Positions 1 to 64,000 of a stretch of 64,000 nt of DNA are shown piece after piece. The translations under genes were made by a program, and so were the position numbers. The DNA is from SAR86 cluster bacterium. Lineage in GTDB: Bacteria > Pseudomonadota > Gammaproteobacteria > Magnimaribacterales > D2472. Positions within the stretch are counted from its first letter, which is position 1. The number at the start of each line of letters is the position of its first letter. The notes beneath the pieces were generated by a model, which saw nothing but the letters and a program-made list of their open reading frames with translations, had not been told where the DNA came from and made no database searches. The stretch covers positions 602,170-666,169 of the forward strand of contig CP097973.1 in assembly GCA_023703655.1 (NCBI GenBank), written 5' to 3'.

Positions 1-159
1 TTCTCTTTTTTGAGCTGTAACAATAACTTCTTCAACTTCGAAGTTAGATCCATCTTGAGATGCTACAGCACCTGTAAATAGAACTGAGCTGCCGGCAAAT
101 GCTACACGCGAAGAAGCCTTTGTGAGTTTATATAAATTGTTTAATTTAAAAATATCCAT
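1..159 (-). CDS. TonB-dependent receptor, N-terminal fragment (runs off left edge)
   Basis: Only the first 53 codons lie in the window. The reading frame opens at ATG 159 on the minus strand behind a strong purine-rich ribosome site (GGGGGAAAG, bases 161-169). The translation has a long signal-peptide-like N terminus with an Ala/Gly-rich hydrophobic stretch (VAFAGSSVLFTGAVASQ), followed by VEEVIVTAQKRE. That last motif is the TonB-box/plug entry typical of outer-membrane TonB-dependent receptors. Such receptors import large or scarce substrates; which substrate cannot be told from this fragment. The signal peptide is longer than average, as is common in this family. Confidence 0.85.
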   Translation of the reverse strand, partial: MDIFKLNNLYKLTKASSRVAFAGSSVLFTGAVASQDGSNFEVEEVIVTAQKRE

Positions 160-175
160 ACTTTCCCCCATAGAT

Positions 176-189
176 ATAATATATATTAT
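176..189. repeat. 14-bp AT palindrome, copy 1
   Basis: The sequence ATAATATATATTAT is a perfect palindrome. It ends 16 bases upstream of the TonB-receptor start codon. An identical 14-mer occurs at 61203-61216, upstream of the oligopeptidase B gene. It contains a TATTAT that could serve as a -10 box on either strand, so it may be only a promoter element and not an operator. Confidence 0.4.
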
Positions 190-353
190 CCTACAAAATG
201 TTGGCTTTTGCTAAATTTGGGAGTAACCTTATTTAGCGGTATTTATTAATCGCTCGCAAGCCAGACAAATCAGCGATATGTCGATAATAATAAATTATAA
301 GAATTTGTAAAGCGTTTTGTAATTTTCTAACAAACCTACTAATTGTTGAAAGA

Positions 354-1817
354 ATGATAAAAATCAAAAACTGGAATTTTTCAATAATTTTAACGATTAT
401 GTTTATTGTTTTTGGTATTTTTTCATATACTCTCTTTGATCCTGTTAAATCTACAGAATTATTATCAACACTCTATAGAAATGCAGCAGTTATATTTGAA
501 AGCACTTTTCAATATGGAACTTTGATTTTAATTGCTTTTTTAATAATTTTTGCTCTATCGCCTAAAGGTACGAAAGTAATTTCTATTACTGGAAGAGATA
601 AATACTCATATATTTCATGGGGATTTATGATTTTTACAGCTGGTATGGGCGCATCAATTTTATATTGGGCACCAATTGAGTGGGCATATTATTTTAATGA
701 GCCACCAACTGGAATTAAAAACAATGATGAATTGATTAAGAATTATGCTATTTCATATTCAAATTTTCATTGGGGTATAAGTGGATGGGCACTTTATTGC
801 CTCCCAGCTTTAGCTTTTGCTATCAGCTTAATAAAAAATCCAGATAACCCGTTAACATTCAGTGGAATTTTTATTGGGAATGTAAAAAAATATAAATTTC
901 TAGGATGGATTTTAGATTTAATTTTTATCGTGAGTATTATTTCTGGTGCTGCAATTGCGATAGGACTATCTTTCCCGCTTATTGCAAAAATATTTTCGAC
1001 AATTTTTAACATTTCTTTTTCAATTAATTTTCAATTTATGGTGCTTTTGCTTTGCTTACTGATTGTTGCTGTGACCACAGCATTAGGACTTACAAAGGGT
1101 ATTAAAAAACTAAGTGAATTCAACATATATTTGGTTATTTTCCTGCTAGGCTTTATTTTAATAAATGGTAATACTGCTGACTTACTAAATTATTCATATG
1201 TATCATTAAAAACATTATTTTCTAACTTCTTTGAGATGAGCACCTTAACGAATGATGTCTTTGTTCAAGACTGGACTGTCTTCTATTGGGCATGGTGGAT
1301 GGCCTTGTCTCCGTTTGTCGGTACCTTTGTAGTAAATATATCTAATGGCAAGACTCTTCGTGAGTTAATATTAGGAACAGTTTTTATTGGAGCATTTGGT
1401 TCAATGCTTCATTTCTTGATTATAGGTAATTATTCTTTTTATCTTTTTTCAAATGATATTGTGAACGTAATAGCGCTTATATCAAGTGGTGAAACTAATA
1501 CTGCAATAGTTAATATTATCGGAACTCTTCCGTTTAGAAATTTTATTTTATTAGTATATGCAATCGTTATGATTATATTTATGTGTACAACTTATAATTC
1601 ATGTGCATATGTTTTGGCTGCATCTTCAATGAAGACTACATCGAATGAGCCGGATATATTATTAAGAATATTATTTTCAATTGTATTAATGGTGTTACCT
1701 GGCTTATTTTTAGTTGTAGATGGGTTTGAACTTACAAAAAATATTCTATTATTAAGCTCAATTCCCTTAATATTTATTTTTGTTGCAATGATATATTTCA
1801 GCATTAAAAATGTTTAA
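354..1817 (+). CDS. BCCT-family transporter (betaine/carnitine/choline type)
   Basis: A 487-residue inner-membrane protein with about twelve hydrophobic segments. The BCCT signature is clear at about residues 307-323 (WTVFYWAWWMALSPFVG), and an early GMGASILYWAPIEW segment supplies the Trp-rich lining expected for quaternary-ammonium substrates. BCCT proteins import betaine, choline, carnitine or related solutes, driven by Na+ or H+. The protein is short for the family and lacks the long C-terminal regulatory tail of osmosensing members, so nutrient uptake is more likely than osmoregulation. No good Shine-Dalgarno precedes the ATG. The stop overlaps the start of the next gene by 8 bases, so the two are probably co-translated. 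The exact substrate is unknown. Confidence 0.9.
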   Translation: MIKIKNWNFSIILTIMFIVFGIFSYTLFDPVKSTELLSTLYRNAAVIFESTFQYGTLILIAFLIIFALSPKGTKVISITGRDKYSYISWGFMIFTAGMGASILYWAPIEWAYYFNEPPTGIKNNDELIKNYAISYSNFHWGISGWALYCLPALAFAISLIKNPDNPLTFSGIFIGNVKKYKFLGWILDLIFIVSIISGAAIAIGLSFPLIAKIFSTIFNISFSINFQFMVLLLCLLIVAVTTALGLTKGIKKLSEFNIYLVIFLLGFILINGNTADLLNYSYVSLKTLFSNFFEMSTLTNDVFVQDWTVFYWAWWMALSPFVGTFVVNISNGKTLRELILGTVFIGAFGSMLHFLIIGNYSFYLFSNDIVNVIALISSGETNTAIVNIIGTLPFRNFILLVYAIVMIIFMCTTYNSCAYVLAASSMKTTSNEPDILLRILFSIVLMVLPGLFLVVDGFELTKNILLLSSIPLIFIFVAMIYFSIKNV

Positions 1818-2556
1818 AACTATCAATAATAAAAGAATTTACTTCCATAATTTTGAAAATATTGATGCTAATAAAAAATCACTCTTATTTATACCTGGTG
1901 CCGGCTTAGATTATAGGTATGTGAGAGCGCTAAAATTTGACCACACAATATTCAATCCACCATTAGTAATTGATTTTCCAGGTCATGGAAAATCTGAAGG
2001 AAAAGGTCTTGACTCAATTGAAGGCTACAGTCAATTTATGATGGACGCCCTTGAGGATTGGAATTTTAATGATTTACATATATTCGGTCATAGTATGGGA
2101 GGTTTGATAGGTTTGGATTTATTAAACAAACTACATATATCCATCAAAACGTTTGTAATGATTAGCTCAATATATCCAATAAGAGTTGCAGATTCATTAT
2201 TAGATGCAGCTAAAAGTGCAAATAGTATGTCTGCAGATTTTATTATTAAATATGGTGTTCATAAAAGATTGATTGGTATGAAAAATGTTTTTCCAGAAGA
2301 TAAAGATATGTTGATGTTTGACGACCTAACCGCATGCAATAACTATCATACTGATCTTTCAGCAATAAGAAATAGCCTAGTACCTATCACAATAATAAAT
2401 GGAGATAAGGATAAGTTAATTAACAAAAAACATGAAATGGAATTTTTAAATGTAACTTGTGCTAAAAAGATCGAAATGAAAGATGTTGGTCACTTTCCAT
2501 TCTTTGAAGACCCTAATACTTTATCAGATATTATTGCAGTTGAGATTACCAACTAG
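1810..2556 (+). CDS. alpha/beta-hydrolase fold protein
   Basis: A 248-residue cytoplasmic hydrolase with no signal peptide. The nucleophile elbow is GHSMGG with Ser95. A probable acid lies in INGDKDKL (about residues 196-203) and the His in the VGHFPFFEDP segment near the C terminus (about 227). This is a complete catalytic triad in the usual order. The gene starts inside the end of the BCCT transporter gene, so it may act on the imported compound, for example by cleaving an ester. That is inference from context only. Its last 11 bases overlap the convergent carboxylesterase gene. Confidence 0.8.
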   Translation: MFKTINNKRIYFHNFENIDANKKSLLFIPGAGLDYRYVRALKFDHTIFNPPLVIDFPGHGKSEGKGLDSIEGYSQFMMDALEDWNFNDLHIFGHSMGGLIGLDLLNKLHISIKTFVMISSIYPIRVADSLLDAAKSANSMSADFIIKYGVHKRLIGMKNVFPEDKDMLMFDDLTACNNYHTDLSAIRNSLVPITIINGDKDKLINKKHEMEFLNVTCAKKIEMKDVGHFPFFEDPNTLSDIIAVEITN

Positions 2557-4072
2557 GCTCCATAATTTTACAAATTTCATAGCTTGGATGAGTTGATGAA
2601 TATGATTTTTCGTTGATGATAAAGGTACTATTAGTTTGAGCGCTATAAGGATCCCACATTTTTTGCTCAAGATTTGGATTTCCAGTTTTTGAAAATTGAA
2701 CCCAATAAGATTGGACTTCCTCAGTAATTTTTCTATCAATACCATTTGTTGGCAACCATTCATCATGAGTATCAAATACATAAGGCAGCTCTGCGCCATG
2801 AAACGCACCATACTTAAGTGCCTTTGGATCATCACGTACTCTATTAAATTGGTAAACCCATGAATTACCACCCGATAAATTTACTGTTTTTGCAATTAAG
2901 AGTGATGGGCATACAAAATTCTTTGCTGTAATCAATAGATCTAATTTTCTAATTGGATCATCGATATTTGATAACAAATTTGTTAATTTATTTTTTTGTT
3001 TATTGCTTACTTCTGCATTAAGCCATCCATCAACATCTGCAATTCCACCGAAGTATAGTGAATATTCATCATTATTAGAGCCTATGATTAAATCAATATT
3101 ATGAATTTTTCCATTTTTGATAGTATTAATGACTGGCTCATTTATTGTGATTCCATCATCTATATAATTGTAATAATGATCTTTATAAACAATCTCGCTT
3201 GCATCAAGAATTTCTTTTGAAGAAAGTTTTTTGAAATTTTCAATTGAATTATCCATTTTAAATTTTTCTTCTAAAAATTCTGTAAATTTGATAGCCAATG
3301 TAGTTTCATAATTTTTATCAGTTGGATAGGAAAGCGATGATCCTCCACTTTGGTGAATTGCTTTCTGAAATAAACCTTTTGATTTAGGAGAGACAAGTAA
3401 ATGACTGATGCTTCCAGCTCCAGCAGATTCACCAATTAACGTGATATTGTTTGGGTCACCATCAAAGTTGGAGATATTTTTATTTATCCATTGCAATGCA
3501 AGTATCTGATCTAACAAGGCTAAATTTGGATTTTTATTTTCAGGATGAGGAAAGAAACCAAATACACCTAATCGATAAGGGATACTGACAAGGATTACAT
3601 CTTTTTTAACAATCTTATGACCATGATAATTCGGCTCATATGACCATCCTGCTTTATTACTCCCACCATGAATATATACAAGAACTGGTAAATTCTGATT
3701 AGTTGTTGCTGGTTTCCAAATATTTAAATATAGACAATCCTCACTGAATTCTGGAGATTTAAAAATATTTGGATTACTACCAAAATCTCTAACTAATCTT
3801 TTGTACCAATTAACAATTCTATTATTTTGCATACAGGCTGGTTTAAAGTCTTTTGCATTTATTTCAGCATCTGGATGATTCCATGGTTTGGGAGGTTGCC
3901 ATCTAAGCTCACCAATTGGAGGTAAAGCAAAAGGTACACCTAGAAAGGAATGAACGCCATTTTTATAACTACCACTTATTATTGTTCCATTTATGTTGAT
4001 AACAGGTTCAATATTAGAAAAATTTAATAGAAGTAATAGATTTAATGGAATTAGATACTTAAATATTCTCAT
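2546..4072 (-). CDS. type-B carboxylesterase, exported
   Basis: A 508-residue protein of the carboxylesterase/cholinesterase family. It has an N-terminal signal peptide (MRIFKYLIPLNLLLLLNFS), the GVPFALPPIGELRWQPP entry motif, the EDCLYLNIW strand and the GESAGAGS nucleophile elbow with Ser near residue 215. The His is in GAFHGAELPYVFD. Family members hydrolyse carboxylic esters of many kinds, including choline esters. The signal peptide places it in the periplasm or outside the cell. It ends 11 bases inside the convergent hydrolase gene and is divergent from gamma-glutamyltransferase, with 65 bases between the two starts. Confidence 0.92.
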   Translation of the reverse strand: MRIFKYLIPLNLLLLLNFSNIEPVININGTIISGSYKNGVHSFLGVPFALPPIGELRWQPPKPWNHPDAEINAKDFKPACMQNNRIVNWYKRLVRDFGSNPNIFKSPEFSEDCLYLNIWKPATTNQNLPVLVYIHGGSNKAGWSYEPNYHGHKIVKKDVILVSIPYRLGVFGFFPHPENKNPNLALLDQILALQWINKNISNFDGDPNNITLIGESAGAGSISHLLVSPKSKGLFQKAIHQSGGSSLSYPTDKNYETTLAIKFTEFLEEKFKMDNSIENFKKLSSKEILDASEIVYKDHYYNYIDDGITINEPVINTIKNGKIHNIDLIIGSNNDEYSLYFGGIADVDGWLNAEVSNKQKNKLTNLLSNIDDPIRKLDLLITAKNFVCPSLLIAKTVNLSGGNSWVYQFNRVRDDPKALKYGAFHGAELPYVFDTHDEWLPTNGIDRKITEEVQSYWVQFSKTGNPNLEQKMWDPYSAQTNSTFIINEKSYSSTHPSYEICKIMEPSW

Positions 4073-4137
4073 TTCAATATCGGTTTATGCTGTTTATGAT
4101 ACATAATTGTCAATAATAAAAATATCTAAAAAATTTT

Positions 4138-5835
4138 ATGAAAATAATCGTCAACCTAAGAATAATACTTTATATTTCACTACTTGTATTTTTACTACCT
4201 CTTTATTCATTCGATCGCATTACTGGTCTAGATTTTGCCAGTCGATCTGAAGTTATAGCTACCAATGGAATGGCAGCAACTAGCCATCCTCTGGCTACTC
4301 AAACAGCAGTTTCTATTCTAAGAAATGGTGGAAATGCCATAGATGCAGCAATAGCTGCAAATGCAGTACTTGGATTAGTTGAACCTACAGGATGTGGTAT
4401 TGGAGGAGATTTATTTGCAATTGTGTGGGTAGAAGATGATAAAAAATTATATGGTTTGAATGCATCAGGACCATCACCAAAAAATTTAAACATTAATTAT
4501 TTTACAAAGAACAATTTAACTGTCATTCCTCCATACGGGCATCTACCTGTCACTATACCTGGAGCAGTTTTAGGTTGGGCTGAACTCCATAAAAAATTTG
4601 GTAAACTTGAATTTGAAGAACTCTTTGTTGACTCTATTAATTATGCAAATAAAGGCTTTCCTGTAAGTGAAACTGTTGCTTATTATTTAAATAGAGCTAG
4701 CGAAGAATTTTCTTCTTATCCAAACTTTGCAGATGTATGGATGAAGAATGGTCAAACACCATTAAAAGGTGAAATATTCAAAAATCCATCCCTTGCCAAC
4801 ACATATAAATTAATTGCTCAATCTTACGGTAATGAATTTTATAAAGGTAAAATCGCTCAAAAAATTGTTGGGTTTTTAAATAATCAGGGTGGTTTACATG
4901 AGATGTCTGATTTTAAAAATTATAATGTTGAGTGGATAGAACCCGTTTCAACCAATTATAGAGGCTATGATATTTGGGAATTACCACCCAATGGACAGGG
5001 AATAGCAGCACTTCAAATTCTCAATATTTTAGAGCCATATAATTTAACTGATATGGGTCATAATTCAGCTCAATATATTCACTTATTCACAGAAGCAAAA
5101 AAACTTGTTTATGAGGATCGTGCAAAATACTATGCGGATCCAAACTTCTCAAAAATTCCATTAGAAACTTTATTATCAAAGGATTATGCTAAAAAGAGAT
5201 CAAAATTAATATCTCTTGAAAAAGCTGCACTCTCATATGCTGCTGGTAACCTAGAGCATGGAGATACCATTTATCTAACTGTCGCTGATAGGTTTGGTAA
5301 TATGATTTCTTTAATTCAAAGTAATTACAGGGGAATGGGCTCAGGTATGGTTCCTGACGGATTGGGTTTTATGCTACAAGACCGCGGTGAAATGTTTAGT
5401 CTTGATCCACTGCATAAAAATGCACTTGTCGGAGGCAAGAGACCATTTCATACTATCATCCCTGCATTTGTTACCAAAAATGGTAAACCGTTCATGTCTT
5501 TTGGATTAATGGGTGGCGCTATGCAACCTCAAGGTCATGCACAAATCATGATTAATTTAATTGACTTTAAAATGAATCTTCAAGAGGCAGGTGATGCACC
5601 AAGATTTAGGCACTATGATTCATCGCAACCTACTGGTGAACTAATGCTTGATGGTGGTTATCTTGCGCTTGAATCTGGTATTAATTTTGAAACTATCAGA
5701 GATTTACAACATTATGGTCATACCATTAAATTTGAACCTGGAGGTTTTGGTGGTTATCAAGCAATAATGAAAAAAGATAATACTCTTTATGGTGCGTCGG
5801 AAAGTAGAAAGGATGGGCATGCCTCAGGTTACTAA
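4138..5835 (+). CDS. ggt: gamma-glutamyltransferase (glutathione hydrolase)
   Basis: A 565-residue precursor with a signal peptide (hydrophobic residues about 7-22). It is a periplasmic Ntn-hydrolase that self-cleaves before the catalytic threonine. That Thr is residue 377 in the HGDTIYLTVAD segment. The substrate-site GSGM and the LLQDRG-like region (MLQDRGEMF) follow, and a large-subunit NGGNAIDAAIAANAVLG motif precedes it. It releases glutamate from glutathione and gamma-glutamyl peptides. Length and motif order are normal, so it is probably active. The next gene starts inside its 3' end, so the two are co-transcribed. Confidence 0.95.
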   Translation: MKIIVNLRIILYISLLVFLLPLYSFDRITGLDFASRSEVIATNGMAATSHPLATQTAVSILRNGGNAIDAAIAANAVLGLVEPTGCGIGGDLFAIVWVEDDKKLYGLNASGPSPKNLNINYFTKNNLTVIPPYGHLPVTIPGAVLGWAELHKKFGKLEFEELFVDSINYANKGFPVSETVAYYLNRASEEFSSYPNFADVWMKNGQTPLKGEIFKNPSLANTYKLIAQSYGNEFYKGKIAQKIVGFLNNQGGLHEMSDFKNYNVEWIEPVSTNYRGYDIWELPPNGQGIAALQILNILEPYNLTDMGHNSAQYIHLFTEAKKLVYEDRAKYYADPNFSKIPLETLLSKDYAKKRSKLISLEKAALSYAAGNLEHGDTIYLTVADRFGNMISLIQSNYRGMGSGMVPDGLGFMLQDRGEMFSLDPLHKNALVGGKRPFHTIIPAFVTKNGKPFMSFGLMGGAMQPQGHAQIMINLIDFKMNLQEAGDAPRFRHYDSSQPTGELMLDGGYLALESGINFETIRDLQHYGHTIKFEPGGFGGYQAIMKKDNTLYGASESRKDGHASGY

Positions 5836-6739
5836 TTTATTTATAGCATTATTTATTTTTCTTTTTCTATCAATTTACTCATTTTCTATAGATAAATATT
5901 CACTTAATTACAAAAATCAATTAAGACAAATTAAAATATACAATCCATTTGAAATTGAGGTTAATGAAGAAACAACTTTTTTTATAATGAATGATGGCGA
6001 AGAACTTTTCGATAAAAATAGTTCATGGAATAACAAAAGCTGGGAGATTGATAAAAAATTTGAAAGCGCAAGCAATGAAATTACTAATAAAAATATAATT
6101 ATTGTTACTATCGATAGCATAAAAAATGGAAATTCAATTATTGATGAAACAAGAAGGTATATTGAATTTTTTCCCGAAGAGGTTATTGACGAATTTCCAA
6201 ATGGGTTTAGAAAATTTGCGTATACAAGAATCAAAGATCTATACAAAGGTGATTACAAGTTATTTATTGTTAATGATGTTATACCCTTTGTAGAGAGGAA
6301 ATATAATATATCCCTGAATGAAAATAACTTAGGTATCATTGGAGCGAGTATGGGTGCTTTAGCAGCTTTAAATATTGCAATAGAGTATCCAGATCTATTT
6401 GGATATGTCGGTGCTATATCTACTCATTGGATAGGAATTAAACCTATTGAGTATGTTACTTTGCCTTTAAGAAAATCTATCAAGGGTGACAAAAAGACCT
6501 TCCATGCAATAAAAAATTATATTCAAAAGAATACATATAAGTTAAAAGGTAAAAAATTATATTTTGATTATGGAACTCTTGGACTTGATCAAAATTATGA
6601 TATTCCTCAAACGGAAATTAATGAACTTTTCGATCTTAATAACATTAATTATAAAAGCACTAAATTCGAGAATCATGATCATGAAGCAAGCTTTTTCGGA
6701 AAAAGATTCATTGGTGTTATTTCATACCTAAAAAACTAA
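5819..6739 (+). CDS. exported esterase-like alpha/beta hydrolase (esterase D / PF00756-like)
   Basis: The chosen start is ATG 5819 (306 residues), because AGAAAGG sits 6-7 bases upstream and this start gives a compact signal peptide (MPQVTNLFIALFIFLFLSIYS). In-frame ATGs at 5789 and 5813 would add residues before the signal. The nucleophile elbow is GASMG with Ser177, followed by ALNIAIEYPDLFGYVGAIS, typical of the esterase D/antigen 85-like branch. A His is found in ENHDHEASFFG near the end. The gene overlaps the ggt stop by 17 bases. The substrate is unknown; it could be a sugar or siderophore ester. Confidence 0.75.
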   Translation: MPQVTNLFIALFIFLFLSIYSFSIDKYSLNYKNQLRQIKIYNPFEIEVNEETTFFIMNDGEELFDKNSSWNNKSWEIDKKFESASNEITNKNIIIVTIDSIKNGNSIIDETRRYIEFFPEEVIDEFPNGFRKFAYTRIKDLYKGDYKLFIVNDVIPFVERKYNISLNENNLGIIGASMGALAALNIAIEYPDLFGYVGAISTHWIGIKPIEYVTLPLRKSIKGDKKTFHAIKNYIQKNTYKLKGKKLYFDYGTLGLDQNYDIPQTEINELFDLNNINYKSTKFENHDHEASFFGKRFIGVISYLKN

Positions 6740-6766
6740 TCATTATTAATGTAAAATCTAGCGAAA

Positions 6767-6856
6767 GGAGAGATGGCAGAGCGGTTGAATGCACTGGTCT
6801 TGAAAACCAGCAAGGGGGCAACTCCTTCCAGGGTTCGAATCCCTGTCTCTCCGCCA
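6767..6856 (+). tRNA. tRNA-Ser, anticodon TGA
   Basis: A 90-base class II tRNA. The 7-bp acceptor stem pairs GGAGAGA (6767-6773) with TCTCTCC (6846-6852), followed by discriminator G and an encoded CCA (6854-6856). The anticodon arm CTGGT-CTTGAAA-ACCAG gives TGA, read as serine UCN. A long variable arm and a TTCGAAT T-loop are present. A TAAAAT at 6752-6757 is a plausible -10 box. Only 12 bases separate the CCA from the next start codon. Confidence 0.98.
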
Positions 6857-6868
6857 ATATTTATCAAT

Positions 6869-7282
6869 GTGAAAAAAAGTGATTTAACAACAATTCAACC
6901 TATGTTCCTTGAAACATTGGGCTTTGTCTCTCATTCTTATGATGAAGAAATTACTGAGGTATCAATGGAGTTTAATGTATCAAAGTTACTAACTCACTCT
7001 AATGGCACTATTGTTCAAGGTGGATTCATTACTGCAATGATGGACTCATCGATGGGACACGTTGTGGTAAGAAAGTTAAATGGCGAATTTAATCTTGCTA
7101 CTTTAAGTATGAACATAAATTTTATTTTGCCTGGAAAACCTGGAAACTTTATCGCTAAGGGCTACATTGATAAAATAGGTAAATCAATTGCTTTTACTAG
7201 TAGCAAGCTCTTTCAAGACAATAAATTAGTTGCTACGGCAAGTGCATCAAATAAATTAATAAGAATAAAAGATGCGCAATAA
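6869..7282 (+). CDS. hotdog-fold thioesterase, PaaI family
   Basis: A 137-residue protein read from GTG 6869. The open frame extends upstream through the tRNA-Ser gene to an ATG at 6773, but those codons are the tRNA and cannot be protein. ATG 6902 is an alternative start. The core HSNGTIVQGGFITAMMDSSMG is the hotdog helix region of PaaI/YbgC-like acyl-CoA thioesterases, followed by the LSMNINFILPG strand. Family members hydrolyse acyl-CoA or aryl-CoA thioesters in the cytoplasm. No Shine-Dalgarno is visible, and processing of the tRNA 3' end would leave the message with about a 12-base leader. The gene overlaps the next by 11 bases. Confidence 0.85.
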   Translation: MKKSDLTTIQPMFLETLGFVSHSYDEEITEVSMEFNVSKLLTHSNGTIVQGGFITAMMDSSMGHVVVRKLNGEFNLATLSMNINFILPGKPGNFIAKGYIDKIGKSIAFTSSKLFQDNKLVATASASNKLIRIKDAQ

Positions 7283-8342
7283 AGATTTCCTAAATCAAAT
7301 AAAGCCTGAATTTGATTTTGATTCCTCAACAACTCCAAAGGCACCAGATTATCATTTATTAGAATCTTGGGTCGCACATCCAAATAAATATGGAAATCAA
7401 TTTTTAATTCCTAATGGGAAATTAGAACAAAAAGAATTTGATATTGATGTATTTTATATTCACCCAACTGGTTTTTTTGGTAAAGAATGGAATAGCGATA
7501 CAAATCCTAAATTATCGGCATATGAAAAATCTGAATCACACATTACATCTCAGGTCAGTGCATTCAATGATGCATGTAATATTTATGCGCCTGAATATAG
7601 ACAAGCAACTTATTATTCATTTTATGATTTAACTGAAAATGGCTATAAAGCTCAAGATTTAGCCTATCAAGATATTGAAAATGCATTTGATTATTATTTA
7701 GAAAATTTTAATAACAAAAAACCATTTTTTATAGCATCGCATAGTCAAGGTACTTTGCATGCTCAACGTTTAATTCATAATAGAATAATAAACTCACAAG
7801 TCTTATCACAATTCATAAATGCATTTCTTATTGGTTACATCGTTCCAACGAAGTACATGAATACTATATTTAATAATTTAAAAATTTCTACAAATGCAAA
7901 TGACACTCAATCAATAATTTCATGGTGTACTTCTGTAGAAGGATTTAGTCGACCTAATGCACATTGTATGTACTGGACACCAGATGGTTGGAAGCGTGAA
8001 AATATGGAGCAAGAAATTATTTGTCAAAATCCATTAAATTGGAAAAACTCTGACATACCAATTGAAAACAAAATGCAATCATCTATTAGGGTTAAATCAT
8101 CTAATATGAGCATTATTGATTACTTTGCAACAGAGAATACTAATTCAGAATTCTCTATTGCATATACTGAATCTCAAGATTTTAGTTCAAAGGTATCTTC
8201 AAATAATATGGTTCAGGTAAAAGGTAATTTAATAAACAAAATTAGTAGATTTTCATCAAATGGAGATTTACATAACTTTGATATTTCTATCTTTTGGGGC
8301 GCGATAAGAGATAACGTAAAGCAAAGAATATCAAATTTTTAA
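7272..8342 (+). CDS. DUF3089 family protein (alpha/beta-hydrolase-like)
   Basis: A 356-residue protein with the DUF3089 hallmarks: VFYIHPTGFFGKEWN near residues 57-71, DACNIYAPEYRQATYY, and a lipase-like elbow ASHSQGTLHAQRL with Ser158. The family is related to lipases, but the substrate is not established. No convincing signal peptide is present. It overlaps the thioesterase upstream by 11 bases, so the two are probably made together and may share acyl or ester substrates (inference). Confidence 0.85.
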   Translation: MRNKDFLNQIKPEFDFDSSTTPKAPDYHLLESWVAHPNKYGNQFLIPNGKLEQKEFDIDVFYIHPTGFFGKEWNSDTNPKLSAYEKSESHITSQVSAFNDACNIYAPEYRQATYYSFYDLTENGYKAQDLAYQDIENAFDYYLENFNNKKPFFIASHSQGTLHAQRLIHNRIINSQVLSQFINAFLIGYIVPTKYMNTIFNNLKISTNANDTQSIISWCTSVEGFSRPNAHCMYWTPDGWKRENMEQEIICQNPLNWKNSDIPIENKMQSSIRVKSSNMSIIDYFATENTNSEFSIAYTESQDFSSKVSSNNMVQVKGNLINKISRFSSNGDLHNFDISIFWGAIRDNVKQRISNF

Positions 8343-8365
8343 TTCATATTTAAACAAAAGATAAT

Positions 8366-9775
8366 TTGATTAAACGCAAAGAAAAAATTTACTATAGTAT
8401 TGGTGCTACATCTAATGGTGTTAAGACTGATGCATTTACGTATTTTCTTCTTTTCTTTTACTCAAATATAATTGGCTTAAGTCCTGGTCTAGCAAGTTTA
8501 GTAATATTTTTGGCTCTTGTTATTGATGCTGTAAGCGATCCGATTATTGGAATTATTTCTGATAGAACTAATCATCAACTTGGGCGTCGTCATCCATTTT
8601 TTTTGATTGGGCTTATTCCAATGACCTTTTCATATTTTTTTCTATTTTCTATTCAACAAAGTTGGGAATTTTCTCAAATGCACATTTTCTTATGGATGCT
8701 TACATTTACGGTTTTTACAAGACTAGGTATGACATTATTTGATGTGCCACATAGATCATTTGGCGGCGAATTATCAAGTTCATATAGCGAAAGAACAAAT
8801 ATATTTGCATGGCGTGAATTATTTCTTGTTGCGGGGGGTCTTACTAATGCATTCTTAGCATATTCAGTGTTTTTTAGAAATAATGCTCAATATAAGAATG
8901 GACTATTGAATCCTGAACCATGGATATATTATGGGTTAACTGGGTCACTTATTATGCTGACCTCAGTATTAATTACTTATTACGGAACCCTTAAAAAATC
9001 TAAAGATGTTAATAAGTTTCATTACTCTTTCACCATACATCAGATTTTTAATCAAATTTTAAATGCATTTAGGACTAAAAGTTTTATTTTATTTTTCTTA
9101 GGCTATCTTTTTATTGCTTTAAGCTGGGGATTAAGTAGTTCTTTACAACTCTATGTAACTACTTTCTTTTGGGAATTTGATACATCTAAATTAACTTTTT
9201 TTATTCCAATCTACGCTAGTGCTTCAGTTTTGGCATTTTATATTTTATCTTTGGTATCAAATATTTATGAAAAAAGAACTTTAATTCTATTTGCTTTATT
9301 AATCGCATCTATCATGCACGCAATACCAGTTCCTCTTGCGCTATTGGGTTATCTACCAACTCTTGGATCATGGAATTTGTTTTTTGCCACCGCACCATTT
9401 TTATTAGTAACTTCAACATGTCTTGTTGCTTCGGCTATTATTCGTGAGTCAATGTTAGGTGATATAAGTGACGAAGTTGAATTATCATCCGGTTTAGGTC
9501 AACAAGGATTGATGTATGCATCAAGTTCTTTTATTGGAAAATTAAATACAGGATTTGGAATTTTGTTATCAGGACTGATACTTGAATTTATTAATTTTCC
9601 TCAAGGTTCTGAAATCACACCAACAGCTTCACAAATAATAAATCTAGCATTAACTCAAGGACCGTTTGTTAGTATTTTAATGTTCATACCATTTATAATT
9701 TTTTATTTCTATCCAATATCAAGATCAAAACATAAAGAAATATTAAATAAATTAAAAAAACAAAAAACTTATTAA
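8366..9775 (+). CDS. GPH/MelB-type sugar:cation symporter (MFS superfamily)
   Basis: A 469-residue, twelve-helix transporter. Start codon TTG 8366 is chosen because the first MelB-like helix (YYSIGATSNGVKTDAFTYF) begins only about ten residues later and no ATG is nearby. The loop 2-3 motif DPIIGIISDRTNHQLGRRHPF is diagnostic of the glycoside-pentoside-hexuronide:cation symporter family. Its Asp and Arg residues form the cation-coupling and gating network. The C-terminal half has DISDEVELSSGLGQQG, also typical. The substrate is probably a glycoside or related organic compound; many marine homologues are uncharacterised. Confidence 0.85.
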   Translation: MIKRKEKIYYSIGATSNGVKTDAFTYFLLFFYSNIIGLSPGLASLVIFLALVIDAVSDPIIGIISDRTNHQLGRRHPFFLIGLIPMTFSYFFLFSIQQSWEFSQMHIFLWMLTFTVFTRLGMTLFDVPHRSFGGELSSSYSERTNIFAWRELFLVAGGLTNAFLAYSVFFRNNAQYKNGLLNPEPWIYYGLTGSLIMLTSVLITYYGTLKKSKDVNKFHYSFTIHQIFNQILNAFRTKSFILFFLGYLFIALSWGLSSSLQLYVTTFFWEFDTSKLTFFIPIYASASVLAFYILSLVSNIYEKRTLILFALLIASIMHAIPVPLALLGYLPTLGSWNLFFATAPFLLVTSTCLVASAIIRESMLGDISDEVELSSGLGQQGLMYASSSFIGKLNTGFGILLSGLILEFINFPQGSEITPTASQIINLALTQGPFVSILMFIPFIIFYFYPISRSKHKEILNKLKKQKTY

Positions 9776-9780
9776 GCTTA

Positions 9781-9786
9781 TATAAT
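9781..9786 (+). promoter_or_regulatory. candidate -10 box for the DUF1145-MATE unit
   Basis: A perfect TATAAT lies so that the predicted transcription start (7 bases past the box) falls on the GTG start codon at 9793. No Shine-Dalgarno and no good -35 are visible. This fits a leaderless message but could be chance in AT-rich DNA. Confidence 0.35.
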
Positions 9787-9792
9787 TAACCT

Positions 9793-10038
9793 GTGAACAT
9801 TGCTGAAATCATTACACTATTTCTTTGGGCCTTAGGATTGGTTAACTTAATTGAGCCATTTAATGGTTTCTTATTTTATATTGCACACTTTATATTTTTT
9901 ACATTATTAATTGCACATGTAATTGAAATTTTTATTTATCATAAACTTATAAAAGAAAAATCAACAAATTATGTAGCTGGACTTATTCAAACATTCTTAT
10001 TCGGAGTTATATATTTAAATAAGCTAAAAAAACTTTAA
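9793..10038 (+). CDS. DUF1145 family small membrane protein
   Basis: An 81-residue protein read from GTG. It has three or so hydrophobic helices and the conserved N-terminal pattern of DUF1145 (YhhL-like) proteins, including LVNLIEPFNGFLFYIAHFIFF and HVIEIFIYHK. The function is unknown. Its TAA stop shares one base with the ATG of the MATE transporter gene, so the two are translationally coupled. Confidence 0.8.
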   Translation: MNIAEIITLFLWALGLVNLIEPFNGFLFYIAHFIFFTLLIAHVIEIFIYHKLIKEKSTNYVAGLIQTFLFGVIYLNKLKKL

Positions 10039-11384
10039 TGGATCACACTCAAACTGATTCAATTATTAAAGGATCTCGTGGTGTCTGGTTGCTAGCATGG
10101 CCCTCTATTCTTACTAATCTTCTATACGCAACTGGATCAATTGTTGCAATAAAAGTAGTTGGTAATTTTGGTCCTAATGAAGTTGCAGCAGCTATTACTG
10201 GTCAAAGAATTACTTTTGTTATTCAGGCTATTCTTTCAGGAATATTAGCAGGAACAACTGCTTTAGTTGCAAGAAATTGGGGTGCTAAAAAATTTGATGA
10301 AGCAAACTTATTCGTTACAAATACATTTCAACTGGTTGCATTTATTTCTTTAGTTTCAAGCATAGTAATTTATCAATTTGCTGATGAAATTTCATATTTT
10401 TTTGCATTAGAAGGTGATGCTTTTGAATATTCATCTGCCTTTTTGAGGGCAATTTCACCCTTTTATTTATTTTTTGGGATTGGAATAGGGTTGATAACTG
10501 CTTTGAGGGCGATTGGTGATGTTAAGACTCCACTCTTAATAGCATTGATTATGAATCTATCAGGAATTTTTCTTATGGTATCTTTATCAAATGGTTATTT
10601 TGGTCTTTACAATTTTGGGTACTTAGGTGCCGCTATTGGTAACGGTATATCCTATTTGCTAGGTGCATTAATTTTAATCATGATATGGTCATTAGGATAT
10701 TTAAAATCTTCACCAACAAATTTGCTAGTTTACGATCCAAATCGTACGAAACAAATATTTAAAATTGGCTATCCATCAGCTCTTGAGCAAATTATATTTC
10801 AAGTTGGTATAACAGCCTTCTTAATTTTAATTGCCTACTATGGTACTGCTGCATATGCAGCTTATGGTATTGGGGTTCAAATATTATCATTTTCATTTGT
10901 TATTGGATTTAGCTTTTCAATTGCTGGTGCAACTCTTGTAGGTCAACATTTAGGCGCAGCTGATTTAACACAAGCAAAAAAATCTGGTTGGGGTGCAATG
11001 CGTTTATCAATATTATCAATGACAATTTTTGGAATAATAATTGTTATTTTTTCAGAACCATTATCAAGATTTATGATTGATGATGAAGAGGTAATTAGAT
11101 TATCTGTAATATTTATATGGTTGATGGGATCAATGCAACCATTAATGGCTATAGAATTTTCTCTTGGTGGAGCATTAAGGGGTGCTGGAGATACAAGAAG
11201 CCCATTATTTATTACCTTAACAGCTTTATTATTTATAAGAGTAACACTTGCCTCTATACTCTTTTATTTTTCTGCTCCAATTGAGTATATATTTGCATCA
11301 CTTTTAGCAGATTATCTTGTAAAAGGTTTCATGTATGTTTGGGTCTTCAAATCTGAGCGATGGGTACACGCAATTAAAGATTAA
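10038..11384 (+). CDS. MATE-family efflux transporter
   Basis: A 448-residue, twelve-helix protein with the two-fold repeated MATE architecture. The GRGVWLLAWPSILTNLLY opening, FGIGIGLITALRAIGDVKTPL and GGALRGAGDTRSPLF are family motifs at the half-repeat boundaries. MATE proteins expel cationic drugs, flavins or other organics in exchange for Na+ or H+. The substrate is unknown. The gene ends in a TTAA that also carries the stop codon of the convergent DUF349 gene. Confidence 0.9.
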   Translation: MDHTQTDSIIKGSRGVWLLAWPSILTNLLYATGSIVAIKVVGNFGPNEVAAAITGQRITFVIQAILSGILAGTTALVARNWGAKKFDEANLFVTNTFQLVAFISLVSSIVIYQFADEISYFFALEGDAFEYSSAFLRAISPFYLFFGIGIGLITALRAIGDVKTPLLIALIMNLSGIFLMVSLSNGYFGLYNFGYLGAAIGNGISYLLGALILIMIWSLGYLKSSPTNLLVYDPNRTKQIFKIGYPSALEQIIFQVGITAFLILIAYYGTAAYAAYGIGVQILSFSFVIGFSFSIAGATLVGQHLGAADLTQAKKSGWGAMRLSILSMTIFGIIIVIFSEPLSRFMIDDEEVIRLSVIFIWLMGSMQPLMAIEFSLGGALRGAGDTRSPLFITLTALLFIRVTLASILFYFSAPIEYIFASLLADYLVKGFMYVWVFKSERWVHAIKD

Positions 11385-12784
11385 GTTAAAAAGTAATCAT
11401 GCAAATCAATAATCCTATTCCACATTTTTATTTCTTTTGTTGTGGGTTTCTTACCACTTAAGTTACTTATAAAAACTTTTAGATTGTTTAAGTAAAATTC
11501 TTTGGGTGAAGATTTCGCGTTAAATTTTTCTTGCAATAATTTAACTGAAGCAACTTCCCTTAGTTTTTCATCAACTTTAGGTACTTGGACACCTGCAAAA
11601 ACTTCAAGCTCTACTGTAACCTGTCTGCATATATTAAGATTATTTTCATAAGTTGAGTCTATAAATAAATTTGTTATTTTCTTATCAGTCTCAAGGGAAT
11701 TAAGTTTGTCTATGTTTGTAATTATATTTTTAAGTTCTTGTATTTTTTTATTTCTTTTAGACTCATTTATTTTATTAAGTTCAGTTTTTATAATTTTACT
11801 AAGCTTTATAAATTCTTTTGTTTGAGAAATATCCTGGAAATTAGCTAATTCGAGAGATAATTTCTTAAAATCTGAATTTTTATCTAATTCATCTATCATT
11901 TTATTTATGACTGCTATTTTCTCTATTTTTTTATTTTTTTCTATTTCAAAGAATTTATCACCTGCTTTATTAAATTGATTCCAAAGTTTTTTTTCGTTCT
12001 TACCAGCTGAGGGTATTTTTATGAAACTTTGTTTAAGCATCATAAAGTTTTCCAAATTTACTTTGTTATCATCTGAATCTAATTCAGTAACTTTTTGAAT
12101 GAGGTCTTTTTTTGTAGATGCATGTTTTTCTTCATATTTACTTAAAGCTTTAATAATTGGACTCCTAGCTTCATTGAATTCTTTCTTTAAATCATGAAAG
12201 TCTTCATCTCTTACAGGTGAGTATTTTTGCCATTCTGTAAATATAAATTTTGAAAACTTATAAATATCACCTGATGATTTATTAATAAGTTCAGAATTCA
12301 CATAAATATTTATTTTTTTTATCAATTCTTTTCTTTGTAATGCATTTTTTTCTTTGATTCTATCTAATTCATTAAAAAATTCTGCACATGGTTCCCATGC
12401 CTTATCTATTTCTTCCTTAAACGCATTCCACTGTTTCTTTGTAGCGGGTCTACTTGAATGATCAAGTTTTTGCCATTGTGTTTGAATAGCATGAATTATT
12501 TGTGATTTTTTTTTAGGATCTATTTCAGAGTTTGCTAACTCTTTAATTTCTTTTATTAACTTGTCTCTTTTAGGTTCAACCGCAAATGATGAGATGTCAT
12601 TAAAATACCTAGATTGAGCTAATACAAAATTATGTTTATGTTTTAATTTATTTGGAATTTTCTTTAATAATTTAATTTCATTATTAAGTACTTTAAGTGC
12701 CTTTTGTCCATATTTAATAGAGCCAGTTGAGAAATATTTTTCAACTTCTTCAATCTTATCAAATAATTCTTTATGAGTTTCCAC
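11381..12784 (-). CDS. DUF349 domain protein
   Basis: A 467-residue, Lys/Glu-rich helical cytoplasmic protein read from GTG 12784. It has repeated DUF349-type units, recognisable by WQKLDHSSRPATKKQWNAF near residues 104-122 and the WQKYSPVRDEDFHDLKKEF repeat near 186-204. DUF349 proteins are coiled-coil-like and widespread in gammaproteobacteria; their role is not settled. No ATG is available near the N terminus. It is divergent from trpS, with only 33 bases between the two starts. Confidence 0.75.
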   Translation of the reverse strand: METHKELFDKIEEVEKYFSTGSIKYGQKALKVLNNEIKLLKKIPNKLKHKHNFVLAQSRYFNDISSFAVEPKRDKLIKEIKELANSEIDPKKKSQIIHAIQTQWQKLDHSSRPATKKQWNAFKEEIDKAWEPCAEFFNELDRIKEKNALQRKELIKKINIYVNSELINKSSGDIYKFSKFIFTEWQKYSPVRDEDFHDLKKEFNEARSPIIKALSKYEEKHASTKKDLIQKVTELDSDDNKVNLENFMMLKQSFIKIPSAGKNEKKLWNQFNKAGDKFFEIEKNKKIEKIAVINKMIDELDKNSDFKKLSLELANFQDISQTKEFIKLSKIIKTELNKINESKRNKKIQELKNIITNIDKLNSLETDKKITNLFIDSTYENNLNICRQVTVELEVFAGVQVPKVDEKLREVASVKLLQEKFNAKSSPKEFYLNNLKVFISNLSGKKPTTKEIKMWNRIIDLHDYFLT

Positions 12785-12803
12785 AATAATATCGTTTGAA
12801 GTT

Positions 12804-12809
12804 TATAAT
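12804..12809 (+). promoter_or_regulatory. candidate -10 box for trpS
   Basis: A perfect TATAAT whose last base is 9 bases before the A of the trpS ATG (12818). No Shine-Dalgarno lies between them. If used, the mRNA would have at most a base or two of leader. Confidence 0.4.
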
Positions 12810-12817
12810 TATCTAGA

Positions 12818-13822
12818 ATGAGTAGAAGAATTTTAACAGGTATTACAACAACTGGTATCCCTCATATTGGTAATTATTTTGGAGCGATCAAACCTGCATT
12901 ACAATTATCTTGTGAAAAAAACGTGAGCTCATACTTTTTCCTGGCTGACCTGCATGCAATCATCAAACAAACCAATCCAAATGAAATTAAAGTTTCTGTG
13001 AATGAAGTTGCTTTAGCGTGGTTGTCTAGCGGTCTAGATCCTGAGGAAAGTTTTTTTTACAGACAATCAAATATTCCTGAGATAACTGAGCTTGCATGGA
13101 TATTAAGCTGTGTAACTGCGAAAGGACTTATTAATAGATCACATGCATATAAAGCAGCAGTTCAATTAAATCATGATCATACGAAGGACGAAGATAAGGG
13201 GATAAGCATGGGTTTATTTTCTTATCCAGTTTTAATGGCAGCTGATATTTTAATGTTTAATTCTTCACACGTACCTGTCGGTAATGATCAACTTCAACAT
13301 CTTGAAATTACACGAGATATAGCTGAAAAATTTAATCATCAATATGGAAATGCATTTGTTATTCCTGAAGCAATCATAAATAAGGATGGTAAGTTATTAG
13401 TTGGGCATGATGGAAGAAAGATGAGCAAGAGTTACAACAATGTAATTCCTTTTTTAAGTAGTGAAAAAGAACTGAAAAAAGCAATATCTAAAATTGTTAC
13501 AAATTCACTTGAACCTGGAGAACCTAAGGATCATTCCAGTTGCAATTTATTTTTAATTTATTCTGCCTTTGCTTCATCAGAAAACATTGCTGAAATGAAA
13601 GAAAAATATAAGAATGGTATTGGTTGGGGAGATGCAAAAGAACATGTGTTTAATGAATTAAACTCTTTAATCATTCCATTAAGGGAAAAATATCTAGAGT
13701 TAAAAGATCAACCTCATTATTTAGATGAAGTTTTGGCACTTGGAGCAGAAAAAGTTCGACCACAAGCAAAAGAGCTTTTGCTAAAGATAAAGGATTTAGT
13801 AGGTATTTCCTCAATAAGTTAA
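12818..13822 (+). CDS. trpS: tryptophan-tRNA ligase
   Basis: A 334-residue class Ic aminoacyl-tRNA synthetase that charges tRNA-Trp. Both ATP-binding signatures are present: TTTGIPHIGNYFG (HIGN near residues 16-19) and GRKMSKSYNN (KMSKS at 201-205). The tryptophan-pocket region YPVLMAADILMF and the GNDQLQHLEITRD motif are intact. Length matches the usual bacterial enzyme. The stop codon directly abuts the ATG of the MFS gene downstream. Confidence 0.98.
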   Translation: MSRRILTGITTTGIPHIGNYFGAIKPALQLSCEKNVSSYFFLADLHAIIKQTNPNEIKVSVNEVALAWLSSGLDPEESFFYRQSNIPEITELAWILSCVTAKGLINRSHAYKAAVQLNHDHTKDEDKGISMGLFSYPVLMAADILMFNSSHVPVGNDQLQHLEITRDIAEKFNHQYGNAFVIPEAIINKDGKLLVGHDGRKMSKSYNNVIPFLSSEKELKKAISKIVTNSLEPGEPKDHSSCNLFLIYSAFASSENIAEMKEKYKNGIGWGDAKEHVFNELNSLIIPLREKYLELKDQPHYLDEVLALGAEKVRPQAKELLLKIKDLVGISSIS

Positions 13823-15016
13823 ATGTTTATTAATACATTCTGGCTAAAAGTTGGTCTTTTTTCAGTTGGGCTCGGACAATCTTTTGCTTTTGTATTAATT
13901 CCTCCTTTAGCAAGAGATCTAGGTTTGACAGAAATTCAAACATCTACAATTTTTGCTATTTCTGCAATTGCATGGGCTATGACCAGTGCTGGTTGGGGAA
14001 GGGCATCTGATAATTATGGTAGAAGAAATATTGCGATAATTGGCTTGATTGGCTACTCAATATCTATTGTTGCAATATTTATACCGCTGTTACTTGTTCA
14101 GCAAAAATTATTATCTATTTCATTATTATTTCCTTTATTAATTTTAGGGAGATTGATTAATGGAATTATTGGTTCTGCTACCCGACCAGCAATGTTTGGA
14201 TATATGGCTGATAATTCAGATAAAACTGAAAGAACATTTAGGTTTGCGCAATTAGAATCGAGTTTCTTAATTGGGACTGTTGTGGGGCCTCTAATTGGAG
14301 GACTTCTATTTTTAGTATCTGAAGGGTTACCATTTTATATGTTTTCAATGTGCGGATTTATTTCATGTATTGGCATTTATCTAAATATGCCTAATGAAAA
14401 GATTATAAAATCAAATAAATCTAACAAAAATCTTTCATTCACAGATAATTCTGTTTGGCCATTTCTATTTTTAGCTTCAATTCTAAGTTTATGTCACTCG
14501 TCGCTTTTGCAATCAATAGGCTTTTATATTACTGATATGTATATAGTTGCTAATCTTCCTTTATTTATAAGTATTTGTTACGCAGTATTGTCAATATCTA
14601 CAATAGTTTCACAATTTTTATTCACTGATTACTTACGATTATCAAATACAAGTTTATTAAGATTTGGCATTCTTACAGTACTGGTTTCATATATATGTGC
14701 AGGTTTATCAAGCACCATTTGGTACTTTTATTTTTCCATAATTTTAAATGGTGTAGGTTTTGGAATGATTCGTCCAGCAAATGCTTCAGCACTTTCTTTA
14801 GCCCAGGATCCTGAAAATCAAGGATCAGCTGCTGGTTACCTTGGTTCAGTAATTCCAATTGGACATATGCTCACACCAATTATTGCTATGCCAATTTATC
14901 AATTTAATCCGTCCTTTCTATATTATTTTAGCTCTATACTTTGTTTTGTTGCTGCAATATTTATAATATTGAACCCAATGATTAAATCTATGAAATTTTA
15001 CGAGAATGAAATATAA
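13823..15016 (+). CDS. MFS transporter, drug-efflux-like
   Basis: A 397-residue, twelve-helix major-facilitator protein. The loop 2-3 motif appears as GWGRASDNYGRRNIAIIG (G-x3-D-x2-GRR) and the motif C-like segment as ESSFLIGTVVGPLIGGLLF, which together point to the drug:H+ antiporter type. The start is the base after the trpS stop, and its 3' end overlaps hemH by 11 bases, so it belongs to a trpS-MFS-hemH-SDR run. Substrate unknown. Confidence 0.85.
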   Translation: MFINTFWLKVGLFSVGLGQSFAFVLIPPLARDLGLTEIQTSTIFAISAIAWAMTSAGWGRASDNYGRRNIAIIGLIGYSISIVAIFIPLLLVQQKLLSISLLFPLLILGRLINGIIGSATRPAMFGYMADNSDKTERTFRFAQLESSFLIGTVVGPLIGGLLFLVSEGLPFYMFSMCGFISCIGIYLNMPNEKIIKSNKSNKNLSFTDNSVWPFLFLASILSLCHSSLLQSIGFYITDMYIVANLPLFISICYAVLSISTIVSQFLFTDYLRLSNTSLLRFGILTVLVSYICAGLSSTIWYFYFSIILNGVGFGMIRPANASALSLAQDPENQGSAAGYLGSVIPIGHMLTPIIAMPIYQFNPSFLYYFSSILCFVAAIFIILNPMIKSMKFYENEI

Positions 15017-16016
15017 AAAAGCTTTACTAATTATAAATCTTGGTACTCCAGATGATCCTAGTTATTTTTCTGTTTTTAAATTCTTAAAAGAATTTTTGTC
15101 AGATCCGAGAGTTATTGATATACCTCGAATGTTTAGAATTTTGCTCGTAAACTTAATAATTTGTCCATTAAGATCATTTTCAAGTTCTAAAGTATATAGA
15201 CAAATGTGGAAAGCAAATAATAATGAATCTCCTATTAAAACTAATACAGAAAAGTTAATACAAAAACTTCAGAACAAGCTCCCTAAGTATGATGTTTATA
15301 GTGCGATGAGATATCAAAATCCTTCCATTAAAGACACACTCAGTGAAATATTACTCACTAATCCTGATGAAATTATAATTTTCCCTTCCTTCCCACAATA
15401 TGCCTCTTCTACAACTGGAAGTGTATATGAAGAAGTATTTAATATTCTTTCAAAAGAATGGGTAATTCCTAAAATTAAATTTATAAATCAATTTTTTAAT
15501 AATGACTTATTTATTAATGCTTGGATTGAAAAAATCTCTGATTTTGATTTATCAAATTATGAAAAAATAATTTTTTCTTATCATGGCTTACCAGATACAC
15601 AAGTAGATAAAGTATACAATGAAGGAAAATGTATCGATCAGAATTGTGATAAAGAATTTAATGATATAAATAAATTTTGTTATAAGGCTAGTTGCTATGA
15701 AACAACTCGATTAATTACATCTAAGCTTAATCTTAATGAAGATCAATATGTTACAGCATTTCAATCGCGACTTACTAAAAAATGGCTAACACCTTTCACG
15801 GATGAGGTAATAGAAAATTATGCAAAAAATAATGTAAAAAATATTCTTGTAATTGCGCCTGCATTTACAACTGATAATCTTGAAACGCTTATCGAAATTG
15901 GTGACGAGTATGTTGAACTATTCAATGAAAATGGTGGTGATAAACTTGATTTTGTAAGCTCGCTAAATGATTCAGATAAATGGGTGGACGCAATAATTGC
16001 TATAATGGAGAAATAA
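15006..16016 (+). CDS. hemH: ferrochelatase
   Basis: A 336-residue enzyme inserting Fe2+ into protoporphyrin IX, the last step of haem synthesis. Family marks are INLGTPDDPSYFSVFKFLKEFLSDPRVI at the N terminus (spanning residues 10-37), PQYASSTTGSV, the metal-site FSYHGLPDT with His193, and the conserved late Glu in DNLETLIEIG. Cysteines in EGKCIDQNC and CYKASCYETT resemble those of some bacterial forms that bind a cluster; whether one forms here is unknown. The TAA stop overlaps the ATG of the SDR gene by one base. Confidence 0.96.
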   Translation: MKYKKALLIINLGTPDDPSYFSVFKFLKEFLSDPRVIDIPRMFRILLVNLIICPLRSFSSSKVYRQMWKANNNESPIKTNTEKLIQKLQNKLPKYDVYSAMRYQNPSIKDTLSEILLTNPDEIIIFPSFPQYASSTTGSVYEEVFNILSKEWVIPKIKFINQFFNNDLFINAWIEKISDFDLSNYEKIIFSYHGLPDTQVDKVYNEGKCIDQNCDKEFNDINKFCYKASCYETTRLITSKLNLNEDQYVTAFQSRLTKKWLTPFTDEVIENYAKNNVKNILVIAPAFTTDNLETLIEIGDEYVELFNENGGDKLDFVSSLNDSDKWVDAIIAIMEK

Positions 16017-16894
16017 TGTTTAAAAAAGATTTATTAAAGGGAAAAAGAATTCTTGTTACAGGTGGAGGCACAGGCCTTGGTAAAGAAATGTCAATACATT
16101 TTGCTTCTTTGGGTGCTGATTTAGTTATTTGTGGTCGACGTTTAAACGTTCTTGATGAAACTGCTGAACTCATAAAATCAAAATATGATATTGAAGTAAA
16201 AACACATCCATTAGATATTAGATCATATCAAGATGTTGATGATTTTATTGGTGAAATATTTGAGGAGAAACCACTGTATGGATTAGTAAATAACGCAGCG
16301 GGCAACTTCATTTCTCCAACAAAAATGCTTTCACCTAGAGGATTTGATGCAATCGCTAATATTGTATTTCACGGCACATTTTATGTTACACATGCTGTTG
16401 GTACTAGATGGATTAAACAAGGTCTAAAAGGCAACATTATATCGATCCTAGCGACTTGGGTATGGACTGGTTCCCCATATGTAGTTCCATCTGCAATGAG
16501 TAAAACTGCCATCCATGCTATGACTAAGTCTCTTGCAGTTGAATGGGGCCCAAATAATATAAAGATTAATGCTATTGCTCCTGGACCATTTCCTACAGAG
16601 GGTGCTTGGGCTAGACTTAGTCCACAAGGTCAACTTGATAATGATGAATCATATACATCGATACCTATGGGTCGTGCAGGGGAGATGTCAGAGTTACAAA
16701 ATCTAGCTTCATTTTTAATGGCTGACGGATGCGATTATTTAACAGGTCAAACAATTGGAATAGATGGTGCTCAATATCTATCTGGTGGTGGAACATTTTC
16801 TGGATTGTCTAAGGTAAAAGATTCTGATTGGGAGGCCATAAAGAATACAATCAAGACAGCCAATGAAAAAGATAAAGCTAATAGAAGCACATAG
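16016..16894 (+). CDS. short-chain dehydrogenase, 2,4-dienoyl-CoA reductase-like
   Basis: A 292-residue SDR. The start is ATG 16016, which has GGAG at 16007-16010 and overlaps the hemH stop; an in-frame ATG at 15980 would add 12 residues translated from within hemH. The cofactor site is TGGGTGLG (15-22) and NNAAGNF marks the active-site Asn. The usual YxxxK is replaced by SAMSKTAIHAMTKSLAVEWG, the serine-lysine arrangement of mitochondrial-type 2,4-dienoyl-CoA reductases. PGPFPTEGAWARLSP is also typical of them. The likely role is NADPH reduction of unsaturated acyl-CoA during beta-oxidation. Confidence 0.82.
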   Translation: MFKKDLLKGKRILVTGGGTGLGKEMSIHFASLGADLVICGRRLNVLDETAELIKSKYDIEVKTHPLDIRSYQDVDDFIGEIFEEKPLYGLVNNAAGNFISPTKMLSPRGFDAIANIVFHGTFYVTHAVGTRWIKQGLKGNIISILATWVWTGSPYVVPSAMSKTAIHAMTKSLAVEWGPNNIKINAIAPGPFPTEGAWARLSPQGQLDNDESYTSIPMGRAGEMSELQNLASFLMADGCDYLTGQTIGIDGAQYLSGGGTFSGLSKVKDSDWEAIKNTIKTANEKDKANRST

Positions 16895-16900
16895 TTAATA

Positions 16901-16906
16901 GAGGTG
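16901..16906 (+). promoter_or_regulatory. ribosome binding site of the aldehyde dehydrogenase
   Basis: GAGGTG sits 4 bases before ATG 16911 and favours that start over the second in-frame ATG nine bases later. Confidence 0.6.
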
Positions 16907-16910
16907 ACTT

Positions 16911-18329
16911 ATGAATAATATGCATGAAATACTAAATAACCAAAAAAAGTTTTATTTAGAGAATGGTGCTCCATCTTATGAATTAAGAATTGATAGATTA
17001 AACAGAGTAAAAGATATTGTTTTAATTAATAAAGATAGGATTGTTGATGCGTTGAATGAGGATTTTGGCGTAAGATCTAAAAATCAATCAATGATGACAG
17101 ATGTCTATTCAATCATCCCTGATATCGAATACACAAAGAAAAATCTTAAAAAATGGATGAAAATTTCGAATAGAAAAGTTTCCTTTCCATTTAACTTGCT
17201 TGGAGGTAAAGCTTTTGTAAGATATGAGCCTCTTGGGACTGTAGGCATGATTTCACCTTGGAATTTCCCAGTAAATCTTACTTTCTCTCCTTTATGCGCA
17301 ATTTTTGCAGCTGGCAACCAAGTCATGCATAAGCCAAGTGAATATACACCGAATTCAGCATCTTTATTAAAAGAGATATGTGACAAGGCATTTGATGAAA
17401 ATGAATTTGCTACTGTATTGGGGGGTCCAGATGTTGGATCAGAATTTACTGCATTAAACTTTGATCATTTACTATTTACAGGAAGTGGCAACATTGGAAA
17501 ATTAGTTATGAAAGGTGCTGCAGAAAATTTAGTACCAGTAACATTAGAGTTGGGTGGTAAATCTCCTGTAATTATCGGTGATAATGCTGATCTTAATATG
17601 ACAGCTAAAAGAGTGATGATGGGGAAAACAATGAATGCTGGACAAATATGTCTAGCACCTGACTATATTTTAGTAAATGAAGACTTAGAAAAAGATATAG
17701 TTAGCGAATTGGAAACCGTAACTTCAGATTTTTTTCCTGAAATGAAAAATAATCCTGACTATACATCGATCATTAATCAGAAACATTATGAAAGACTTAA
17801 TGAACTAATTGAGGATGCGACTCGTAAAGGCGCAAAGGTTACACAAATAAATCCTAATAATGAAGATTTTAGTCAGCAAGAAAGTTTCAAAATTCCACCA
17901 ACAATTATTCAAAATGTTAATGATGATATGAATGTTATGAAGGAAGAAATATTTGGTCCAATTTTACCGATTAAAACTTATAAAGATATAGATGAGACTA
18001 TTCAATACATAAATTCAAAAGATCGACCACTTGGCCTTTATTATTTTGGAAATAATTCATCAGAAGAGCAGATGGTATTAGATTCAACTTCATCTGGTGG
18101 CGTTACTATTAATGATGTAATTGGCCATATTCAACAAAGTGATTTACCATTTGGCGGAGTTGGTCCATCAGGTATTGGTAAGTATAAAGGTTATGAAGGC
18201 TTTCTGAACTTCTCAAATTCTAGAGCCATTCATAAGCAGATTGGTAAACGTTTTGATTCATTATTTAATGCAATTCGACCTCCATTTAAAGGCGATATTG
18301 AAAAAACTTTAAAACAAATAGCAAAGTAA
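16911..18329 (+). CDS. aldehyde dehydrogenase, coniferyl-aldehyde-dehydrogenase-like
   Basis: A 472-residue NAD(P)-dependent aldehyde dehydrogenase. The active site is complete: the GTVGMISPWNFPVNLTFSP region with the oxyanion Asn, the catalytic Glu in VTLELGGKSP, and the nucleophile Cys247 in NAGQICLAPDY. Group features (KNLKKWMK after the N-terminal helix, LPFGGVGPSGIGKYKG, and a hydrophobic end) resemble coniferyl and fatty aldehyde dehydrogenases. It oxidises aldehydes to acids, and the substrate class is uncertain. The gene follows the SDR by 16 bases and precedes lolC by one base. Confidence 0.88.
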   Translation: MNNMHEILNNQKKFYLENGAPSYELRIDRLNRVKDIVLINKDRIVDALNEDFGVRSKNQSMMTDVYSIIPDIEYTKKNLKKWMKISNRKVSFPFNLLGGKAFVRYEPLGTVGMISPWNFPVNLTFSPLCAIFAAGNQVMHKPSEYTPNSASLLKEICDKAFDENEFATVLGGPDVGSEFTALNFDHLLFTGSGNIGKLVMKGAAENLVPVTLELGGKSPVIIGDNADLNMTAKRVMMGKTMNAGQICLAPDYILVNEDLEKDIVSELETVTSDFFPEMKNNPDYTSIINQKHYERLNELIEDATRKGAKVTQINPNNEDFSQQESFKIPPTIIQNVNDDMNVMKEEIFGPILPIKTYKDIDETIQYINSKDRPLGLYYFGNNSSEEQMVLDSTSSGGVTINDVIGHIQQSDLPFGGVGPSGIGKYKGYEGFLNFSNSRAIHKQIGKRFDSLFNAIRPPFKGDIEKTLKQIAK

Positions 18330-18330
18330 A

Positions 18331-19563
18331 ATGTTCAAGTTACCCATAATCCTGGGTATAAGGTATTTTTTTGGTGCTAAGGGAGCTTTTGGATCATTTT
18401 ATTCAATCATCTCTGTTATAGGTTTAACAATAGGTGTTGCCGCGTTGATAATAGTTTTATCTGTTATGAATGGGTTCGAAAATGAATTAAAAAATAGAAT
18501 CCTTGGAGTTGTTCCACATTTAACAATTAAGTCTACAAAACCTATCCCAACAAACGATTCGAATTTAGAAGTTATTCTTAAGAATAATAAAAAAGTTGTT
18601 GCCTACGCTCCATTTACAGAATTACAAGCAATAATCAGTTATGAAAACAGATCAAGAGGAGTAATAGTAAGTGGTATTGATCCTCAAAACGAATCTAAAC
18701 TATCCGTTATTCCTGAATTTTTAATAACTGGTAATATTAAAGATCTTGAATTTGATAATACTGTTGTTATTGGCCATTGGTTGGCCAAGTATTTAGGAGT
18801 TAAAAAAGGCGACACTTTAAATATTATTACAAATAATTATAAGTCAAATATTTTAGGAACTTTTCCAAGATCAATAAATCTTAAAATAGCTGCTATTTAT
18901 GAATTAAATAGTGAGTTAGATCAATCCCTAATTTTAATTAACTATAAATTAGCTAATAAGTTAAAAGGCCTTATGAATGATCAAATAGATTCAATCAGAA
19001 TAAAGCTAGATGATCTATTTATGGCAAATGAAGTTGGATTTGAGATTATTAGTGATCTTAGTAAAGATTTTTACTTTTCATCATGGATGACTACTCAAGG
19101 AACATTATTTCAGGCTATTCAATTAGAAAAAAGACTAATAGGAATAATGTTATTTCTTATAGTTACAGTTGCATCTTTTAATATTTTGTCTACTTTAGTA
19201 ACAACAATTAAAAGTAAAGAACGAGAAATCTCTATATTAAAGTCTATGGGAATGACTAATATCGAAATATCAATCATTTTTATTTCTTTAGGCTCGTCCA
19301 TTGCAATTCTTGGAGTGGTATTGGGTGTAAGCTTAGGGATGTTAATAACACCTAATATCAATACTTTAATTGACATAATTGAGTTATATTTAAATAGGCC
19401 CTTGATGGATGCATATTTTATAAATTACTTTCCATATGATTTTCAATTAAGTCAAATATTAACAGTGTGTGGAATAACACTATTAGTATCAATAGTTTTT
19501 TGTATCTTTCCGTCTTATAGAGCAGCGAAATTAGACCCAGTAGTAGCATTAAGATATGAATAA
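18331..19563 (+). CDS. lolC: lipoprotein-releasing ABC permease, LolC/LolE type
   Basis: A 410-residue inner-membrane protein with one N-terminal helix (about residues 24-49, SVIGLTIGVAALIIVLSVMNGFENEL), a periplasmic MacB-like domain, and three C-terminal helices of the FtsX fold ending in FPSYRAAKLDPVVALRYE. With LolD it extracts lipoproteins from the inner membrane for delivery to LolA. Only this one permease gene is present beside lolD, so the complex is probably a homodimer, as in LolF-type systems, unless lolE lies elsewhere. The stop overlaps the lolD start by 8 bases. Confidence 0.93.
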   Translation: MFKLPIILGIRYFFGAKGAFGSFYSIISVIGLTIGVAALIIVLSVMNGFENELKNRILGVVPHLTIKSTKPIPTNDSNLEVILKNNKKVVAYAPFTELQAIISYENRSRGVIVSGIDPQNESKLSVIPEFLITGNIKDLEFDNTVVIGHWLAKYLGVKKGDTLNIITNNYKSNILGTFPRSINLKIAAIYELNSELDQSLILINYKLANKLKGLMNDQIDSIRIKLDDLFMANEVGFEIISDLSKDFYFSSWMTTQGTLFQAIQLEKRLIGIMLFLIVTVASFNILSTLVTTIKSKEREISILKSMGMTNIEISIIFISLGSSIAILGVVLGVSLGMLITPNINTLIDIIELYLNRPLMDAYFINYFPYDFQLSQILTVCGITLLVSIVFCIFPSYRAAKLDPVVALRYE

Positions 19564-20224
19564 TTTGATCATCGACAATTTAAGTCATTCATATAATGAC
19601 GTAAAAGATAGTAATTTAATATTTCGAGATATAAATCTACAAATAAACTTGTCAGAAACATTTTCATTAACTGGTGAATCAGGATCTGGAAAATCAACAT
19701 TTATTCATTTAGTAACTGGCATGTTAAAACCATCATTAGGATCAATAACAATTGATAATAAAAAGATTTCACTCATGAAACCAAAATTGAAAGCATCTAA
19801 TTTATCAATAGTGTTTCAGTATCATTCATTACTAGAGAACTTAAATGTATTAGAAAATATCTCGCTTCCAATTAAGATATTTAAAGGCAAGCTTGATAAA
19901 GATGATCATATTTTTTTGGATAAGTTACTTGGTTCCACAAATATGATGGATAAGAAATTTAGATATCCTCATGAATTATCAGGGGGTGAAAAACAAAGAG
20001 TCTCAATAATAAGATCCATAGCTTTAAAGCCAAAATGTATTTTTATGGATGAGCCAACTGGTAATTTAGATAATGATACGTCACTACTTATACACGAATT
20101 ATGCATTGATATTCACAAGGAGTGGGGTATTGGTATATTTCTTGCTACACACGATATGGTATTTGCGAGTAAGATGGATACAAATTTTAATATTAAGAAT
20201 AAAAGGATAATAGCAAATGATTGA
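19556..20224 (+). CDS. lolD: lipoprotein-releasing ABC ATPase
   Basis: A 222-residue ABC ATPase. Walker A is GESGSGKST (40-48), the signature is LSGGEKQRVS, Walker B is CIFMDEPTGNLD, and the His switch is ATHD. Length is normal for LolD. It powers lipoprotein release by the LolC-type permease encoded just upstream. Its stop overlaps the ExbB start by 8 bases, continuing the operon. Confidence 0.95.
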   Translation: MNNLIIDNLSHSYNDVKDSNLIFRDINLQINLSETFSLTGESGSGKSTFIHLVTGMLKPSLGSITIDNKKISLMKPKLKASNLSIVFQYHSLLENLNVLENISLPIKIFKGKLDKDDHIFLDKLLGSTNMMDKKFRYPHELSGGEKQRVSIIRSIALKPKCIFMDEPTGNLDNDTSLLIHELCIDIHKEWGIGIFLATHDMVFASKMDTNFNIKNKRIIAND

Positions 20225-20822
20225 TTATATTTACCAAGGCGGATGGTTTATGTTGCCATTGTTGATTTGCTCTATTTTATTAATATCAATAGTTATTGAA
20301 CGTTTTTGGTTTTTACAAAAACGTTTAGTTGTTCCTAATGGGGTCTTAAATAATTTTGTAAGGTTAGTTAAAACAGAAAAAATTAGCATTACACAACAAG
20401 AATCATTTTCAACTACATCATCATTGGGAGCGTTATTGGTTGTTGCGTATAAATATAAAGACAAACCAAGAATGAGTCTTGAAGAAAAGATTTCTGAAAA
20501 GGCAGCTGATATTAAATTAGATCTTGAAAGGAACTTAAACATGCTAGGCATCATAGCAAGTATAAGCCCACTTCTCGGACTGTTAGGAACTGTTGTGGGA
20601 ATGATAACAGTATTTGCCAATATTAATTTACTAGGTACTTCTTCGAATGCTGATTTCCTTGCTTCAGGCATTTCAGAAGCTTTAATCACAACTGCTTTTG
20701 GGCTAATAGTTGCAGTTCCTGGCTTGGTGTTTTATAGGATGTTTCAACATAAAGTTGATAAATTAATGATAAATTTACAAAATCAAACAAGTACTTTTAT
20801 TGATTTTATAGAGTCTTTATGA
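20217..20822 (+). CDS. exbB: MotA/TolQ/ExbB family proton-channel protein
   Basis: A 201-residue membrane protein with an N-terminal helix (GGWFMLPLLICSILLISIVIE), a cytoplasmic loop and two C-terminal helices. The conserved LGIIASISPLLGLLGTVVGMI and the EALITTAFGLIVAVPGLVFY segment form the pore. With the ExbD partner encoded next, it harnesses the proton-motive force, most often to energise TonB-dependent uptake. Placement between lolD and msbA is a known gammaproteobacterial arrangement; comEC, often found here in pseudomonads, is absent. Confidence 0.93.
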   Translation: MIDYIYQGGWFMLPLLICSILLISIVIERFWFLQKRLVVPNGVLNNFVRLVKTEKISITQQESFSTTSSLGALLVVAYKYKDKPRMSLEEKISEKAADIKLDLERNLNMLGIIASISPLLGLLGTVVGMITVFANINLLGTSSNADFLASGISEALITTAFGLIVAVPGLVFYRMFQHKVDKLMINLQNQTSTFIDFIESL

Positions 20823-21226
20823 ATTTTGTTAATAACACATCCAATAAAGAAATAAACATTGAAATTACTCCATTGATTGACATTGTTTTTTTGCTTGTTA
20901 TTTTTTTTGTTGTTACTTCAAAAATTGATAGTTCACAGGCAATAGATATTGATTTACCAAATACATCTTCATTTATGAATCAATCTCAGTTGCCATCAAA
21001 TACAATCTTTTTATACGAAAATGGTTCACTAATATATAAAGATTTAACATTAACAATAAATGAAGTTGAACCGTTGATGAACTTCATTGCTAATAATATT
21101 TCAAACGAAGAAAAGATTATTCTTGCTATAGAGAAAAAAGCATATCATGAGTGGGTTATTGCGCTTATGGATGAACTTAATAAGTATGGTTTTACTGACT
21201 TACAGCTTCAAACCTATCAAAAATGA
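20819..21226 (+). CDS. exbD: ExbD/TolR family protein
   Basis: A 135-residue protein with a short cytoplasmic tail, one membrane helix (about 17-37, starting LIDIVFLLVIFFVVTS) and a periplasmic domain. The Asp of PLIDIVF is the proton-carrying residue of the family. It is the partner of the ExbB-like protein, overlapping that gene by 4 bases, and overlaps the MsbA-LpxK gene by 4 bases. The window also starts with a TonB receptor, a possible client. Confidence 0.92.
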   Translation: MNFVNNTSNKEINIEITPLIDIVFLLVIFFVVTSKIDSSQAIDIDLPNTSSFMNQSQLPSNTIFLYENGSLIYKDLTLTINEVEPLMNFIANNISNEEKIILAIEKKAYHEWVIALMDELNKYGFTDLQLQTYQK

Positions 21227-23991
21227 AAACTAATATAAAAAGGCTGCTATCTTATACACTTAGATATAAATTTTCTTTTGTGATTTCAATCATAGGATTT
21301 ATTACATTTGCAGCGGCTGATATTGCAGCAGTTGAGTGGATAAGAAGAGTTATACAGTTTATTAACGATAGTAGCGCGGTCAATCATAACTTAATAGCCT
21401 TAGCTTTAGTTTTGATTGCTTTTATGAGGGGATTAGGATTTTTTATAGGTAATTATTTTATGTCAAGAGTTGGGCTTGGTGTCGTACATGACATGCGTAA
21501 GGAGTTATTTGAAAAACTAATTAAACTACCAAAATATTATTTTGATTCCAGTCAAAGTGGCCAACTTATTAATAGGATTACATTTACAACAACTCAAGTA
21601 TCAGGTGCAACCTCAAATGCAGTAAAAACATTTGTTCGTGAAGGTACACTGTTTACCGGTCTTTTAATATATTTATTTTACTTAAATTGGAAATTAACAT
21701 TATTGCTTCTAGTAACAGCACCTTTTATAGCATTAATAGTTAATGTTGCAGGCCGTAGATTAAGAAAAATTGCTAAATCTATCCAAACTGTTATGGGTGA
21801 TGTAACTCATATAGCCTCTGAGGCTGTTGAGGGCAATACCGAGATAAAATCTTTCAATGCCGATAGTTATGAAAAAGATAGATTTAAGGATGCTAATCTT
21901 TCAAACAAAAATCAAAATTTAAAATTAGAAGCAACATCGAATTTAGCTACTCCAATAATTCAGGTATTGGTCTCTATATCATTGGCAATTGTTGCATATT
22001 TCGCTTTGGGTGATCAGTTAAATATTAATCTTGATTCAGAAACATTTGTGGCTTTCTTTACCGCAGCTGGATTAATGGCAAAACCTGTGAGACAACTCTC
22101 AAGTATAAATGCGATTATCCAAAAAGGTTTAGCTGCTTCTGAAGAAATATTTGAACAACTTGATCATGATGAAGAAGATGACCAAGGTAATGTTGATTCT
22201 AAAATTACCGGTGAAATTATATTTAAGGATGTTTCATTTTCTTATGATCAAGAAAAATTAATTCTTAATAAAATTAATTTATCCATAAATAAAAATGATA
22301 CGGTTGCATTAGTTGGCAAATCCGGATCTGGAAAAACCACAATTGCAAATCTTATTTCAAAATTATATTCCCCTGACTCAGGAAATATAACAATTGATTC
22401 TGTAAATATTGAAGACTATAAATTAAGTCACTTAAGAAATAATATTTCTATAGTAAGCCAAAATCCTACTCTATTTAATGATTCAATAGAAAAAAATATT
22501 GCTTATGGAGCCAATGATATTAATCATGAAAAAGTTGAAGAAGCAGCAAAGCTATCAGGCTGTATAGAATTTATAGAAAAATTACCTGAGGGTTTTGATA
22601 CAGAAATTGGAGATGATGGAGTCTTATTGTCAGGTGGTCAAAGACAAAGAATTGCTATAGCTAGAGCCTTTTATAAAGATGCACCAATAATAATACTTGA
22701 TGAGGCAACCTCAGCACTTGATTCAGAATCTGAAAAAATTGTTCAATCTGCAATTGATAGATTAATTAAAGAAAAAACAACCATAGTGATAGCTCATAGA
22801 CTAAGTACAATTGAAAATGCTGATAATATATTTGTTATTGATAATGGATCAGTTGTTGAAGCAGGTACTCATGGTGAATTGATTGAACTCAATGGTTTGT
22901 ACAAGTCTCTATATAAAAATATTGATTCTGAGATTGTAGACAAGTCAATAAATTCAGATAAATCAACAAAAATTATACAATCTGTAGAAATTGATGAGTC
23001 TAATTACAATTTCTTTGTTAATGCGTGGTATAAAAAAAGCCCATGGTTATGGCTATTGTCTCCAATTTCATTTGTTATTAGCCTTCTAACAAAGAACCGT
23101 TACAAAAACTTTATCAAAAATCGATCTTTAAAATATAAACCAAATATACCAGTCGTAATTGTTGGAAACATAACTGTTGGAGGGACTGGTAAGACACCAC
23201 TCGTAAAATCAATTGCATCGAAGCTCATTAATGAAAATATTAAGGTTGGTATTGTAAGTAGAGGCTATGGAGGGAAATTTAACACTACACTGGAAGTTAA
23301 TAATGCTACTACCTATAAACAAACTGGTGATGAAGCTCAAATTTTATCAAAGTTAAATACGCCATTTTTCTTGGATAAAGATAGAGCGAGAGGTGTTAAA
23401 AAATTAATAGAAAAATATCCTAATACTGAGGTAATTTTATCAGACGATGGATTACAGCATTATAATTTGGATAGGGATATAGAAATAGCTGTTATAGATG
23501 GTAAAAGAAGATTTGGTAATAAATTATTACTACCAGCAGGACCTTTAAGAGAATCAAGAAATAGACTAAAAAACGTAGATTTTATTGTAAACAATGGAGG
23601 TCCTGCTGAAGACAATGAATATTTGATGTCTTTTTTACCAAGTAAGTTTGTTCATTTAAACTCTGGTAAATCATATAGCATTGATAATTGGCCAATGCAT
23701 AATAAAGTTCATGCGGTTGCTGGATTAGGTAATCCAAATAGATTCTATAATCTTCTAAGAATGATGGGTTTTGAGTATGAAAAGCATTCGTTTCCTGACC
23801 ATCACAAATTTCAAAAAAAAGATATTAATTTTCTAGATCATTTACCGATTGTTATGTCAGAAAAAGATGCCTCTAAATGTTTACATTTTAAAAATCCTAA
23901 AATATGGTATTTAACAATTGAAGCAACTGTAGAAGATAAATTTTTTGAGAAATTAATGGAGAAAATTAATGCTAAAAGAAGAAATCCTTGA
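21223..23991 (+). CDS. MsbA-LpxK fusion: lipid A flippase joined to lipid A 4'-kinase
   Basis: One uninterrupted 922-codon frame. Residues 1 to about 575 are a full MsbA-type half-transporter: a six-helix domain, Walker A GKSGSGKTT (about 363-371), signature LSGGQRQR (about 469-476), Walker B IIILDEATSALD and a final His in IVIAHRLS. After a linker of roughly 20-25 polar residues, residues about 596-922 are a full LpxK, starting FFVNAWYKKSPWLWLLSP, with P-loop GGTGKTP near 652-658, SRGYGGK and SDDGLQHYNLDRD. MsbA flips core-lipid A; LpxK phosphorylates the lipid A disaccharide. No ATG, GTG or TTG in frame precedes the LpxK part at the junction, so separate translation is unlikely. Confidence 0.93.
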   Translation: MKTNIKRLLSYTLRYKFSFVISIIGFITFAAADIAAVEWIRRVIQFINDSSAVNHNLIALALVLIAFMRGLGFFIGNYFMSRVGLGVVHDMRKELFEKLIKLPKYYFDSSQSGQLINRITFTTTQVSGATSNAVKTFVREGTLFTGLLIYLFYLNWKLTLLLLVTAPFIALIVNVAGRRLRKIAKSIQTVMGDVTHIASEAVEGNTEIKSFNADSYEKDRFKDANLSNKNQNLKLEATSNLATPIIQVLVSISLAIVAYFALGDQLNINLDSETFVAFFTAAGLMAKPVRQLSSINAIIQKGLAASEEIFEQLDHDEEDDQGNVDSKITGEIIFKDVSFSYDQEKLILNKINLSINKNDTVALVGKSGSGKTTIANLISKLYSPDSGNITIDSVNIEDYKLSHLRNNISIVSQNPTLFNDSIEKNIAYGANDINHEKVEEAAKLSGCIEFIEKLPEGFDTEIGDDGVLLSGGQRQRIAIARAFYKDAPIIILDEATSALDSESEKIVQSAIDRLIKEKTTIVIAHRLSTIENADNIFVIDNGSVVEAGTHGELIELNGLYKSLYKNIDSEIVDKSINSDKSTKIIQSVEIDESNYNFFVNAWYKKSPWLWLLSPISFVISLLTKNRYKNFIKNRSLKYKPNIPVVIVGNITVGGTGKTPLVKSIASKLINENIKVGIVSRGYGGKFNTTLEVNNATTYKQTGDEAQILSKLNTPFFLDKDRARGVKKLIEKYPNTEVILSDDGLQHYNLDRDIEIAVIDGKRRFGNKLLLPAGPLRESRNRLKNVDFIVNNGGPAEDNEYLMSFLPSKFVHLNSGKSYSIDNWPMHNKVHAVAGLGNPNRFYNLLRMMGFEYEKHSFPDHHKFQKKDINFLDHLPIVMSEKDASKCLHFKNPKIWYLTIEATVEDKFFEKLMEKINAKRRNP

Positions 23992-24136
23992 TTTCATTGT
24001 ATGCATAAGATGTAAGGGTGATCTTAAGAAAGATGAATCATATTTGATATGTAATAAATGTAATATTAAATATCCTATTAAGAATTCAATACCTCATATG
24101 CTAGAGGAGCACATCATAGCAATTGATGAAGAATAA
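23969..24136 (+). CDS. ycaR: YcaR/Trm112-like zinc peptide (UPF0434)
   Basis: A 55-residue protein. It begins MLKEEILDFIVCIRCKGDL and contains two CxxC pairs (VCIRC and ICNKC), then IKYPIKNSIPHMLEEH. This is the UPF0434/Trm112p-like pattern, a small zinc-ribbon protein whose gene normally sits between lpxK and kdsB. It overlaps the fusion gene by 23 bases and kdsB by 11 bases, in different frames. Its cellular role is not firmly established. Confidence 0.9.
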   Translation: MLKEEILDFIVCIRCKGDLKKDESYLICNKCNIKYPIKNSIPHMLEEHIIAIDEE

Positions 24137-24866
24137 CTTTACAGTTGTAATACCTGCACGCATTGATTCTTCAAGATTGCCAAAAAAACCATTATTAAAG
24201 ATTGGAAATAAATCTCTTATTCAAAGAGTATGTGAACGCGCTAAGAAAGTTAATCCAACTCGAATAATTGTTGCAACAGATAGTAAAAAAATAAAAGCCC
24301 ATGTTGAAGATATAGGATATGAATCCATTCTAACATCTTCTAAACATAGATCAGGTCTAGATAGAATAAATGAAGTTGCTAATAAACTGCATTTTGATGA
24401 AGATGAACCCATACTAAATATTCAAGGAGATGAACCATTTGTCCCTATTAATATGATCCAGACAGTTGGTGAATCAATTAATAAAAGTTCTGATATATGT
24501 ACAGCGTCATGTAAATTTGAAAATGATGAAGACATAATTAATACAAATAATGTCAAAGTTGTAACTTCACTAAATGGTTATGCTTTATATTTTTCTAGAA
24601 CTATTATTCCAAATAGATTTACAAAAGATGCACATATTTATTACAAACATATTGGAATATATGGCTACACTAAAAATATATTAAATAAACTAAGTGAATT
24701 AGAGTCGTCGAGTCTAGAAAATGCTGAAAAACTGGAGCAACTAAGATTTCTTGATAATGGCTACAAAATAAAAGTTATTAATTTCAATTGTCATCCACCT
24801 TTAGGTATAGATACACCTGAGGACTTAAAAAAAGCAAATTTATTAATTAAAAATGAAAAAATTTAA
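24126..24866 (+). CDS. kdsB: 3-deoxy-manno-octulosonate cytidylyltransferase
   Basis: A 246-residue enzyme from ATG 24126; a TTG one codon earlier is less likely. It activates Kdo to CMP-Kdo for lipopolysaccharide inner core. Family motifs are VVIPARIDSSRLPKKPL near residue 7, RIIVATDS, the SGLDRINEVA region, NIQGDEPFVP and GIYGY. Length matches other KdsB proteins. It overlaps ycaR upstream and murB downstream, in the envelope operon. Confidence 0.96.
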   Translation: MKNNFTVVIPARIDSSRLPKKPLLKIGNKSLIQRVCERAKKVNPTRIIVATDSKKIKAHVEDIGYESILTSSKHRSGLDRINEVANKLHFDEDEPILNIQGDEPFVPINMIQTVGESINKSSDICTASCKFENDEDIINTNNVKVVTSLNGYALYFSRTIIPNRFTKDAHIYYKHIGIYGYTKNILNKLSELESSSLENAEKLEQLRFLDNGYKIKVINFNCHPPLGIDTPEDLKKANLLIKNEKI

Positions 24867-25818
24867 GAAAATATCTTCCTCATTTGGTACTTTTCTTAAT
24901 ACAAATTCCTATATCGAGATTACAAGTGATAATGATTTTGGTTATATAGATAAATCAATCGAATGTATTCATATTCTAGGAGAGTGCACAAATACAATTA
25001 TTAATAGTGAATCAAAAAAAACATTTGTTAAATACATAAACAATGAGTTAAATATTCTCAAAAAAACTCAGGACTATACCTTCATAAAAGTTGGAGCATC
25101 GGTAAATTGGCATAAATTTGTTTTAGAGTGTGAGAAATTAAATCTTTATGGGCTAGAAAATCTAGCATTCATTCCTGGTTCAGTTGGTGCGGCACCAATT
25201 CAAAATATTGGCGCATATGGTGTGGAGGTATCAGAGTTTATTTCTGAGATAACTTGCTATGATATTGAGTACCAAAAGAACCTAGTTTTAAAAAAGAATC
25301 AATGTAAATTTGCATATAGACAATCAGTTTTTCAAAGAAAGAAATTTGTAATAAAAGATATAACTTTTAGATTAAAAAATTACTTCAATCCTGATCTTTC
25401 TTACAGTTCATTAAGAAATTACATTGATAATAAATTTAACAAAAACATTAATTCAATTAACTTAATTAAAATTATTGGTATTATTCGTTCAAGTCGTCTA
25501 CCAAATTTAAAAAAGATACCTAATTGCGGTAGTTTTTTTAAACACCCCATTATTAAAAAAGATAACAAATTTAAAAAATATTTAGTCTGTTTTGAAAATA
25601 GTAAAATGAAAATTTCGGCAACTAAGCTTATTGAAACTATCGAGAATGAAATTAATTTTTATGGGGGCTTAAAATTTTATGATACTAATAAGCTCGTTCT
25701 TACTAATACAGAGAACTGTAGTTTTAAAGATTTAATATCAACTATCGAATCAATAAATACATTAATTTCCAATAAATTTGATATCTGCTTAGATGTTGAG
25801 CCTGAAATAATTACTTGA
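24853..25818 (+). CDS. murB: UDP-N-acetylenolpyruvoylglucosamine reductase
   Basis: A 321-residue flavoenzyme that makes UDP-MurNAc from the enolpyruvyl precursor using NADPH. The FAD-binding domain shows ILGECTNTII (the usual GxGSN-like loop in variant form), then GLENLAFIPGSVGAAPIQNIGAYGVE, and FAYRQSVFQ carries the active-site Tyr-Arg. The catalytic Ser/Cys region is PNCGSFFKHPII. It is a slightly divergent type I MurB. It overlaps kdsB by 14 bases and the LysE-like gene by one base. Confidence 0.93.
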   Translation: MKKFKKISSSFGTFLNTNSYIEITSDNDFGYIDKSIECIHILGECTNTIINSESKKTFVKYINNELNILKKTQDYTFIKVGASVNWHKFVLECEKLNLYGLENLAFIPGSVGAAPIQNIGAYGVEVSEFISEITCYDIEYQKNLVLKKNQCKFAYRQSVFQRKKFVIKDITFRLKNYFNPDLSYSSLRNYIDNKFNKNINSINLIKIIGIIRSSRLPNLKKIPNCGSFFKHPIIKKDNKFKKYLVCFENSKMKISATKLIETIENEINFYGGLKFYDTNKLVLTNTENCSFKDLISTIESINTLISNKFDICLDVEPEIIT

Positions 25819-26414
25819 TGATAGGTTTTTCAGTTATTGCACATTTTTTAGCAGTTGCATCACCAGGCCCTGATACTTTAATCATTATTAGACAATCTCT
25901 TAAGTATGGACGTAGAGGTGGGTTTTTAACTGCCCTGGGTATTGGATGCGGAATTTTAATTCATTCTTATTTAGCAATTTTTGGAATCTCGTCATTGATT
26001 TTTCAGTTTGATTTCATAAAAAATATCATCATAGTTTTTGGTTCGGTTTACTTAATTTATTTAGGACTATTATCTATTTGCGATAAGTCAAAATTACAGG
26101 ATAAAGATACAAATTCAAAAAATAATTCTTTTTTGGTTGGACTCGTTACAAACATTCTTAACCTTAAAGCATTTATTTTTTTTGTTTCAATTTTTGGAAT
26201 TATCTCTAGCGAAATCAATCTATATTATATGCATTTGCTTGCAATTTATTTTAGTATTGCAACATTCATTTGGTTTTATATTTTGAGTGTGATGCTCTCT
26301 GTAGAAAATGTTAGAACAAGATATTTAAGTTATTCCTCTATACTAAATAAATGTATTGGTTGCACATTTATATGCATTTCATTTCTTATATTATTTAATT
26401 ACTATGGATATTAA
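25818..26414 (+). CDS. LysE/RhtB-family exporter
   Basis: A 198-residue, six-helix inner-membrane protein from ATG 25818, which overlaps the murB stop by one base; a TTG one codon earlier is an alternative. The PGPDTLIIIRQSLKYGRRGGFLTALGI region is the LysE family signature, followed by NILNLKAFIFFVS. Members expel amino acids or related metabolites. The substrate cannot be assigned from sequence. It overlaps the DUF1285 gene by 11 bases. Confidence 0.88.
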   Translation: MIGFSVIAHFLAVASPGPDTLIIIRQSLKYGRRGGFLTALGIGCGILIHSYLAIFGISSLIFQFDFIKNIIIVFGSVYLIYLGLLSICDKSKLQDKDTNSKNNSFLVGLVTNILNLKAFIFFVSIFGIISSEINLYYMHLLAIYFSIATFIWFYILSVMLSVENVRTRYLSYSSILNKCIGCTFICISFLILFNYYGY

Positions 26415-26928
26415 TAAAATTGTAAAAAATATAGATACTGAGAAAAAGTTTCCGCCAGTTCATCTGTGGAATCCAAAAATATGTCCTGGAGTTTCATTTA
26501 AAATTGATAGAAATGGTAACTGGTATTACCAAGGTTCAATTATATCTAAACATAAACTTAAGCTTTTATTTGCTTCGATATTAAAGAAAGAAAATAATAA
26601 ATATTATTGTGTGACACCTGTTGAAAAAGTTTTAGTTGAAGTTGATATTGCTCCGTATGCAATTACAAGCTTTATTTACAATGATGGGATTTATACATTC
26701 AAAACAAATTTAGATTATTCTTTTGACTTACTAGCAAATGAGGATTTAAAAGTTATTACCACTTCTAAAGGTGAAAATATACCTATAGTTACTGTTCGTG
26801 ATGGAATAGAGGGTTTCTTTTCAAGAAGTACCTTTTATGAATTGGTTGATCACGCAATTAATAATTTTGATCAAAATGGCAAGTCACTATTTATTCTAAG
26901 TAATAATAAAAAATTTTATTTAAGCTAA
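26404..26928 (+). CDS. DUF1285 family protein
   Basis: A 174-residue cytoplasmic protein. ATG 26404 is chosen; an in-frame ATG at 26356 lies inside the LysE gene and would add 16 hydrophobic residues. Matches to the DUF1285 pattern include PPVHLWNPKICPGVSFKIDRNG (positions about 18-39), WYYQGSII and TPVEKVLVEVDIAPY. The function of the family is unknown. It converges on the DUF885 gene with one base between the stops. Confidence 0.8.
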   Translation: MDINKIVKNIDTEKKFPPVHLWNPKICPGVSFKIDRNGNWYYQGSIISKHKLKLLFASILKKENNKYYCVTPVEKVLVEVDIAPYAITSFIYNDGIYTFKTNLDYSFDLLANEDLKVITTSKGENIPIVTVRDGIEGFFSRSTFYELVDHAINNFDQNGKSLFILSNNKKFYLS

Positions 26929-26929
26929 A

Positions 26930-28666
26930 TTAGTAACTGCTGATCCAATTGTTTATATTTTGTTCAACCATATAAAGTGGTAAAGCACCATCTTTAAGAA
27001 TTTGATGGTGGAATTCTCTAACATCATAGTCATCACCAAGTTTTAACTTAGAGGTATTTTTAAGTTCAAGTATTTTTAATTGTCCGATTTTGTATGCGAG
27101 CGCTTGACCAGGCCAATTTATATATCTGTCAACTTCATTAATAATATCCTGTTTAGTTTTTGCTGAATTTTCAAGAAAATAATTGATAGCATCTTGTCTT
27201 GTCCAATCCATATAATGCATACCTGTATCAACAACCAGTCTTATAGCTCTCCACATATCATATGTAAGTTGCCCAAACTTGCTATATGGATCTTTATATA
27301 AGCCTAAGTCATAGCCTAAACTTTCACTGTATAAGCCCCAGCCTTCAATAAAAGCGGTAAATCCACCATATTTTCTAAAATTAGGTAGATCAAGTTCCAT
27401 TGCTAAAGCAATCTGAAGATGATGACCTGGCATTGCTTCATGAACACTTAGTACTTCTATTTCGTACTTAGGTCTAACTTCAGGTCGGTACAGATTTACA
27501 TAGTAATAACCTGCACGTGAACCGTCAGCAGCAGGCCTCTGGTAATAAGCTGTTGTTGTATCAGGTGCACTTTCAATTGGAATTGGTTTTAAACCATATG
27601 GCATACGTGGTAAATATTTAAATTGATTAACCAATTCTGGATCAATACGCTTGGATGTCGCTAGATACTCCGTAAATAAATCTTCTGGGTTATCAAAATA
27701 AAATTTTGGATTCGTTCTTAAATCTGTTAGAAATTCGTCAAATGTACCACTCCAATTCAAAGAATCTATAACGGATTGCATTTCTGATCTAATTCTTTTA
27801 ACTTCCTGTAATCCAATATTATGAATTTCAAGGGGAGTTAGGTCTGTGGTGGTAAATTTACGAGCAATAAATTCATAATATTTTTTGCCATCAGGAATAT
27901 CTTTTATACCAATCGTTTTTCTAATATTAGGAAGATATTCATTCTCAAAAAATATTAATAGTTTTTGATAAGCAGGTATTACTAATTTATCAATTGTTTC
28001 AAGAGCTTTCGATTGAATTAAAACTATTTCATCAATATCGAATCTAGATGTATCAATTTCTAAAAAATGTTTATTGAATGGACTATTGACAGACGCTACA
28101 TTTGCTTGAAGTTTAATTTGTTCATAAACTCTATTCATCAGTACAAATGGTGGAACAATATTTTTTTCGATACCAATAGATGCCTTCTCTATTATTTGAT
28201 CAATAACAATTGGTATTTTTTGAAGTCTTGATATCCAATCATAGTAATGTTCTGTTGTTCTAAATGGTAAGACAGATGTTGTTTCATGAAGTAACTGTAT
28301 GCCTCCACGATGACTGAATGGCATATAGAAAGTACCAAAACTATGTTCTTCAATATCATTTTCATATTCTTTAACAAATAATGCATAATTAGTTTTGTTT
28401 AAGTTACTAAAGCTTTTGTAATCCAAAGTTAGCAGTTTATTTAGTACAGCTACGTTATGTTCATTATCTTCTAATTCTGCACTCACAGAATAATCTGACC
28501 ATTCTTGATTACGATCTAAAATTCCCATACTTGATGCGTAAACTGGATTATTTTTGGTTAATCTGGACCATTCATCATCCATTATCTGAACAAATATTTC
28601 CTCATCACTAAGTTGGGAGCATGAACTAAGAACAAAAATTGTTATTAAATATAATAATACTTTCAT
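26930..28666 (-). CDS. DUF885 family lipoprotein, putative metallopeptidase-like
   Basis: A 578-residue lipoprotein: the signal sequence ends LSSCSQ, so the Cys near residue 16 would be lipidated. The conserved DUF885 core is present, including YYVNLYRPEVRPKYEIEVLS and HEAMPGHHLQIALAMEL (about 409-425, an HExxxxHH variant of a zinc site), then FIEGWGLYSE. Many marine bacteria carry several of these; peptidase activity is suspected from the motif but not proven. It lies 2 bases downstream of the ETF-QO stop, in the same direction. Confidence 0.9.
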   Translation of the reverse strand: MKVLLYLITIFVLSSCSQLSDEEIFVQIMDDEWSRLTKNNPVYASSMGILDRNQEWSDYSVSAELEDNEHNVAVLNKLLTLDYKSFSNLNKTNYALFVKEYENDIEEHSFGTFYMPFSHRGGIQLLHETTSVLPFRTTEHYYDWISRLQKIPIVIDQIIEKASIGIEKNIVPPFVLMNRVYEQIKLQANVASVNSPFNKHFLEIDTSRFDIDEIVLIQSKALETIDKLVIPAYQKLLIFFENEYLPNIRKTIGIKDIPDGKKYYEFIARKFTTTDLTPLEIHNIGLQEVKRIRSEMQSVIDSLNWSGTFDEFLTDLRTNPKFYFDNPEDLFTEYLATSKRIDPELVNQFKYLPRMPYGLKPIPIESAPDTTTAYYQRPAADGSRAGYYYVNLYRPEVRPKYEIEVLSVHEAMPGHHLQIALAMELDLPNFRKYGGFTAFIEGWGLYSESLGYDLGLYKDPYSKFGQLTYDMWRAIRLVVDTGMHYMDWTRQDAINYFLENSAKTKQDIINEVDRYINWPGQALAYKIGQLKILELKNTSKLKLGDDYDVREFHHQILKDGALPLYMVEQNINNWISSY

Positions 28667-28668
28667 AA

Positions 28669-30336
28669 TTACATATTTGGATAATTTGGGCCGCCCATAC
28701 CTTCAGGGGTGACCCATTTTATATTTTGTGAGGGATCCTTAATATCACATGTCTTACAATGAACACAATTTTGAGCATTAATCTGAAAAGAATAAGTGCC
28801 GTCCTTCTCGACAACTTCGTATACTCCTGCTGGGCAATAACGTTGTGCTGGCTCATCATAAATTGGTAAATTTACGTTAATAGGTATGGATGGATCCTTG
28901 AGTTGTAGGTGACAAGGTTGATCCTCTTCATGGTTAGTATTAGATAAAAATACAGAAGATAACTTATCAAAACTTACGATTCCATCAGGTTTTGGATAAT
29001 CTATTTTTTTACATTCAGAACTTTTCTTAGTGCAAGCGTAATCAGGAGTTGAATGATTTAAGGTAAATGGTAGTTTACCCCTAAAAATTAATTGATCTAT
29101 TGCTGCCAATGCTACTCCTATTAAACCTTTAAATCCCCAAGCTAATCCTTTGTGAAGAAGAGGACCCCAATTTCTAGCTTTATAAAGTTCATCATTAATC
29201 CAAGATTCTTGAAACAACTCTTCGTATTTAAGTAAATCTTGTTCATAATTCTCGTTAGTGATTGCATCAAATACTACTTCTGATGCGATCATTCCTGACT
29301 TCATTGCTGTATGTGTGCCTTTTATTTTAGGAAAATTTAGAGTTCCTGCATTATCACCAACAATTAATCCACCAGGAAAACTCATTTTTGGTCTTGACTG
29401 ATAACCACCTTTTATTAGTGCTCTAGCTCCATATGCAACACGTGTACCTTTTTCTAAAATTTGTTTTATGTCTTTGTGTTGTTTCCACTCTTGAAATTCA
29501 TCAAATGGACTAATATGTGGATTTTGATAATCAAGAGGTACTACATATCCTAGATAAATTTGGTTATTTTCACCATGATAAAAATATGAACCTGATATTG
29601 TTCCATTACTTGGCCATCCCATTGTATGCATGACAGTCCCTTCACTATGGTCTTCAGGGGAAATATCCCATATTTCTTTAAATCCAATGCCATAATGTTG
29701 TGGATCTTTATTTTTATCTAGTTCATATTTTTTAATTAATTCTTTGCCTAAATGGCCCCTGCATCCCTCTGAAAATATTGTATATTTTGCTCTTAACTCC
29801 ATCGGTGGTTGATATGATTCTTTTTTTATACCATCTTTTGAAATACCCATTTCACCAGTTACTATTCCTTTAACAATATCATCCTCAATAATAAGTTTAG
29901 ATGCTGTAAATCCTGGAAAAATTTCAACCCCGTTATTTTCCGCCTGACCGGCTAACCAACGACAGAAATTAGCAAGGCTCATAATGAAATTTCCGTGATT
30001 ATTGAATGTAGGTATTAAGAAAGTAGGGAAGGGAACGTTAATTGATAGATTTTTTGTGAGCATAAATTTAACAATATCTTTTTTAGCCGGATTATTTAAT
30101 GGTGCATCTTTTTCTTTCCAGTCAGGGATTAATTCATTAAGTGCTGTTGGTTCAAAAACATTACCTGATAGGATATGGGCACCAATTTCAGAGCCTTTCT
30201 CAATCAAGCATATGGAAAGATCCTTATTATTTTCCTTGCATAATTGAGATAATTTAATTGCTGCACTTAATCCAGATGGACCACCACCTACAATAAGAAC
30301 ATCGTATTCCATTACATCTATATTTTCTTCTTCCAT
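28669..30336 (-). CDS. electron transfer flavoprotein-ubiquinone oxidoreductase
   Basis: A 555-residue membrane-associated flavoprotein that passes electrons from EtfAB to ubiquinone. The N-terminal FAD site is DVLIVGGGPSGLSAAIKLSQL (about 8-28). SEGCRGHLGK and the GGYQSRPKMSFPGGLIVGDNAG region are typical. The C terminus carries the 4Fe-4S site, with NCVHCKTCDIKDPSQNI after YCPAGVYEVV. Length matches the family. It is divergent from etfBA with 88 bases between, which makes a complete ETF module. Confidence 0.96.
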   Translation of the reverse strand: MEEENIDVMEYDVLIVGGGPSGLSAAIKLSQLCKENNKDLSICLIEKGSEIGAHILSGNVFEPTALNELIPDWKEKDAPLNNPAKKDIVKFMLTKNLSINVPFPTFLIPTFNNHGNFIMSLANFCRWLAGQAENNGVEIFPGFTASKLIIEDDIVKGIVTGEMGISKDGIKKESYQPPMELRAKYTIFSEGCRGHLGKELIKKYELDKNKDPQHYGIGFKEIWDISPEDHSEGTVMHTMGWPSNGTISGSYFYHGENNQIYLGYVVPLDYQNPHISPFDEFQEWKQHKDIKQILEKGTRVAYGARALIKGGYQSRPKMSFPGGLIVGDNAGTLNFPKIKGTHTAMKSGMIASEVVFDAITNENYEQDLLKYEELFQESWINDELYKARNWGPLLHKGLAWGFKGLIGVALAAIDQLIFRGKLPFTLNHSTPDYACTKKSSECKKIDYPKPDGIVSFDKLSSVFLSNTNHEEDQPCHLQLKDPSIPINVNLPIYDEPAQRYCPAGVYEVVEKDGTYSFQINAQNCVHCKTCDIKDPSQNIKWVTPEGMGGPNYPNM

Positions 30337-30424
30337 TACAAAAATTGCTGATACGTTTTAAAAATTGATAAAAAACTATTACAATTATAGCCCGTACAAT
30401 CAAATCTAACTAGAAATCGTAAAT

Positions 30425-31174
30425 ATGAAAGCACTTGTTCCAATTAAAAGAGTTGTAGACTATAACGTTAAAGTAAGGCCACTTTCTGATAATTCAAATG
30501 TAGATTTAAATAATGTAAAAATGTCTATAAATCCTTTTTGTGAAATAGCTGTTGAAGAAGCTGTAAGATTAAAAGAAGCTGGCACCATTAATGAGGTTGT
30601 TGCTGTCACAGTGGGTTCATCAGCCTCTCAAGAGCAACTCAGAACTGCATTGGCATTAGGATGTGACAGAGCAATACTAGTAGAGACAGATAATGATCTT
30701 GAACCACTCTCAATTGCAAAAATTCTTGTAAAAATCCATGAAAAAGAATCATCTGATCTAATAATTCTAGGAAAACAAGCCATTGATGGTGATAATAATC
30801 AAACTGGCCAAATGCTTTCTGCGCTTCTTGATATTCCTCAAGCTACTTTTGCATCTAAATTAGAAATTAATGGTGATAATGCAAACGTTACCCGAGAAAT
30901 AGATGGTGGTCTTCAAACAATAAATGTTAAATTACCTGCGATTATTACAACTGACCTGAGACTTAATGAACCTAGATATGCTTCTTTGCCTAATATTATG
31001 AAGGCTAAGAAAAAAGAACTTGATACAATTAACGTTAGTGATTTAGGAATTGATATAGCCAAAAGAGTTGACACACTATCTGTTGAGCTTCCACCTGAGC
31101 GTGATGCTGGCATTAAAGTGGAATCTGTATCCGATTTAGTTGACAAACTTAAAAATGAGGAAAAAGTAATATGA
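30425..31174 (+). CDS. etfB: electron transfer flavoprotein, beta subunit
   Basis: A 249-residue beta subunit of the soluble electron carrier for acyl-CoA dehydrogenases. Family marks are [54 protein letters not shown] and the ETF beta signature [22 protein letters not shown] (residues about 175-196). It overlaps etfA by 4 bases, giving coupled equimolar synthesis. Confidence 0.97.
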
Positions 31175-32100
31175 GAGTTCTTGTAATAGCCGAACATGAT
31201 AATGCAGCATTAAAACCATCAACTTTAAATACAATTTCTGCTGCAAAGAAATTAACAGATGATGTTGATTTAATTATATGTGGGTTTGAGTGCGATAATG
31301 TAGCCACTGAAGCAGCTGGCATTGATGCTTTAACGAATGTTCATGTATGTAAGTCTGAACACTTAAAGTATCAATTAAGTGAAGATGTTACTCAAATCGT
31401 TGTATCTAATGCAAAAAATTATTCTCATCTTTTAGCACCTGCAACAACATTTGGAAAGAATCTGATGCCAAGAATAAGTGCATTGTTAGATGCACAACAA
31501 ATCTCGGATATCATTGAAGTTATAGATGAATGCACGTTTAAGAGACCTATTTATGCTGGTAGTTGCATTGCTACTGTTAAATCTAATGATGAAATTAAAG
31601 TAATCACAATAAGAGCTACAGCCTTTGATCCCTGCGCAAATGAAGGTGGTAATGCTGAAATTGTTAATATTGATCCAATTGATAGCAAAGGTCAATCAGA
31701 ATTTGTTTCAGAGGAACTTGCTAAGAGTGATAGGCCTGAACTAACAGCAGCAGATATCATAATTTCAGGTGGACGAGGGATGCAATCAGGCGATAACTTC
31801 CATTTACTTGAAACAATAGCCGATAAACTGGGTGCTGCTGTTGGAGCTTCAAGGGCTGCTGTCGATGCGGGTTTTGTCCCAAATGACTATCAGGTTGGAC
31901 AAACTGGTAAAATTGTTGCTCCAAATTTATATATTGCAGTTGGGATCTCTGGTGCAATTCAACATCTTGCGGGTATGAAAGACTCAAAAATTATTGTAGC
32001 AATCAATAAAGACGAGGATGCTCCAATATTTCAAGTTGCTGATTATGGGCTTGTTGATGATCTTTTTAATGCATTACCTGAGCTTGCAGAACAAATTTGA
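31171..32100 (+). CDS. etfA: electron transfer flavoprotein, alpha subunit
   Basis: A 309-residue alpha subunit carrying the FAD. The C-terminal FAD domain contains [43 protein letters not shown] and [14 protein letters not shown]-type sequence (here [17 protein letters not shown]), then [21 protein letters not shown]. It pairs with EtfB and donates to the ETF-QO encoded divergently. Its stop is one base from the stop of the convergent acyl-CoA dehydrogenase. Confidence 0.97.
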
Positions 32101-32101
32101 T

Positions 32102-33196
32102 TCATTGATTTGAAGTTAAATTCTGTGATAGTTTTGCTAGAGCTGATTTACTATTTCCATTCATCAATTCAAACTCTTTTGCCTCTAAGCAATATCTCCA
32201 CAATGGATATTCCTTAGCAACGCCCATACCACCATGCAAATGCTGTGCTGTGTATGAGATTTCATGTAATGTATTACCGAGTATATATTTAAGATTTAGT
32301 AATTCATTTTCGCATTCATTATTGTTTAAGTATTTGTAAGTAACATGCTTAAGATTTAAATCTAAAACTTGATTGGAAATAAAAGCATTTGCAGCTCTGT
32401 GAGCAACTGCTTGAAAAGATCCAATTGGTCTACCAAATTGCTCTCTGGCTGATGTATATTCTGAAGTTAGTTCAATCATTCTATTTGTGATACCTTTCGC
32501 ATAACTTGCTTGAATAAGTATTTTTTTTGCAGAAATATCTTTGAGGATATCTAATCCATTTTTATCGCCATTAATTATTTGATCTTGAGATATATCAAAA
32601 TTACTAAATGATATTTCAAAATAGGGTTTAGAGGTTGTGTTAGAAGTATGTCTGACATTACATAATCTTGGATCAATCAATGCTAATTTAATTCCATCAT
32701 CACAAATAAAAGATATCAGCATACAAGATGCTTGATCTGCAGCATATGAAAATATCTTTTTGCCAGTTAAACAATACCTTTCGCCTGTTATTTTTCCAAT
32801 CAATGAAGGAGATTCAATATCGTAATTAAGGGGTTCAACTAATGCAGAGCTAAAAATATAATCATCTTCTGAAAAAAGTTTTTTTAGTGCAGATTTTGCA
32901 ATTTCAGTATTTGATTCTGATAACGTCATTGCTACGTCACTTATACACTGGGTTGGATCAAATGTGGCATTTGAGTAGCCTAATTCTTCACAAACGATTA
33001 AAAAAAATTCAAGATTAAATGGATTTTTTGATTCTAAATCAAATAAATAGCCGCCTTGCTTTAATTCTTTAAATAATTCAAGATCTAATTTATATTCGTC
33101 ATATTTCAATAGATAATCATTACTCGAATAATTACCAAGCAGCTTCTTAATGTTATCTCTGATGATTGTGGATTCTTCTGAATTACTAAAATCCAC
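32102..33196 (-). CDS. acyl-CoA dehydrogenase, short subunit of pair A
   Basis: A 364-residue acyl-CoA dehydrogenase from GTG 33196, sharing one base with the stop of the preceding gene. The N-terminal domain is degenerate. The C-terminal domain has REQFGRPIGSFQAVAHRAAN and QHLHGGMGVAKEYPLWRY (about 318-335), so the usual Glu of the active-site loop is present. It ends soon after and lacks the GGTxEIQ flavin motif of ordinary family members. Its tandem partner has that motif instead. This pattern matches subunits of heterotetrameric acyl-CoA dehydrogenases. Confidence 0.88.
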   Translation of the reverse strand: MDFSNSEESTIIRDNIKKLLGNYSSNDYLLKYDEYKLDLELFKELKQGGYLFDLESKNPFNLEFFLIVCEELGYSNATFDPTQCISDVAMTLSESNTEIAKSALKKLFSEDDYIFSSALVEPLNYDIESPSLIGKITGERYCLTGKKIFSYAADQASCMLISFICDDGIKLALIDPRLCNVRHTSNTTSKPYFEISFSNFDISQDQIINGDKNGLDILKDISAKKILIQASYAKGITNRMIELTSEYTSAREQFGRPIGSFQAVAHRAANAFISNQVLDLNLKHVTYKYLNNNECENELLNLKYILGNTLHEISYTAQHLHGGMGVAKEYPLWRYCLEAKEFELMNGNSKSALAKLSQNLTSNQ

Positions 33197-34374
33197 TATC
33201 TTGACCTAGGCATAAATAATCCAGCCATCGCAATGATATCTCTTTGTACTTCGTTAGTACCACCTCCAAAGGTTAAAATAGACGCAGTTCTGTACATTCT
33301 TTCCAATTTAGAATTCATTATTGAAAGATCATCTTTTTTTAAGATTGCAATTTCTCCAAGAATTTCCATCATTTGCCTATAAGCTTCAATAAAAAATTCA
33401 GACCCATAGATTTTAGCCATAGAGGCATCTGTCATAGATAAATTTTCGTTTTCCATGCCCCATACTAGCTTCCAACAAATTAATTTTAGTGATTCCAAAC
33501 CTGAGTAAATATTAGCAACATTTCTTTTAACCCAATCAACCTCACTTAAATTAGTACCATCGCTGAGTTTAGTATCGTTGATTAATAGCAATAACTCCTG
33601 AAACATTTGATCTACAGGTCCATGATTAACAAGTGCTAATCTTTCAAGGTTTAACTGACTTGTAATTAAATTCCAACCTTCATCGATGTTACCTACTAAA
33701 TTTTGTTTGGGAACGTAAACATCCTCATAAAAAGTTGAGTTGGTAGTAACATCTCCAAGAGTTTTAATAGGAGTATATTTAAATCCTTTATCATCAGTGG
33801 GCACTATGAATATAGAAATTCCTTTGTGTTTTTTAACTTCATCATTAGTTCTTGTAGCAAGCCAAACATAATCAGCATAATTTGCTAAGCTGGTCCAAAT
33901 TTTTTGGCCATTAATCAGATAGCCATTATTCTTTTCTATGGCTCTAGTTTGTAAGGATGCTAAATCAGTACCAGAATTTGGTTCAGAATAACCTATTGCA
34001 AAAATAATATCGCCATTCAAAATACCTGTCGCAATATTCTCTTTTGCCCACTCGCTGCCAAATTTTACAATCATTGGTCCAACTGATTCGGTTGTTAAAA
34101 AAGGAAAGGGGAAGCCTGTTCTCATTACTTCTTCAACAAAAATATATTGTTCAGTAGGAGTAAATTCTTTTCCACCAAATTCTTTTGGCCAACTTAGGCC
34201 AATCCAACCATCCTTACCTATTTGTTTCAAAGTTTTTCTAAACTCAGGACCACCACCTTCAAAATATTTATCATCACTAAGTTCTTTAGTTAAACTTGAC
34301 GTCATCATTGAAGTAAAATATTCCCTCAATTCTTGTTTGAGGGACTCTTGTTTTTTATTTAATTCGATCTTCAT
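33196..34374 (-). CDS. acyl-CoA dehydrogenase, long subunit of pair A
   Basis: A 392-residue protein from ATG 34374; a TTG three codons upstream is the alternative. It has DGWIGLSWPKEFGGKEFTP, the flavin/substrate motif FAIGYSEPNSGTDLASLQT, INGQKIWTSLANYADY and the C-terminal GGGTNEVQRDIIAM. It lacks a GGxGxxxEYP-type loop. It therefore complements the short subunit encoded next. Substrates of such pairs in actinobacteria are bulky CoA esters such as sterol side chains; here the substrate is unknown. Confidence 0.88.
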   Translation of the reverse strand: MKIELNKKQESLKQELREYFTSMMTSSLTKELSDDKYFEGGGPEFRKTLKQIGKDGWIGLSWPKEFGGKEFTPTEQYIFVEEVMRTGFPFPFLTTESVGPMIVKFGSEWAKENIATGILNGDIIFAIGYSEPNSGTDLASLQTRAIEKNNGYLINGQKIWTSLANYADYVWLATRTNDEVKKHKGISIFIVPTDDKGFKYTPIKTLGDVTTNSTFYEDVYVPKQNLVGNIDEGWNLITSQLNLERLALVNHGPVDQMFQELLLLINDTKLSDGTNLSEVDWVKRNVANIYSGLESLKLICWKLVWGMENENLSMTDASMAKIYGSEFFIEAYRQMMEILGEIAILKKDDLSIMNSKLERMYRTASILTFGGGTNEVQRDIIAMAGLFMPRSR

Positions 34375-34434
34375 GGTTTGCAAATAATAAAAGAGTCATT
34401 ATAAATAATATATACTTAATATTTAATCTTTGTT

Positions 34435-35025
34435 ATGAAAGATATAGAAATAAACATCACAAAATCAGCACAAGACTATCTCTCAAATTTATTATTAGAT
34501 AAGAAAGATAACTCCCAAGCAATAAAATTGTTTGTTACTGAGCCAGGCACCCCAAAAGCAGAAACTTGTCTTGCATTTTGTAATATTGAAGATCATAAAG
34601 GTATTGATGAAGAAATTAACTTTGAAAAGTTAACCATTTATGTTGAAGTTAGATCGATTCCATTTCTTAAAGATGCTGAAATTAACTATGATACTGATAA
34701 TTTTGGTGGGCAACTTACAATAAAGTCACCTAACTCTCGAATGCCAAATGTTTCAAAAGATAGTCCATTAGAAGATAAAGTAAATTACGTTATTTATAAC
34801 GAAATAAACCCCATGTTAGAGTCTCACGGAGGGAATGTTAGTTTAGTTGAAATAACAGATTCTAAAGATATTGTTCTTCAATTTGGGGGTGGTTGCCAAG
34901 GTTGTGGGATGATTGATGTTACCCTTAAAGACGGTATTGAAAAAACTCTAAAAGAGAATTTTCCAGAGATTAACTCGGTTAAAGATATTACTGATCATAC
35001 TAATACTGATAACGCATATTATTAA
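34435..35025 (+). CDS. nfuA: Fe-S biogenesis protein NfuA
   Basis: A 196-residue two-domain protein. The N-terminal part is a degenerate A-type scaffold (residues about 1-105) without its three cysteines. The C-terminal Nfu domain has the cluster-binding CQGC (Cys154 and Cys157) in FGGGCQGCGMIDVTLKDG. It delivers 4Fe-4S clusters to target proteins, and ETF-QO encoded nearby is a plausible client. Its stop shares a TTAA with the stop of the convergent csiV gene. Confidence 0.95.
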   Translation: MKDIEINITKSAQDYLSNLLLDKKDNSQAIKLFVTEPGTPKAETCLAFCNIEDHKGIDEEINFEKLTIYVEVRSIPFLKDAEINYDTDNFGGQLTIKSPNSRMPNVSKDSPLEDKVNYVIYNEINPMLESHGGNVSLVEITDSKDIVLQFGGGCQGCGMIDVTLKDGIEKTLKENFPEINSVKDITDHTNTDNAYY

Positions 35026-35672
35026 TTTACACTTTTACCTAAAAAGATTCTTATTCCAAAGTATGGATGATCAAAATAATAAACTTCACCGGTGTTAACT
35101 TGACGTTTTTCATCAATAATAAATTTTGATGATAGTTGTAAAGGTAGACTTGAAAAAGAGTCTTTATTTTTTATCAAATTGCTATCAAAGGCATGTATAT
35201 CAAGTCTTGTGATTTCTGGATTTGATGATAAGGTCTGTGCCGTATCACTTAAAGCCCCTACATCAGAGTGATCTGTTTCTTTATTATTTATTTTGTAATC
35301 GATCAATCCAATTGTATGGATGTATAGATCTTTATCTTTATACAACTTTATGAATATGTTTATTTTTGGACTATCTATTAAGTAATAAAAGCTATCTTCC
35401 TCGTTACCATAGTCAATAGCAAATTGTCTAATGAGTAGTGTTTCATAGTCATTATGATCAGACTGACTTGAAAGAATAGGAGTTTGATTAACGAATAATT
35501 TATCAAAATTTTTTACAATTTTTATTTGGCCAGTATCAATATCAATAAACTTGTTTTCAAATGATTTATTTGCATCAAAGTTTTGAAATATAAATGCTTC
35601 TAGTTGAATTGTTAAGTTATCAGAATATAAATCCAAAGATAATAATAATAAAGAAAATCTAAGATAATTCAT
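35022..35672 (-). CDS. CsiV-like envelope protein
   Basis: A 216-residue protein with a short signal-like N terminus (MNYLRFSLLLLSLDLYS). Few motifs stand out apart from a C-terminal YYFDHPYFGIRIFLGK segment resembling the end of CsiV-type peptidoglycan-binding proteins. The assignment rests mainly on position: csiV is commonly the gene directly after mfd in gammaproteobacteria, and this start overlaps the mfd stop by 14 bases. Confidence 0.6.
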   Translation of the reverse strand: MNYLRFSLLLLSLDLYSDNLTIQLEAFIFQNFDANKSFENKFIDIDTGQIKIVKNFDKLFVNQTPILSSQSDHNDYETLLIRQFAIDYGNEEDSFYYLIDSPKINIFIKLYKDKDLYIHTIGLIDYKINNKETDHSDVGALSDTAQTLSSNPEITRLDIHAFDSNLIKNKDSFSSLPLQLSSKFIIDEKRQVNTGEVYYFDHPYFGIRIFLGKSVN

Positions 35673-38600
35673 TTAAAAAATTGCTAAAAACAACTCTAGG
35701 ATTATTTTTAGTTACTAGTAAATTAATTTTATTTTTTGAAGTAATTTGTATTTCAATTCTTTTATTTGAAACTATTTTCATAATTTTATTATATGTATTG
35801 TCATCAACATTATCTGCGAAAATTAAGTTAATGAAATTTTCTTTACTATAAAATACTTTTTTTATTGAGTTATTTCGACACTGAATTAAAAAAATTGTAT
35901 CTTCAATTAAATTTGCTACTTCGATAGGAAGTTTTCCACACTGGTCAATCAATTCATTTTTAATTCGTAATATTTCTGAATCATTACAAGCATTATTCAA
36001 TAATCTGTAATATTTCAATCTATCTGTCATTGATGGCATAAATGTATCTGATATATATGAAGCATCATTAAAGTTTATTTCTACATCAATTGGCTCATTA
36101 ATTATATTTCCTTGTAATTGATCTATCGCTCTTTTTAGCATTGATAGGTACATTGATAGGCCTATTTGTTCAATATGGCCAGATTGTTTATCACCCAAGA
36201 ATTCGCCAGCACCACGAATCTCTAAATCTTCTTGAGCTACAAAATAACCGGATCCTAAATCTGAAAATTTGACTAGTGCATCTAATCTTAACTTTTGTGT
36301 TTTTTTAAGTTTTAGATCTGGAATCATGAAATAACAATAAGCCTGTTTAGAGCTTCTACCAACTCTACCTCTTAATTGATGTAATTGTGAGAGGCCTAAT
36401 TTTTGAGAGTTCATAACTATCATAGTGTTTGCATTTTGTATATCTAAACCCATTTCTATTATTGTTGTGCATATCAAAACTTGTGTTACTCCATTGGTGA
36501 ATTTTTCCATTTCGGCATTAATTCTGTTTTTATTCATTTTTCCATGTGCAAACCCGATGGAAATATTAGGAAGAATTGAATTAATTAATGAAAATGATTC
36601 ATCAAAACGATCAATATCGTTTTGTACAAAAAAAACTTGTCCATTACGTTTAACTTCTCTTTGAATTGCAGATTTCAGTATTTGATTATCATCCTGATAA
36701 CAAAATGTTTTTGTTGAGATCCTCTCATTGGGTGGAGTGTAAAGATATGAAAAATCTTTTAACCCAGAAAATATATTATTAAGAGTTTTTGGAATAGGGG
36801 TGGCAGATAAATATAAAATGTGAGTTCCATACTGTTTTGATTTGATAAATTCTTTTTGTTTAGTACCAAATCTGTGTTCCTCATCAATAATGAGTAAACC
36901 TAATTCATCAAAATTTATATTTGCATTTAATAGAGCATGCGTTCCTATTAAAATATCAATTTTTTTGTTATTAAAATTTGCAATAGTAGTTGTTTTATTC
37001 TTTAAGCTCGATTGACGACTAAGCTTTTCGATATTGATAGGAAAAGATTTAAATCTATTTTGAAAGCTTTTAAAATGTTGATTAGTCAAAATTGTACTTG
37101 GACATAACAAAATTACTTGTTTATTGTTATAGGTAACTAGATTTGCTGCTCTCATTGCAATTTCTGTCTTACCAAAACCAGTATCACCACAAATCACTCT
37201 GTTCATTGGCTTTATTAAAGATAAATCTTTATATACATCTTCCAAACATCTAATTTGATCTGAAGTTAATTCATATGGAAATGTATTATGAAAGTTTGAA
37301 TCAAACTCTTGATCTGGTTTAAAAGAAAAAGAATTAGCAATTGAACGTTTTGATTCAATATCTAATAATCGAACAGCTAACTCGTCAACATCTGTTTTTA
37401 TTTTTGATCTTTTTGTAGACCATCTATTTGATGAAAGAGAATCTAACTTAGTATTGTCATTTTGATGAGATAAATACTTCTTTAGTTTGTGATGTTGCCT
37501 GATTGGAATATACAAAATTTCTTTATTTAAGTATTCAACTGTTAAACATTCTTCAGTATGGGTAGATATGCTCATTAAATTTAATCCCTTATATACGCCT
37601 ACTCCATATTGGTCATGAGCTACTAAATCATCTTCATTAAAGTTAATTTCACTAACAATAGATAAAGTTGATTTATTTTGTCTTTCATAGCCATGAAATT
37701 GCTCATATAAGATATTTTCTTTATGCATAAAAAACAGTGACCTATCTTTATCAAAAAAGGATTGCCCATTTTTAACATGAATGAGATAGATTCCTCTCTC
37801 AGTAGGATTAATTTTATTTAATATTTCAGCATCATTTATATTTTCATTCCAAAGATTTATCTGAGATTCGTATGCTGATGCAAGAACAAGACACTTAATT
37901 TTGTGATCATTAAATTCGTTGATTAAATAATCCTCAAACTCATCATAACTTGAAAATTGATAATCATATTGGTTATCGCGATCATCTGATAACATAATCC
38001 CTTTTTTTTGAATGTTTTCAAGAATTGTTTCTTTTTTTGCAAATAAAAGATCTGCCTGTGGGAGAGGTCGACAAATATCTAGTGATTCATCTTGACGCCT
38101 TTCTAAAATATGATTTTCGTATTTAGAAATTCTATTTAATGATTCATCAAAATAAACCAAATGACCAAATTTAAAAATATCGAAGATATTGCTTAGCTTT
38201 TTATTTTTAAAAAAGAAAGGCAAATATACCTCATAACCTTCAATTAATTTTCCATTTATTATGGAGTTAAATATTTTACAATCGCGCTCATCATATCTTT
38301 TAAAATAATCTCTCCATTGAATTTTAAATAATTCAATAGACTTAGAGTCCAATGGAACATTTAGACCATTGGATAAACTGAAACTTTCAATTTTTTTTAT
38401 TGAAAGTTGTGATTCAGTATCAAACTCTCTAATTTCTTCAATCTCATCATCAAAAAAATCTATCCTTAATGGATTTTTTCTATAGCCTGGAAAAACATCA
38501 ATAATGCCACCCCTCACTGAAAATTCATTTATAGACTCCACATTTTCAACTCTTTGATAGCCAAGATCATTTAAATTTTTAATTAATTCCTGAAAATCAT

Positions 38601-38952
38601 ATTTCCTACCAGAGGCAATGGGCAAAAAATTCTTATAAAAATATACCGGCTGGATTAATTGAAATAAATTAGCAATTGATGTGACAACAATATTATTTTT
38701 CTTTGTTAGACCATTTGCTAGAAAATTAAGTCTTTGCTTGGTAATTGATTCATTTGGTGAAAAATTATCAAACGGTAATATCTCATTGTCAGGCAGCAGA
38801 TGGATTGAATAATTTGATTCATAGCACATTAACTCGTGAAAAACTAAATTTGAATCATAAGAATCGTTACAAATAATTAAAGAATTATGATTTTTATTTT
38901 TAAAAAAATTAATTATTTGGTATGCTTTTGACGTATTGGTCTTAAAAATCAT
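35659..38952 (-). CDS. mfd: transcription-repair coupling factor
   Basis: A 1097-residue DNA translocase that removes stalled RNA polymerase and recruits UvrA. The N-terminal UvrB-like module has RVENVESINEFSVRGGIIDVFPGY. The polymerase-interaction domain covers LVAHDQYGVGVYKGL. The helicase core has Walker A GDTGFGKTE (about 586-594), DEEHRFG, LSATPIP and the QLHQLRGRVGRS motif VI. The TRG motif and the C-terminal domain (FMPSMTDRLKYYRLLN) are present. It is about 50 residues shorter than the E. coli protein, without an obvious lost domain. Confidence 0.97.
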   Translation of the reverse strand: MIFKTNTSKAYQIINFFKNKNHNSLIICNDSYDSNLVFHELMCYESNYSIHLLPDNEILPFDNFSPNESITKQRLNFLANGLTKKNNIVVTSIANLFQLIQPVYFYKNFLPIASGRKYDFQELIKNLNDLGYQRVENVESINEFSVRGGIIDVFPGYRKNPLRIDFFDDEIEEIREFDTESQLSIKKIESFSLSNGLNVPLDSKSIELFKIQWRDYFKRYDERDCKIFNSIINGKLIEGYEVYLPFFFKNKKLSNIFDIFKFGHLVYFDESLNRISKYENHILERRQDESLDICRPLPQADLLFAKKETILENIQKKGIMLSDDRDNQYDYQFSSYDEFEDYLINEFNDHKIKCLVLASAYESQINLWNENINDAEILNKINPTERGIYLIHVKNGQSFFDKDRSLFFMHKENILYEQFHGYERQNKSTLSIVSEINFNEDDLVAHDQYGVGVYKGLNLMSISTHTEECLTVEYLNKEILYIPIRQHHKLKKYLSHQNDNTKLDSLSSNRWSTKRSKIKTDVDELAVRLLDIESKRSIANSFSFKPDQEFDSNFHNTFPYELTSDQIRCLEDVYKDLSLIKPMNRVICGDTGFGKTEIAMRAANLVTYNNKQVILLCPSTILTNQHFKSFQNRFKSFPINIEKLSRQSSLKNKTTTIANFNNKKIDILIGTHALLNANINFDELGLLIIDEEHRFGTKQKEFIKSKQYGTHILYLSATPIPKTLNNIFSGLKDFSYLYTPPNERISTKTFCYQDDNQILKSAIQREVKRNGQVFFVQNDIDRFDESFSLINSILPNISIGFAHGKMNKNRINAEMEKFTNGVTQVLICTTIIEMGLDIQNANTMIVMNSQKLGLSQLHQLRGRVGRSSKQAYCYFMIPDLKLKKTQKLRLDALVKFSDLGSGYFVAQEDLEIRGAGEFLGDKQSGHIEQIGLSMYLSMLKRAIDQLQGNIINEPIDVEINFNDASYISDTFMPSMTDRLKYYRLLNNACNDSEILRIKNELIDQCGKLPIEVANLIEDTIFLIQCRNNSIKKVFYSKENFINLIFADNVDDNTYNKIMKIVSNKRIEIQITSKNKINLLVTKNNPRVVFSNFLNELS

Positions 38953-38999
38953 TCAAAATATTGGTTGTTTTTATAATCTACAATAAATTGTATTTAAAT

Positions 39000-39030
39000 T
39001 TGATAGAATAGCGCCTCAATATTTTATATA
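39000..39030 (+). promoter_or_regulatory. candidate promoter for acyl-CoA dehydrogenase pair B
   Basis: TTGATA at 39000-39005 and TATATA at 39025-39030 are spaced 19 bases apart; an alternative -10 (TTTTAT, 39022-39027) gives 16. A weak AGGA lies before the ATG at 39044. The mfd promoter must lie in the same 91-base divergent gap. Confidence 0.35.
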
Positions 39031-39043
39031 ACTAGGAATAAAA

Positions 39044-40222
39044 ATGGACATAAATTTCACTGAATCTGAGAATAACTTTAGAAACGAAGTTAAAGATTTT
39101 CTTAAAAATGACTATCCAAAGCATGTACAAGAAAAACAAAATAAAGGTATACAGCTCGATAAACAAGATTTAATTGACTGGCATAAGTCACTTCATAAAA
39201 GAGGATGGGCTGGATACAATTGGCCTAAAGAGTATGGTGGTACAGGTTGGTCGCATACAGAAATTTATATTTTTCAAGAAGAGCTTGGTCTAGCAAATTG
39301 CCCAACAATTCTTCCATTTGGTGTAAACATGGTTGGGCCTGTAATTTACACATTTGGCAACGATGAACAAAAAAAACGTTTTTTGCCTGACATTCTTGAA
39401 TTCAATACATGGTGGTGCCAAGGATACTCTGAACCTGGTTCAGGTTCTGATCTAGCCTCTTTGAAAACAAAGGCAGTTAAGACTGGTGATAAATATATAG
39501 TAAATGGTTCGAAAACTTGGACAACCCTTGCACAAAATGCAGATTGGATTTTTTGCTTAGTTCGTACAGAAACAACTAACAAAAAACAAGAAGGCATATC
39601 ATTCTTATTAATCGACATGAAAACACCAGGAATAGAAGTCAAACCAATTATTACAATTGATGGAGATCATGAAGTAAATTCAGTATTTTTTACTGACGTT
39701 GAGGTTCCTGTTGAAAATTTAATTGGTGAAGAAGGAAAGGGTTGGACTTATGCTAAATTTTTACTTGCACATGAAAGATTTGGTATCACAGGAATACCAG
39801 CTCAGAAGTATTCACTTGAAAAATTAAAAGAAAGACTTGGATCTAATATCGATGAAGATTTAAAGCAGAAAATGGCTGATTACGAAATTGAGTTAAATGC
39901 TCTGCATTTCACTGAATTGAGATCACTTGCTGCACTAGCAAATGGTCAACATCCGGGCGCAGAATCATCAATTTTGAAAATTAAGGGAACTGAATTACAA
40001 CAAAGATTAACTGAGATCTTTATAGAAGCTGCTGGTCAATATATTTTGCCTTACGAGGGACCTGATGGTTTTAATTCAAATAAAGTGCCGTCATCAGAGA
40101 TTGGTTCAGATTTTTCAGTAAACTCAGTATCAAAATATTTGAATTTTAGAAAAACATCCATTTATGGTGGTAGTAATGAAATTCAAAAAAATATCATAGC
40201 CAAAGCGATATTAGGAGTGTAG
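39044..40222 (+). CDS. acyl-CoA dehydrogenase, long subunit of pair B
   Basis: A 392-residue protein with RGWAGYNWPKEYGGTGWSHTE, WCQGYSEPGSGSDLASLKT, VNGSKTWTTLAQNADW and the C-terminal flavin motif IYGGSNEIQKNIIAKAILG. In place of the Glu-bearing loop it has a longer PYEGPDGFNSNKVPSSEIG segment. It resembles the FadE-type long subunits that act only together with a short partner. It is the first gene of a two-gene unit. Confidence 0.9.
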   Translation: MDINFTESENNFRNEVKDFLKNDYPKHVQEKQNKGIQLDKQDLIDWHKSLHKRGWAGYNWPKEYGGTGWSHTEIYIFQEELGLANCPTILPFGVNMVGPVIYTFGNDEQKKRFLPDILEFNTWWCQGYSEPGSGSDLASLKTKAVKTGDKYIVNGSKTWTTLAQNADWIFCLVRTETTNKKQEGISFLLIDMKTPGIEVKPIITIDGDHEVNSVFFTDVEVPVENLIGEEGKGWTYAKFLLAHERFGITGIPAQKYSLEKLKERLGSNIDEDLKQKMADYEIELNALHFTELRSLAALANGQHPGAESSILKIKGTELQQRLTEIFIEAAGQYILPYEGPDGFNSNKVPSSEIGSDFSVNSVSKYLNFRKTSIYGGSNEIQKNIIAKAILGV

Positions 40223-40223
40223 T

Positions 40224-41318
40224 TTGGACTTAGAATTTTCAGATGAGCAGAATATGCTCAGAGATGCAGTATCTAAATTTTGTGAAACAGAATATACATT
40301 TGATAAAAGAGAGAAGATTGTTGAATCAAATTTAGGCCATAGTCCTGATCTCTGGAAACAATTTGCTGAGCTAGGTTGGTTGGGTATGCCGTTTAGTGAA
40401 AAAAATGGTGGTTATGATGCTGGTCCCATTGAATTATCAATTATTTTTGAGGAATTTGGTAAGCACTTAATAGTAGAACCATATCTGTCAAATATTGTTA
40501 TGTCAGGTTCATTGCTTGAAGCAACAGATACAGATGTTTCTAGAGAGCTAATTAATAATATTATTTCTGGTAACAAGCAAGTGAGTGTTGCATTTTCTGA
40601 GCCTAACAATGGTTATAAATTTCATGAGATAAGTTGTAGTGTTGTTGATAATAAAATAAACGGTACAAAATCGATTGTTTTAAATGCTGAATTTGCTGAT
40701 AAGTTCATTGTTTATCTAAAAAATGAAAATAATAACGGTTTGTATCTAGTAGATGCTGATACACCAGGTTTAAGTATTAATTCTTTTAGCACCATAGATG
40801 GATCTAATTGTGGCGATTTACACTTTGAAGATGTATCAACAGAAAATACAGTAGTATTGCTTTCTGGAGATGATGCTACACAAGGTATTGATAAAATGCT
40901 CGATCTTTCCATATTGTGCATATGTGCTGAAGCAATTGGTGGGATGTTCACTTCTTATACAAAAACAGTTCAATATACAAAAGAAAGAGAGCAATTTGGT
41001 CAACCAATATCGAATTTCCAAGTTTTACAACATCGAATGGTCGAGATGTTTATGGAAACTGAAATTGCAAAATCCTTGTTGATGAAGGCTATGATGCAAT
41101 TAGATGCTAACGATAAAGAATCCAGTAAAACAATATCTGCATTAAAAGCACAGGTAGGGAAAGCATCAAGGATAGTTGGGCAAGAAGCCGTTCAACTACA
41201 TGGTGGTATGGGAGTGAGCAATGAAATGTCAATTGGGCATTATTTAAAGAAATTTACTGCCATTGATTCAATGTTTGGGAATAGAATTTTTCATTTAAAA
41301 CGTTTTACTAGTTTATAA
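40224..41318 (+). CDS. acyl-CoA dehydrogenase, short subunit of pair B
   Basis: A 364-residue protein from TTG 40224, supported by AGGAG at 40213-40217, 6 bases upstream. It has ELGWLGMPFSEKNGGYDAG, REQFGQPISNFQVLQHRMVEM and VQLHGGMGVSNEMSIGHYLKK, keeping the loop Glu. It then ends at FGNRIFHLKRF, without the GGSxEIQ motif. It is the same length as the short subunit of pair A and probably paralogous to it. It is expected to form a heteromer with the protein encoded just upstream. Confidence 0.88.
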   Translation: MDLEFSDEQNMLRDAVSKFCETEYTFDKREKIVESNLGHSPDLWKQFAELGWLGMPFSEKNGGYDAGPIELSIIFEEFGKHLIVEPYLSNIVMSGSLLEATDTDVSRELINNIISGNKQVSVAFSEPNNGYKFHEISCSVVDNKINGTKSIVLNAEFADKFIVYLKNENNNGLYLVDADTPGLSINSFSTIDGSNCGDLHFEDVSTENTVVLLSGDDATQGIDKMLDLSILCICAEAIGGMFTSYTKTVQYTKEREQFGQPISNFQVLQHRMVEMFMETEIAKSLLMKAMMQLDANDKESSKTISALKAQVGKASRIVGQEAVQLHGGMGVSNEMSIGHYLKKFTAIDSMFGNRIFHLKRFTSL

Positions 41319-41319
41319 T
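41314..41319 (+). promoter_or_regulatory. candidate -10 box for gap
   Basis: A perfect TATAAT overlaps the stop codon of the preceding gene. The predicted transcription start, 7 bases past the box, is the first base of the GTG start at 41326. No Shine-Dalgarno is seen. Confidence 0.35.
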
Positions 41320-41325
41320 CTTTCT

Positions 41326-42819
41326 GTGAAAGACTTAACTCAAAATCCTGATTTACGGAAACGAGAAGTCGTCGACGATTATTTTGGTGACTGGAAGTGG
41401 AGAGAGGGTTTATCGGAATTGATGATTCCCATTATTGGTAATTTATATCGTAATGGTATTCAAATTTATATTTATGGTCAGTCACTTGTAAATAATTCTT
41501 CTATTGAGATTTTAAAAGCTCACAGGTTTGTTCGGCAAGTAGAGGGTAATGAACTAAGTGAGCTTGAAACGTATCCCATTCTTGTTGCGATTACATCGCT
41601 TGATTTACCAGATTGTGAAATTGATATTGGTGAATTAGCAGTAAGGTGTCCTTTCTTTGATAAGTTAAAAGATAATCCTCAAGACAAGGTGAATGAATAT
41701 GTGCTTTCTGAGTTAAATTCAATTGTAAATACATCATCAAATAGACCCAAGGCACCAAAAGAAATTGTTCTATATGGCTTTGGAAGAATTGGGAGATTAT
41801 TAACAAGACTTCTGGTTGAAACAACAGGTCCAGGTAATTATTTTCGTTTAAGGGCTATTGTTGTTAGAAAAGGAGGTGGAGATGACTTACTAAAAAGAGC
41901 AAGTCTTCTTAGGAGAGATTCTGTTCACGGCAAATTTAGAGGAACTATTAGGGTTGATGTTGATAATAATCTTTTAATAATAAATGGGAACCCAGTTAAA
42001 GTTATTTATGCTAATAGTCCTGATGATGTTAACTACAAAAATGAAAATATCAAAGATCCCATAGTTATTGATAATACCGGCGTATGGAGAGATATGGATG
42101 GCTTAAACAAACACATTCATTGCGGTGCTGATAAAGTAATCTTAACAGCGCCAGGCAAAGGTAATATAAAGAATATAGTTTTTGGGGTGAATGATGATAT
42201 TTTTGATGCCAAGGATAAAGTTATATCTGCTGCTTCTTGCACTACGAATGCAATCGTGCCTGTGCTTAAAGTAGTGAATGATAAGTATAAAATTGTAACT
42301 GGACATATTGAAACTGTTCATTCATATACAAACGATCAAAATTTGATTGATAATTATCATAAAGGTGATCGAAGGGGTCGAAGTGCTGCCTTAAATATGG
42401 TAATTACCTCAACTGGAGCCGTGAATGCAGTTGCAAAGGCGATACCTGAATTAGAAGGCAAGCTTACTGGAAATGCAATAAGAGTTCCTACACCAAATGT
42501 AAGTCTGGCCTTACTTGTTTTAGAATTAAATGAAGAAGTTACTAAAGAATCACTGAATGATTATTTAAAAGACTCGGCATTTAGGTCTAAATACAGACAA
42601 ATATTAGGTTTTGTTAATTCTTCAGAAATTGTGTCAACGGATTTTTATTCAAGTCAATTTGCTTCAGTAATTGATGCCCAAGCTACAATTGTGAATGGAA
42701 AGCATGTAACACTTTATTGTTGGTATGATAATGAGTATGGTTATTCCCAACAAGTTCTCAATTTAACAAAAAAAATCGCATCTATTGATTTGCCATTATT
42801 ACCTCTATCAATTCAATAA
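41326..42819 (+). CDS. gap: glyceraldehyde-3-phosphate dehydrogenase, long form
   Basis: A 497-residue protein read from GTG. Residues 1 to about 145 are an N-terminal extension of unknown role. The GAPDH core follows, with YGFGRIGRLLTRLL (from about 149), AASCTTNAIVP with catalytic Cys305, HSYTNDQNLIDNYHKGDRRGRSA (residues about 330-352) and WYDNEYGYSQQV. A long GAPDH of this type sits between mfd and nqrA in pseudomonads, as I recall, so this is a known subfamily and not a new fusion. The Cys, His and phosphate-site residues look intact. It may serve gluconeogenesis. Confidence 0.92.
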   Translation: MKDLTQNPDLRKREVVDDYFGDWKWREGLSELMIPIIGNLYRNGIQIYIYGQSLVNNSSIEILKAHRFVRQVEGNELSELETYPILVAITSLDLPDCEIDIGELAVRCPFFDKLKDNPQDKVNEYVLSELNSIVNTSSNRPKAPKEIVLYGFGRIGRLLTRLLVETTGPGNYFRLRAIVVRKGGGDDLLKRASLLRRDSVHGKFRGTIRVDVDNNLLIINGNPVKVIYANSPDDVNYKNENIKDPIVIDNTGVWRDMDGLNKHIHCGADKVILTAPGKGNIKNIVFGVNDDIFDAKDKVISAASCTTNAIVPVLKVVNDKYKIVTGHIETVHSYTNDQNLIDNYHKGDRRGRSAALNMVITSTGAVNAVAKAIPELEGKLTGNAIRVPTPNVSLALLVLELNEEVTKESLNDYLKDSAFRSKYRQILGFVNSSEIVSTDFYSSQFASVIDAQATIVNGKHVTLYCWYDNEYGYSQQVLNLTKKIASIDLPLLPLSIQ

Positions 42820-42830
42820 ATTAGCTAGAA

Positions 42831-42852
42831 TATAAGGTCAATTAGCCTTATA
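42831..42852 (+). other. short inverted repeat between gap and nqrA
   Basis: TATAAGG (42831-42837) and CCTTATA (42846-42852) form a 7-bp stem with an 8-base loop. It could be a weak terminator, but no clear T-run follows. It may be a regulatory site, since the right arm overlaps a TATAAT (42849-42854) that would serve as the nqrA -10 box. Confidence 0.3.
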
Positions 42853-42880
42853 ATTTCCTCGTCTTTTCTATTAATTAGTA

Positions 42881-44185
42881 GTGATTAAAATCTCCAAAGG
42901 ACTTGATTTACCAATTTCTGGAACACCTATTTGCGAGGTGGAGGAACAGCTCGTGCGATCAATAGGCATTCTTGGTTCAGATTATCCAAATTTAAAACCA
43001 AAGATGCATGTAAATATTGGTGATACTGTAAGAGCTGGTGATACCTTATTTGAAGATAAAAAAAACGCTGGCGTTGCAATATGCACACCCGTTTCTGGTG
43101 AAATAACTGATATTAATAGAGGTGAAAAAAGAAAGTTATTAAGCATTGAGATTGAGGTAAATAATTCACTAGAGTCACTACAATTTTCAGAAAAAAATAG
43201 TCTTGATTTATTAATTAAGTCTGGGTGCTTTAGCTACTTTAAAACTCGACCTTTCAACAGAATACCAAAAATTAACTCTAAACCTAATGCAATATTTATT
43301 AATTGCTGTGATAGCAACCCATTAGCTATAAACCCACAAACTATCATTGATTTAGAAGATGATCTTTTTCAAAGGGGGCTGAAACTAGTGCAAAATCTAT
43401 TTTCAGACGTAGAAATATATTGTACTTATCAAGGCAATAAACCTTGTGAACAGGAGGATATTATTTATAAAGAATTTAGTGGTCCGCATCCATCTGGTTT
43501 AGTGGGGACACATATTCATTTTTTGAGACCAGTTGATTTGAATAAAGAAGTCTGGTCAATCGGTTTTCAAGAAATAATATCACTTGGTTATCTTGATAAA
43601 TATAAATCAATTAAACCTTACAAATATATTGCCTTATCAGGTGAAGGAGCTTTTGAGCCAAAAATTTTAAAAACTTACTTCGGAGCAGATATTGATGAGC
43701 TTACAGCTGGAAGAATTCAGAATGAGACTAGGGTGATCAGTGGATCAGTTTTAAACGGAATTCATGCAAATGGTGCAATGAGATTTCTTGGAAATTTTTG
43801 TAATCAAATATCTGTTATACCTGATAAAACCAATGATATTTTGTTTAATTGGGCAATGCCTGGCAAAGCACTTCACTCAAAAATGGGTACTTTCCTATCA
43901 TCATGGATTACTCCTTCAAAATTTATTTTTAATACATCTCTAAATGGTGGAAATAGAGCAATTGTTCCAATATCTACATATGATGAAGTTATGCCCTTGA
44001 ATATTCTTGCAACTCCCTTATTAAAATCTATAGTTACTAAGGATATTGAACTCGGTGTAAAACTTGGTGTTTTAGAACTGGCGCCTGAAGATCTTGGATT
44101 AATGAGCTATGTTTGTCCAAGTAAATATGATTACCAAACAATATTGCAGGAAAATTTAGATTTAATATATGACCAAATGATATGA
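42881..44185 (+). CDS. nqrA: Na+-translocating NADH:quinone reductase subunit A
   Basis: A 434-residue soluble subunit read from GTG. It opens with ISKGLDLPISGTP and has LKPKMHVNIGDTVRAGDTLFEDKK and GPHPSGLVGTHIHFLRPV, the last two being hallmarks of NqrA. It contributes to quinone interaction on the cytoplasmic side of the six-subunit pump. First gene of nqrABCDEF-apbE-nqrM; it overlaps nqrB by 4 bases. Confidence 0.97.
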   Translation: MIKISKGLDLPISGTPICEVEEQLVRSIGILGSDYPNLKPKMHVNIGDTVRAGDTLFEDKKNAGVAICTPVSGEITDINRGEKRKLLSIEIEVNNSLESLQFSEKNSLDLLIKSGCFSYFKTRPFNRIPKINSKPNAIFINCCDSNPLAINPQTIIDLEDDLFQRGLKLVQNLFSDVEIYCTYQGNKPCEQEDIIYKEFSGPHPSGLVGTHIHFLRPVDLNKEVWSIGFQEIISLGYLDKYKSIKPYKYIALSGEGAFEPKILKTYFGADIDELTAGRIQNETRVISGSVLNGIHANGAMRFLGNFCNQISVIPDKTNDILFNWAMPGKALHSKMGTFLSSWITPSKFIFNTSLNGGNRAIVPISTYDEVMPLNILATPLLKSIVTKDIELGVKLGVLELAPEDLGLMSYVCPSKYDYQTILQENLDLIYDQMI

Positions 44186-45420
44186 GATTACCATTTTTAA
44201 GAAATTATTTTAATTCTGTTAAGCCAAATTTCGTAGGAGGTGGAAAATATGAGAGATGGTTTCCATTATTCGATGCAATAGAAAACTTTATTTTTTCAAC
44301 TTCTACTAAAACTGTAAATCCTATTCACGTCAGAGATTCGCTAGATATACAAAGAGTAATGGTAATTGTTTGGTTATCTGCATTTCCTGCATTGTTTTTT
44401 GGTATATATAACATTGGAGACTATGGTTTAAATTATTTAAATACTATTGGGGTTGAAGATACTGGTGATTGGCATCATTCACTGATATCGCTACTAGGTT
44501 ATGATAATAATTCTTTCCTGAATAAATTTTGGTTTGGTGCTGTATATTTCATCCCCATTTATTTTGTTGCTTTTGCAGTTGGTATTTTTTGGGAGGCAGT
44601 ATTTGCAATTATTAGGAAACATGAAATTAATGAAGGATTGTTTGTTTCGTCAATCCTATTTGCATTAACTTGTCCACCAGACTTACCTTTATGGCAAGCA
44701 GCTCTAGGTATGACTTTTGGTATAGTTATTGGTAAAGAAGTATTTGGTGGCACAGGTAAAAATTTTCTTAATCCCGCACTAACAGGAAGAGCTTTTTTAT
44801 ATTTTGCTTATCCAAGTGATATTTCTGGGGATAAAGTATGGATAGCTGGCCTAAATGATATGAATGTAATCCCAGAGGGCTATAGTGGTGCTACTGCTTT
44901 ATCGTATGCAGCTCAATCAGGAGTTGATGGATTGCAGGAAAACTTTTCATGGACAAATGCATTTTTTGGTTTTATGCCGGGATCAGTAGGTGAAACTTCT
45001 ACTTTTCTTATATTAATTGCAGGATTGATTTTAGTTTTTACTAGAGTTGCATCTTACAGGATCATACTTGGAACAATAATTGGGATGATAGTTATGACAA
45101 GCATTCTTAACTTGGTTGGCTCTGAAACAAATATTATGTTCAATGTGCCATGGTACTGGCATCTAGTGATTGGTAGCTTTGCTTTTGGCTTAGTATTTAT
45201 GGCAACTGAGCCAGTATCTGGATCTGGAACTAATATCGGAAGATGGATTTATGGTGGTGTAATTGGCGTTACTGTTATATTGATTCGAGTTGTAAATCCT
45301 GCATTTCCTGAAGGAATGATGTTAGCTATATTATTTGCAAATTTACTTGCACCGGTAATTGATCAATTTGTAATAAACGCAAATATTGCAAAGAGAAATA
45401 GAGCGCTCAGTTATGAATGA
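44182..45420 (+). CDS. nqrB: Na+-translocating NADH:quinone reductase subunit B
   Basis: A 412-residue integral membrane subunit. The covalent FMN site is Thr238 in GYSGATALSYA. The riboflavin/FMN region, the GTGKNFLNPALTGRAFLYFAYP loop and the late MATEPVSGSGTNIGRWIYG are conserved. Sodium passes through this subunit. The gene overlaps nqrC by 8 bases. Confidence 0.98.
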   Translation: MRLPFLRNYFNSVKPNFVGGGKYERWFPLFDAIENFIFSTSTKTVNPIHVRDSLDIQRVMVIVWLSAFPALFFGIYNIGDYGLNYLNTIGVEDTGDWHHSLISLLGYDNNSFLNKFWFGAVYFIPIYFVAFAVGIFWEAVFAIIRKHEINEGLFVSSILFALTCPPDLPLWQAALGMTFGIVIGKEVFGGTGKNFLNPALTGRAFLYFAYPSDISGDKVWIAGLNDMNVIPEGYSGATALSYAAQSGVDGLQENFSWTNAFFGFMPGSVGETSTFLILIAGLILVFTRVASYRIILGTIIGMIVMTSILNLVGSETNIMFNVPWYWHLVIGSFAFGLVFMATEPVSGSGTNIGRWIYGGVIGVTVILIRVVNPAFPEGMMLAILFANLLAPVIDQFVINANIAKRNRALSYE

Positions 45421-46195
45421 GTCAGTAATTAAAACGCTCGTTGTTGCTTTGATTGTCTGTCTATTATGTTCGTTAGTGGTTTCATCTGTTGCAGTTAGTT
45501 TAAGGGATGCTCAAAATCTAAATAAATTAAATGATCAACGAATAAAAGTTTTACAAGCTGCAGGAATATATGATGATACAAAATCTATTGAAGAACAATT
45601 TAACTCTATAACTAGCAAACTCATAGATTTTGAAAATAATGCTATAGTTGATTCATTTGGAGATATAGAACTTTCAACATATGATCCTGTTGAGTACTCA
45701 AAGAAAGATGGTTACTTTACTCCCATTGCACCAAATGATGATATTGCAGTCATCAAAAATAGAGAAAAGTTCGGAAAGATATTTATTCTTAAAGATTCAG
45801 AAAATAACCTATCCAAAGTAATTTTACCGATAAGAGGTTATGGTCTTTGGGGAACATTATATGGATATATTTCTCTATCATCAGATTTGAATACTATTGA
45901 AGGTCTCGAATTTTATGAACATAAAGAAACGCCTGGTTTAGGTGGCGAAGTTGATAATCAAAAATGGAAAAATATGTGGGTTGGTAAAAAAATCTATGGA
46001 GTAAAAAATGATGTCCAATTCCAAGTAATTAAAGGATCTGTTGATAATGAAAGTCAATTAGCGATATATCAGGTAGATGGTTTATCCGGTGCAACCATAA
46101 CTAGTAGAGGTGTTACAAATATGATTGCATACTGGTTTGGAGAAAACGGCTATAAGGAAGTATTAGGTAACTTAAAAAATGTAAATAAAACATAA
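45413..46195 (+). CDS. nqrC: Na+-translocating NADH:quinone reductase subunit C
   Basis: A 260-residue subunit from ATG 45413; an in-frame codon at 45386 would start inside nqrB. It has a single N-terminal membrane helix and a periplasmic FMN domain, with the covalent FMN Thr228 in [22 protein letters not shown] and [11 protein letters not shown] are typical. The ApbE flavin transferase encoded in the same operon would attach the FMN. Confidence 0.97.
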
Positions 46196-46208
46196 ATTTA
46201 AAATCACC

Positions 46209-46892
46209 ATGGCAAGCAAATACAAAGATCTACTAATAAAACCACTAGTAACTGAGAATCCTATAACTTTACAAATCCTTGGTATTTGTTCTGCCTTAGC
46301 AGTCACTAGTAATTTAACAGTTACATTAATTATGTGTGTAGCTCTTACAAGCGTTCTAACTTTTTCAAACTTTTTTATATCTCTTGTAAGAAATTATATT
46401 CCATCAAGTGTAAGAATAATTGTGCAAATGACTATAATTGCCTCTCTTGTAATTGTTGTTGATGAATTGCTAAAAGCTTATAACTATGAAGCTAGTAAAA
46501 AGCTAACTGTATTTGTTGGACTGATTATTACCAATTGCATTGTCATGGGTCGAGCAGAGGCTTTTGCAATGAAAGAGAAACCGATTCCAAGTTTAGTTGA
46601 TGGTTTTGGTAATGGTTTAGGGTACAGCTTTATATTGATTGTTGTGGCCGTTATTAGAGAGCTATTTGGTGCAGGAACACTGATGGGTTATGAGATATTT
46701 GTAACAACTACAAATGGAGGTTGGTATCCAGCAAACAATCTATTGCTGCTACCACCTAGTTCATTCATTATCATTGGTCTAATGATATGGGTTATAAGAA
46801 CACTAAATAAAGAACAAATTGAATCAAAAGAGTTTGTTCCATCGAAACATAATACAGCTCCCAATTATGAAAAGAGAGAATTAAATGTTTGA
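46209..46892 (+). CDS. nqrD: Na+-translocating NADH:quinone reductase subunit D
   Basis: A 227-residue, six-helix membrane subunit. The conserved [17 protein letters not shown] opening, [17 protein letters not shown] (with the Cys used to bind iron at the NqrD/NqrE interface) and [19 protein letters not shown] are present. It overlaps nqrE by 8 bases. Confidence 0.97.
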
Positions 46893-47496
46893 ATATTATT
46901 TAAATCTATTCTTAACAACAGTCTTTATTGAAAATATAGCGCTCTCTTTTTTCTTGGGTATGTGCACATTTATTGCAATATCCAAAAAGATTGATGCAGC
47001 AATTGGTCTTGGAATAGCTGTCATTGTTGTTTGTTTAATAACAGTGCCGTTGAATAATCTTATTTATAATTATGTTTTAAGAGAAGGGGCGCTTGAATGG
47101 GTAGGTTTGCCAAATACTAATTTGGAATTTGTTGAATTAATTAGCTACATAGGTGTCATAGCAGCAGCTGTGCAAATTTTAGAGATGTTTCTAGATAAAT
47201 TTGTACCAGTTTTGTACAATGCACTTGGTGTTTTTCTACCCTTAATTACTGTTAATTGTGCAATACTTGGAGCTTCACTTTTTATGGTAGAAAAAGATCT
47301 TATGTTTACTGAAAGTGTAGTCTATGGACTTGGTGCTGGTGTTGGTTGGGCAATGGCTATTGTGATACTAGCTGGTATAAGAGAAAGACTAAAATATGCT
47401 GATATACCAGATGGTCTTCAAGGATTAGGTATAACTTTCATAATTGTAGGACTAATGAGTTTTGGTTTCATGTCATTTGGAGGCATTTCGTTATAA
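46885..47496 (+). CDS. nqrE: Na+-translocating NADH:quinone reductase subunit E
   Basis: A 203-residue, six-helix subunit in inverted topology to Nqr[23 protein letters not shown] carries the first iron-binding Cys and [16 protein letters not shown] the second. Length and motif order are standard. It is followed by nqrF after 12 bases. Confidence 0.97.
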
Positions 47497-47508
47497 AAAG
47501 GAAATATT

Positions 47509-48738
47509 ATGTCAATTGATTTATTTTTAGGTGTTCTATCTTTTACTGGTGTTGTACTCCTGCTTGTTTGCATAATAATCTTTGCAAGAAGTTTATTGGT
47601 TAGCACTGGATCGGTTAATATCGAAATAAATGATGATCCAACTAATACTATTACTGTTCCAGCTGGATCCAAATTACTTCAAACTCTTGCAGAAAATAAA
47701 ATATTTTTATCTTCAGCGTGCGGTGGAGGCGGGACTTGCAGTCAATGTAAATGCCAAATTATAGATGGGGGAGGCTCCATACTACCAACTGAAGAGTCAC
47801 ATTTCACTACAAAAGAAAAGTCAGATGGTTGGCGTTTGTCATGTCAGGTGCCAGTAAAAGAGGATCTTAAAATAAAAATTCCTGATGAAGTATTTGGAGT
47901 GAAAGAATGGGAATGTGAGGTTATCTCAAATAATAATGTTGCCACTTTTATAAAAGAGCTTATTTTAAAACTTCCTGATGGTGAAGAGGTAAATTTTAAG
48001 GCTGGTGGTTATGTACAGTTGGAGGCACCTAAATATGAAAATCTTTCATACAAAAACTTTAATATAGAAGAAGAATATCATGAAGATTGGGATAGATTTA
48101 AAATATGGGACAATACTGCCAACAATGATGATTCAATAATTAGAGCTTATTCAATGGCTAATTATCCTGAAGAGAAGGGTGTATTAAAATTCAATATTAG
48201 AATTGCCTCTCCACCTCCTGGTTCAGATGTTCCGCCTGGACTTATGTCATCCTGGGTATTTAACCTTAAAAAAGGAGATAAAGTTAGAGTATTTGGACCG
48301 TTTGGTGAGTTCTTTGCAAAAGAAACAGATAATGAGATGGTATTTGTTGGCGGTGGAGCTGGTATGGCGCCAATGCGAGCACATATATTTGATCAACTTT
48401 TAAGATTAAACTCAAAACGAAAAATTACTTTCTGGTATGGAGCTAGAAGTTTAAGAGAAATGTTTTATGTAGATGAATTTAATAAGCTTGATAATGATAA
48501 TGAAAACTTTAACTGGCATGTAGCATTATCAGATCCACTCCCTGATGATAATTGGGAAGGCAAAACTGGTTTTATACATCAAGTATTATTTGATAATTAT
48601 CTCAAAGATCATCCAGCACCAGAGGATTGTGAGTATTATTTATGTGGGCCACCAATGATGAATAAAGCAGTAATTGAAATGCTATTAGATCTTGGAGTTG
48701 AACCAGAAAATATTGCTCTTGATGATTTTGGCGGCTAA
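47509..48738 (+). CDS. nqrF: Na+-translocating NADH:quinone reductase subunit F
   Basis: A 409-residue NADH-oxidising subunit with one N-terminal membrane helix. The 2Fe-2S site uses Cys71, Cys77, Cys80 and Cys112. The FAD domain has [11 protein letters not shown] and the NADH domain [18 protein letters not shown], with a C-terminal [10 protein letters not shown]. All cofactor motifs are intact. Electrons enter the pump here. Confidence 0.98.
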
Positions 48739-49719
48739 TTGATTAGTAGAAATTTCATTGCTAAGACTCTAGCTTTTGTTGTAGCAACTTTATGTGTTTA
48801 TACAGCTTACGTATATAACCAAAAACAGGTTTATAGAGTATCAGGTAGTATATTTGGTTCTTCTTACAATATAATCTCCCCAACATACATAAACGACCAA
48901 GTACATCAAAGCATTAAAGATGAGCTTAATAGAATAGATCTTATAGCATCAAATTATAAAAATAATTCTGAGTTATCATTAATTAATCAGGCCGAAATTA
49001 ATAAAAAGATTACCATCTCAAATGATCTACAAAAAATTATAGAATCATCAATTGAGTTTAATAAAATTTCTAATGGAGCATTTGATGTAACCTTAGGTAA
49101 TACAATCAATCAATTAGGATTTGGTCCTGAAATTTTTTTAAATCAAAGGGATAAAGTAATTGATTATCAAGAAAAATTTACAATTAATAATAATTTATTT
49201 GTAAAACGTGATTACTTTCTCATTGACTTATCTGCTATCGCAAAAGGTTACGCAGTAGATAAAATTGCTGATTTATTAGATCAATTAAATTTTAATAATT
49301 ACTTTATCGATATTGGTGGCGAGGTAATCGTAAAAGGTAATAAACACAATCAGCCATGGATAATTGGTATTCAAGATCCAAGCAGCCAACTAATTAAACC
49401 TATTATGCAAATTGAACATGATTCAAATAAAAGGTTGTCAATGGCTACGTCTGGAGAATATAGGAATTATTATGTTAAAGATGCAAAGACTATATCTCAT
49501 ACTATCAATCCAAAAACATTAGAATCAATTTCTCAGACATCATTGAGTGTTAGCGTAAAAGGAAATTTTGATTGTATGAGTGCAGATGCCTATGCTACAT
49601 GGTTTAATGTTATTGGTCCTACTGAATCATTAGAAATAGCTAATTCAAGGCAAATTGCAGTTATGTTTATTGTTAAAAATAGTAATGGTATTGAATTTAG
49701 ACAATCAAATTATTGGTAA
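48739..49719 (+). CDS. apbE: FAD:protein FMN transferase, ApbE type
   Basis: A 326-residue protein read from TTG 48739, directly after the nqrF stop. It has an N-terminal membrane anchor (about residues 7-25) and an ApbE domain with SNYKNNSELSLINQ, LIDLSAIAKGYAVDKIADLL, NYFIDIGGEVIVKG and the late SADAYATWFNVIG metal site. It transfers FMN to threonines of NqrB and NqrC, consistent with its place in the nqr operon. Confidence 0.94.
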   Translation: MISRNFIAKTLAFVVATLCVYTAYVYNQKQVYRVSGSIFGSSYNIISPTYINDQVHQSIKDELNRIDLIASNYKNNSELSLINQAEINKKITISNDLQKIIESSIEFNKISNGAFDVTLGNTINQLGFGPEIFLNQRDKVIDYQEKFTINNNLFVKRDYFLIDLSAIAKGYAVDKIADLLDQLNFNNYFIDIGGEVIVKGNKHNQPWIIGIQDPSSQLIKPIMQIEHDSNKRLSMATSGEYRNYYVKDAKTISHTINPKTLESISQTSLSVSVKGNFDCMSADAYATWFNVIGPTESLEIANSRQIAVMFIVKNSNGIEFRQSNYW

Positions 49720-49728
49720 AATATAACA

Positions 49729-49911
49729 ATGTTTGAATTTTTTGCAGCATTCATATTAATTTGTACAACCTTTGTTTTTATTGCTTTGAGTTTAATAATC
49801 AAAAATAAACCTGTTCAAGGAAGTTGTGGTGGCCTCGCAAACATCACAGATGATGGAAAATGTGGCTATTGTGGCAAGCCGGTTAATGAGGGCTGTGATT
49901 TAGATGATTAA
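49729..49911 (+). CDS. nqrM: Nqr maturation protein NqrM
   Basis: A 60-residue protein with one N-terminal membrane helix and a cysteine-rich tail (GSCGG, CGYCGKPVNEGCD). This is the NqrM (DUF539) pattern; the family is needed to assemble the iron centre of NqrD/NqrE. It ends in a TTAA shared with the convergent aceA stop. Confidence 0.93.
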   Translation: MFEFFAAFILICTTFVFIALSLIIKNKPVQGSCGGLANITDDGKCGYCGKPVNEGCDLDD

Positions 49912-51518
49912 AACTGATTCATGGTGTTGTCATCACCAGCTGCTTTAAGAGCATTTTCACCAGAAAAATATTCTTTGTGTGTATCACCAACGTTTGTTCC
50001 AGCTAAGTCTTGATGTTTTACAGAAGACATATTTCTTCTAATCTCCTGCCTTTGAATGCCTTTAACGTATGCAAGCATCCCTTGATCTCCAAAATATCCT
50101 TCAGATAAAACATCTGTACCTAAGGCAGTTTCATGATACGTAGGTAAGGTTATAAGATGATGAAAAATCCCTGCTTTTTCTGAAGCATCTTTTTGGAATT
50201 GTTTAATCAATTCATCAGCTTTTGCTGCAAGCTCAGATTCATCATACTGAGATTCCATTAAAGCTTTTGGATTTTCTTTTGGATCAGGGTATTTAGAAAC
50301 ATCTTCATTATTTTCAATCATTTCATAATAGACTTGCTCTCTAAAAGCTAGAGTCCAATTAAATGATGGAGAATTGTTGTAGACTAATTTAGCATTTGGA
50401 ATTGTTTTTCGAATTTCTTTTACCATATCTGAAATTTGTTTAACATTTGGTTTCTCAGTCTCAATCCAAAGAAGATCTGCACCATTTTTTAAGCTAGTAA
50501 TACAATCCAATACTACTCTGTCAAAACCTGTATTAGCTTTAAATCTATATAGACCATTTGACAATCTTACTGGTTTTACCTGTACACCATTTTGATGAAT
50601 AGCTATATCATTTTCGTTTAAATCTTCAAGATTATTAATTTCTTCCGTTTCAAGAAATGAATTATATTGATCAGCAAGATCACCAGATGTTTTTGAAACT
50701 GGCACCTTTTGAGTTAATCCTGCTCCCAAAGAATCTGTTCTGGCAACAATTATTCCATTATCAACACCCAATTCTAGAAAGGCATATCTTACTGCATTAA
50801 TTTTTGCTAAGAAGTCTTCATGTGGCACGGTTACCTTGCCATCCTGATGACCACATTGTTTTTCATCTGACACCTGATTCTCAATTTGTATCGCACATGC
50901 TCCGTTTTCAATCATTTTTCTTGCAAGTAAGTATGTTGCTTCCTCATTACCAAAACCTGCATCAATATCTGCAATAATTGGAACAACGTGAGTTTCAAAA
51001 TTATCAATTTTTTCTATAATTTTTGACGTATCTTCATTTTTTGATTCAAGCTCATCAAGCTCATCAAATAAATGTTGTAATTGAATTGAATCAGCTCTTT
51101 TAAGGAATGTATATATTTCTTTTATTAGGGCTGGTACAGATATTTTTTCATGCATGCTTTGATCTGGAAGGGGACCAAATTGTGATCTAAGTGCTGCAAC
51201 CATCCAGCCACTCAAATAAACATAGGTCTTTTCAGTTGTTTTTTTTGTTCTTTTAACTCCCATCATCATTTGTTGAGCAACAAAACCATGCCAACATCCT
51301 AATGATTGAGTATAAATAGATGCATCTTTATCATAAGCATCCATGTCTTTTCTCATGATATCCGCAGTGTATCGTGCAATATCTAATCCAGTCTTAAACC
51401 TATTTTGTAAGGACATGCGAGCAACAAATTTTGGATCAATAGATTTCCATGCATCAGATTGAAATCCATCTATGTTCTTAATGCGAGCAATCTCATCAAG
51501 CAGTTTCAGTTTTGACAT
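49908..51518 (-). CDS. aceA: isocitrate lyase
   Basis: A 536-residue enzyme cleaving isocitrate to glyoxylate and succinate. It is of the longer, pseudomonad-like class. The catalytic motif appears as EKQCGHQDGKV (Cys near residue 220), with DIDAGFGNEEATY upstream and NNSPSFNWTLAF downstream. The start is supported by GGAGA at 51523-51527. With icd nearby it marks the branch between TCA cycle and glyoxylate shunt. No malate synthase is in the window. Confidence 0.96.
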   Translation of the reverse strand: MSKLKLLDEIARIKNIDGFQSDAWKSIDPKFVARMSLQNRFKTGLDIARYTADIMRKDMDAYDKDASIYTQSLGCWHGFVAQQMMMGVKRTKKTTEKTYVYLSGWMVAALRSQFGPLPDQSMHEKISVPALIKEIYTFLKRADSIQLQHLFDELDELESKNEDTSKIIEKIDNFETHVVPIIADIDAGFGNEEATYLLARKMIENGACAIQIENQVSDEKQCGHQDGKVTVPHEDFLAKINAVRYAFLELGVDNGIIVARTDSLGAGLTQKVPVSKTSGDLADQYNSFLETEEINNLEDLNENDIAIHQNGVQVKPVRLSNGLYRFKANTGFDRVVLDCITSLKNGADLLWIETEKPNVKQISDMVKEIRKTIPNAKLVYNNSPSFNWTLAFREQVYYEMIENNEDVSKYPDPKENPKALMESQYDESELAAKADELIKQFQKDASEKAGIFHHLITLPTYHETALGTDVLSEGYFGDQGMLAYVKGIQRQEIRRNMSSVKHQDLAGTNVGDTHKEYFSGENALKAAGDDNTMNQF

Positions 51519-51522
51519 AAAT

Positions 51523-51527
51523 TCTCC
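51523..51527 (-). promoter_or_regulatory. ribosome binding site of aceA
   Basis: GGAGA on the minus strand, 4 bases before the aceA ATG (51516-51518); one of the few strong Shine-Dalgarno sites in the window. Confidence 0.6.
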
Positions 51528-51564
51528 GGTAGGTCACTAATTATAATATGAAAAAAAATTAAAA

Positions 51565-52908
51565 CTATAATAGATTGGCTTGTCCAATATAGTTTTGCGG
51601 AGTAAGGGCTAATAACTTATTTTTTGATTTTAATGAAATAGGAAGATTATTTACCAGTTGTTTATAAGATTCTTTATCCATTTCAGAACCTCTAGTAAAA
51701 TCTTTTATATATTCATACGCATCATCAATACCCTCAAGTTTCATTACTATTTGAATAGCTTCACTTAGAACTTGCCAATTATTATTTAGTTCTTCTAGTG
51801 CTTTTTGATTATTAATATGCAATTTACTTAATCCTTTGGCAGATGATTTAATGCCTAAAAATGAGTAACTGATTGCTGTTCCCACATTTCTTAATACAGT
51901 AGAGTCACTTAGATCCCTTTGTAAACGTGATTTTTGAAGTTTATCAGCAAGGAATACTAGCAAACTGTTAGCAAGTTGAAGATTGCCTTCAGAATTTTCA
52001 AAATCAATGGGATTAACTTTATGAGGCATAGTAGATGAACCAACTTCGTTTTTATTTATTTTTAATTTGAATAAATCATTTGAAATATAAGTCCATATGT
52101 CTCTGTTAAAATCAATTAAAATATTATTGATTCTTACCATGGAATGCGCAAAAGATGCTATCGAATCATGGGAGTCAATTTGTGTTGTAATTGGATTGAT
52201 CTGAAGGCCGATAGTTCTCCCAAATGAATTTATAAATGCACTCCAATTTTTTGTAGTTGAAATAAGTGATAATGTATGAAAATTTCCAGTTGTTCCAGAA
52301 AATTTTCCATATATTTCAATTGATTTAAATATCCTAATCTCATTTTGTAACCGATGTGAAAAAACCTTCAGCTCTTTTCCAAATGTTGATGGTGAAGCAG
52401 GCTGTCCATGAGTCCTTGCAAGAATAGGCTTATTTTTCCACTGTTTTGCTCGTGTATATAATTGCTTTTGTAAGTGTTGTAAATTTTTTATGTATATGGT
52501 CTTCGCTTCGTTAAAAATTAGTGCATAGGAAGTTGAATTAACATCTTCACTTGTTAAACCAAAATGGATGTATTTAGAGTAGGGACTTAGTGACTTGATG
52601 GCTGCAAATTTTGATCTAATAAAATATTCAATTGCTTTTACATCATGATTTGTTTTCTTTTCAATTTTTTTAATTTGTTTTGCATCATTTTGATTGAAAT
52701 TATCAATTATCCCATTAATAAGTTTTTGATTTACTATTGATAATTTTTTGAAATTATTTGGTAATTTTTTGCAAAGATATAACAGCCAATTTAGCTCAAC
52801 TAGTAAGCGCGTTTTATTTAAATAAGATTCAGAGAATAAATAATTTATCTCATCTATTTTATTTGAATATCTAGAATCTAATGGTGAAACTAATTTATCT
52901 TTTAACAT
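51565..52908 (-). CDS. purB: adenylosuccinate lyase
   Basis: A 447-residue purine-synthesis enzyme that splits SAICAR and adenylosuccinate. It is of the E. coli-like class, with LVSPLDSRYSNKIDEI, HFGLTSEDVNSTSYAL, ARTHGQPASPSTFGKEL and the family signature GSSTMPHKVNPIDFENSEGN. It follows mnmA with 3 bases between; the hflD gene that often separates them in other gammaproteobacteria is absent. Confidence 0.97.
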   Translation of the reverse strand: MLKDKLVSPLDSRYSNKIDEINYLFSESYLNKTRLLVELNWLLYLCKKLPNNFKKLSIVNQKLINGIIDNFNQNDAKQIKKIEKKTNHDVKAIEYFIRSKFAAIKSLSPYSKYIHFGLTSEDVNSTSYALIFNEAKTIYIKNLQHLQKQLYTRAKQWKNKPILARTHGQPASPSTFGKELKVFSHRLQNEIRIFKSIEIYGKFSGTTGNFHTLSLISTTKNWSAFINSFGRTIGLQINPITTQIDSHDSIASFAHSMVRINNILIDFNRDIWTYISNDLFKLKINKNEVGSSTMPHKVNPIDFENSEGNLQLANSLLVFLADKLQKSRLQRDLSDSTVLRNVGTAISYSFLGIKSSAKGLSKLHINNQKALEELNNNWQVLSEAIQIVMKLEGIDDAYEYIKDFTRGSEMDKESYKQLVNNLPISLKSKNKLLALTPQNYIGQANLL

Positions 52909-52911
52909 ATT

Positions 52912-54006
52912 TCAATTAATGGCTTTACTAATTATTCCTCCACCAATGCAAATTTTATCACTTTGATCATAAAAAACGGCTGATTGACCTGGTGCAATTG
53001 CTCTTATTTTTTCGTTGAAACGAACAGTGCTTGTTGAAAGATCTAAACTACAATCAACTGCCTTTTGTCTGTGTCTGACTTGAACCTTACACATAATCTG
53101 ATTAGATCTAAATTTTGAATGTTGATTAATAAATTTCATAGAGTCTAATTCCAGACCAGTGTTTAAAAGTAGATCGTTATCTTCTCCTTGACATACATAT
53201 ACAGTATTCAAGTTGATGTCCTTTTTATATACATACCATGGCAGTTCTGATTTATTCTTTACACCACCAATATTCAACCCTTGTCTTTGTCCTATTGTAT
53301 ATAAAGCTGAACCATGATGCTCGCCAAGAATATTACCCTCATTATCAATTATCTCACCAGGAGTTAATTCTATAAATCGGGATAAAAAGTTTTTAAGATT
53401 TCTCTCTCCAACAAAACAAATACCTACAGAGTCTTTCTTGGTGCTGATATGTAAACCAATATCTGATGCAATATTTCTTACTTCAGTTTTATTTATTTTA
53501 GAAAGAGGGAATATACAATTTTTAAGATCTTTTGATTTAACCTCATGTAAAAAATATGTTTGATCTTTGTTGATATCTTTTGATCTAGACAAATAAACAT
53601 CATCTTTTTCTTTTGTAAGGGAAGCATAGTGTCCAGTTGCAATGTGTGTAGCCCCAATTTGCTTTGCATAATCAATAAATGCTTTAAATTTAATTTCTCT
53701 ATTACATAGAATATCAGGATTAGGAGTGCGTCCCTTAGCATGCTCACTTAGGAAAAAAGTAAAAACTCTCTCCCAATACTCATCACTGAAATTTGCTTTA
53801 TGTAATTGGATATCTAATTCATCACATACCTTTGATGCATCTTCAAAATCGATTTCTGATGTGCAAACCTCTCCTGGCTCAGATTGCCAATTTTTCATAA
53901 ATAAACCGGTAATTTTATATCCCTGATCTTTTAGAAGATATGCTGCAACAGATGAATCAACACCACCCGACATTCCTACCACTATATTTTTATCTTTTTT
54001 TCTCAT
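52912..54006 (-). CDS. mnmA: tRNA-specific 2-thiouridylase
   Basis: A 364-residue enzyme installing 2-thiouridine at position 34 of tRNA for Lys, Glu and Gln. The PP-loop is GMSGGVDSS (11-19). FMKNWQSEPGEVCTSEIDFEDA, the catalytic Cys in TPNPDILCNREIKF and the second in KDSVGICFVGER are all present. YTIGQRQGLNIGG is also typical. It is divergent from icd across an 85-base gap. Confidence 0.97.
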   Translation of the reverse strand: MRKKDKNIVVGMSGGVDSSVAAYLLKDQGYKITGLFMKNWQSEPGEVCTSEIDFEDASKVCDELDIQLHKANFSDEYWERVFTFFLSEHAKGRTPNPDILCNREIKFKAFIDYAKQIGATHIATGHYASLTKEKDDVYLSRSKDINKDQTYFLHEVKSKDLKNCIFPLSKINKTEVRNIASDIGLHISTKKDSVGICFVGERNLKNFLSRFIELTPGEIIDNEGNILGEHHGSALYTIGQRQGLNIGGVKNKSELPWYVYKKDINLNTVYVCQGEDNDLLLNTGLELDSMKFINQHSKFRSNQIMCKVQVRHRQKAVDCSLDLSTSTVRFNEKIRAIAPGQSAVFYDQSDKICIGGGIISKAIN

Positions 54007-54044
54007 TTATATATATATCAATAAATTATATTTAGTATTTAGAG

Positions 54045-54050
54045 TATAAT
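54045..54050 (+). promoter_or_regulatory. candidate -10 box for icd
   Basis: A perfect TATAAT 41 bases before the icd ATG, predicting a leader of about 35 bases. No strong -35 is visible. Confidence 0.4.
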
Positions 54051-54091
54051 CACAACTCAATAATCTAAGCGAAGAGTATTTTAAGACAAAA

Positions 54092-55348
54092 ATGGCATAT
54101 AAAAATATAAAAATCCCCTCTGAAGGCAAAAAAATTTCTTTTGATAAGTCAGGAAAACTGGTTGTACCGGATAATCCTATAATTCCCTACATAGAAGGTG
54201 ATGGAATTGGAATTGATATTTCACCTGCAATGATTGCAGTTGTTGATAAGGCAGTTGAAGTAGCATATGAGGGTAAGAAAAAAATATCTTGGATGGAAGT
54301 ATATTGTGGTGAAAAATCAACAGAGGTATATGGAAAAGATGTTTGGTTGCCTGATGAAACCATTGAGGCATTAAAAGAATATATAGTAAGTATAAAAGGT
54401 CCCCTAACAACTCCTGTTGGTGGTGGTATTAGATCATTAAATGTATCTTTAAGACAAATATTAGATCTTTATGTTTGCTTAAGACCCATCAGATACTTCT
54501 CTGGTGTTCCAAGTCCTGTTAAAAATCCATCTTATGTTGATATGGTAATTTTTAGAGAAAATTCAGAAGATATATATGCTGGAGTTGAATTTGATGGTGG
54601 ATCAAAAGATGCTGACAAACTTGTAAATTTTCTCCAAAAGGAATTCAAGGTAGATAAAATTAGATTTACAAATAATGTTGGATTGGGTGTTAAGCCGATT
54701 TCTGAAGAGGGAACAAATCGCCTAGTAAGACAAGCTATAAATTATGCAATTGATAATAATAGATCATCAGTTACGCTTGTTCATAAAGGCAACATAATGA
54801 AATTTACAGAAGGTGCATTTCGTGATTGGGGCTATCAACTTTCTGTTGATGAATTTGGTGGAGAGCCCCTAGATGGTGGTCCATGGCATGTCATCAAAAA
54901 TCCAAATAATGGTGATAATATAATAATCAAAGATGTTATTTGTGATGCATTTTTACAACAAATACTTACTCGTCCAAAAGAATATGATGTTATTGCAACC
55001 ATGAATCTTAATGGTGATTATATTTCAGATGCATTGGCAGCATGTGTTGGAGGGATTGGAATAGCTCCGGGTGCAAACATTGGTGACTCATGTGCACTTT
55101 TTGAAGCAACTCATGGAACCGCACCTAAATATGCTGGTCAGGACAAAGTAAACCCTGGCTCGCTAATGCTTTCTGCTGAGATGATGCTAAGACATTTAGG
55201 ATGGGCTGATGCTGCGGATTTAATAATTTCAAGCATGGAAAAAGCTATCGTTGATAAGATGGTTACTTATGATTTTGAAAGATTAATGGATGATGCAAAT
55301 CTAGTATCTTGTTCTGGTTTTGCTAATGAGATGATTGAGAGAATGTGA
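54092..55348 (+). CDS. icd: isocitrate dehydrogenase (NADP+)
   Basis: A 418-residue dimeric TCA-cycle enzyme. Markers are [39 protein letters not shown] (residues around 111-130, with the Ser that AceK phosphorylates in E. coli), [16 protein letters not shown], and [27 protein letters not shown] (residues around 310-336). The residues around [20 protein letters not shown] agree with NADP use. No aceK is next to it or to aceA. It overlaps the clpS start by 4 bases. Confidence 0.97.
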
Positions 55349-55680
55349 ACAATTTATCTAAAGATACCTCGAATGGTCAAGCTTTAGGAACGGTCACACT
55401 AGAAAAAAAACCTGAAGTCAAAGAGCCACCACTTTTTCAAGTTGTATTGCTAAATGATGACTATACACCAATGGAGTTTGTTGTCTTTGTAATTCAAAAA
55501 ATTTTTGGTTATGAGCATGGCAAGGCGACTGAAATTATGTTGTCAGTTCACAACAAAGGCAAGGGAGTTTGTGGTATATTTTCTAAGGAGATAGCTGAGA
55601 TGAAATGTAATGAAATAAACAACTTAGCTCAGGCTCATGAGCATCCATTATTAAGTGAAATTGAACCGTTATCAGATTAA
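55345..55680 (+). CDS. clpS: ClpS adaptor for ClpAP
   Basis: A 111-residue N-degron adaptor read from GTG 55345, inside the end of icd. The core [20 protein letters not shown] carries the binding-pocket Asn-Asp, followed by [12 protein letters not shown]. The N-terminal 25 residues are a flexible tail needed in E. coli to engage ClpA. Its TAA shares one base with the clpA ATG. Confidence 0.96.
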
Positions 55681-57929
55681 TGTTTAGTAAAGAATTAGAA
55701 CAATCAATATCAAATTTGTTTGATGAAGCTCATAAATCAAACATTGAATACATAACTATTGAACATTTGTTATTAATGATTCTTAGTGATTATGATGTAA
55801 AGGAATCTTTATTATCATGCGATGTAAATATTGAAAATTTAAAAACACAAATCAGTGATCACATAAAAGAGACTTCCCCAATTAAAAATAATCATGAAGA
55901 ACCAGTAAAACCTACACTTGGTTTTCAGCGTGTTCTCCAAAGATCAGTATTTCATGTGCAATCATCTGGCAAAGGTATCGTTAAGCCAATTAATATTCTC
56001 GTTGCAATATTTTCTGAAAAAGAGAGTCACTCTGTTTATATTCTTTCCAAGCTTGGGGTTTCTCGATTAGATATAGTGAGTTATTTATCGCATGGCAAAA
56101 AAGAAAAAAACACTGAACCAAATGAAAATGCTCAACAAGAAGTTAGTAATGAAAATGAATTGGCTAGTGAGACTGATAACAAGTTTTTATTAAATCTAAA
56201 TGAACAAGCTACAAACGGAAAAATCGACAAGTTAATTGGAAGGAAAGAAGAAATATCAAGACTTATTCAAATTCTTGCAAGAAGAACAAAAAATAATCCC
56301 TTACTTGTTGGAGAATCTGGAGTTGGTAAAACTGCATTAGTAGAAGGACTAGCACATTTAATTGTTACTAAAAATGTTCCTAAATATTTAAATGATCATG
56401 TAATTTACCTACTAGATATTGGAGGGTTAATTGCGGGAACTAAATATAGAGGTGATTTTGAAAAACGGTTAAAAGAAGTAATGAGTTTTCTTGAGAGCCA
56501 AGAAAAATCTATTTTATTTATTGATGAAATACATACTATTATAGGGGCAGGTTCTGCTTCTGGAGGTACGTTAGATGTATCTAATTTATTGAAGCCTGCT
56601 TTAGGTAAGGGTACATTAAGATGTATTGGTTCTACCACTTTCAATGAATTTAGAGGTATCTTTAATCAAAATCAGGCTTTATCAAGAAGATTTCAAAAAA
56701 TAGATGTTATTGAGCCATCGATCGATGAATCAGTGGAAATCCTAAATGGTATTAAACAACTTTATGAAGATCACCATAATGTAAAATTTTCGGATAATTC
56801 AATTGAAACTGCAGTTAAGCTCTCAGATAAATTCTTGAATGATAGGTTTCTTCCTGATAAAGCGATTGACTTAATTGATGAAACTGGTGCCTTGCTTAAT
56901 ATAAACAGAAAGAATAAGAATAAAATTACTGTAAAAGATTTAGATATAGAAAAAACTATATCGAAGATTACTAAAATACCTGAAAAAACATTATCTAAAG
57001 ATGAATCTGTTAATTTAAAAAACCTTGAAAGAGATCTCAAAAGAGTTATTTTTGGTCAAGATAAAGCTATTGATGCTCTTTGCAATGCAATTAAACTATC
57101 AAGAGCAGGACTTAGAGATGATAATAAAACGATAAGCTCTTTTATCTTTGCCGGGCCAACAGGTGTTGGTAAAACAGAAATTTCTAAGCAGCTAGCCTCG
57201 ATTTTAGGAATTGAACTTATCAGATTTGATATGTCAGAATATATGGAAAGACATACTGTTTCTCGATTGATTGGAGCTCCCCCAGGATATGTAGGTTTTG
57301 ATCAAGGTGGTTTACTAACTGAGGCAGTTGTTAAAAATCCTTACTCTGTTCTTTTATTAGATGAAATAGAGAAAGCTCATCCTGATATATTTAATATACT
57401 TCTGCAAGTTATGGATAATGGAGTACTTACTGATAACAATGGCAGAAAAGCCGACTTTAGAAATGTAATTATAATAATGACTACTAATGCTGGTGCTGAA
57501 CTTCTTGAAAAGAAGTCTATTGGCTTCAATTCACAGTCAAATGAGACTGACGCAATTAAAACTCTTAAGAAACTCTTTTCTCCTGAATTTAGAAATAGAT
57601 TAGATGAAATAATACAGTTTAATTACTTACCCAAAAAAGTAATACTATCAATAGTAGATAAATTTCTTGTAAAGCTACAGGCACAATTAGATGAAAGGGG
57701 TATAGAGCTAATTTACTCTAATAAAGTAATTAATTGGATAGCGGAAGAGGGCTATGACAAGGTTATGGGTGCAAGACCAATGGAAAGATTTATCACTGAA
57801 AATATCAAGAAGCCTCTGGTGGATAGTATTTTATTTAGAAGTGATAAAAAGGGACATCAAATTAAAGTCGACTTTAAAGACGGGAAAGCTGTATTTACTA
57901 GTCCTAAAAAATCAGCAAAAGTAACTTGA
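55680..57929 (+). CDS. clpA: ATP-dependent Clp protease ATPase subunit ClpA
   Basis: A 749-residue, two-ring AAA+ unfoldase. An N domain of about 145 residues binds ClpS. D1 has Walker [10 protein letters not shown] (about 211-219) and D2 has GPTGVGKTE (about 493-501). [24 protein letters not shown] (residues about 517-540) is typical of D2. Near full length compared with about 758 in E. coli. The ClpP partner is not in the window. Its stop abuts that of the convergent infA gene. Confidence 0.97.
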
Positions 57930-58148
57930 TTATCTTCCTCTAAAAGTAATTCTTCCTTTAGTTAAATCATAAGGAGTCATTTCTACTTTCACTTTATCAC
58001 CAGTGAGTATTCTGATGTAATGTTTTCTCATCTTGCCTGAGATATGAGCATCTATGATATGGCCATTCTCAAGCTTAACTTTAAATTGTGTATTAGGAAG
58101 AGTTTCTATTACTTCTCCATCAAATTCTAAGTTATCTTCTTTAGCCAT
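57930..58148 (-). CDS. infA: translation initiation factor IF-1
   Basis: A 72-residue S1-like protein with [38 protein letters not shown] and [12 protein letters not shown], all conserved in IF-1. It sits convergent to clpA, as in E. coli and pseudomonads. On the minus strand a TATTAT lies 7 bases before the ATG and no Shine-Dalgarno is seen, so the message may be leaderless. Confidence 0.98.
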
Positions 58149-58219
58149 CGAAGCTATAATACATTAAATTTTGAGTAACCAATAATTATTATTATATTTT
58201 TGCTAAAGAGAGTATATTC

Positions 58220-58225
58220 TATAAT
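58220..58225 (+). promoter_or_regulatory. candidate -10 box for the first FkbM gene
   Basis: A perfect TATAAT ending 9 bases before ATG 58234, with no Shine-Dalgarno between. This is the same geometry as at trpS. Confidence 0.35.
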
Positions 58226-58233
58226 TTAAGCTG

Positions 58234-58974
58234 ATGAGTTCTACAAAACAAATTCTACTCGATCTATTAGTTCCTAGTTCGCTCCATCTACCTGCGAGGT
58301 ATAACTATTATAAATTCAAAGGATATATTGATAAGGAAATGTTATATGTTCAAGAACATCTCAACACAAATCATACCTTTCTTGATATTGGAGCAAATGC
58401 AGGTATTTATTCATATCATTTTAGAAATAAAATGAAAAAAATTGTCGCTTTTGAGCCTGTTAAAGAAATACTTATTTCGCTCGAAAACTTGAAGAGTAGA
58501 AATATTGAGATTCATAACTGTGCACTTTCAAATAACAATGATTATCTTGAAATTCATATACCAGTTGATAAATATGGTAATACAATCTCCTATACTGCAT
58601 CTTTAGAAGCTAGGAGTGAGAATACAGTTAAAAGAAGAATTGAAGTTAAAAAACTTGACGACTTTAACTATCAAGATATAAGTCTTATTAAAATTGATGT
58701 TGAGGGTCATGAACTAGAGGTACTTAAAGGAGGTTACGAAACAATTAAAAAATTTAAACCACCTTTGGTTATAGAAATTGAACAAAGACATTTAGCTTAT
58801 GATATGAGTAAAACATTAGACTATATTAAATGTATTGGGTATGAAATATTTTTTATAAATAATTCTGACCTATGTTCAATAAATAAATTTTCATATGATA
58901 AGCATCAAAAACCATATTTAGATAATGTTATGGATAAAAACTATATAAATAATTTTGTTTGCATGCCAATTTGA
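58234..58974 (+). CDS. FkbM-family SAM-dependent methyltransferase (first copy)
   Basis: A 246-residue class I methyltransferase without a signal peptide. SAM motif I is FLDIGANAGIYSYHF (about 49-63). The FkbM family mark is SLIKIDVEGHELEVLKGG (about 149-166). FkbM enzymes O-methylate sugars, polyketides or peptides, and are often found in glycan clusters. The substrate is unknown. It is followed by the propeller-like gene and then by a second FkbM gene. Confidence 0.85.
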   Translation: MSSTKQILLDLLVPSSLHLPARYNYYKFKGYIDKEMLYVQEHLNTNHTFLDIGANAGIYSYHFRNKMKKIVAFEPVKEILISLENLKSRNIEIHNCALSNNNDYLEIHIPVDKYGNTISYTASLEARSENTVKRRIEVKKLDDFNYQDISLIKIDVEGHELEVLKGGYETIKKFKPPLVIEIEQRHLAYDMSKTLDYIKCIGYEIFFINNSDLCSINKFSYDKHQKPYLDNVMDKNYINNFVCMPI

Positions 58975-58991
58975 ATAAATATGCTTTTAAA

Positions 58992-60296
58992 ATGACAAAT
59001 TTTGATCTATCAGCTGGTTACTATGAATCAAATTGGCCAGTTGAATGCGGCGGAAATAGAAGACAAAAGATATTCCACGGATCACTTAATGTTAAAAATA
59101 AGACCCATAATTTAACTACTAAGATTAATAATCGATGGAATGTAATGTTTATTCAAAGAGATGTTAATGAATTATATCTTACAGGGACAATGCCTAATTT
59201 TATTGGTGACAAACCATTTGGATGGGTACAAAAGTTGAACCCAGACAATCTAGAGGTTATGTATGAATCTCCAAATTTAGAATGTGGTGATCACATCTGG
59301 TGTGGTGCTATTGCAGCACATGTAAATGGCACTATCATTAATGTGAATGGTTCATTTATGCATATTCTTGATGATAAATGTAATGTAATAAAGGAAATAA
59401 AACTTCCAATTAATCAAGCTCATAATGGCCTGTTAATTCTTTCAGATGGAAGTATTGTTACAAAGGACATTCGTTTATCCAATGATTTTGCATCTACGTT
59501 AACTAGACTAAGTCCTGATGGAAAATTAATAGGTAAGCCTCTTAAGCTGCCAGAAGGATCGATGGGAAGAATAGCTTGTGATATTGATGGGGATGGAGAA
59601 TGTATTTATATACCTGGCGTAGAGCATATATTTAAAATTAAAGTAAAAAAAGATTCATTATCATTGGATAAAAAATGGGTAATTAAATATAGAGAAAATG
59701 GCGGAGATTATGGATTGGCATGGGATGGCTGTATATCGAATAATCATATTTGGTTAATGAATAACGGTGATATTGAATCTGTTCGTTCTATTTTTAATCA
59801 ACATCCAAATGGAAGATTTACATCTCCACCGGGAACACTAAGTTGGCAAAGACCTGCACTATGGAAAGGCAATCAACAACTTCTCAAGATTTCAACAACT
59901 AGCAATAAAGTTGATTACATAAATATTTCAGATAAAACTGGAGGAGGGATTATAGCTCCACCTGTTGCGATACCTAAATACAACTTATGTATAGCGTGGG
60001 ATAGTTTAAATGGTGGATTATATGCAGTTGATCAAAACACACTTCAAATTAAGTGGTCGATCGATATTAGACCAACAATGCAACCTATAGTATTTAATAA
60101 ATCTGATGAACTTGTAATAAATAGTTATGAGAATAAATCAGATCATATTGTTGTGATTGATGTCAAAAATGGTGAGTTACTTCAAAAAATAGATTTAAAA
60201 TCACCATTAGCAAACGGCATGTTTTTAACTCCAGGAATTGATAATGATGTATATTATTGTTCAACATTAGCAATCGCAAAAATTAAATGGTTATAG
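58992..60296 (+). CDS. PQQ-type beta-propeller-like protein of unknown function
   Basis: A 434-residue protein from ATG 58992. TTG codons at 58959 and 58971 are in-frame alternatives; the first lies within the end of the FkbM gene. No signal peptide is visible. I do not recognise the family firmly. Blade-like repeats can be seen: ECGDHIWCGAIAAHVNGTIINVNG (about 96-119), AHNGLLILSDGSIVTKDIR, NLCIAWDSLNGGLYAVDQNTLQIKW and HIVVIDVKNGELLQKIDL. These suggest a seven- or eight-blade propeller of the PQQ or arylsulfotransferase type. The His in AHNGLLIL may be functional. Its place between two FkbM methyltransferases suggests the same pathway. Confidence 0.55.
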   Translation: MTNFDLSAGYYESNWPVECGGNRRQKIFHGSLNVKNKTHNLTTKINNRWNVMFIQRDVNELYLTGTMPNFIGDKPFGWVQKLNPDNLEVMYESPNLECGDHIWCGAIAAHVNGTIINVNGSFMHILDDKCNVIKEIKLPINQAHNGLLILSDGSIVTKDIRLSNDFASTLTRLSPDGKLIGKPLKLPEGSMGRIACDIDGDGECIYIPGVEHIFKIKVKKDSLSLDKKWVIKYRENGGDYGLAWDGCISNNHIWLMNNGDIESVRSIFNQHPNGRFTSPPGTLSWQRPALWKGNQQLLKISTTSNKVDYINISDKTGGGIIAPPVAIPKYNLCIAWDSLNGGLYAVDQNTLQIKWSIDIRPTMQPIVFNKSDELVINSYENKSDHIVVIDVKNGELLQKIDLKSPLANGMFLTPGIDNDVYYCSTLAIAKIKWL

Positions 60297-60315
60297 CAAT
60301 CCCTATAATGAAGAT

Positions 60316-61206
60316 ATGCATTTTAAAGTTAAAAATAATTTACTAAGAAAGATTTATTCCTACTTTTTGAGGAAAGCTCTTTTTAGAAATAGAGACGATT
60401 TTCATGCATCTAATAAACCAATATATGCAGGATTATTAAATGAATATATATCAATTGATATCATGGTTGATGGAGTTTACGATCTCAAATCAATTAATGA
60501 AATTATTGAATTGGTTGAGTCAAACTATTTAGTAAAGAAGATAGATACACTTATTGATATTGGTGCAAATATAGGAAATCATTCTTTATTTCTTGCTAAA
60601 TATTTTAAACAAATCGAAGCCTTTGAGCCTAATCCATTTACGTTTGAACTATTAAAGTTAAATGCTTCAAAATACCAAAATATAAATATTCATAATTTTG
60701 GATTATCTTCTAAGGAAGGTACGTTTTTTTTATCAGAAGATTCAAGAAATCTCGGTGGCTCAAAGATATATTCAGACAGAAATCATATTCCAACACAGCT
60801 AGAGACAAGAGAAGTAAACTTAAAAAAATTAGATGATCTTGAAATGCTTTGCTCAAAAAACGAAGTCCTTATAAAACTGGATGTTGAGGGCCATGAATTA
60901 AAAGTTCTTGAAGGATCTCGAAATTTTATAATTAAAAATACGCCCGTAATTTGTTTTGAACAACACATTGATGACTTTAATAATTCTGAGTCTCCATGTA
61001 TAAATTTTCTTTATGATTTGGGTTATGAATTTTATTTATTTAAAAGCAATTTCGAAAAATATAAACCGTTTATTCTAAAAACTATTTTAAAATCAATTTT
61101 CTCAGAAAGATTTACACTTTCTAAAATAAATGAATTTAAGCCTATGTTTTATGATTCAATTATTGCTATTCATAAAGATTCGATAAGTAGTATTAATTTA
61201 ACATAA
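60316..61206 (+). CDS. FkbM-family SAM-dependent methyltransferase (second copy)
   Basis: A 296-residue methyltransferase with about 60 N-terminal residues not present in the first copy. SAM motif I is LIDIGANIGNHSLFLAKYF (about 77-95) and the family motif is VLIKLDVEGHELKVLEGS (about 184-201). It is recognisably related to the first copy but clearly diverged, so it is probably not a recent duplicate. It begins 19 bases after the propeller-like gene. Confidence 0.85.
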   Translation: MHFKVKNNLLRKIYSYFLRKALFRNRDDFHASNKPIYAGLLNEYISIDIMVDGVYDLKSINEIIELVESNYLVKKIDTLIDIGANIGNHSLFLAKYFKQIEAFEPNPFTFELLKLNASKYQNINIHNFGLSSKEGTFFLSEDSRNLGGSKIYSDRNHIPTQLETREVNLKKLDDLEMLCSKNEVLIKLDVEGHELKVLEGSRNFIIKNTPVICFEQHIDDFNNSESPCINFLYDLGYEFYLFKSNFEKYKPFILKTILKSIFSERFTLSKINEFKPMFYDSIIAIHKDSISSINLT

Positions 61207-61216
61207 TATATATTAT
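61203..61216. repeat. 14-bp AT palindrome, copy 2
   Basis: Identical to the ATAATATATATTAT at 176-189. It overlaps the last bases of the second FkbM gene and lies 32 bases before the short leader ORF of the oligopeptidase gene. Confidence 0.4.
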
Positions 61217-61248
61217 GCGAAGTAATATATTTATGTAAAGGGAAACTT

Positions 61249-61287
61249 ATGCTCCAACCTATTAATAGATTATTATTAAAAACATGA
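61249..61287 (+). CDS. possible 12-codon leader peptide ahead of the oligopeptidase gene
   Basis: A short frame encodes MLQPINRLLLKT. It has one of the better Shine-Dalgarno sites in the region (AAAGGGAAA, 61237-61245) and its TGA overlaps the ATG of the next gene as ATGA. That is a standard re-initiation geometry, while the downstream ATG has no Shine-Dalgarno of its own. It may act as a translational coupler. It may also be chance. Confidence 0.35.
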   Translation: MLQPINRLLLKT

Positions 61288-63389
61288 AGACATCATTTAA
61301 AGTATTAAATTTTGTACTGCTATTTATTATGATAAGTTCTTGCGATATGAATCAAGTGTCTAAACCCTCGCCCAAAAAAGTTCCTTTTGAACTAACGCAA
61401 CATAATGATAGAAGAATTGATAACTATTATTGGATTCGAGATGATGAAAGAAATGATCCAGAGGTTATTGAATACCTAGAATCAGAAAATGCATATGCGG
61501 ATGCATGGTTTAAATCAAAACATGATTACAAATCTGAGATTGTTACTGAGCTAATTGCTCAAGTGCCTGATGAAGAAATTTCATTTCCGGTTAAAAATGG
61601 AGATTTTAAATATTTCAGAAAAATTCAAAAGAATGATCAACTTCCAAAATATTTTAGAACAGATGCAGCTAATAAAACTGTAATGTATCTAGATCCTAAT
61701 ATTAAACTCAGAAATCAAAAATATTATTCAATAGGTTCAGTTTCCCCCTCCCCTGATAATAATTTAATAGCATTTACAGAAGATAATAATGGCAGAAGAC
61801 AATACGATATTAAATTCCTTAATCCTATTACGCTTGATATAAGAAATCCAAAGATTGACGATGCATCAGGTAACATTATTTGGTCAAAAAATAATAAGCA
61901 TATTGTTTATCTAAAAAAAGATCCTGAAACGCTCATAAGCAACTCGGTTTATGTGCATACAATTGGTACCTCATCATCAAAGGATAAACTGATATATCAA
62001 GAAATAGATCCTGAGTACAACATAGATATATCTAGATCAAAATCAAAAAAATTTGTATACATAAATGTTGAAGCAACTAATGATAATGAAATTTATCTAG
62101 TCGATCTTGATGATCCAATAGCGAAACCAATGTTATTTCTAAAAAGATCAACTAATCATCTTTACTATCTTGAACATGTTGATGGTGAAAGTTTTTATGT
62201 AAGAACTAATAAAAACGCTCCTAATTTTAAGGTTTTAAAAGTAAACAGCCTTAGTCAAATTGATCTAAAAAATGCTGATGTAATCGTTGAACATAATGAA
62301 AATATTTTTATAAGTGATTTTCTTTCTCTAAAAGATACTTTAATTCTTGAGATTAGAGAGAATGGTCTACCAGAAATTGAGATCATTGATATTTCAAATC
62401 AACAAAGAAATCGACTTGAATACGCTAACAATGCTTACAATGTTTTTTTAAATTCAAATAATATATCAGATCAAAATGGGTTTTATTTTAACTATTCTAG
62501 TCTTACCTCTCCAAGCTCCATTTATTACTACAATTTTTTAACAAACAAACAGGAAATTAAATGGGAAAAAAATATCTCTTTGTATGATAAAAAAAATTAC
62601 GTTGATGATCGTTTTTTTATTGAGGCACGTGATGGGGTCAAAGTACCCGTGATGACACTTCGACATAAGGATACCAGCCCACAAAACGCACCAATCTTAT
62701 TTTATGGCTACGGTTCATATGGCATCTCTCAAGAAGCAAGGTTTAGAGAAACACTTATTCCTTTGCTAAATAGAGGTTTCATATTTGCGGTGATCAATAT
62801 TAGAGGTGGTGGAGAGATGGGTAAGCATTGGTATGAGAATGGCAGAATGTTTAACAAAATGAATACTTTCTATGATTTTAATGATGGTGTAAGGGAAGTA
62901 TTAAAAAAAGGTTTGGGTGATCCTAAAAATGTATTTGCACAAGGAGGTAGCGCAGGAGGCTTGCTAATGGGTGCCATAATAAACTTAGAGCCTAAACTTT
63001 ATAAAGGTATATTATCGGGGGTCCCATTTGTTGACGTCCTTACAACAATGTCAGATCCTAGCATTCCACTTACAACATTTGAATATGATGAATGGGGAAA
63101 TCCTAATAATAAAGATGAGTATTTGTATATGAAAAGATATTCTCCTTATGACAATATAAAAGAATTAAATTATCCTGCTGTATTTGTTACTTCGAGCTTA
63201 TTTGATTCGCAAGTTCAATATTTTGAACCTGCAAAATATGTTCCAAAATTACGAGATTATAGTCAGTCAAAAAATCCCATCCTAATGAAAATGAATCTAA
63301 TAGGTGGGCACGGGGGTTTAAGTGGGAAAATAAATCAATTCAATGAAGTTGCTGAGGAATATAATTTTATAATTAACTTACTCGAATAG
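61284..63389 (+). CDS. prolyl oligopeptidase family (S9A), oligopeptidase B-like lipoprotein
   Basis: A 701-residue lipoprotein; the signal sequence ends MISSCD, so Cys20 would be lipidated. It has an N-terminal propeller region (DNYYWIRDDERNDPEVIEYL at residues 46-65) and a C-terminal hydrolase domain. The nucleophile is Ser556 in GGSAGGLLMG, the Asp lies in SSLFDSQV and the His in GGHGG. RGGGEMGKHWYENGR is typical of oligopeptidase B. It would cleave short peptides in the periplasm or at the outer membrane. Confidence 0.93.
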   Translation: MKTSFKVLNFVLLFIMISSCDMNQVSKPSPKKVPFELTQHNDRRIDNYYWIRDDERNDPEVIEYLESENAYADAWFKSKHDYKSEIVTELIAQVPDEEISFPVKNGDFKYFRKIQKNDQLPKYFRTDAANKTVMYLDPNIKLRNQKYYSIGSVSPSPDNNLIAFTEDNNGRRQYDIKFLNPITLDIRNPKIDDASGNIIWSKNNKHIVYLKKDPETLISNSVYVHTIGTSSSKDKLIYQEIDPEYNIDISRSKSKKFVYINVEATNDNEIYLVDLDDPIAKPMLFLKRSTNHLYYLEHVDGESFYVRTNKNAPNFKVLKVNSLSQIDLKNADVIVEHNENIFISDFLSLKDTLILEIRENGLPEIEIIDISNQQRNRLEYANNAYNVFLNSNNISDQNGFYFNYSSLTSPSSIYYYNFLTNKQEIKWEKNISLYDKKNYVDDRFFIEARDGVKVPVMTLRHKDTSPQNAPILFYGYGSYGISQEARFRETLIPLLNRGFIFAVINIRGGGEMGKHWYENGRMFNKMNTFYDFNDGVREVLKKGLGDPKNVFAQGGSAGGLLMGAIINLEPKLYKGILSGVPFVDVLTTMSDPSIPLTTFEYDEWGNPNNKDEYLYMKRYSPYDNIKELNYPAVFVTSSLFDSQVQYFEPAKYVPKLRDYSQSKNPILMKMNLIGGHGGLSGKINQFNEVAEEYNFIINLLE

Positions 63390-63420
63390 AGCTATACTTA
63401 AAAATAAATGTGGGGGAATG

Positions 63421-64000
63421 ATGATTAGTATTAATAAAAAAAATATTTTTGGTTTTGTTTTTCTATTGCTTTCTGCTTTTACACACGCAGAAGTACTTAT
63501 GCAGCCAACTAGCTACTCAAAAGATTTATATAAGCTAGATATTCTTGATGGTACATATAATAAAACTATTGATCATCCAAACAAATTTCTAGATTTTAAA
63601 TATGGTGATCGTGTAGCAAATACTTCGCAAATAACTAATGCTATTTTGTCATGGGCAGAACAAAGCGAACGTCTTCAAGTTGTTGAATATGCCAAAAGTC
63701 ACGAAGGAAGATCTTTGTTTGCACTATATATATCATCTCCAAAAAATATTAATCGTTTAGATGAAATTAAATCTAATGTTGGCTTATTGTCTGATGCAAG
63801 AAAAATTAATGATTCAAAGGCACGTGAACTTATTGCGGAACTCCCTGCAATTGCATGGATGGCCTACTCTATTCATGGAAATGAAACATCGGGTGCTGAT
63901 GCAGCACTTGGTATTGTTTACCATCTTATAGCTAGCACCGATCAAGAAATAGTTAACATGCTTGATAATATGGTTGTAATAGTTGACCCAATGATGAATC
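63421..64000 (+). CDS. M14-family zinc carboxypeptidase, N-terminal part (runs off right edge)
   Basis: The frame is open from ATG 63421 to the end of the window, 193 codons. An ATG one codon earlier is possible, but GGGGG at 63412-63416 fits 63421 better. A signal peptide (IFGFVFLLLSAFTHA) is followed by the M14 fold start, with VVEYAKSHEGRSLFALYIS and the zinc motif HGNE (His152 and Glu155) in AYSIHGNETSGADAAL. It is an exported peptidase. TATACT at 63393-63398 is a possible -10 box. Confidence 0.9.
   Translation, partial: MISINKKNIFGFVFLLLSAFTHAEVLMQPTSYSKDLYKLDILDGTYNKTIDHPNKFLDFKYGDRVANTSQITNAILSWAEQSERLQVVEYAKSHEGRSLFALYISSPKNINRLDEIKSNVGLLSDARKINDSKARELIAELPAIAWMAYSIHGNETSGADAALGIVYHLIASTDQEIVNMLDNMVVIVDPMMN

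Follow-up and report, generated by a model that had tools for sequence, protein, structure and literature searches.

In the textbook pathway the second phosphate of lipid A is added by LpxK, the 4'-kinase, and lipid A is flipped across the inner membrane by MsbA, an ABC half-transporter; the two steps are non-consecutive, with Kdo transfer and late acylation coming between them. In E. coli a regulatory branch formed by LapB (and LapC/YejM) couples build-up of the lipid A disaccharide to breakdown of LpxC. In passages of one review (PMC6286764), LpxK is termed the final absolutely required step and is proposed as a second regulatory point, and its substrate is described as possibly stimulating LpxC proteolysis by FtsH with LapB; the Aquifex LpxK residues K51, T52, D99, E100, D138, D139 and H261 are given there as catalytic or ATP/Mg-binding, and an amphipathic helix as needed for activity.

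The DNA analyzed here (the window) is a stretch of 64,000 nucleotides from SAR86 cluster bacterium (assembly GCA_023703655.1, contig CP097973.1, positions 602,170-666,169 of the forward strand). At 21223-23991 (+) it contains a single ATG-to-TGA frame encoding 922 amino acids (103.5 kDa), and, as an earlier note made from the sequence had proposed, this one open frame holds both a full-length MsbA and a full-length LpxK, each above the curated cut-offs of its family. The MsbA part matches TIGR02203 with 638.1 bits (cut-off 602) over residues 6-565 and fails the narrower MsbA model PRK11176 (561.9, with 867 needed); the LpxK part matches TIGR00682 with 236.3 bits (cut-off 91.95) and PF02606 with 305.8 bits (cut-off 27), both over residues 609-921. 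The host genome (one contig, 1.33 Mb, 92% complete) holds no second full MsbA, the next-best match being an ABC transporter of 27% identity, and no second lpxK, LpxK being seen once in this 92% complete sequence. On these family matches MsbA-LpxK is one gene encoding both a predicted flippase and a predicted kinase (Table 1). The gene order around it is that of E. coli msbA-lpxK-ycaQ-ycaR-kdsB minus ycaQ. The gene of the Trm112/YcaR-like protein shares 23 bases with the 3' end of the fusion.

Table 1. The fused gene, its parts and its neighbors, in window coordinates.
Feature	Residues	Position	Strand	Basis
TolQ/ExbB-like gene		20217..20822	+	PF01618
ExbD/TolR-like gene (4-base overlap with the start codon of the fusion)		20819..21226	+	PF02472
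MsbA part, transmembrane and nucleotide-binding domains	1-566	21223..22920	+	TIGR02203, PF00664, PF00005
MsbA Walker A	365-372	22315..22338	+	alignment of 38 fusions
Flexible linker (predicted)	567-596	22921..23010	+	AlphaFold2 model and stop-free linkers
LpxK N-terminal (membrane) helices (predicted)	597-632	23011..23118	+	AlphaFold2 model
LpxK catalytic domains	633-922	23119..23988	+	PF02606, TIGR00682, alignment to 4ehx
LpxK P-loop GNITVGGTGKT	648-658	23164..23196	+	alignment of 38 fusions
Stop codon (TGA) of the fused gene		23989..23991	+	sequence
Trm112/YcaR-like small protein (55 residues)		23969..24136	+	PF03966, 37.6 bits (cut-off 22)
KdsB (CMP-Kdo synthetase)		24123..24866	+	TIGR00466, 226.6 bits (cut-off 155.2)

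Conservation was scored in an alignment of 38 fusions, where the ATP-site motifs of both parts prove to be intact, as had been claimed for the window: all residues examined are present and conserved. In the MsbA part G365, S367, G368, G370 and K371 are invariant, S470/G471/G472 are intact with Q473 nearly invariant, and D493 and E494, as well as H525, are invariant; we take these groups to be the Walker A, signature, Walker B and H-loop, respectively. In the LpxK part the P-loop residues G648, N649, G653, G654, G656, K657 and T658 are invariant, and alignment with 4ehx places the seven Aquifex residues named above, in the same order, at K657, T658, D703, E704, D741, D742 and H860, all of them likewise invariant among the 38 fusions. 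With both halves above family cut-offs and with intact motifs, the fusion comprises a putative active MsbA and a putative active LpxK.

In an AlphaFold2 model of the fusion (mean pLDDT 77.7, pTM 0.48) residues 567-596 are coil, with pLDDT <50 for 567-591, and are followed by helices at 597-603 and 607-632 (pLDDT 82-87 for blocks 601-640), so that the N-terminal membrane helix of LpxK is present in the model; its amphipathic character was judged by eye. A linker does join the two parts, but the length of about 20-25 residues given in the earlier note is too short, about 30 residues being modelled as disordered; the gap between the MsbA and LpxK HMM matches is 43 residues. The MsbA stretches 179-190 and 241-250 are also modelled poorly, and the relative placement of the two halves is undefined in the model at this pTM. 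The best PDB match of the MsbA part is PaMsbA (9bd6), both by sequence and by fold. In a PDB fold search with the whole model the top 50 matches are all ABC transporters, so no LpxK fold is found among these, and the kinship of the kinase part to Aquifex LpxK (4ehx) rests on sequence.

No stop codon occurs at the junction of the window fusion. A stop in the junctions of relatives had been named beforehand as an observation that would speak against a fusion; 0/90 distinct SAR86-group linkers hold one in frame (sequences being told apart by their last 400 residues), whereas the other two forward frames are interrupted in 73/90 and 90/90. At the window's 31% GC, a 35-codon stretch lacks a stop with a chance of ~0.06 each, and this value together with the absence of in-frame stops from all 90 linkers makes it unlikely that the junction is open by chance. 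The spacing from P566 to P601 varies between 27 and 40 residues, with 35 in 57 of the 90 sequences; the linker sequence itself is variable, but LpxK opens with the nearly invariant residues W602, W608 and L612.

The closest named relatives are SAR86 cluster bacteria, and a search of related genomes, as the earlier note had advised, shows the same architecture recurring across the SAR86 group. The fusion is present in 108 of 112 loci (L001, L009-L087 and L107-L138, some of which share one genome), and the other four (L070, L071, L077 and L081) end at contig ends. Loci L038-L087 are 50 close named records, among them 10 that carry a broader name (e.g. Gammaproteobacteria) and were grouped by similarity (61-71% identity). 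Both parts lie in one open frame of 913-949 amino acids in 52 of 61 rows (the host and 60 relatives from its order; hand count). LpxK was found in 157 of 199 genomes of the order, and among the matches listed (~150, hand count) all but three LpxK frames are 892-966 amino acids long; most order-wide fusions are recognized from this frame length and from position. Two of these three are fused but truncated at a contig end, and the third is a contig-end piece. The fusion is present in four families of the order, and two intact separate genes were not seen in any of its genomes. An assembly or sequencing artefact was rejected because numerous assemblies made independently contain the fusion.

Internal stops flagged in SAR86 loci (L009-L015, L017, L037, L136 and L137 were covered, with G015 and G041 left out) lie outside the MsbA-LpxK frame, which is unbroken. 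Six genomes absent from the listed matches were also examined (G434, G443, G552, G508, G057 and G473), of which the first two have a complete fused frame. In G469 and G486 the fusion extends over the junction to a contig end; in G552 the frame crosses the junction before leaving the contig, and in G009 it is stop-free into the linker and then leaves the contig; in G014 and G027 the sequence stops within MsbA at a contig end; and G508 and G484 hold only pieces at contig ends, that of G508 being an LpxK piece near the contig start. G034, G023 and G050 lack any match at or below E 1e-25, and G056 and G003 have only paralogue-like matches of 25 and 28% identity. Two further loci were noted in passing: at G057:C2:1-824 (L209) an LpxK piece beginning at residue 674 lies near the contig start, where an apparent stop near base 80, within LpxK and away from the junction, ends its frame and may reflect either an assembly edge or a true break; and at G473:C1:460203-461924 (L208) there are two MsbA matches, of which the longer has 23 stops, likely reflecting poor assembly.

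The explanation towards which we lean, with some reserve, is that of one bifunctional protein that arose by stop loss and holds kinase and flippase at 1:1. The stop codon between neighboring operon genes would have been lost in the SAR86 ancestor, and one gene would now specify one inner-membrane protein with MsbA at its N-terminus and LpxK at its C-terminus, the ~30 disordered residues bridging the C-terminal end of the nucleotide-binding domain and the membrane helix that belongs to LpxK. That there is one gene product, in which the kinase is anchored to the flippase, was the central claim of the earlier note; this claim gains strong support from group-wide conservation and from the lack of a conserved start at the junction, evidence drawn at the level of sequence. 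The kinase would be tethered at the cytoplasmic face of the flippase and, if dimerization is like that of known MsbA, two kinases would be held beneath each flippase dimer, with their ratio fixed at 1:1. The last indispensable step of synthesis would in this way be matched to export capacity, as opposed to substrate being transferred from site to site. We infer chain intactness, dimer geometry, co-localization and regulatory benefit; weighing against this explanation are the undefined placement of the halves in the model and the Kdo transfer and late acylation that likely still separate the kinase and flippase steps. For E. coli, a passage of the literature gives 432 versus 206 molecules, an estimated 2:1 ratio, and if that ratio matters a forced 1:1 brings no obvious gain. 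As a hypothesis, a fixed ratio of kinase to flippase may matter in SAR86.

A fusion without benefit is a less likely but substantial alternative: a stop would have been lost by chance in a streamlining genome, the halves would work as before, and the change would be hard to undo, since after fusion any new stop deletes LpxK and a neutral change is thereby locked in as well. The setting for such an event is common in other Gammaproteobacteria, where the genes are adjacent and often share a frame. Among 35 loci with separate genes, 33 have their first candidate lpxK start -4 to 57 bases past the msbA stop, and 33 have the two genes in a shared frame, although this set is enriched for in-frame pairs by selection. 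The varying linker sequence and the sporadic fusions found elsewhere also fit a neutral origin. Outside the order, at least seven fusions occur among 365 class genomes (369 sampled), in six families (gammaproteobacterial genomes G105, G124, G145, G238, G253, G323 and G418; loci L143, L147, L159, L161, L162, L172 and L173). In a sample of 398 genomes of the phylum, in which only matches at E 1e-140 or better were counted, 17 matches cover both parts and are stop-free only in the host and G145. Thus fusion seems rare elsewhere though one base change suffices where the frame is shared, and this rarity (at least 7/365, and in the phylum sample, at its threshold, only G145 besides the host) argues against chance alone. 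Many non-SAR86 genomes have adjacent genes that share a frame but are divided by at least one stop; these were rejected as fusions and counted as two separate genes. Also rejected were G424, whose LpxK frame is 950 amino acids long with MsbA in another frame, and G315, G107, G092 and G280, whose long or odd MsbA frames belong to separate genes.

In a tree built by a quick method from 60 rows, 25 of them fused, SAR86 forms one side of a branch with SH-aLRT 99. The fused state requires at least five changes on this tree, but strongly supported branches force only two, and the number of fusion origins is therefore not firm. The non-SAR86 fusions are placed among separate-gene rows, with the exception of L147 (G105), which lies near SAR86 and could share its fusion origin; it is a long row of unsure placement.

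The regulatory branch described for E. coli was also sought. None of 61 genomes has a LapB zinc-ribbon match above the family cut-off (G041 has one below it), LapC/YejM is matched in 0/61, and an E. coli LapB query finds a strong match in 0/19 genomes of the order, with two weak ones of ~1e-4 (G000 and G010). The E. coli route of LpxC control seems to be missing from SAR86. With the same query, a LapB match <1e-40 is obtained in 29 of the 34 genomes where no fusion was seen and in 5 of the 7 non-SAR86 fused genomes, the two without it being G105 and G253 (58% complete). Retention of LapB in fused genomes weakens loss of LapB as the cause of the fusion and opposes a simple replacement of LapB by it, and it counts against the fusion as a general LapB substitute. 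A built-in governor between synthesis and export, in which, with the LapB (and LapC/YejM) branch lacking in SAR86, the covalent tether would match the kinase step to the number or state of the flippase, possibly with allosteric signalling between both ATP-using halves, is for us a doubtful extension of the bifunctional reading.

It appears quite improbable that the cell produces two proteins instead, whether through translation starting internally or through a protease cutting the linker. The model shows a disordered linker, and at least one in-frame ATG, GTG or TTG is present in 34 of the 90 distinct linkers; however, 56 of the 90 have none, and no position across the last 32 residues of MsbA and the linker is common to more than 15/90. 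In the window fusion, in agreement with the earlier note, the junction has no in-frame start, there being no ATG, GTG or TTG at residues 560-611. The nearest are TTG 559, still within MsbA, and TTG 612, within the LpxK helix. The former might conceivably initiate an LpxK that retains its helix, but a start-type codon stands at residue 559 in only 4/90 sequences; the latter lies inside the helix that is needed for activity according to passages of PMC6286764. With no start codon at 560-611, active LpxK would most likely come from the fused chain.

Channelling of lipid A precursors, suggested in the earlier note and meaning here that the disaccharide is phosphorylated and then passed along in a metabolon to which the flippase belongs, would suit a kinase tethered near the cytoplasmic face and a step termed the final absolutely required one (in passages of PMC6286764), but is very improbable and not supported, as WaaA-type (57/61 genomes, one copy in the host) and LpxL/M-type (59/61, two copies in the host) family matches indicate that the kinase and flippase steps are likely not consecutive and that MsbA would not be expected to export chiefly what the kinase produces, and as no fixed arrangement of the halves is predicted.

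If, as we prefer, the fusion is one bifunctional protein, the lipid A route of SAR86 appears to pass through one ~103 kDa protein that carries two non-consecutive steps. Dependence of LPS synthesis on a set kinase:flippase ratio, or on physical contact, becomes testable; and if both halves are active, a large cargo can be borne by MsbA at its C-terminus and by LpxK at its N-terminus. Passages of PMC4758666 describe SAR86 as apparently without the signal recognition particle and its receptor, an absence that would bear on the insertion of a large membrane protein such as MsbA-LpxK. The earlier note knew of no described fusion of this kind, which agrees with our search: in the portions of the open-licence literature it reached, no report of an MsbA-LpxK fusion was found. 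PMC4758666 was considered as a report on SAR86 lpxK and rejected, the portion concerned being an unrelated Leptospira study. Both families are known, and their joining is a new arrangement.

Compared with E. coli, the SAR86 locus has both families, the order msbA to lpxK, and the ycaR-like and kdsB genes that follow. It differs in that msbA and lpxK of E. coli are separate and adjacent, as the earlier note had stated, with a 4-base overlap and in different frames, whereas in SAR86 they form one frame; and in that ycaQ, which sits between lpxK and ycaR in E. coli, is absent from that position in the window. Most sampled Gammaproteobacteria likewise have the same families in the same order but as separate genes. 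Known MsbA (TIGR02203; PDB 9bd6, 6bpl and others) is homologous to the window fusion over its full length and matches it in the ATP-site motifs, but in the SAR86 protein the MsbA C-terminus continues into the linker and the kinase. Known LpxK (TIGR00682, PF02606; PDB 4ehx, 4itl) shares the full family match, the P-loop, the catalytic Asp-His pair and the N-terminal helix, but the N-terminus of SAR86 LpxK is joined to MsbA and, in the window, LpxK lacks a separate start codon at the junction. In the non-SAR86 gammaproteobacterial fusions MsbA is followed by LpxK in one frame as in SAR86; their occurrence is sporadic, and in two of them (L147 and L159) the linkers are longer than those of SAR86 and visibly unlike them.

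Follow-up and report, generated by a model that had tools for sequence, protein, structure and literature searches.

A gene pair in SAR86 bacteria that probably encodes a steroid acyl-CoA dehydrogenase related to ChsE4-ChsE5

Introduction

The closest described relatives of the gene pair reported here are two-subunit acyl-CoA dehydrogenases (ACADs) that act on steroid side chains; among these, ChsE1-ChsE2 and Comamonas ORF41/ORF44 serve the C3 (isopropionyl) stage. In ChsE4-ChsE5 (FadE26-FadE27) from Mycobacterium tuberculosis (PDB 4X28), the alpha subunit holds the isoalloxazine, the catalytic Glu and the substrate site, and the beta subunit contacts ADP-ribose (PMC11153573). Tcur3481-Tcur3483 from Thermomonospora curvata (PDB 6WY8/6WY9) is a C3-preferring enzyme (PMC8399759).

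SAR86 bacteria were listed among steroid degraders by Bergstrand 2016, which also stated that there was no evidence for Proteobacteria catabolising cholesterol by the 9,10-seco pathway (PMC4810484). According to a 2024 SAR86 study, these bacteria make up ~2-6% of the surface-ocean microbial community and broadly carry fadE26/27 homologues by annotation; most genomes of one family have cyp125, and a few genera of another have ring genes. The main text of that study makes no mention of ltp or echA (PMC11582366).

Here we describe a SAR86 gene pair (pair A) of an enzyme type that is already known. What is new is that strict ChsE4-type pairs are restricted to genera with HsaA; further additions are the presence of pair A together with HsaA in a genome of a second family, and a co-occurring Ltp3/Ltp4-like module.

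The gene pair and its neighbourhood

The window is a stretch of 64,000 nucleotides from a SAR86 genome that consists of a single 1.33-Mb contig. Pair A comprises two adjacent ACAD genes (Table 1) that share one base, as the first-pass annotation had claimed: the alpha stop codon TAG (33198-33196) and the beta start codon GTG overlap at 33196 on the minus strand (TAGTG). Alpha matches all three Pfam acyl-CoA dehydrogenase domains and beta matches the C-terminal domain alone. On one side of the pair the ETF-ubiquinone oxidoreductase (ETF-QO) gene lies beyond etfB-etfA; on the other are nfuA and a gene that, from reading its sequence, we take to be mfd.

Table 1. Features of pair A and adjoining genes (positions in the window)
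Feature	Position	Strand	Basis
Alpha gene, ChsE4/FadE26-type acyl-CoA dehydrogenase, 392 aa	33196..34374	-	PDB/Pfam matches and trees
Beta gene, ChsE5/FadE27-type, 364 aa, GTG start	32102..33196	-	PDB matches, tree, Foldseek, overlap
Alpha Pro89-Phe90-Pro91, Pro loop linked to ChsE4 large cavity	34102..34110	-	Alignment A5; PMC11153573
Alpha Glu244 codon, predicted catalytic base (= ChsE4 Glu247), helix-G position	33643..33645	-	Joint alignment
Alpha FGGG, start of C-terminal flavin motif FGGGTNEVQ	33259..33270	-	Alignments A1, A5
Beta REQFGRPIGSFQAV, predicted to hold ADP end of alpha-bound FAD	32405..32446	-	Alignments
Beta Glu329 codon, loop Glu of HGGMGVAKEYP	32210..32212	-	Not conserved across betas (joint alignment)
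etfA, electron transfer flavoprotein alpha, convergent with pair A	31171..32100	+	Pfam ETF_alpha; neighbour kept in relatives
etfB, electron transfer flavoprotein beta	30425..31174	+	Pfam ETF; neighbour kept in relatives
ETF-QO, presumed final electron acceptor	28669..30336	-	Pfam Fer4_ETF_QO and ETFQO_UQ-bd

This organization is conserved. Neighbouring alpha and beta genes that face etfBA recur in 11 other distinct SAR86 contigs (L009-L016, L057-L059), a count that excludes L060 and L061 as repeats of L015 and L016; a Cohnella match (L017, 23%) was left aside as remote. The alphas of relatives, which include named SAR86 genomes, are 69-74% identical to the pair A alpha. In two genera without pair A (L062, L063), trmA, nfuA and mfd are kept and the pair A block is missing. 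Unlike ChsE4-ChsE5, pair A adjoins ETF/ETF-QO genes and is not part of a cholesterol cluster. ETF genes are also found within steroid-type clusters of a Vibrio and a Novosphingobium plasmid.

In close relatives, trmA and a beta-lactamase-fold hydrolase gene lie between nfuA and alpha (L009 5675-7997; the window equivalent is 34375-34434). The former is upstream in relatives and the latter in several of them, and tblastn found neither anywhere in the whole window. These upstream genes were considered as a clue to the substrate and set aside as uninformative. One relative has a gene for an FMO/Baeyer-Villiger-like monooxygenase inserted upstream of trmA (L015 4074-5543, equivalent to L060 12341-13810).

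Placement among acyl-CoA dehydrogenases

Searches against solved structures placed both subunits with steroid enzymes. Alpha matched ChsE4 (4x28_A) at 378 bits, with ~47% identity over its full length, and Tcur3483 at 353 bits; the best non-steroid enzyme scored 115. Beta is divergent (22-28% identity to known betas, ~26% to ChsE5) and matched ChsE5 (4x28_D) at 73 bits and Tcur3481 at 63 bits, with the next match at 43. Tcur3481-Tcur3483 was the second-best solved relative for both subunits. Beta shares the REQF..PIGSFQAV and HGG motifs with ChsE5, and the genes are adjacent in both systems. Structure predictions were made as single chains, and the poor alpha model (pLDDT 48) was left out of the argument. 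For the beta model (pLDDT 73), the best Foldseek matches by E-value were 4x28_C and the 6wy8/6wy9 chains – though TM-scores to other ACADs were similar, so the model favours steroid heterotetramer chains only mildly.

Phylogeny against ChsE-type subunits, which the first-pass annotation had proposed as a check, gave the same placement. Alphas of pair A share a 100/100 clade with the FadE26 group and a Tcur3483/igr-like group, away from pair B (described below), an Scd1A-like alpha and an IpdE1-like alpha; the beta tree repeats this grouping, again in a 100/100 clade with known steroid subunits. The two trees are congruent, and in both the pair is separate from two single ACADs that its genome also encodes. 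Within the alpha clade, the SAR86 sequences form a separate, fully supported lineage, and Tcur3483 groups with the igr-like alphas, not with pair A. Pair A thus very probably belongs, judging from its sequences, to the alpha2beta2 steroid acyl-CoA dehydrogenases of the ChsE4-E5/ChsE1-E2 type. Its identification as a pimeloyl-CoA dehydrogenase was rejected (TIGR03204, 180.7 of 623.85 bits; TIGR03203, 58.9 of 652.7 bits).

The same data bear on the side-chain stage at which such an enzyme would act. A pair A of this type might serve the last, C3 (isopropionyl) stage instead of the C8 stage, a reading that we consider unlikely. AU tests rejected neither a union of the pair A alpha with FadE26 (p 0.40) nor one with the C3 type (p 0.22), and the latter result, like a Tcur3483 score that nearly equals the ChsE4 score, would suit the C3 stage; the best alpha score is nevertheless that of ChsE4.

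A second alpha/beta ACAD pair (pair B) is present in the window at 39044-41318 on the plus strand and is PimC/PimD-like, under the cut-off. PimC/PimD (TIGR03204/TIGR03203), the type represented by pair B, likewise have two adjacent alpha/beta-type ACAD genes, but the pair B alpha falls in another clade and is 30% identical to the pair A alpha. Strong pair-B-like alpha matches are present both in genera that have steroid-ring genes and in genera that lack them, so pair B looks like a general beta-oxidation enzyme.

Active-site and FAD-binding residues

The first-pass annotation had described the two subunits as having complementary missing motifs, and the asymmetry is real. Alpha keeps the C-terminal flavin motif (FGGGTNEVQ) and lacks the HGGxG...EYP loop, and beta carries a Glu-bearing loop (HGGMGVAKEYP), both as had been stated. 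However, beta extends past the position of the C-terminal flavin motif, which is present in degenerate form (ELMNGNSKSAL) and followed by ~14 more residues. The claim also failed on the loop Glu as catalytic complement. At the position of beta Glu329, ChsE5, Tcur3481 and the beta of one SAR86 genome (G021) have Asp, and other residues occur elsewhere; we rejected this Glu as the catalytic base because it is unconserved in betas and the predicted base sits in alpha.

The catalytic base of LCAD and IVD occupies the helix-G position (PMC11153573). Alpha has Glu244 at this position, a residue that the first-pass annotation had not listed, and so does not lack its base. In a joint alignment, all alphas of pair A and of the ChsE4/Tcur3483 type have this Glu and no beta does, the pair A betas having Lys, Arg, Gln, Asn or Thr (Lys in the beta studied here). 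Alpha also keeps Pro89 and Pro91 of ChsE4, within a Pro-Phe-Pro stretch that is invariant in alignment A5, and the key glycine of the Tcur3483 FGGG motif.

The FAD-binding motifs are divided in the same manner. Alpha carries YSEPNSGTD and WTSLANYAD, both of which are degenerate in beta, and the REQFGRPIGSFQAV stretch is near-invariant among betas and missing from alphas. The alpha set therefore comprises isoalloxazine motifs and the helix-G Glu without RxQFG, and the beta set comprises RxQFG (RxAF in one genome) and the HGG loop without the helix-G Glu and with degenerate isoalloxazine motifs. Since these complementary sets recur in every pair A and ChsE4/Tcur3483-type pair aligned, they are not due to chance. 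They predict an FAD site split between the subunits, with isoalloxazine motifs in alpha and the ADP-binding motif in beta.

These patterns make it very improbable that the genes encode two independent homomeric acyl-CoA dehydrogenases that are neighbours by chance. Such enzymes would be compatible with the presence of beta Glu329 at the MCAD catalytic loop position and with a case for the pair that is made at the level of sequence, but the RxQFG FAD-ADP motif is missing from alpha and the isoalloxazine motifs from beta, the genes are adjacent at every pair A locus read, and the alpha and beta trees are congruent.

We infer that pair A forms an alpha2beta2 tetramer of the ChsE4-ChsE5/ChsE1-ChsE2 (FadE26-27/FadE28-29) subfamily, with an FAD count to match its two predicted active sites. 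Alpha would bind the isoalloxazine and acyl-CoA, with Glu244 taking the alpha-proton, and beta would reach across the interface to hold the ADP end of FAD, without a working site of its own. The reaction would be alpha,beta-desaturation of a steroid side-chain CoA ester and, by analogy with established ACAD biochemistry, its electrons would pass to ETF and then to ETF-QO, encoded next door. Taken as a whole – a steroid ChsE-type heterotetramer with a split FAD site, alpha Glu244 as the base, and ETF/ETF-QO as electron acceptors – we regard this proposal as quite probable. The link to FadE26-FadE27 and FadE28-FadE29 drawn in the first-pass annotation is supported by the closest solved structures, the trees, the residue sets and co-occurrence with steroid-ring genes.

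Distribution across SAR86 genomes

We examined 41 order-level genomes from 17 genera, calling the pair A alpha above 550 bits and HsaA above 340 bits. The pair A alpha is present in 12 of the 41 genomes, from genera g1, g9 and g10 and from g11, which belongs to another family. HsaA is encoded by 10 of these 12 and by 0 of the 29 others (Fisher p 6e-8 by genome and 4e-4 by genus, both optimistic given the relatedness of the genomes); the two pair A genomes without HsaA are 70-71% complete. An Ltp3-like thiolase is similarly distributed (11/12 pair A genomes and, as an orthologue, 0/29 others). Genera g1, g9 and g10 may be one clade, in which case the pattern reflects two independent co-occurrence events. 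A CYP125-like gene is more widespread than pair A. Among 368 other genomes sampled across the class, two gave a strong match (E 1e-130), in each case next to homologues of Ltp2, Shy and MaoC.

The fadE26/fadE27 homologues of the 2024 study come from the same bacterial order and bear the same annotation as pair A. They are reported broadly across three families (PMC11582366), whereas strict ChsE4-type alphas occur here in 4 of 17 genera, those with HsaA. Pair A marks the SAR86 genera that keep steroid-ring genes, and thus looks like a sharper marker of steroid catabolism than the broad fadE26/27 annotation.

This distribution also informs the choice of substrate. A heterotetramer of the same fold could act on non-steroid bulky or branched acyl-CoAs, for example terpenoid or phytol-derived ones, and the large-cavity Pro loop would suit other bulky acids (PMC11153573), as would the many ACADs and broad lipid catabolism that the 2024 study describes for SAR86 (PMC11582366). 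We judge this improbable, as the four genera that have pair A are also those with HsaA and the Ltp3-like thiolase, and its nearest relatives outside SAR86 are located in steroid side-chain clusters. A steroid side-chain CoA ester is the likely substrate.

Steroid genes elsewhere in the genome

Pair A is located apart from the other steroid genes of its genome, which was read outside the window in stretches surrounding genes of interest. These steroid genes encode an HsaA-like protein (375 bits against a curated cut-off of 450), a KshA-like Rieske protein with a KshA_C domain, and KstD (482 bits to 7p18), and HIP genes are also present. One cluster encodes HsaC-like and HsaD-like proteins, a hydratase, an acetaldehyde dehydrogenase, IpdA/IpdB/IpdC-like proteins, a crotonase and an IpdE1/E2-like ACAD pair, with Ipd names assigned partly from reading of sequence and gene order. 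A P450 has its best solved match in CYP125MRCA at 268 bits, the next distinct enzyme scoring 202. An Scd1AB-like ACAD pair at L023 8770-11195 is a candidate for the C5 side-chain stage.

A CasG-like ligase gene is followed by genes for two DUF35-like proteins, two lipid-transfer thiolases and a crotonase. The DUF35-DUF35-thiolase-thiolase run has the same order as in an actinobacterial sterol cluster, a Nocardia farcinica locus (41, 43, 39 and 61% identity), and the crotonase is 57% identical to an ORF in that locus, which also has an alpha 76% identical to ChsE4. The Nocardia record carries no annotation; we assign its genes the names FadE26, EchA19, Ltp4 and Ltp3 on the basis of the ChsE4 identity and the M. 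tuberculosis gene order. The DUF35-DUF35-Ltp4-Ltp3-EchA19-like module occurs in two SAR86 families (L052 8084-12050 and L071 8453-13277), the g11 genome (L071) having the same thiolase module as the host. The four genes in the same order in SAR86 and Nocardia farcinica suggest that this sterol side-chain module may have been transferred long ago. Rhodococcus requires Ltp3/Ltp4 for C24-branched sterol side chains (PMC8708139, PMC6273163).

We found no Ltp2/Sal or Shy orthologue in the host genome; the side-chain pathway thus has a gap at removal of the last C3 unit, or these genes are missing from the assembly. For pair A, a role at the C3 stage could leave the C5 stage to the Scd1AB-like pair, but the Ltp2/Sal or Shy partner was not found in the genome and genes for long side chains (the CYP125-like P450 and Ltp3/Ltp4/EchA19-like proteins) are present. 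The first beta-oxidation step, on a sterol 26-oyl-CoA, would be the most likely stage for pair A, with the C5 or C3 stage also possible.

Sterols are membrane lipids of algae. With slightly less than even confidence, we propose that a few SAR86 genera have an aerobic sterol route that includes C24-branched algal sterols, and that pair A represents a third, SAR86-specific lineage of steroid ACADs. The route would consist of the CYP125-like P450, the CasG-like ligase, pair A, the EchA19-like protein, the Ltp3/Ltp4-DUF35-like proteins and the ring pathway. If true, it would run counter to the 2016 statement on Proteobacteria and 9,10-seco cholesterol catabolism (PMC4810484). Pair A is amenable to production and assay, and so provides a way to ask if SAR86 consumes sterols.

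Finally, by eye, we observed large TonB-dependent-receptor-like ORFs beside several ACAD or steroid-gene loci (L019 9232-11454, L020 13099-15471, L021 5358-7880 and L052 1283-3808), for which sterol uptake is a possible role.
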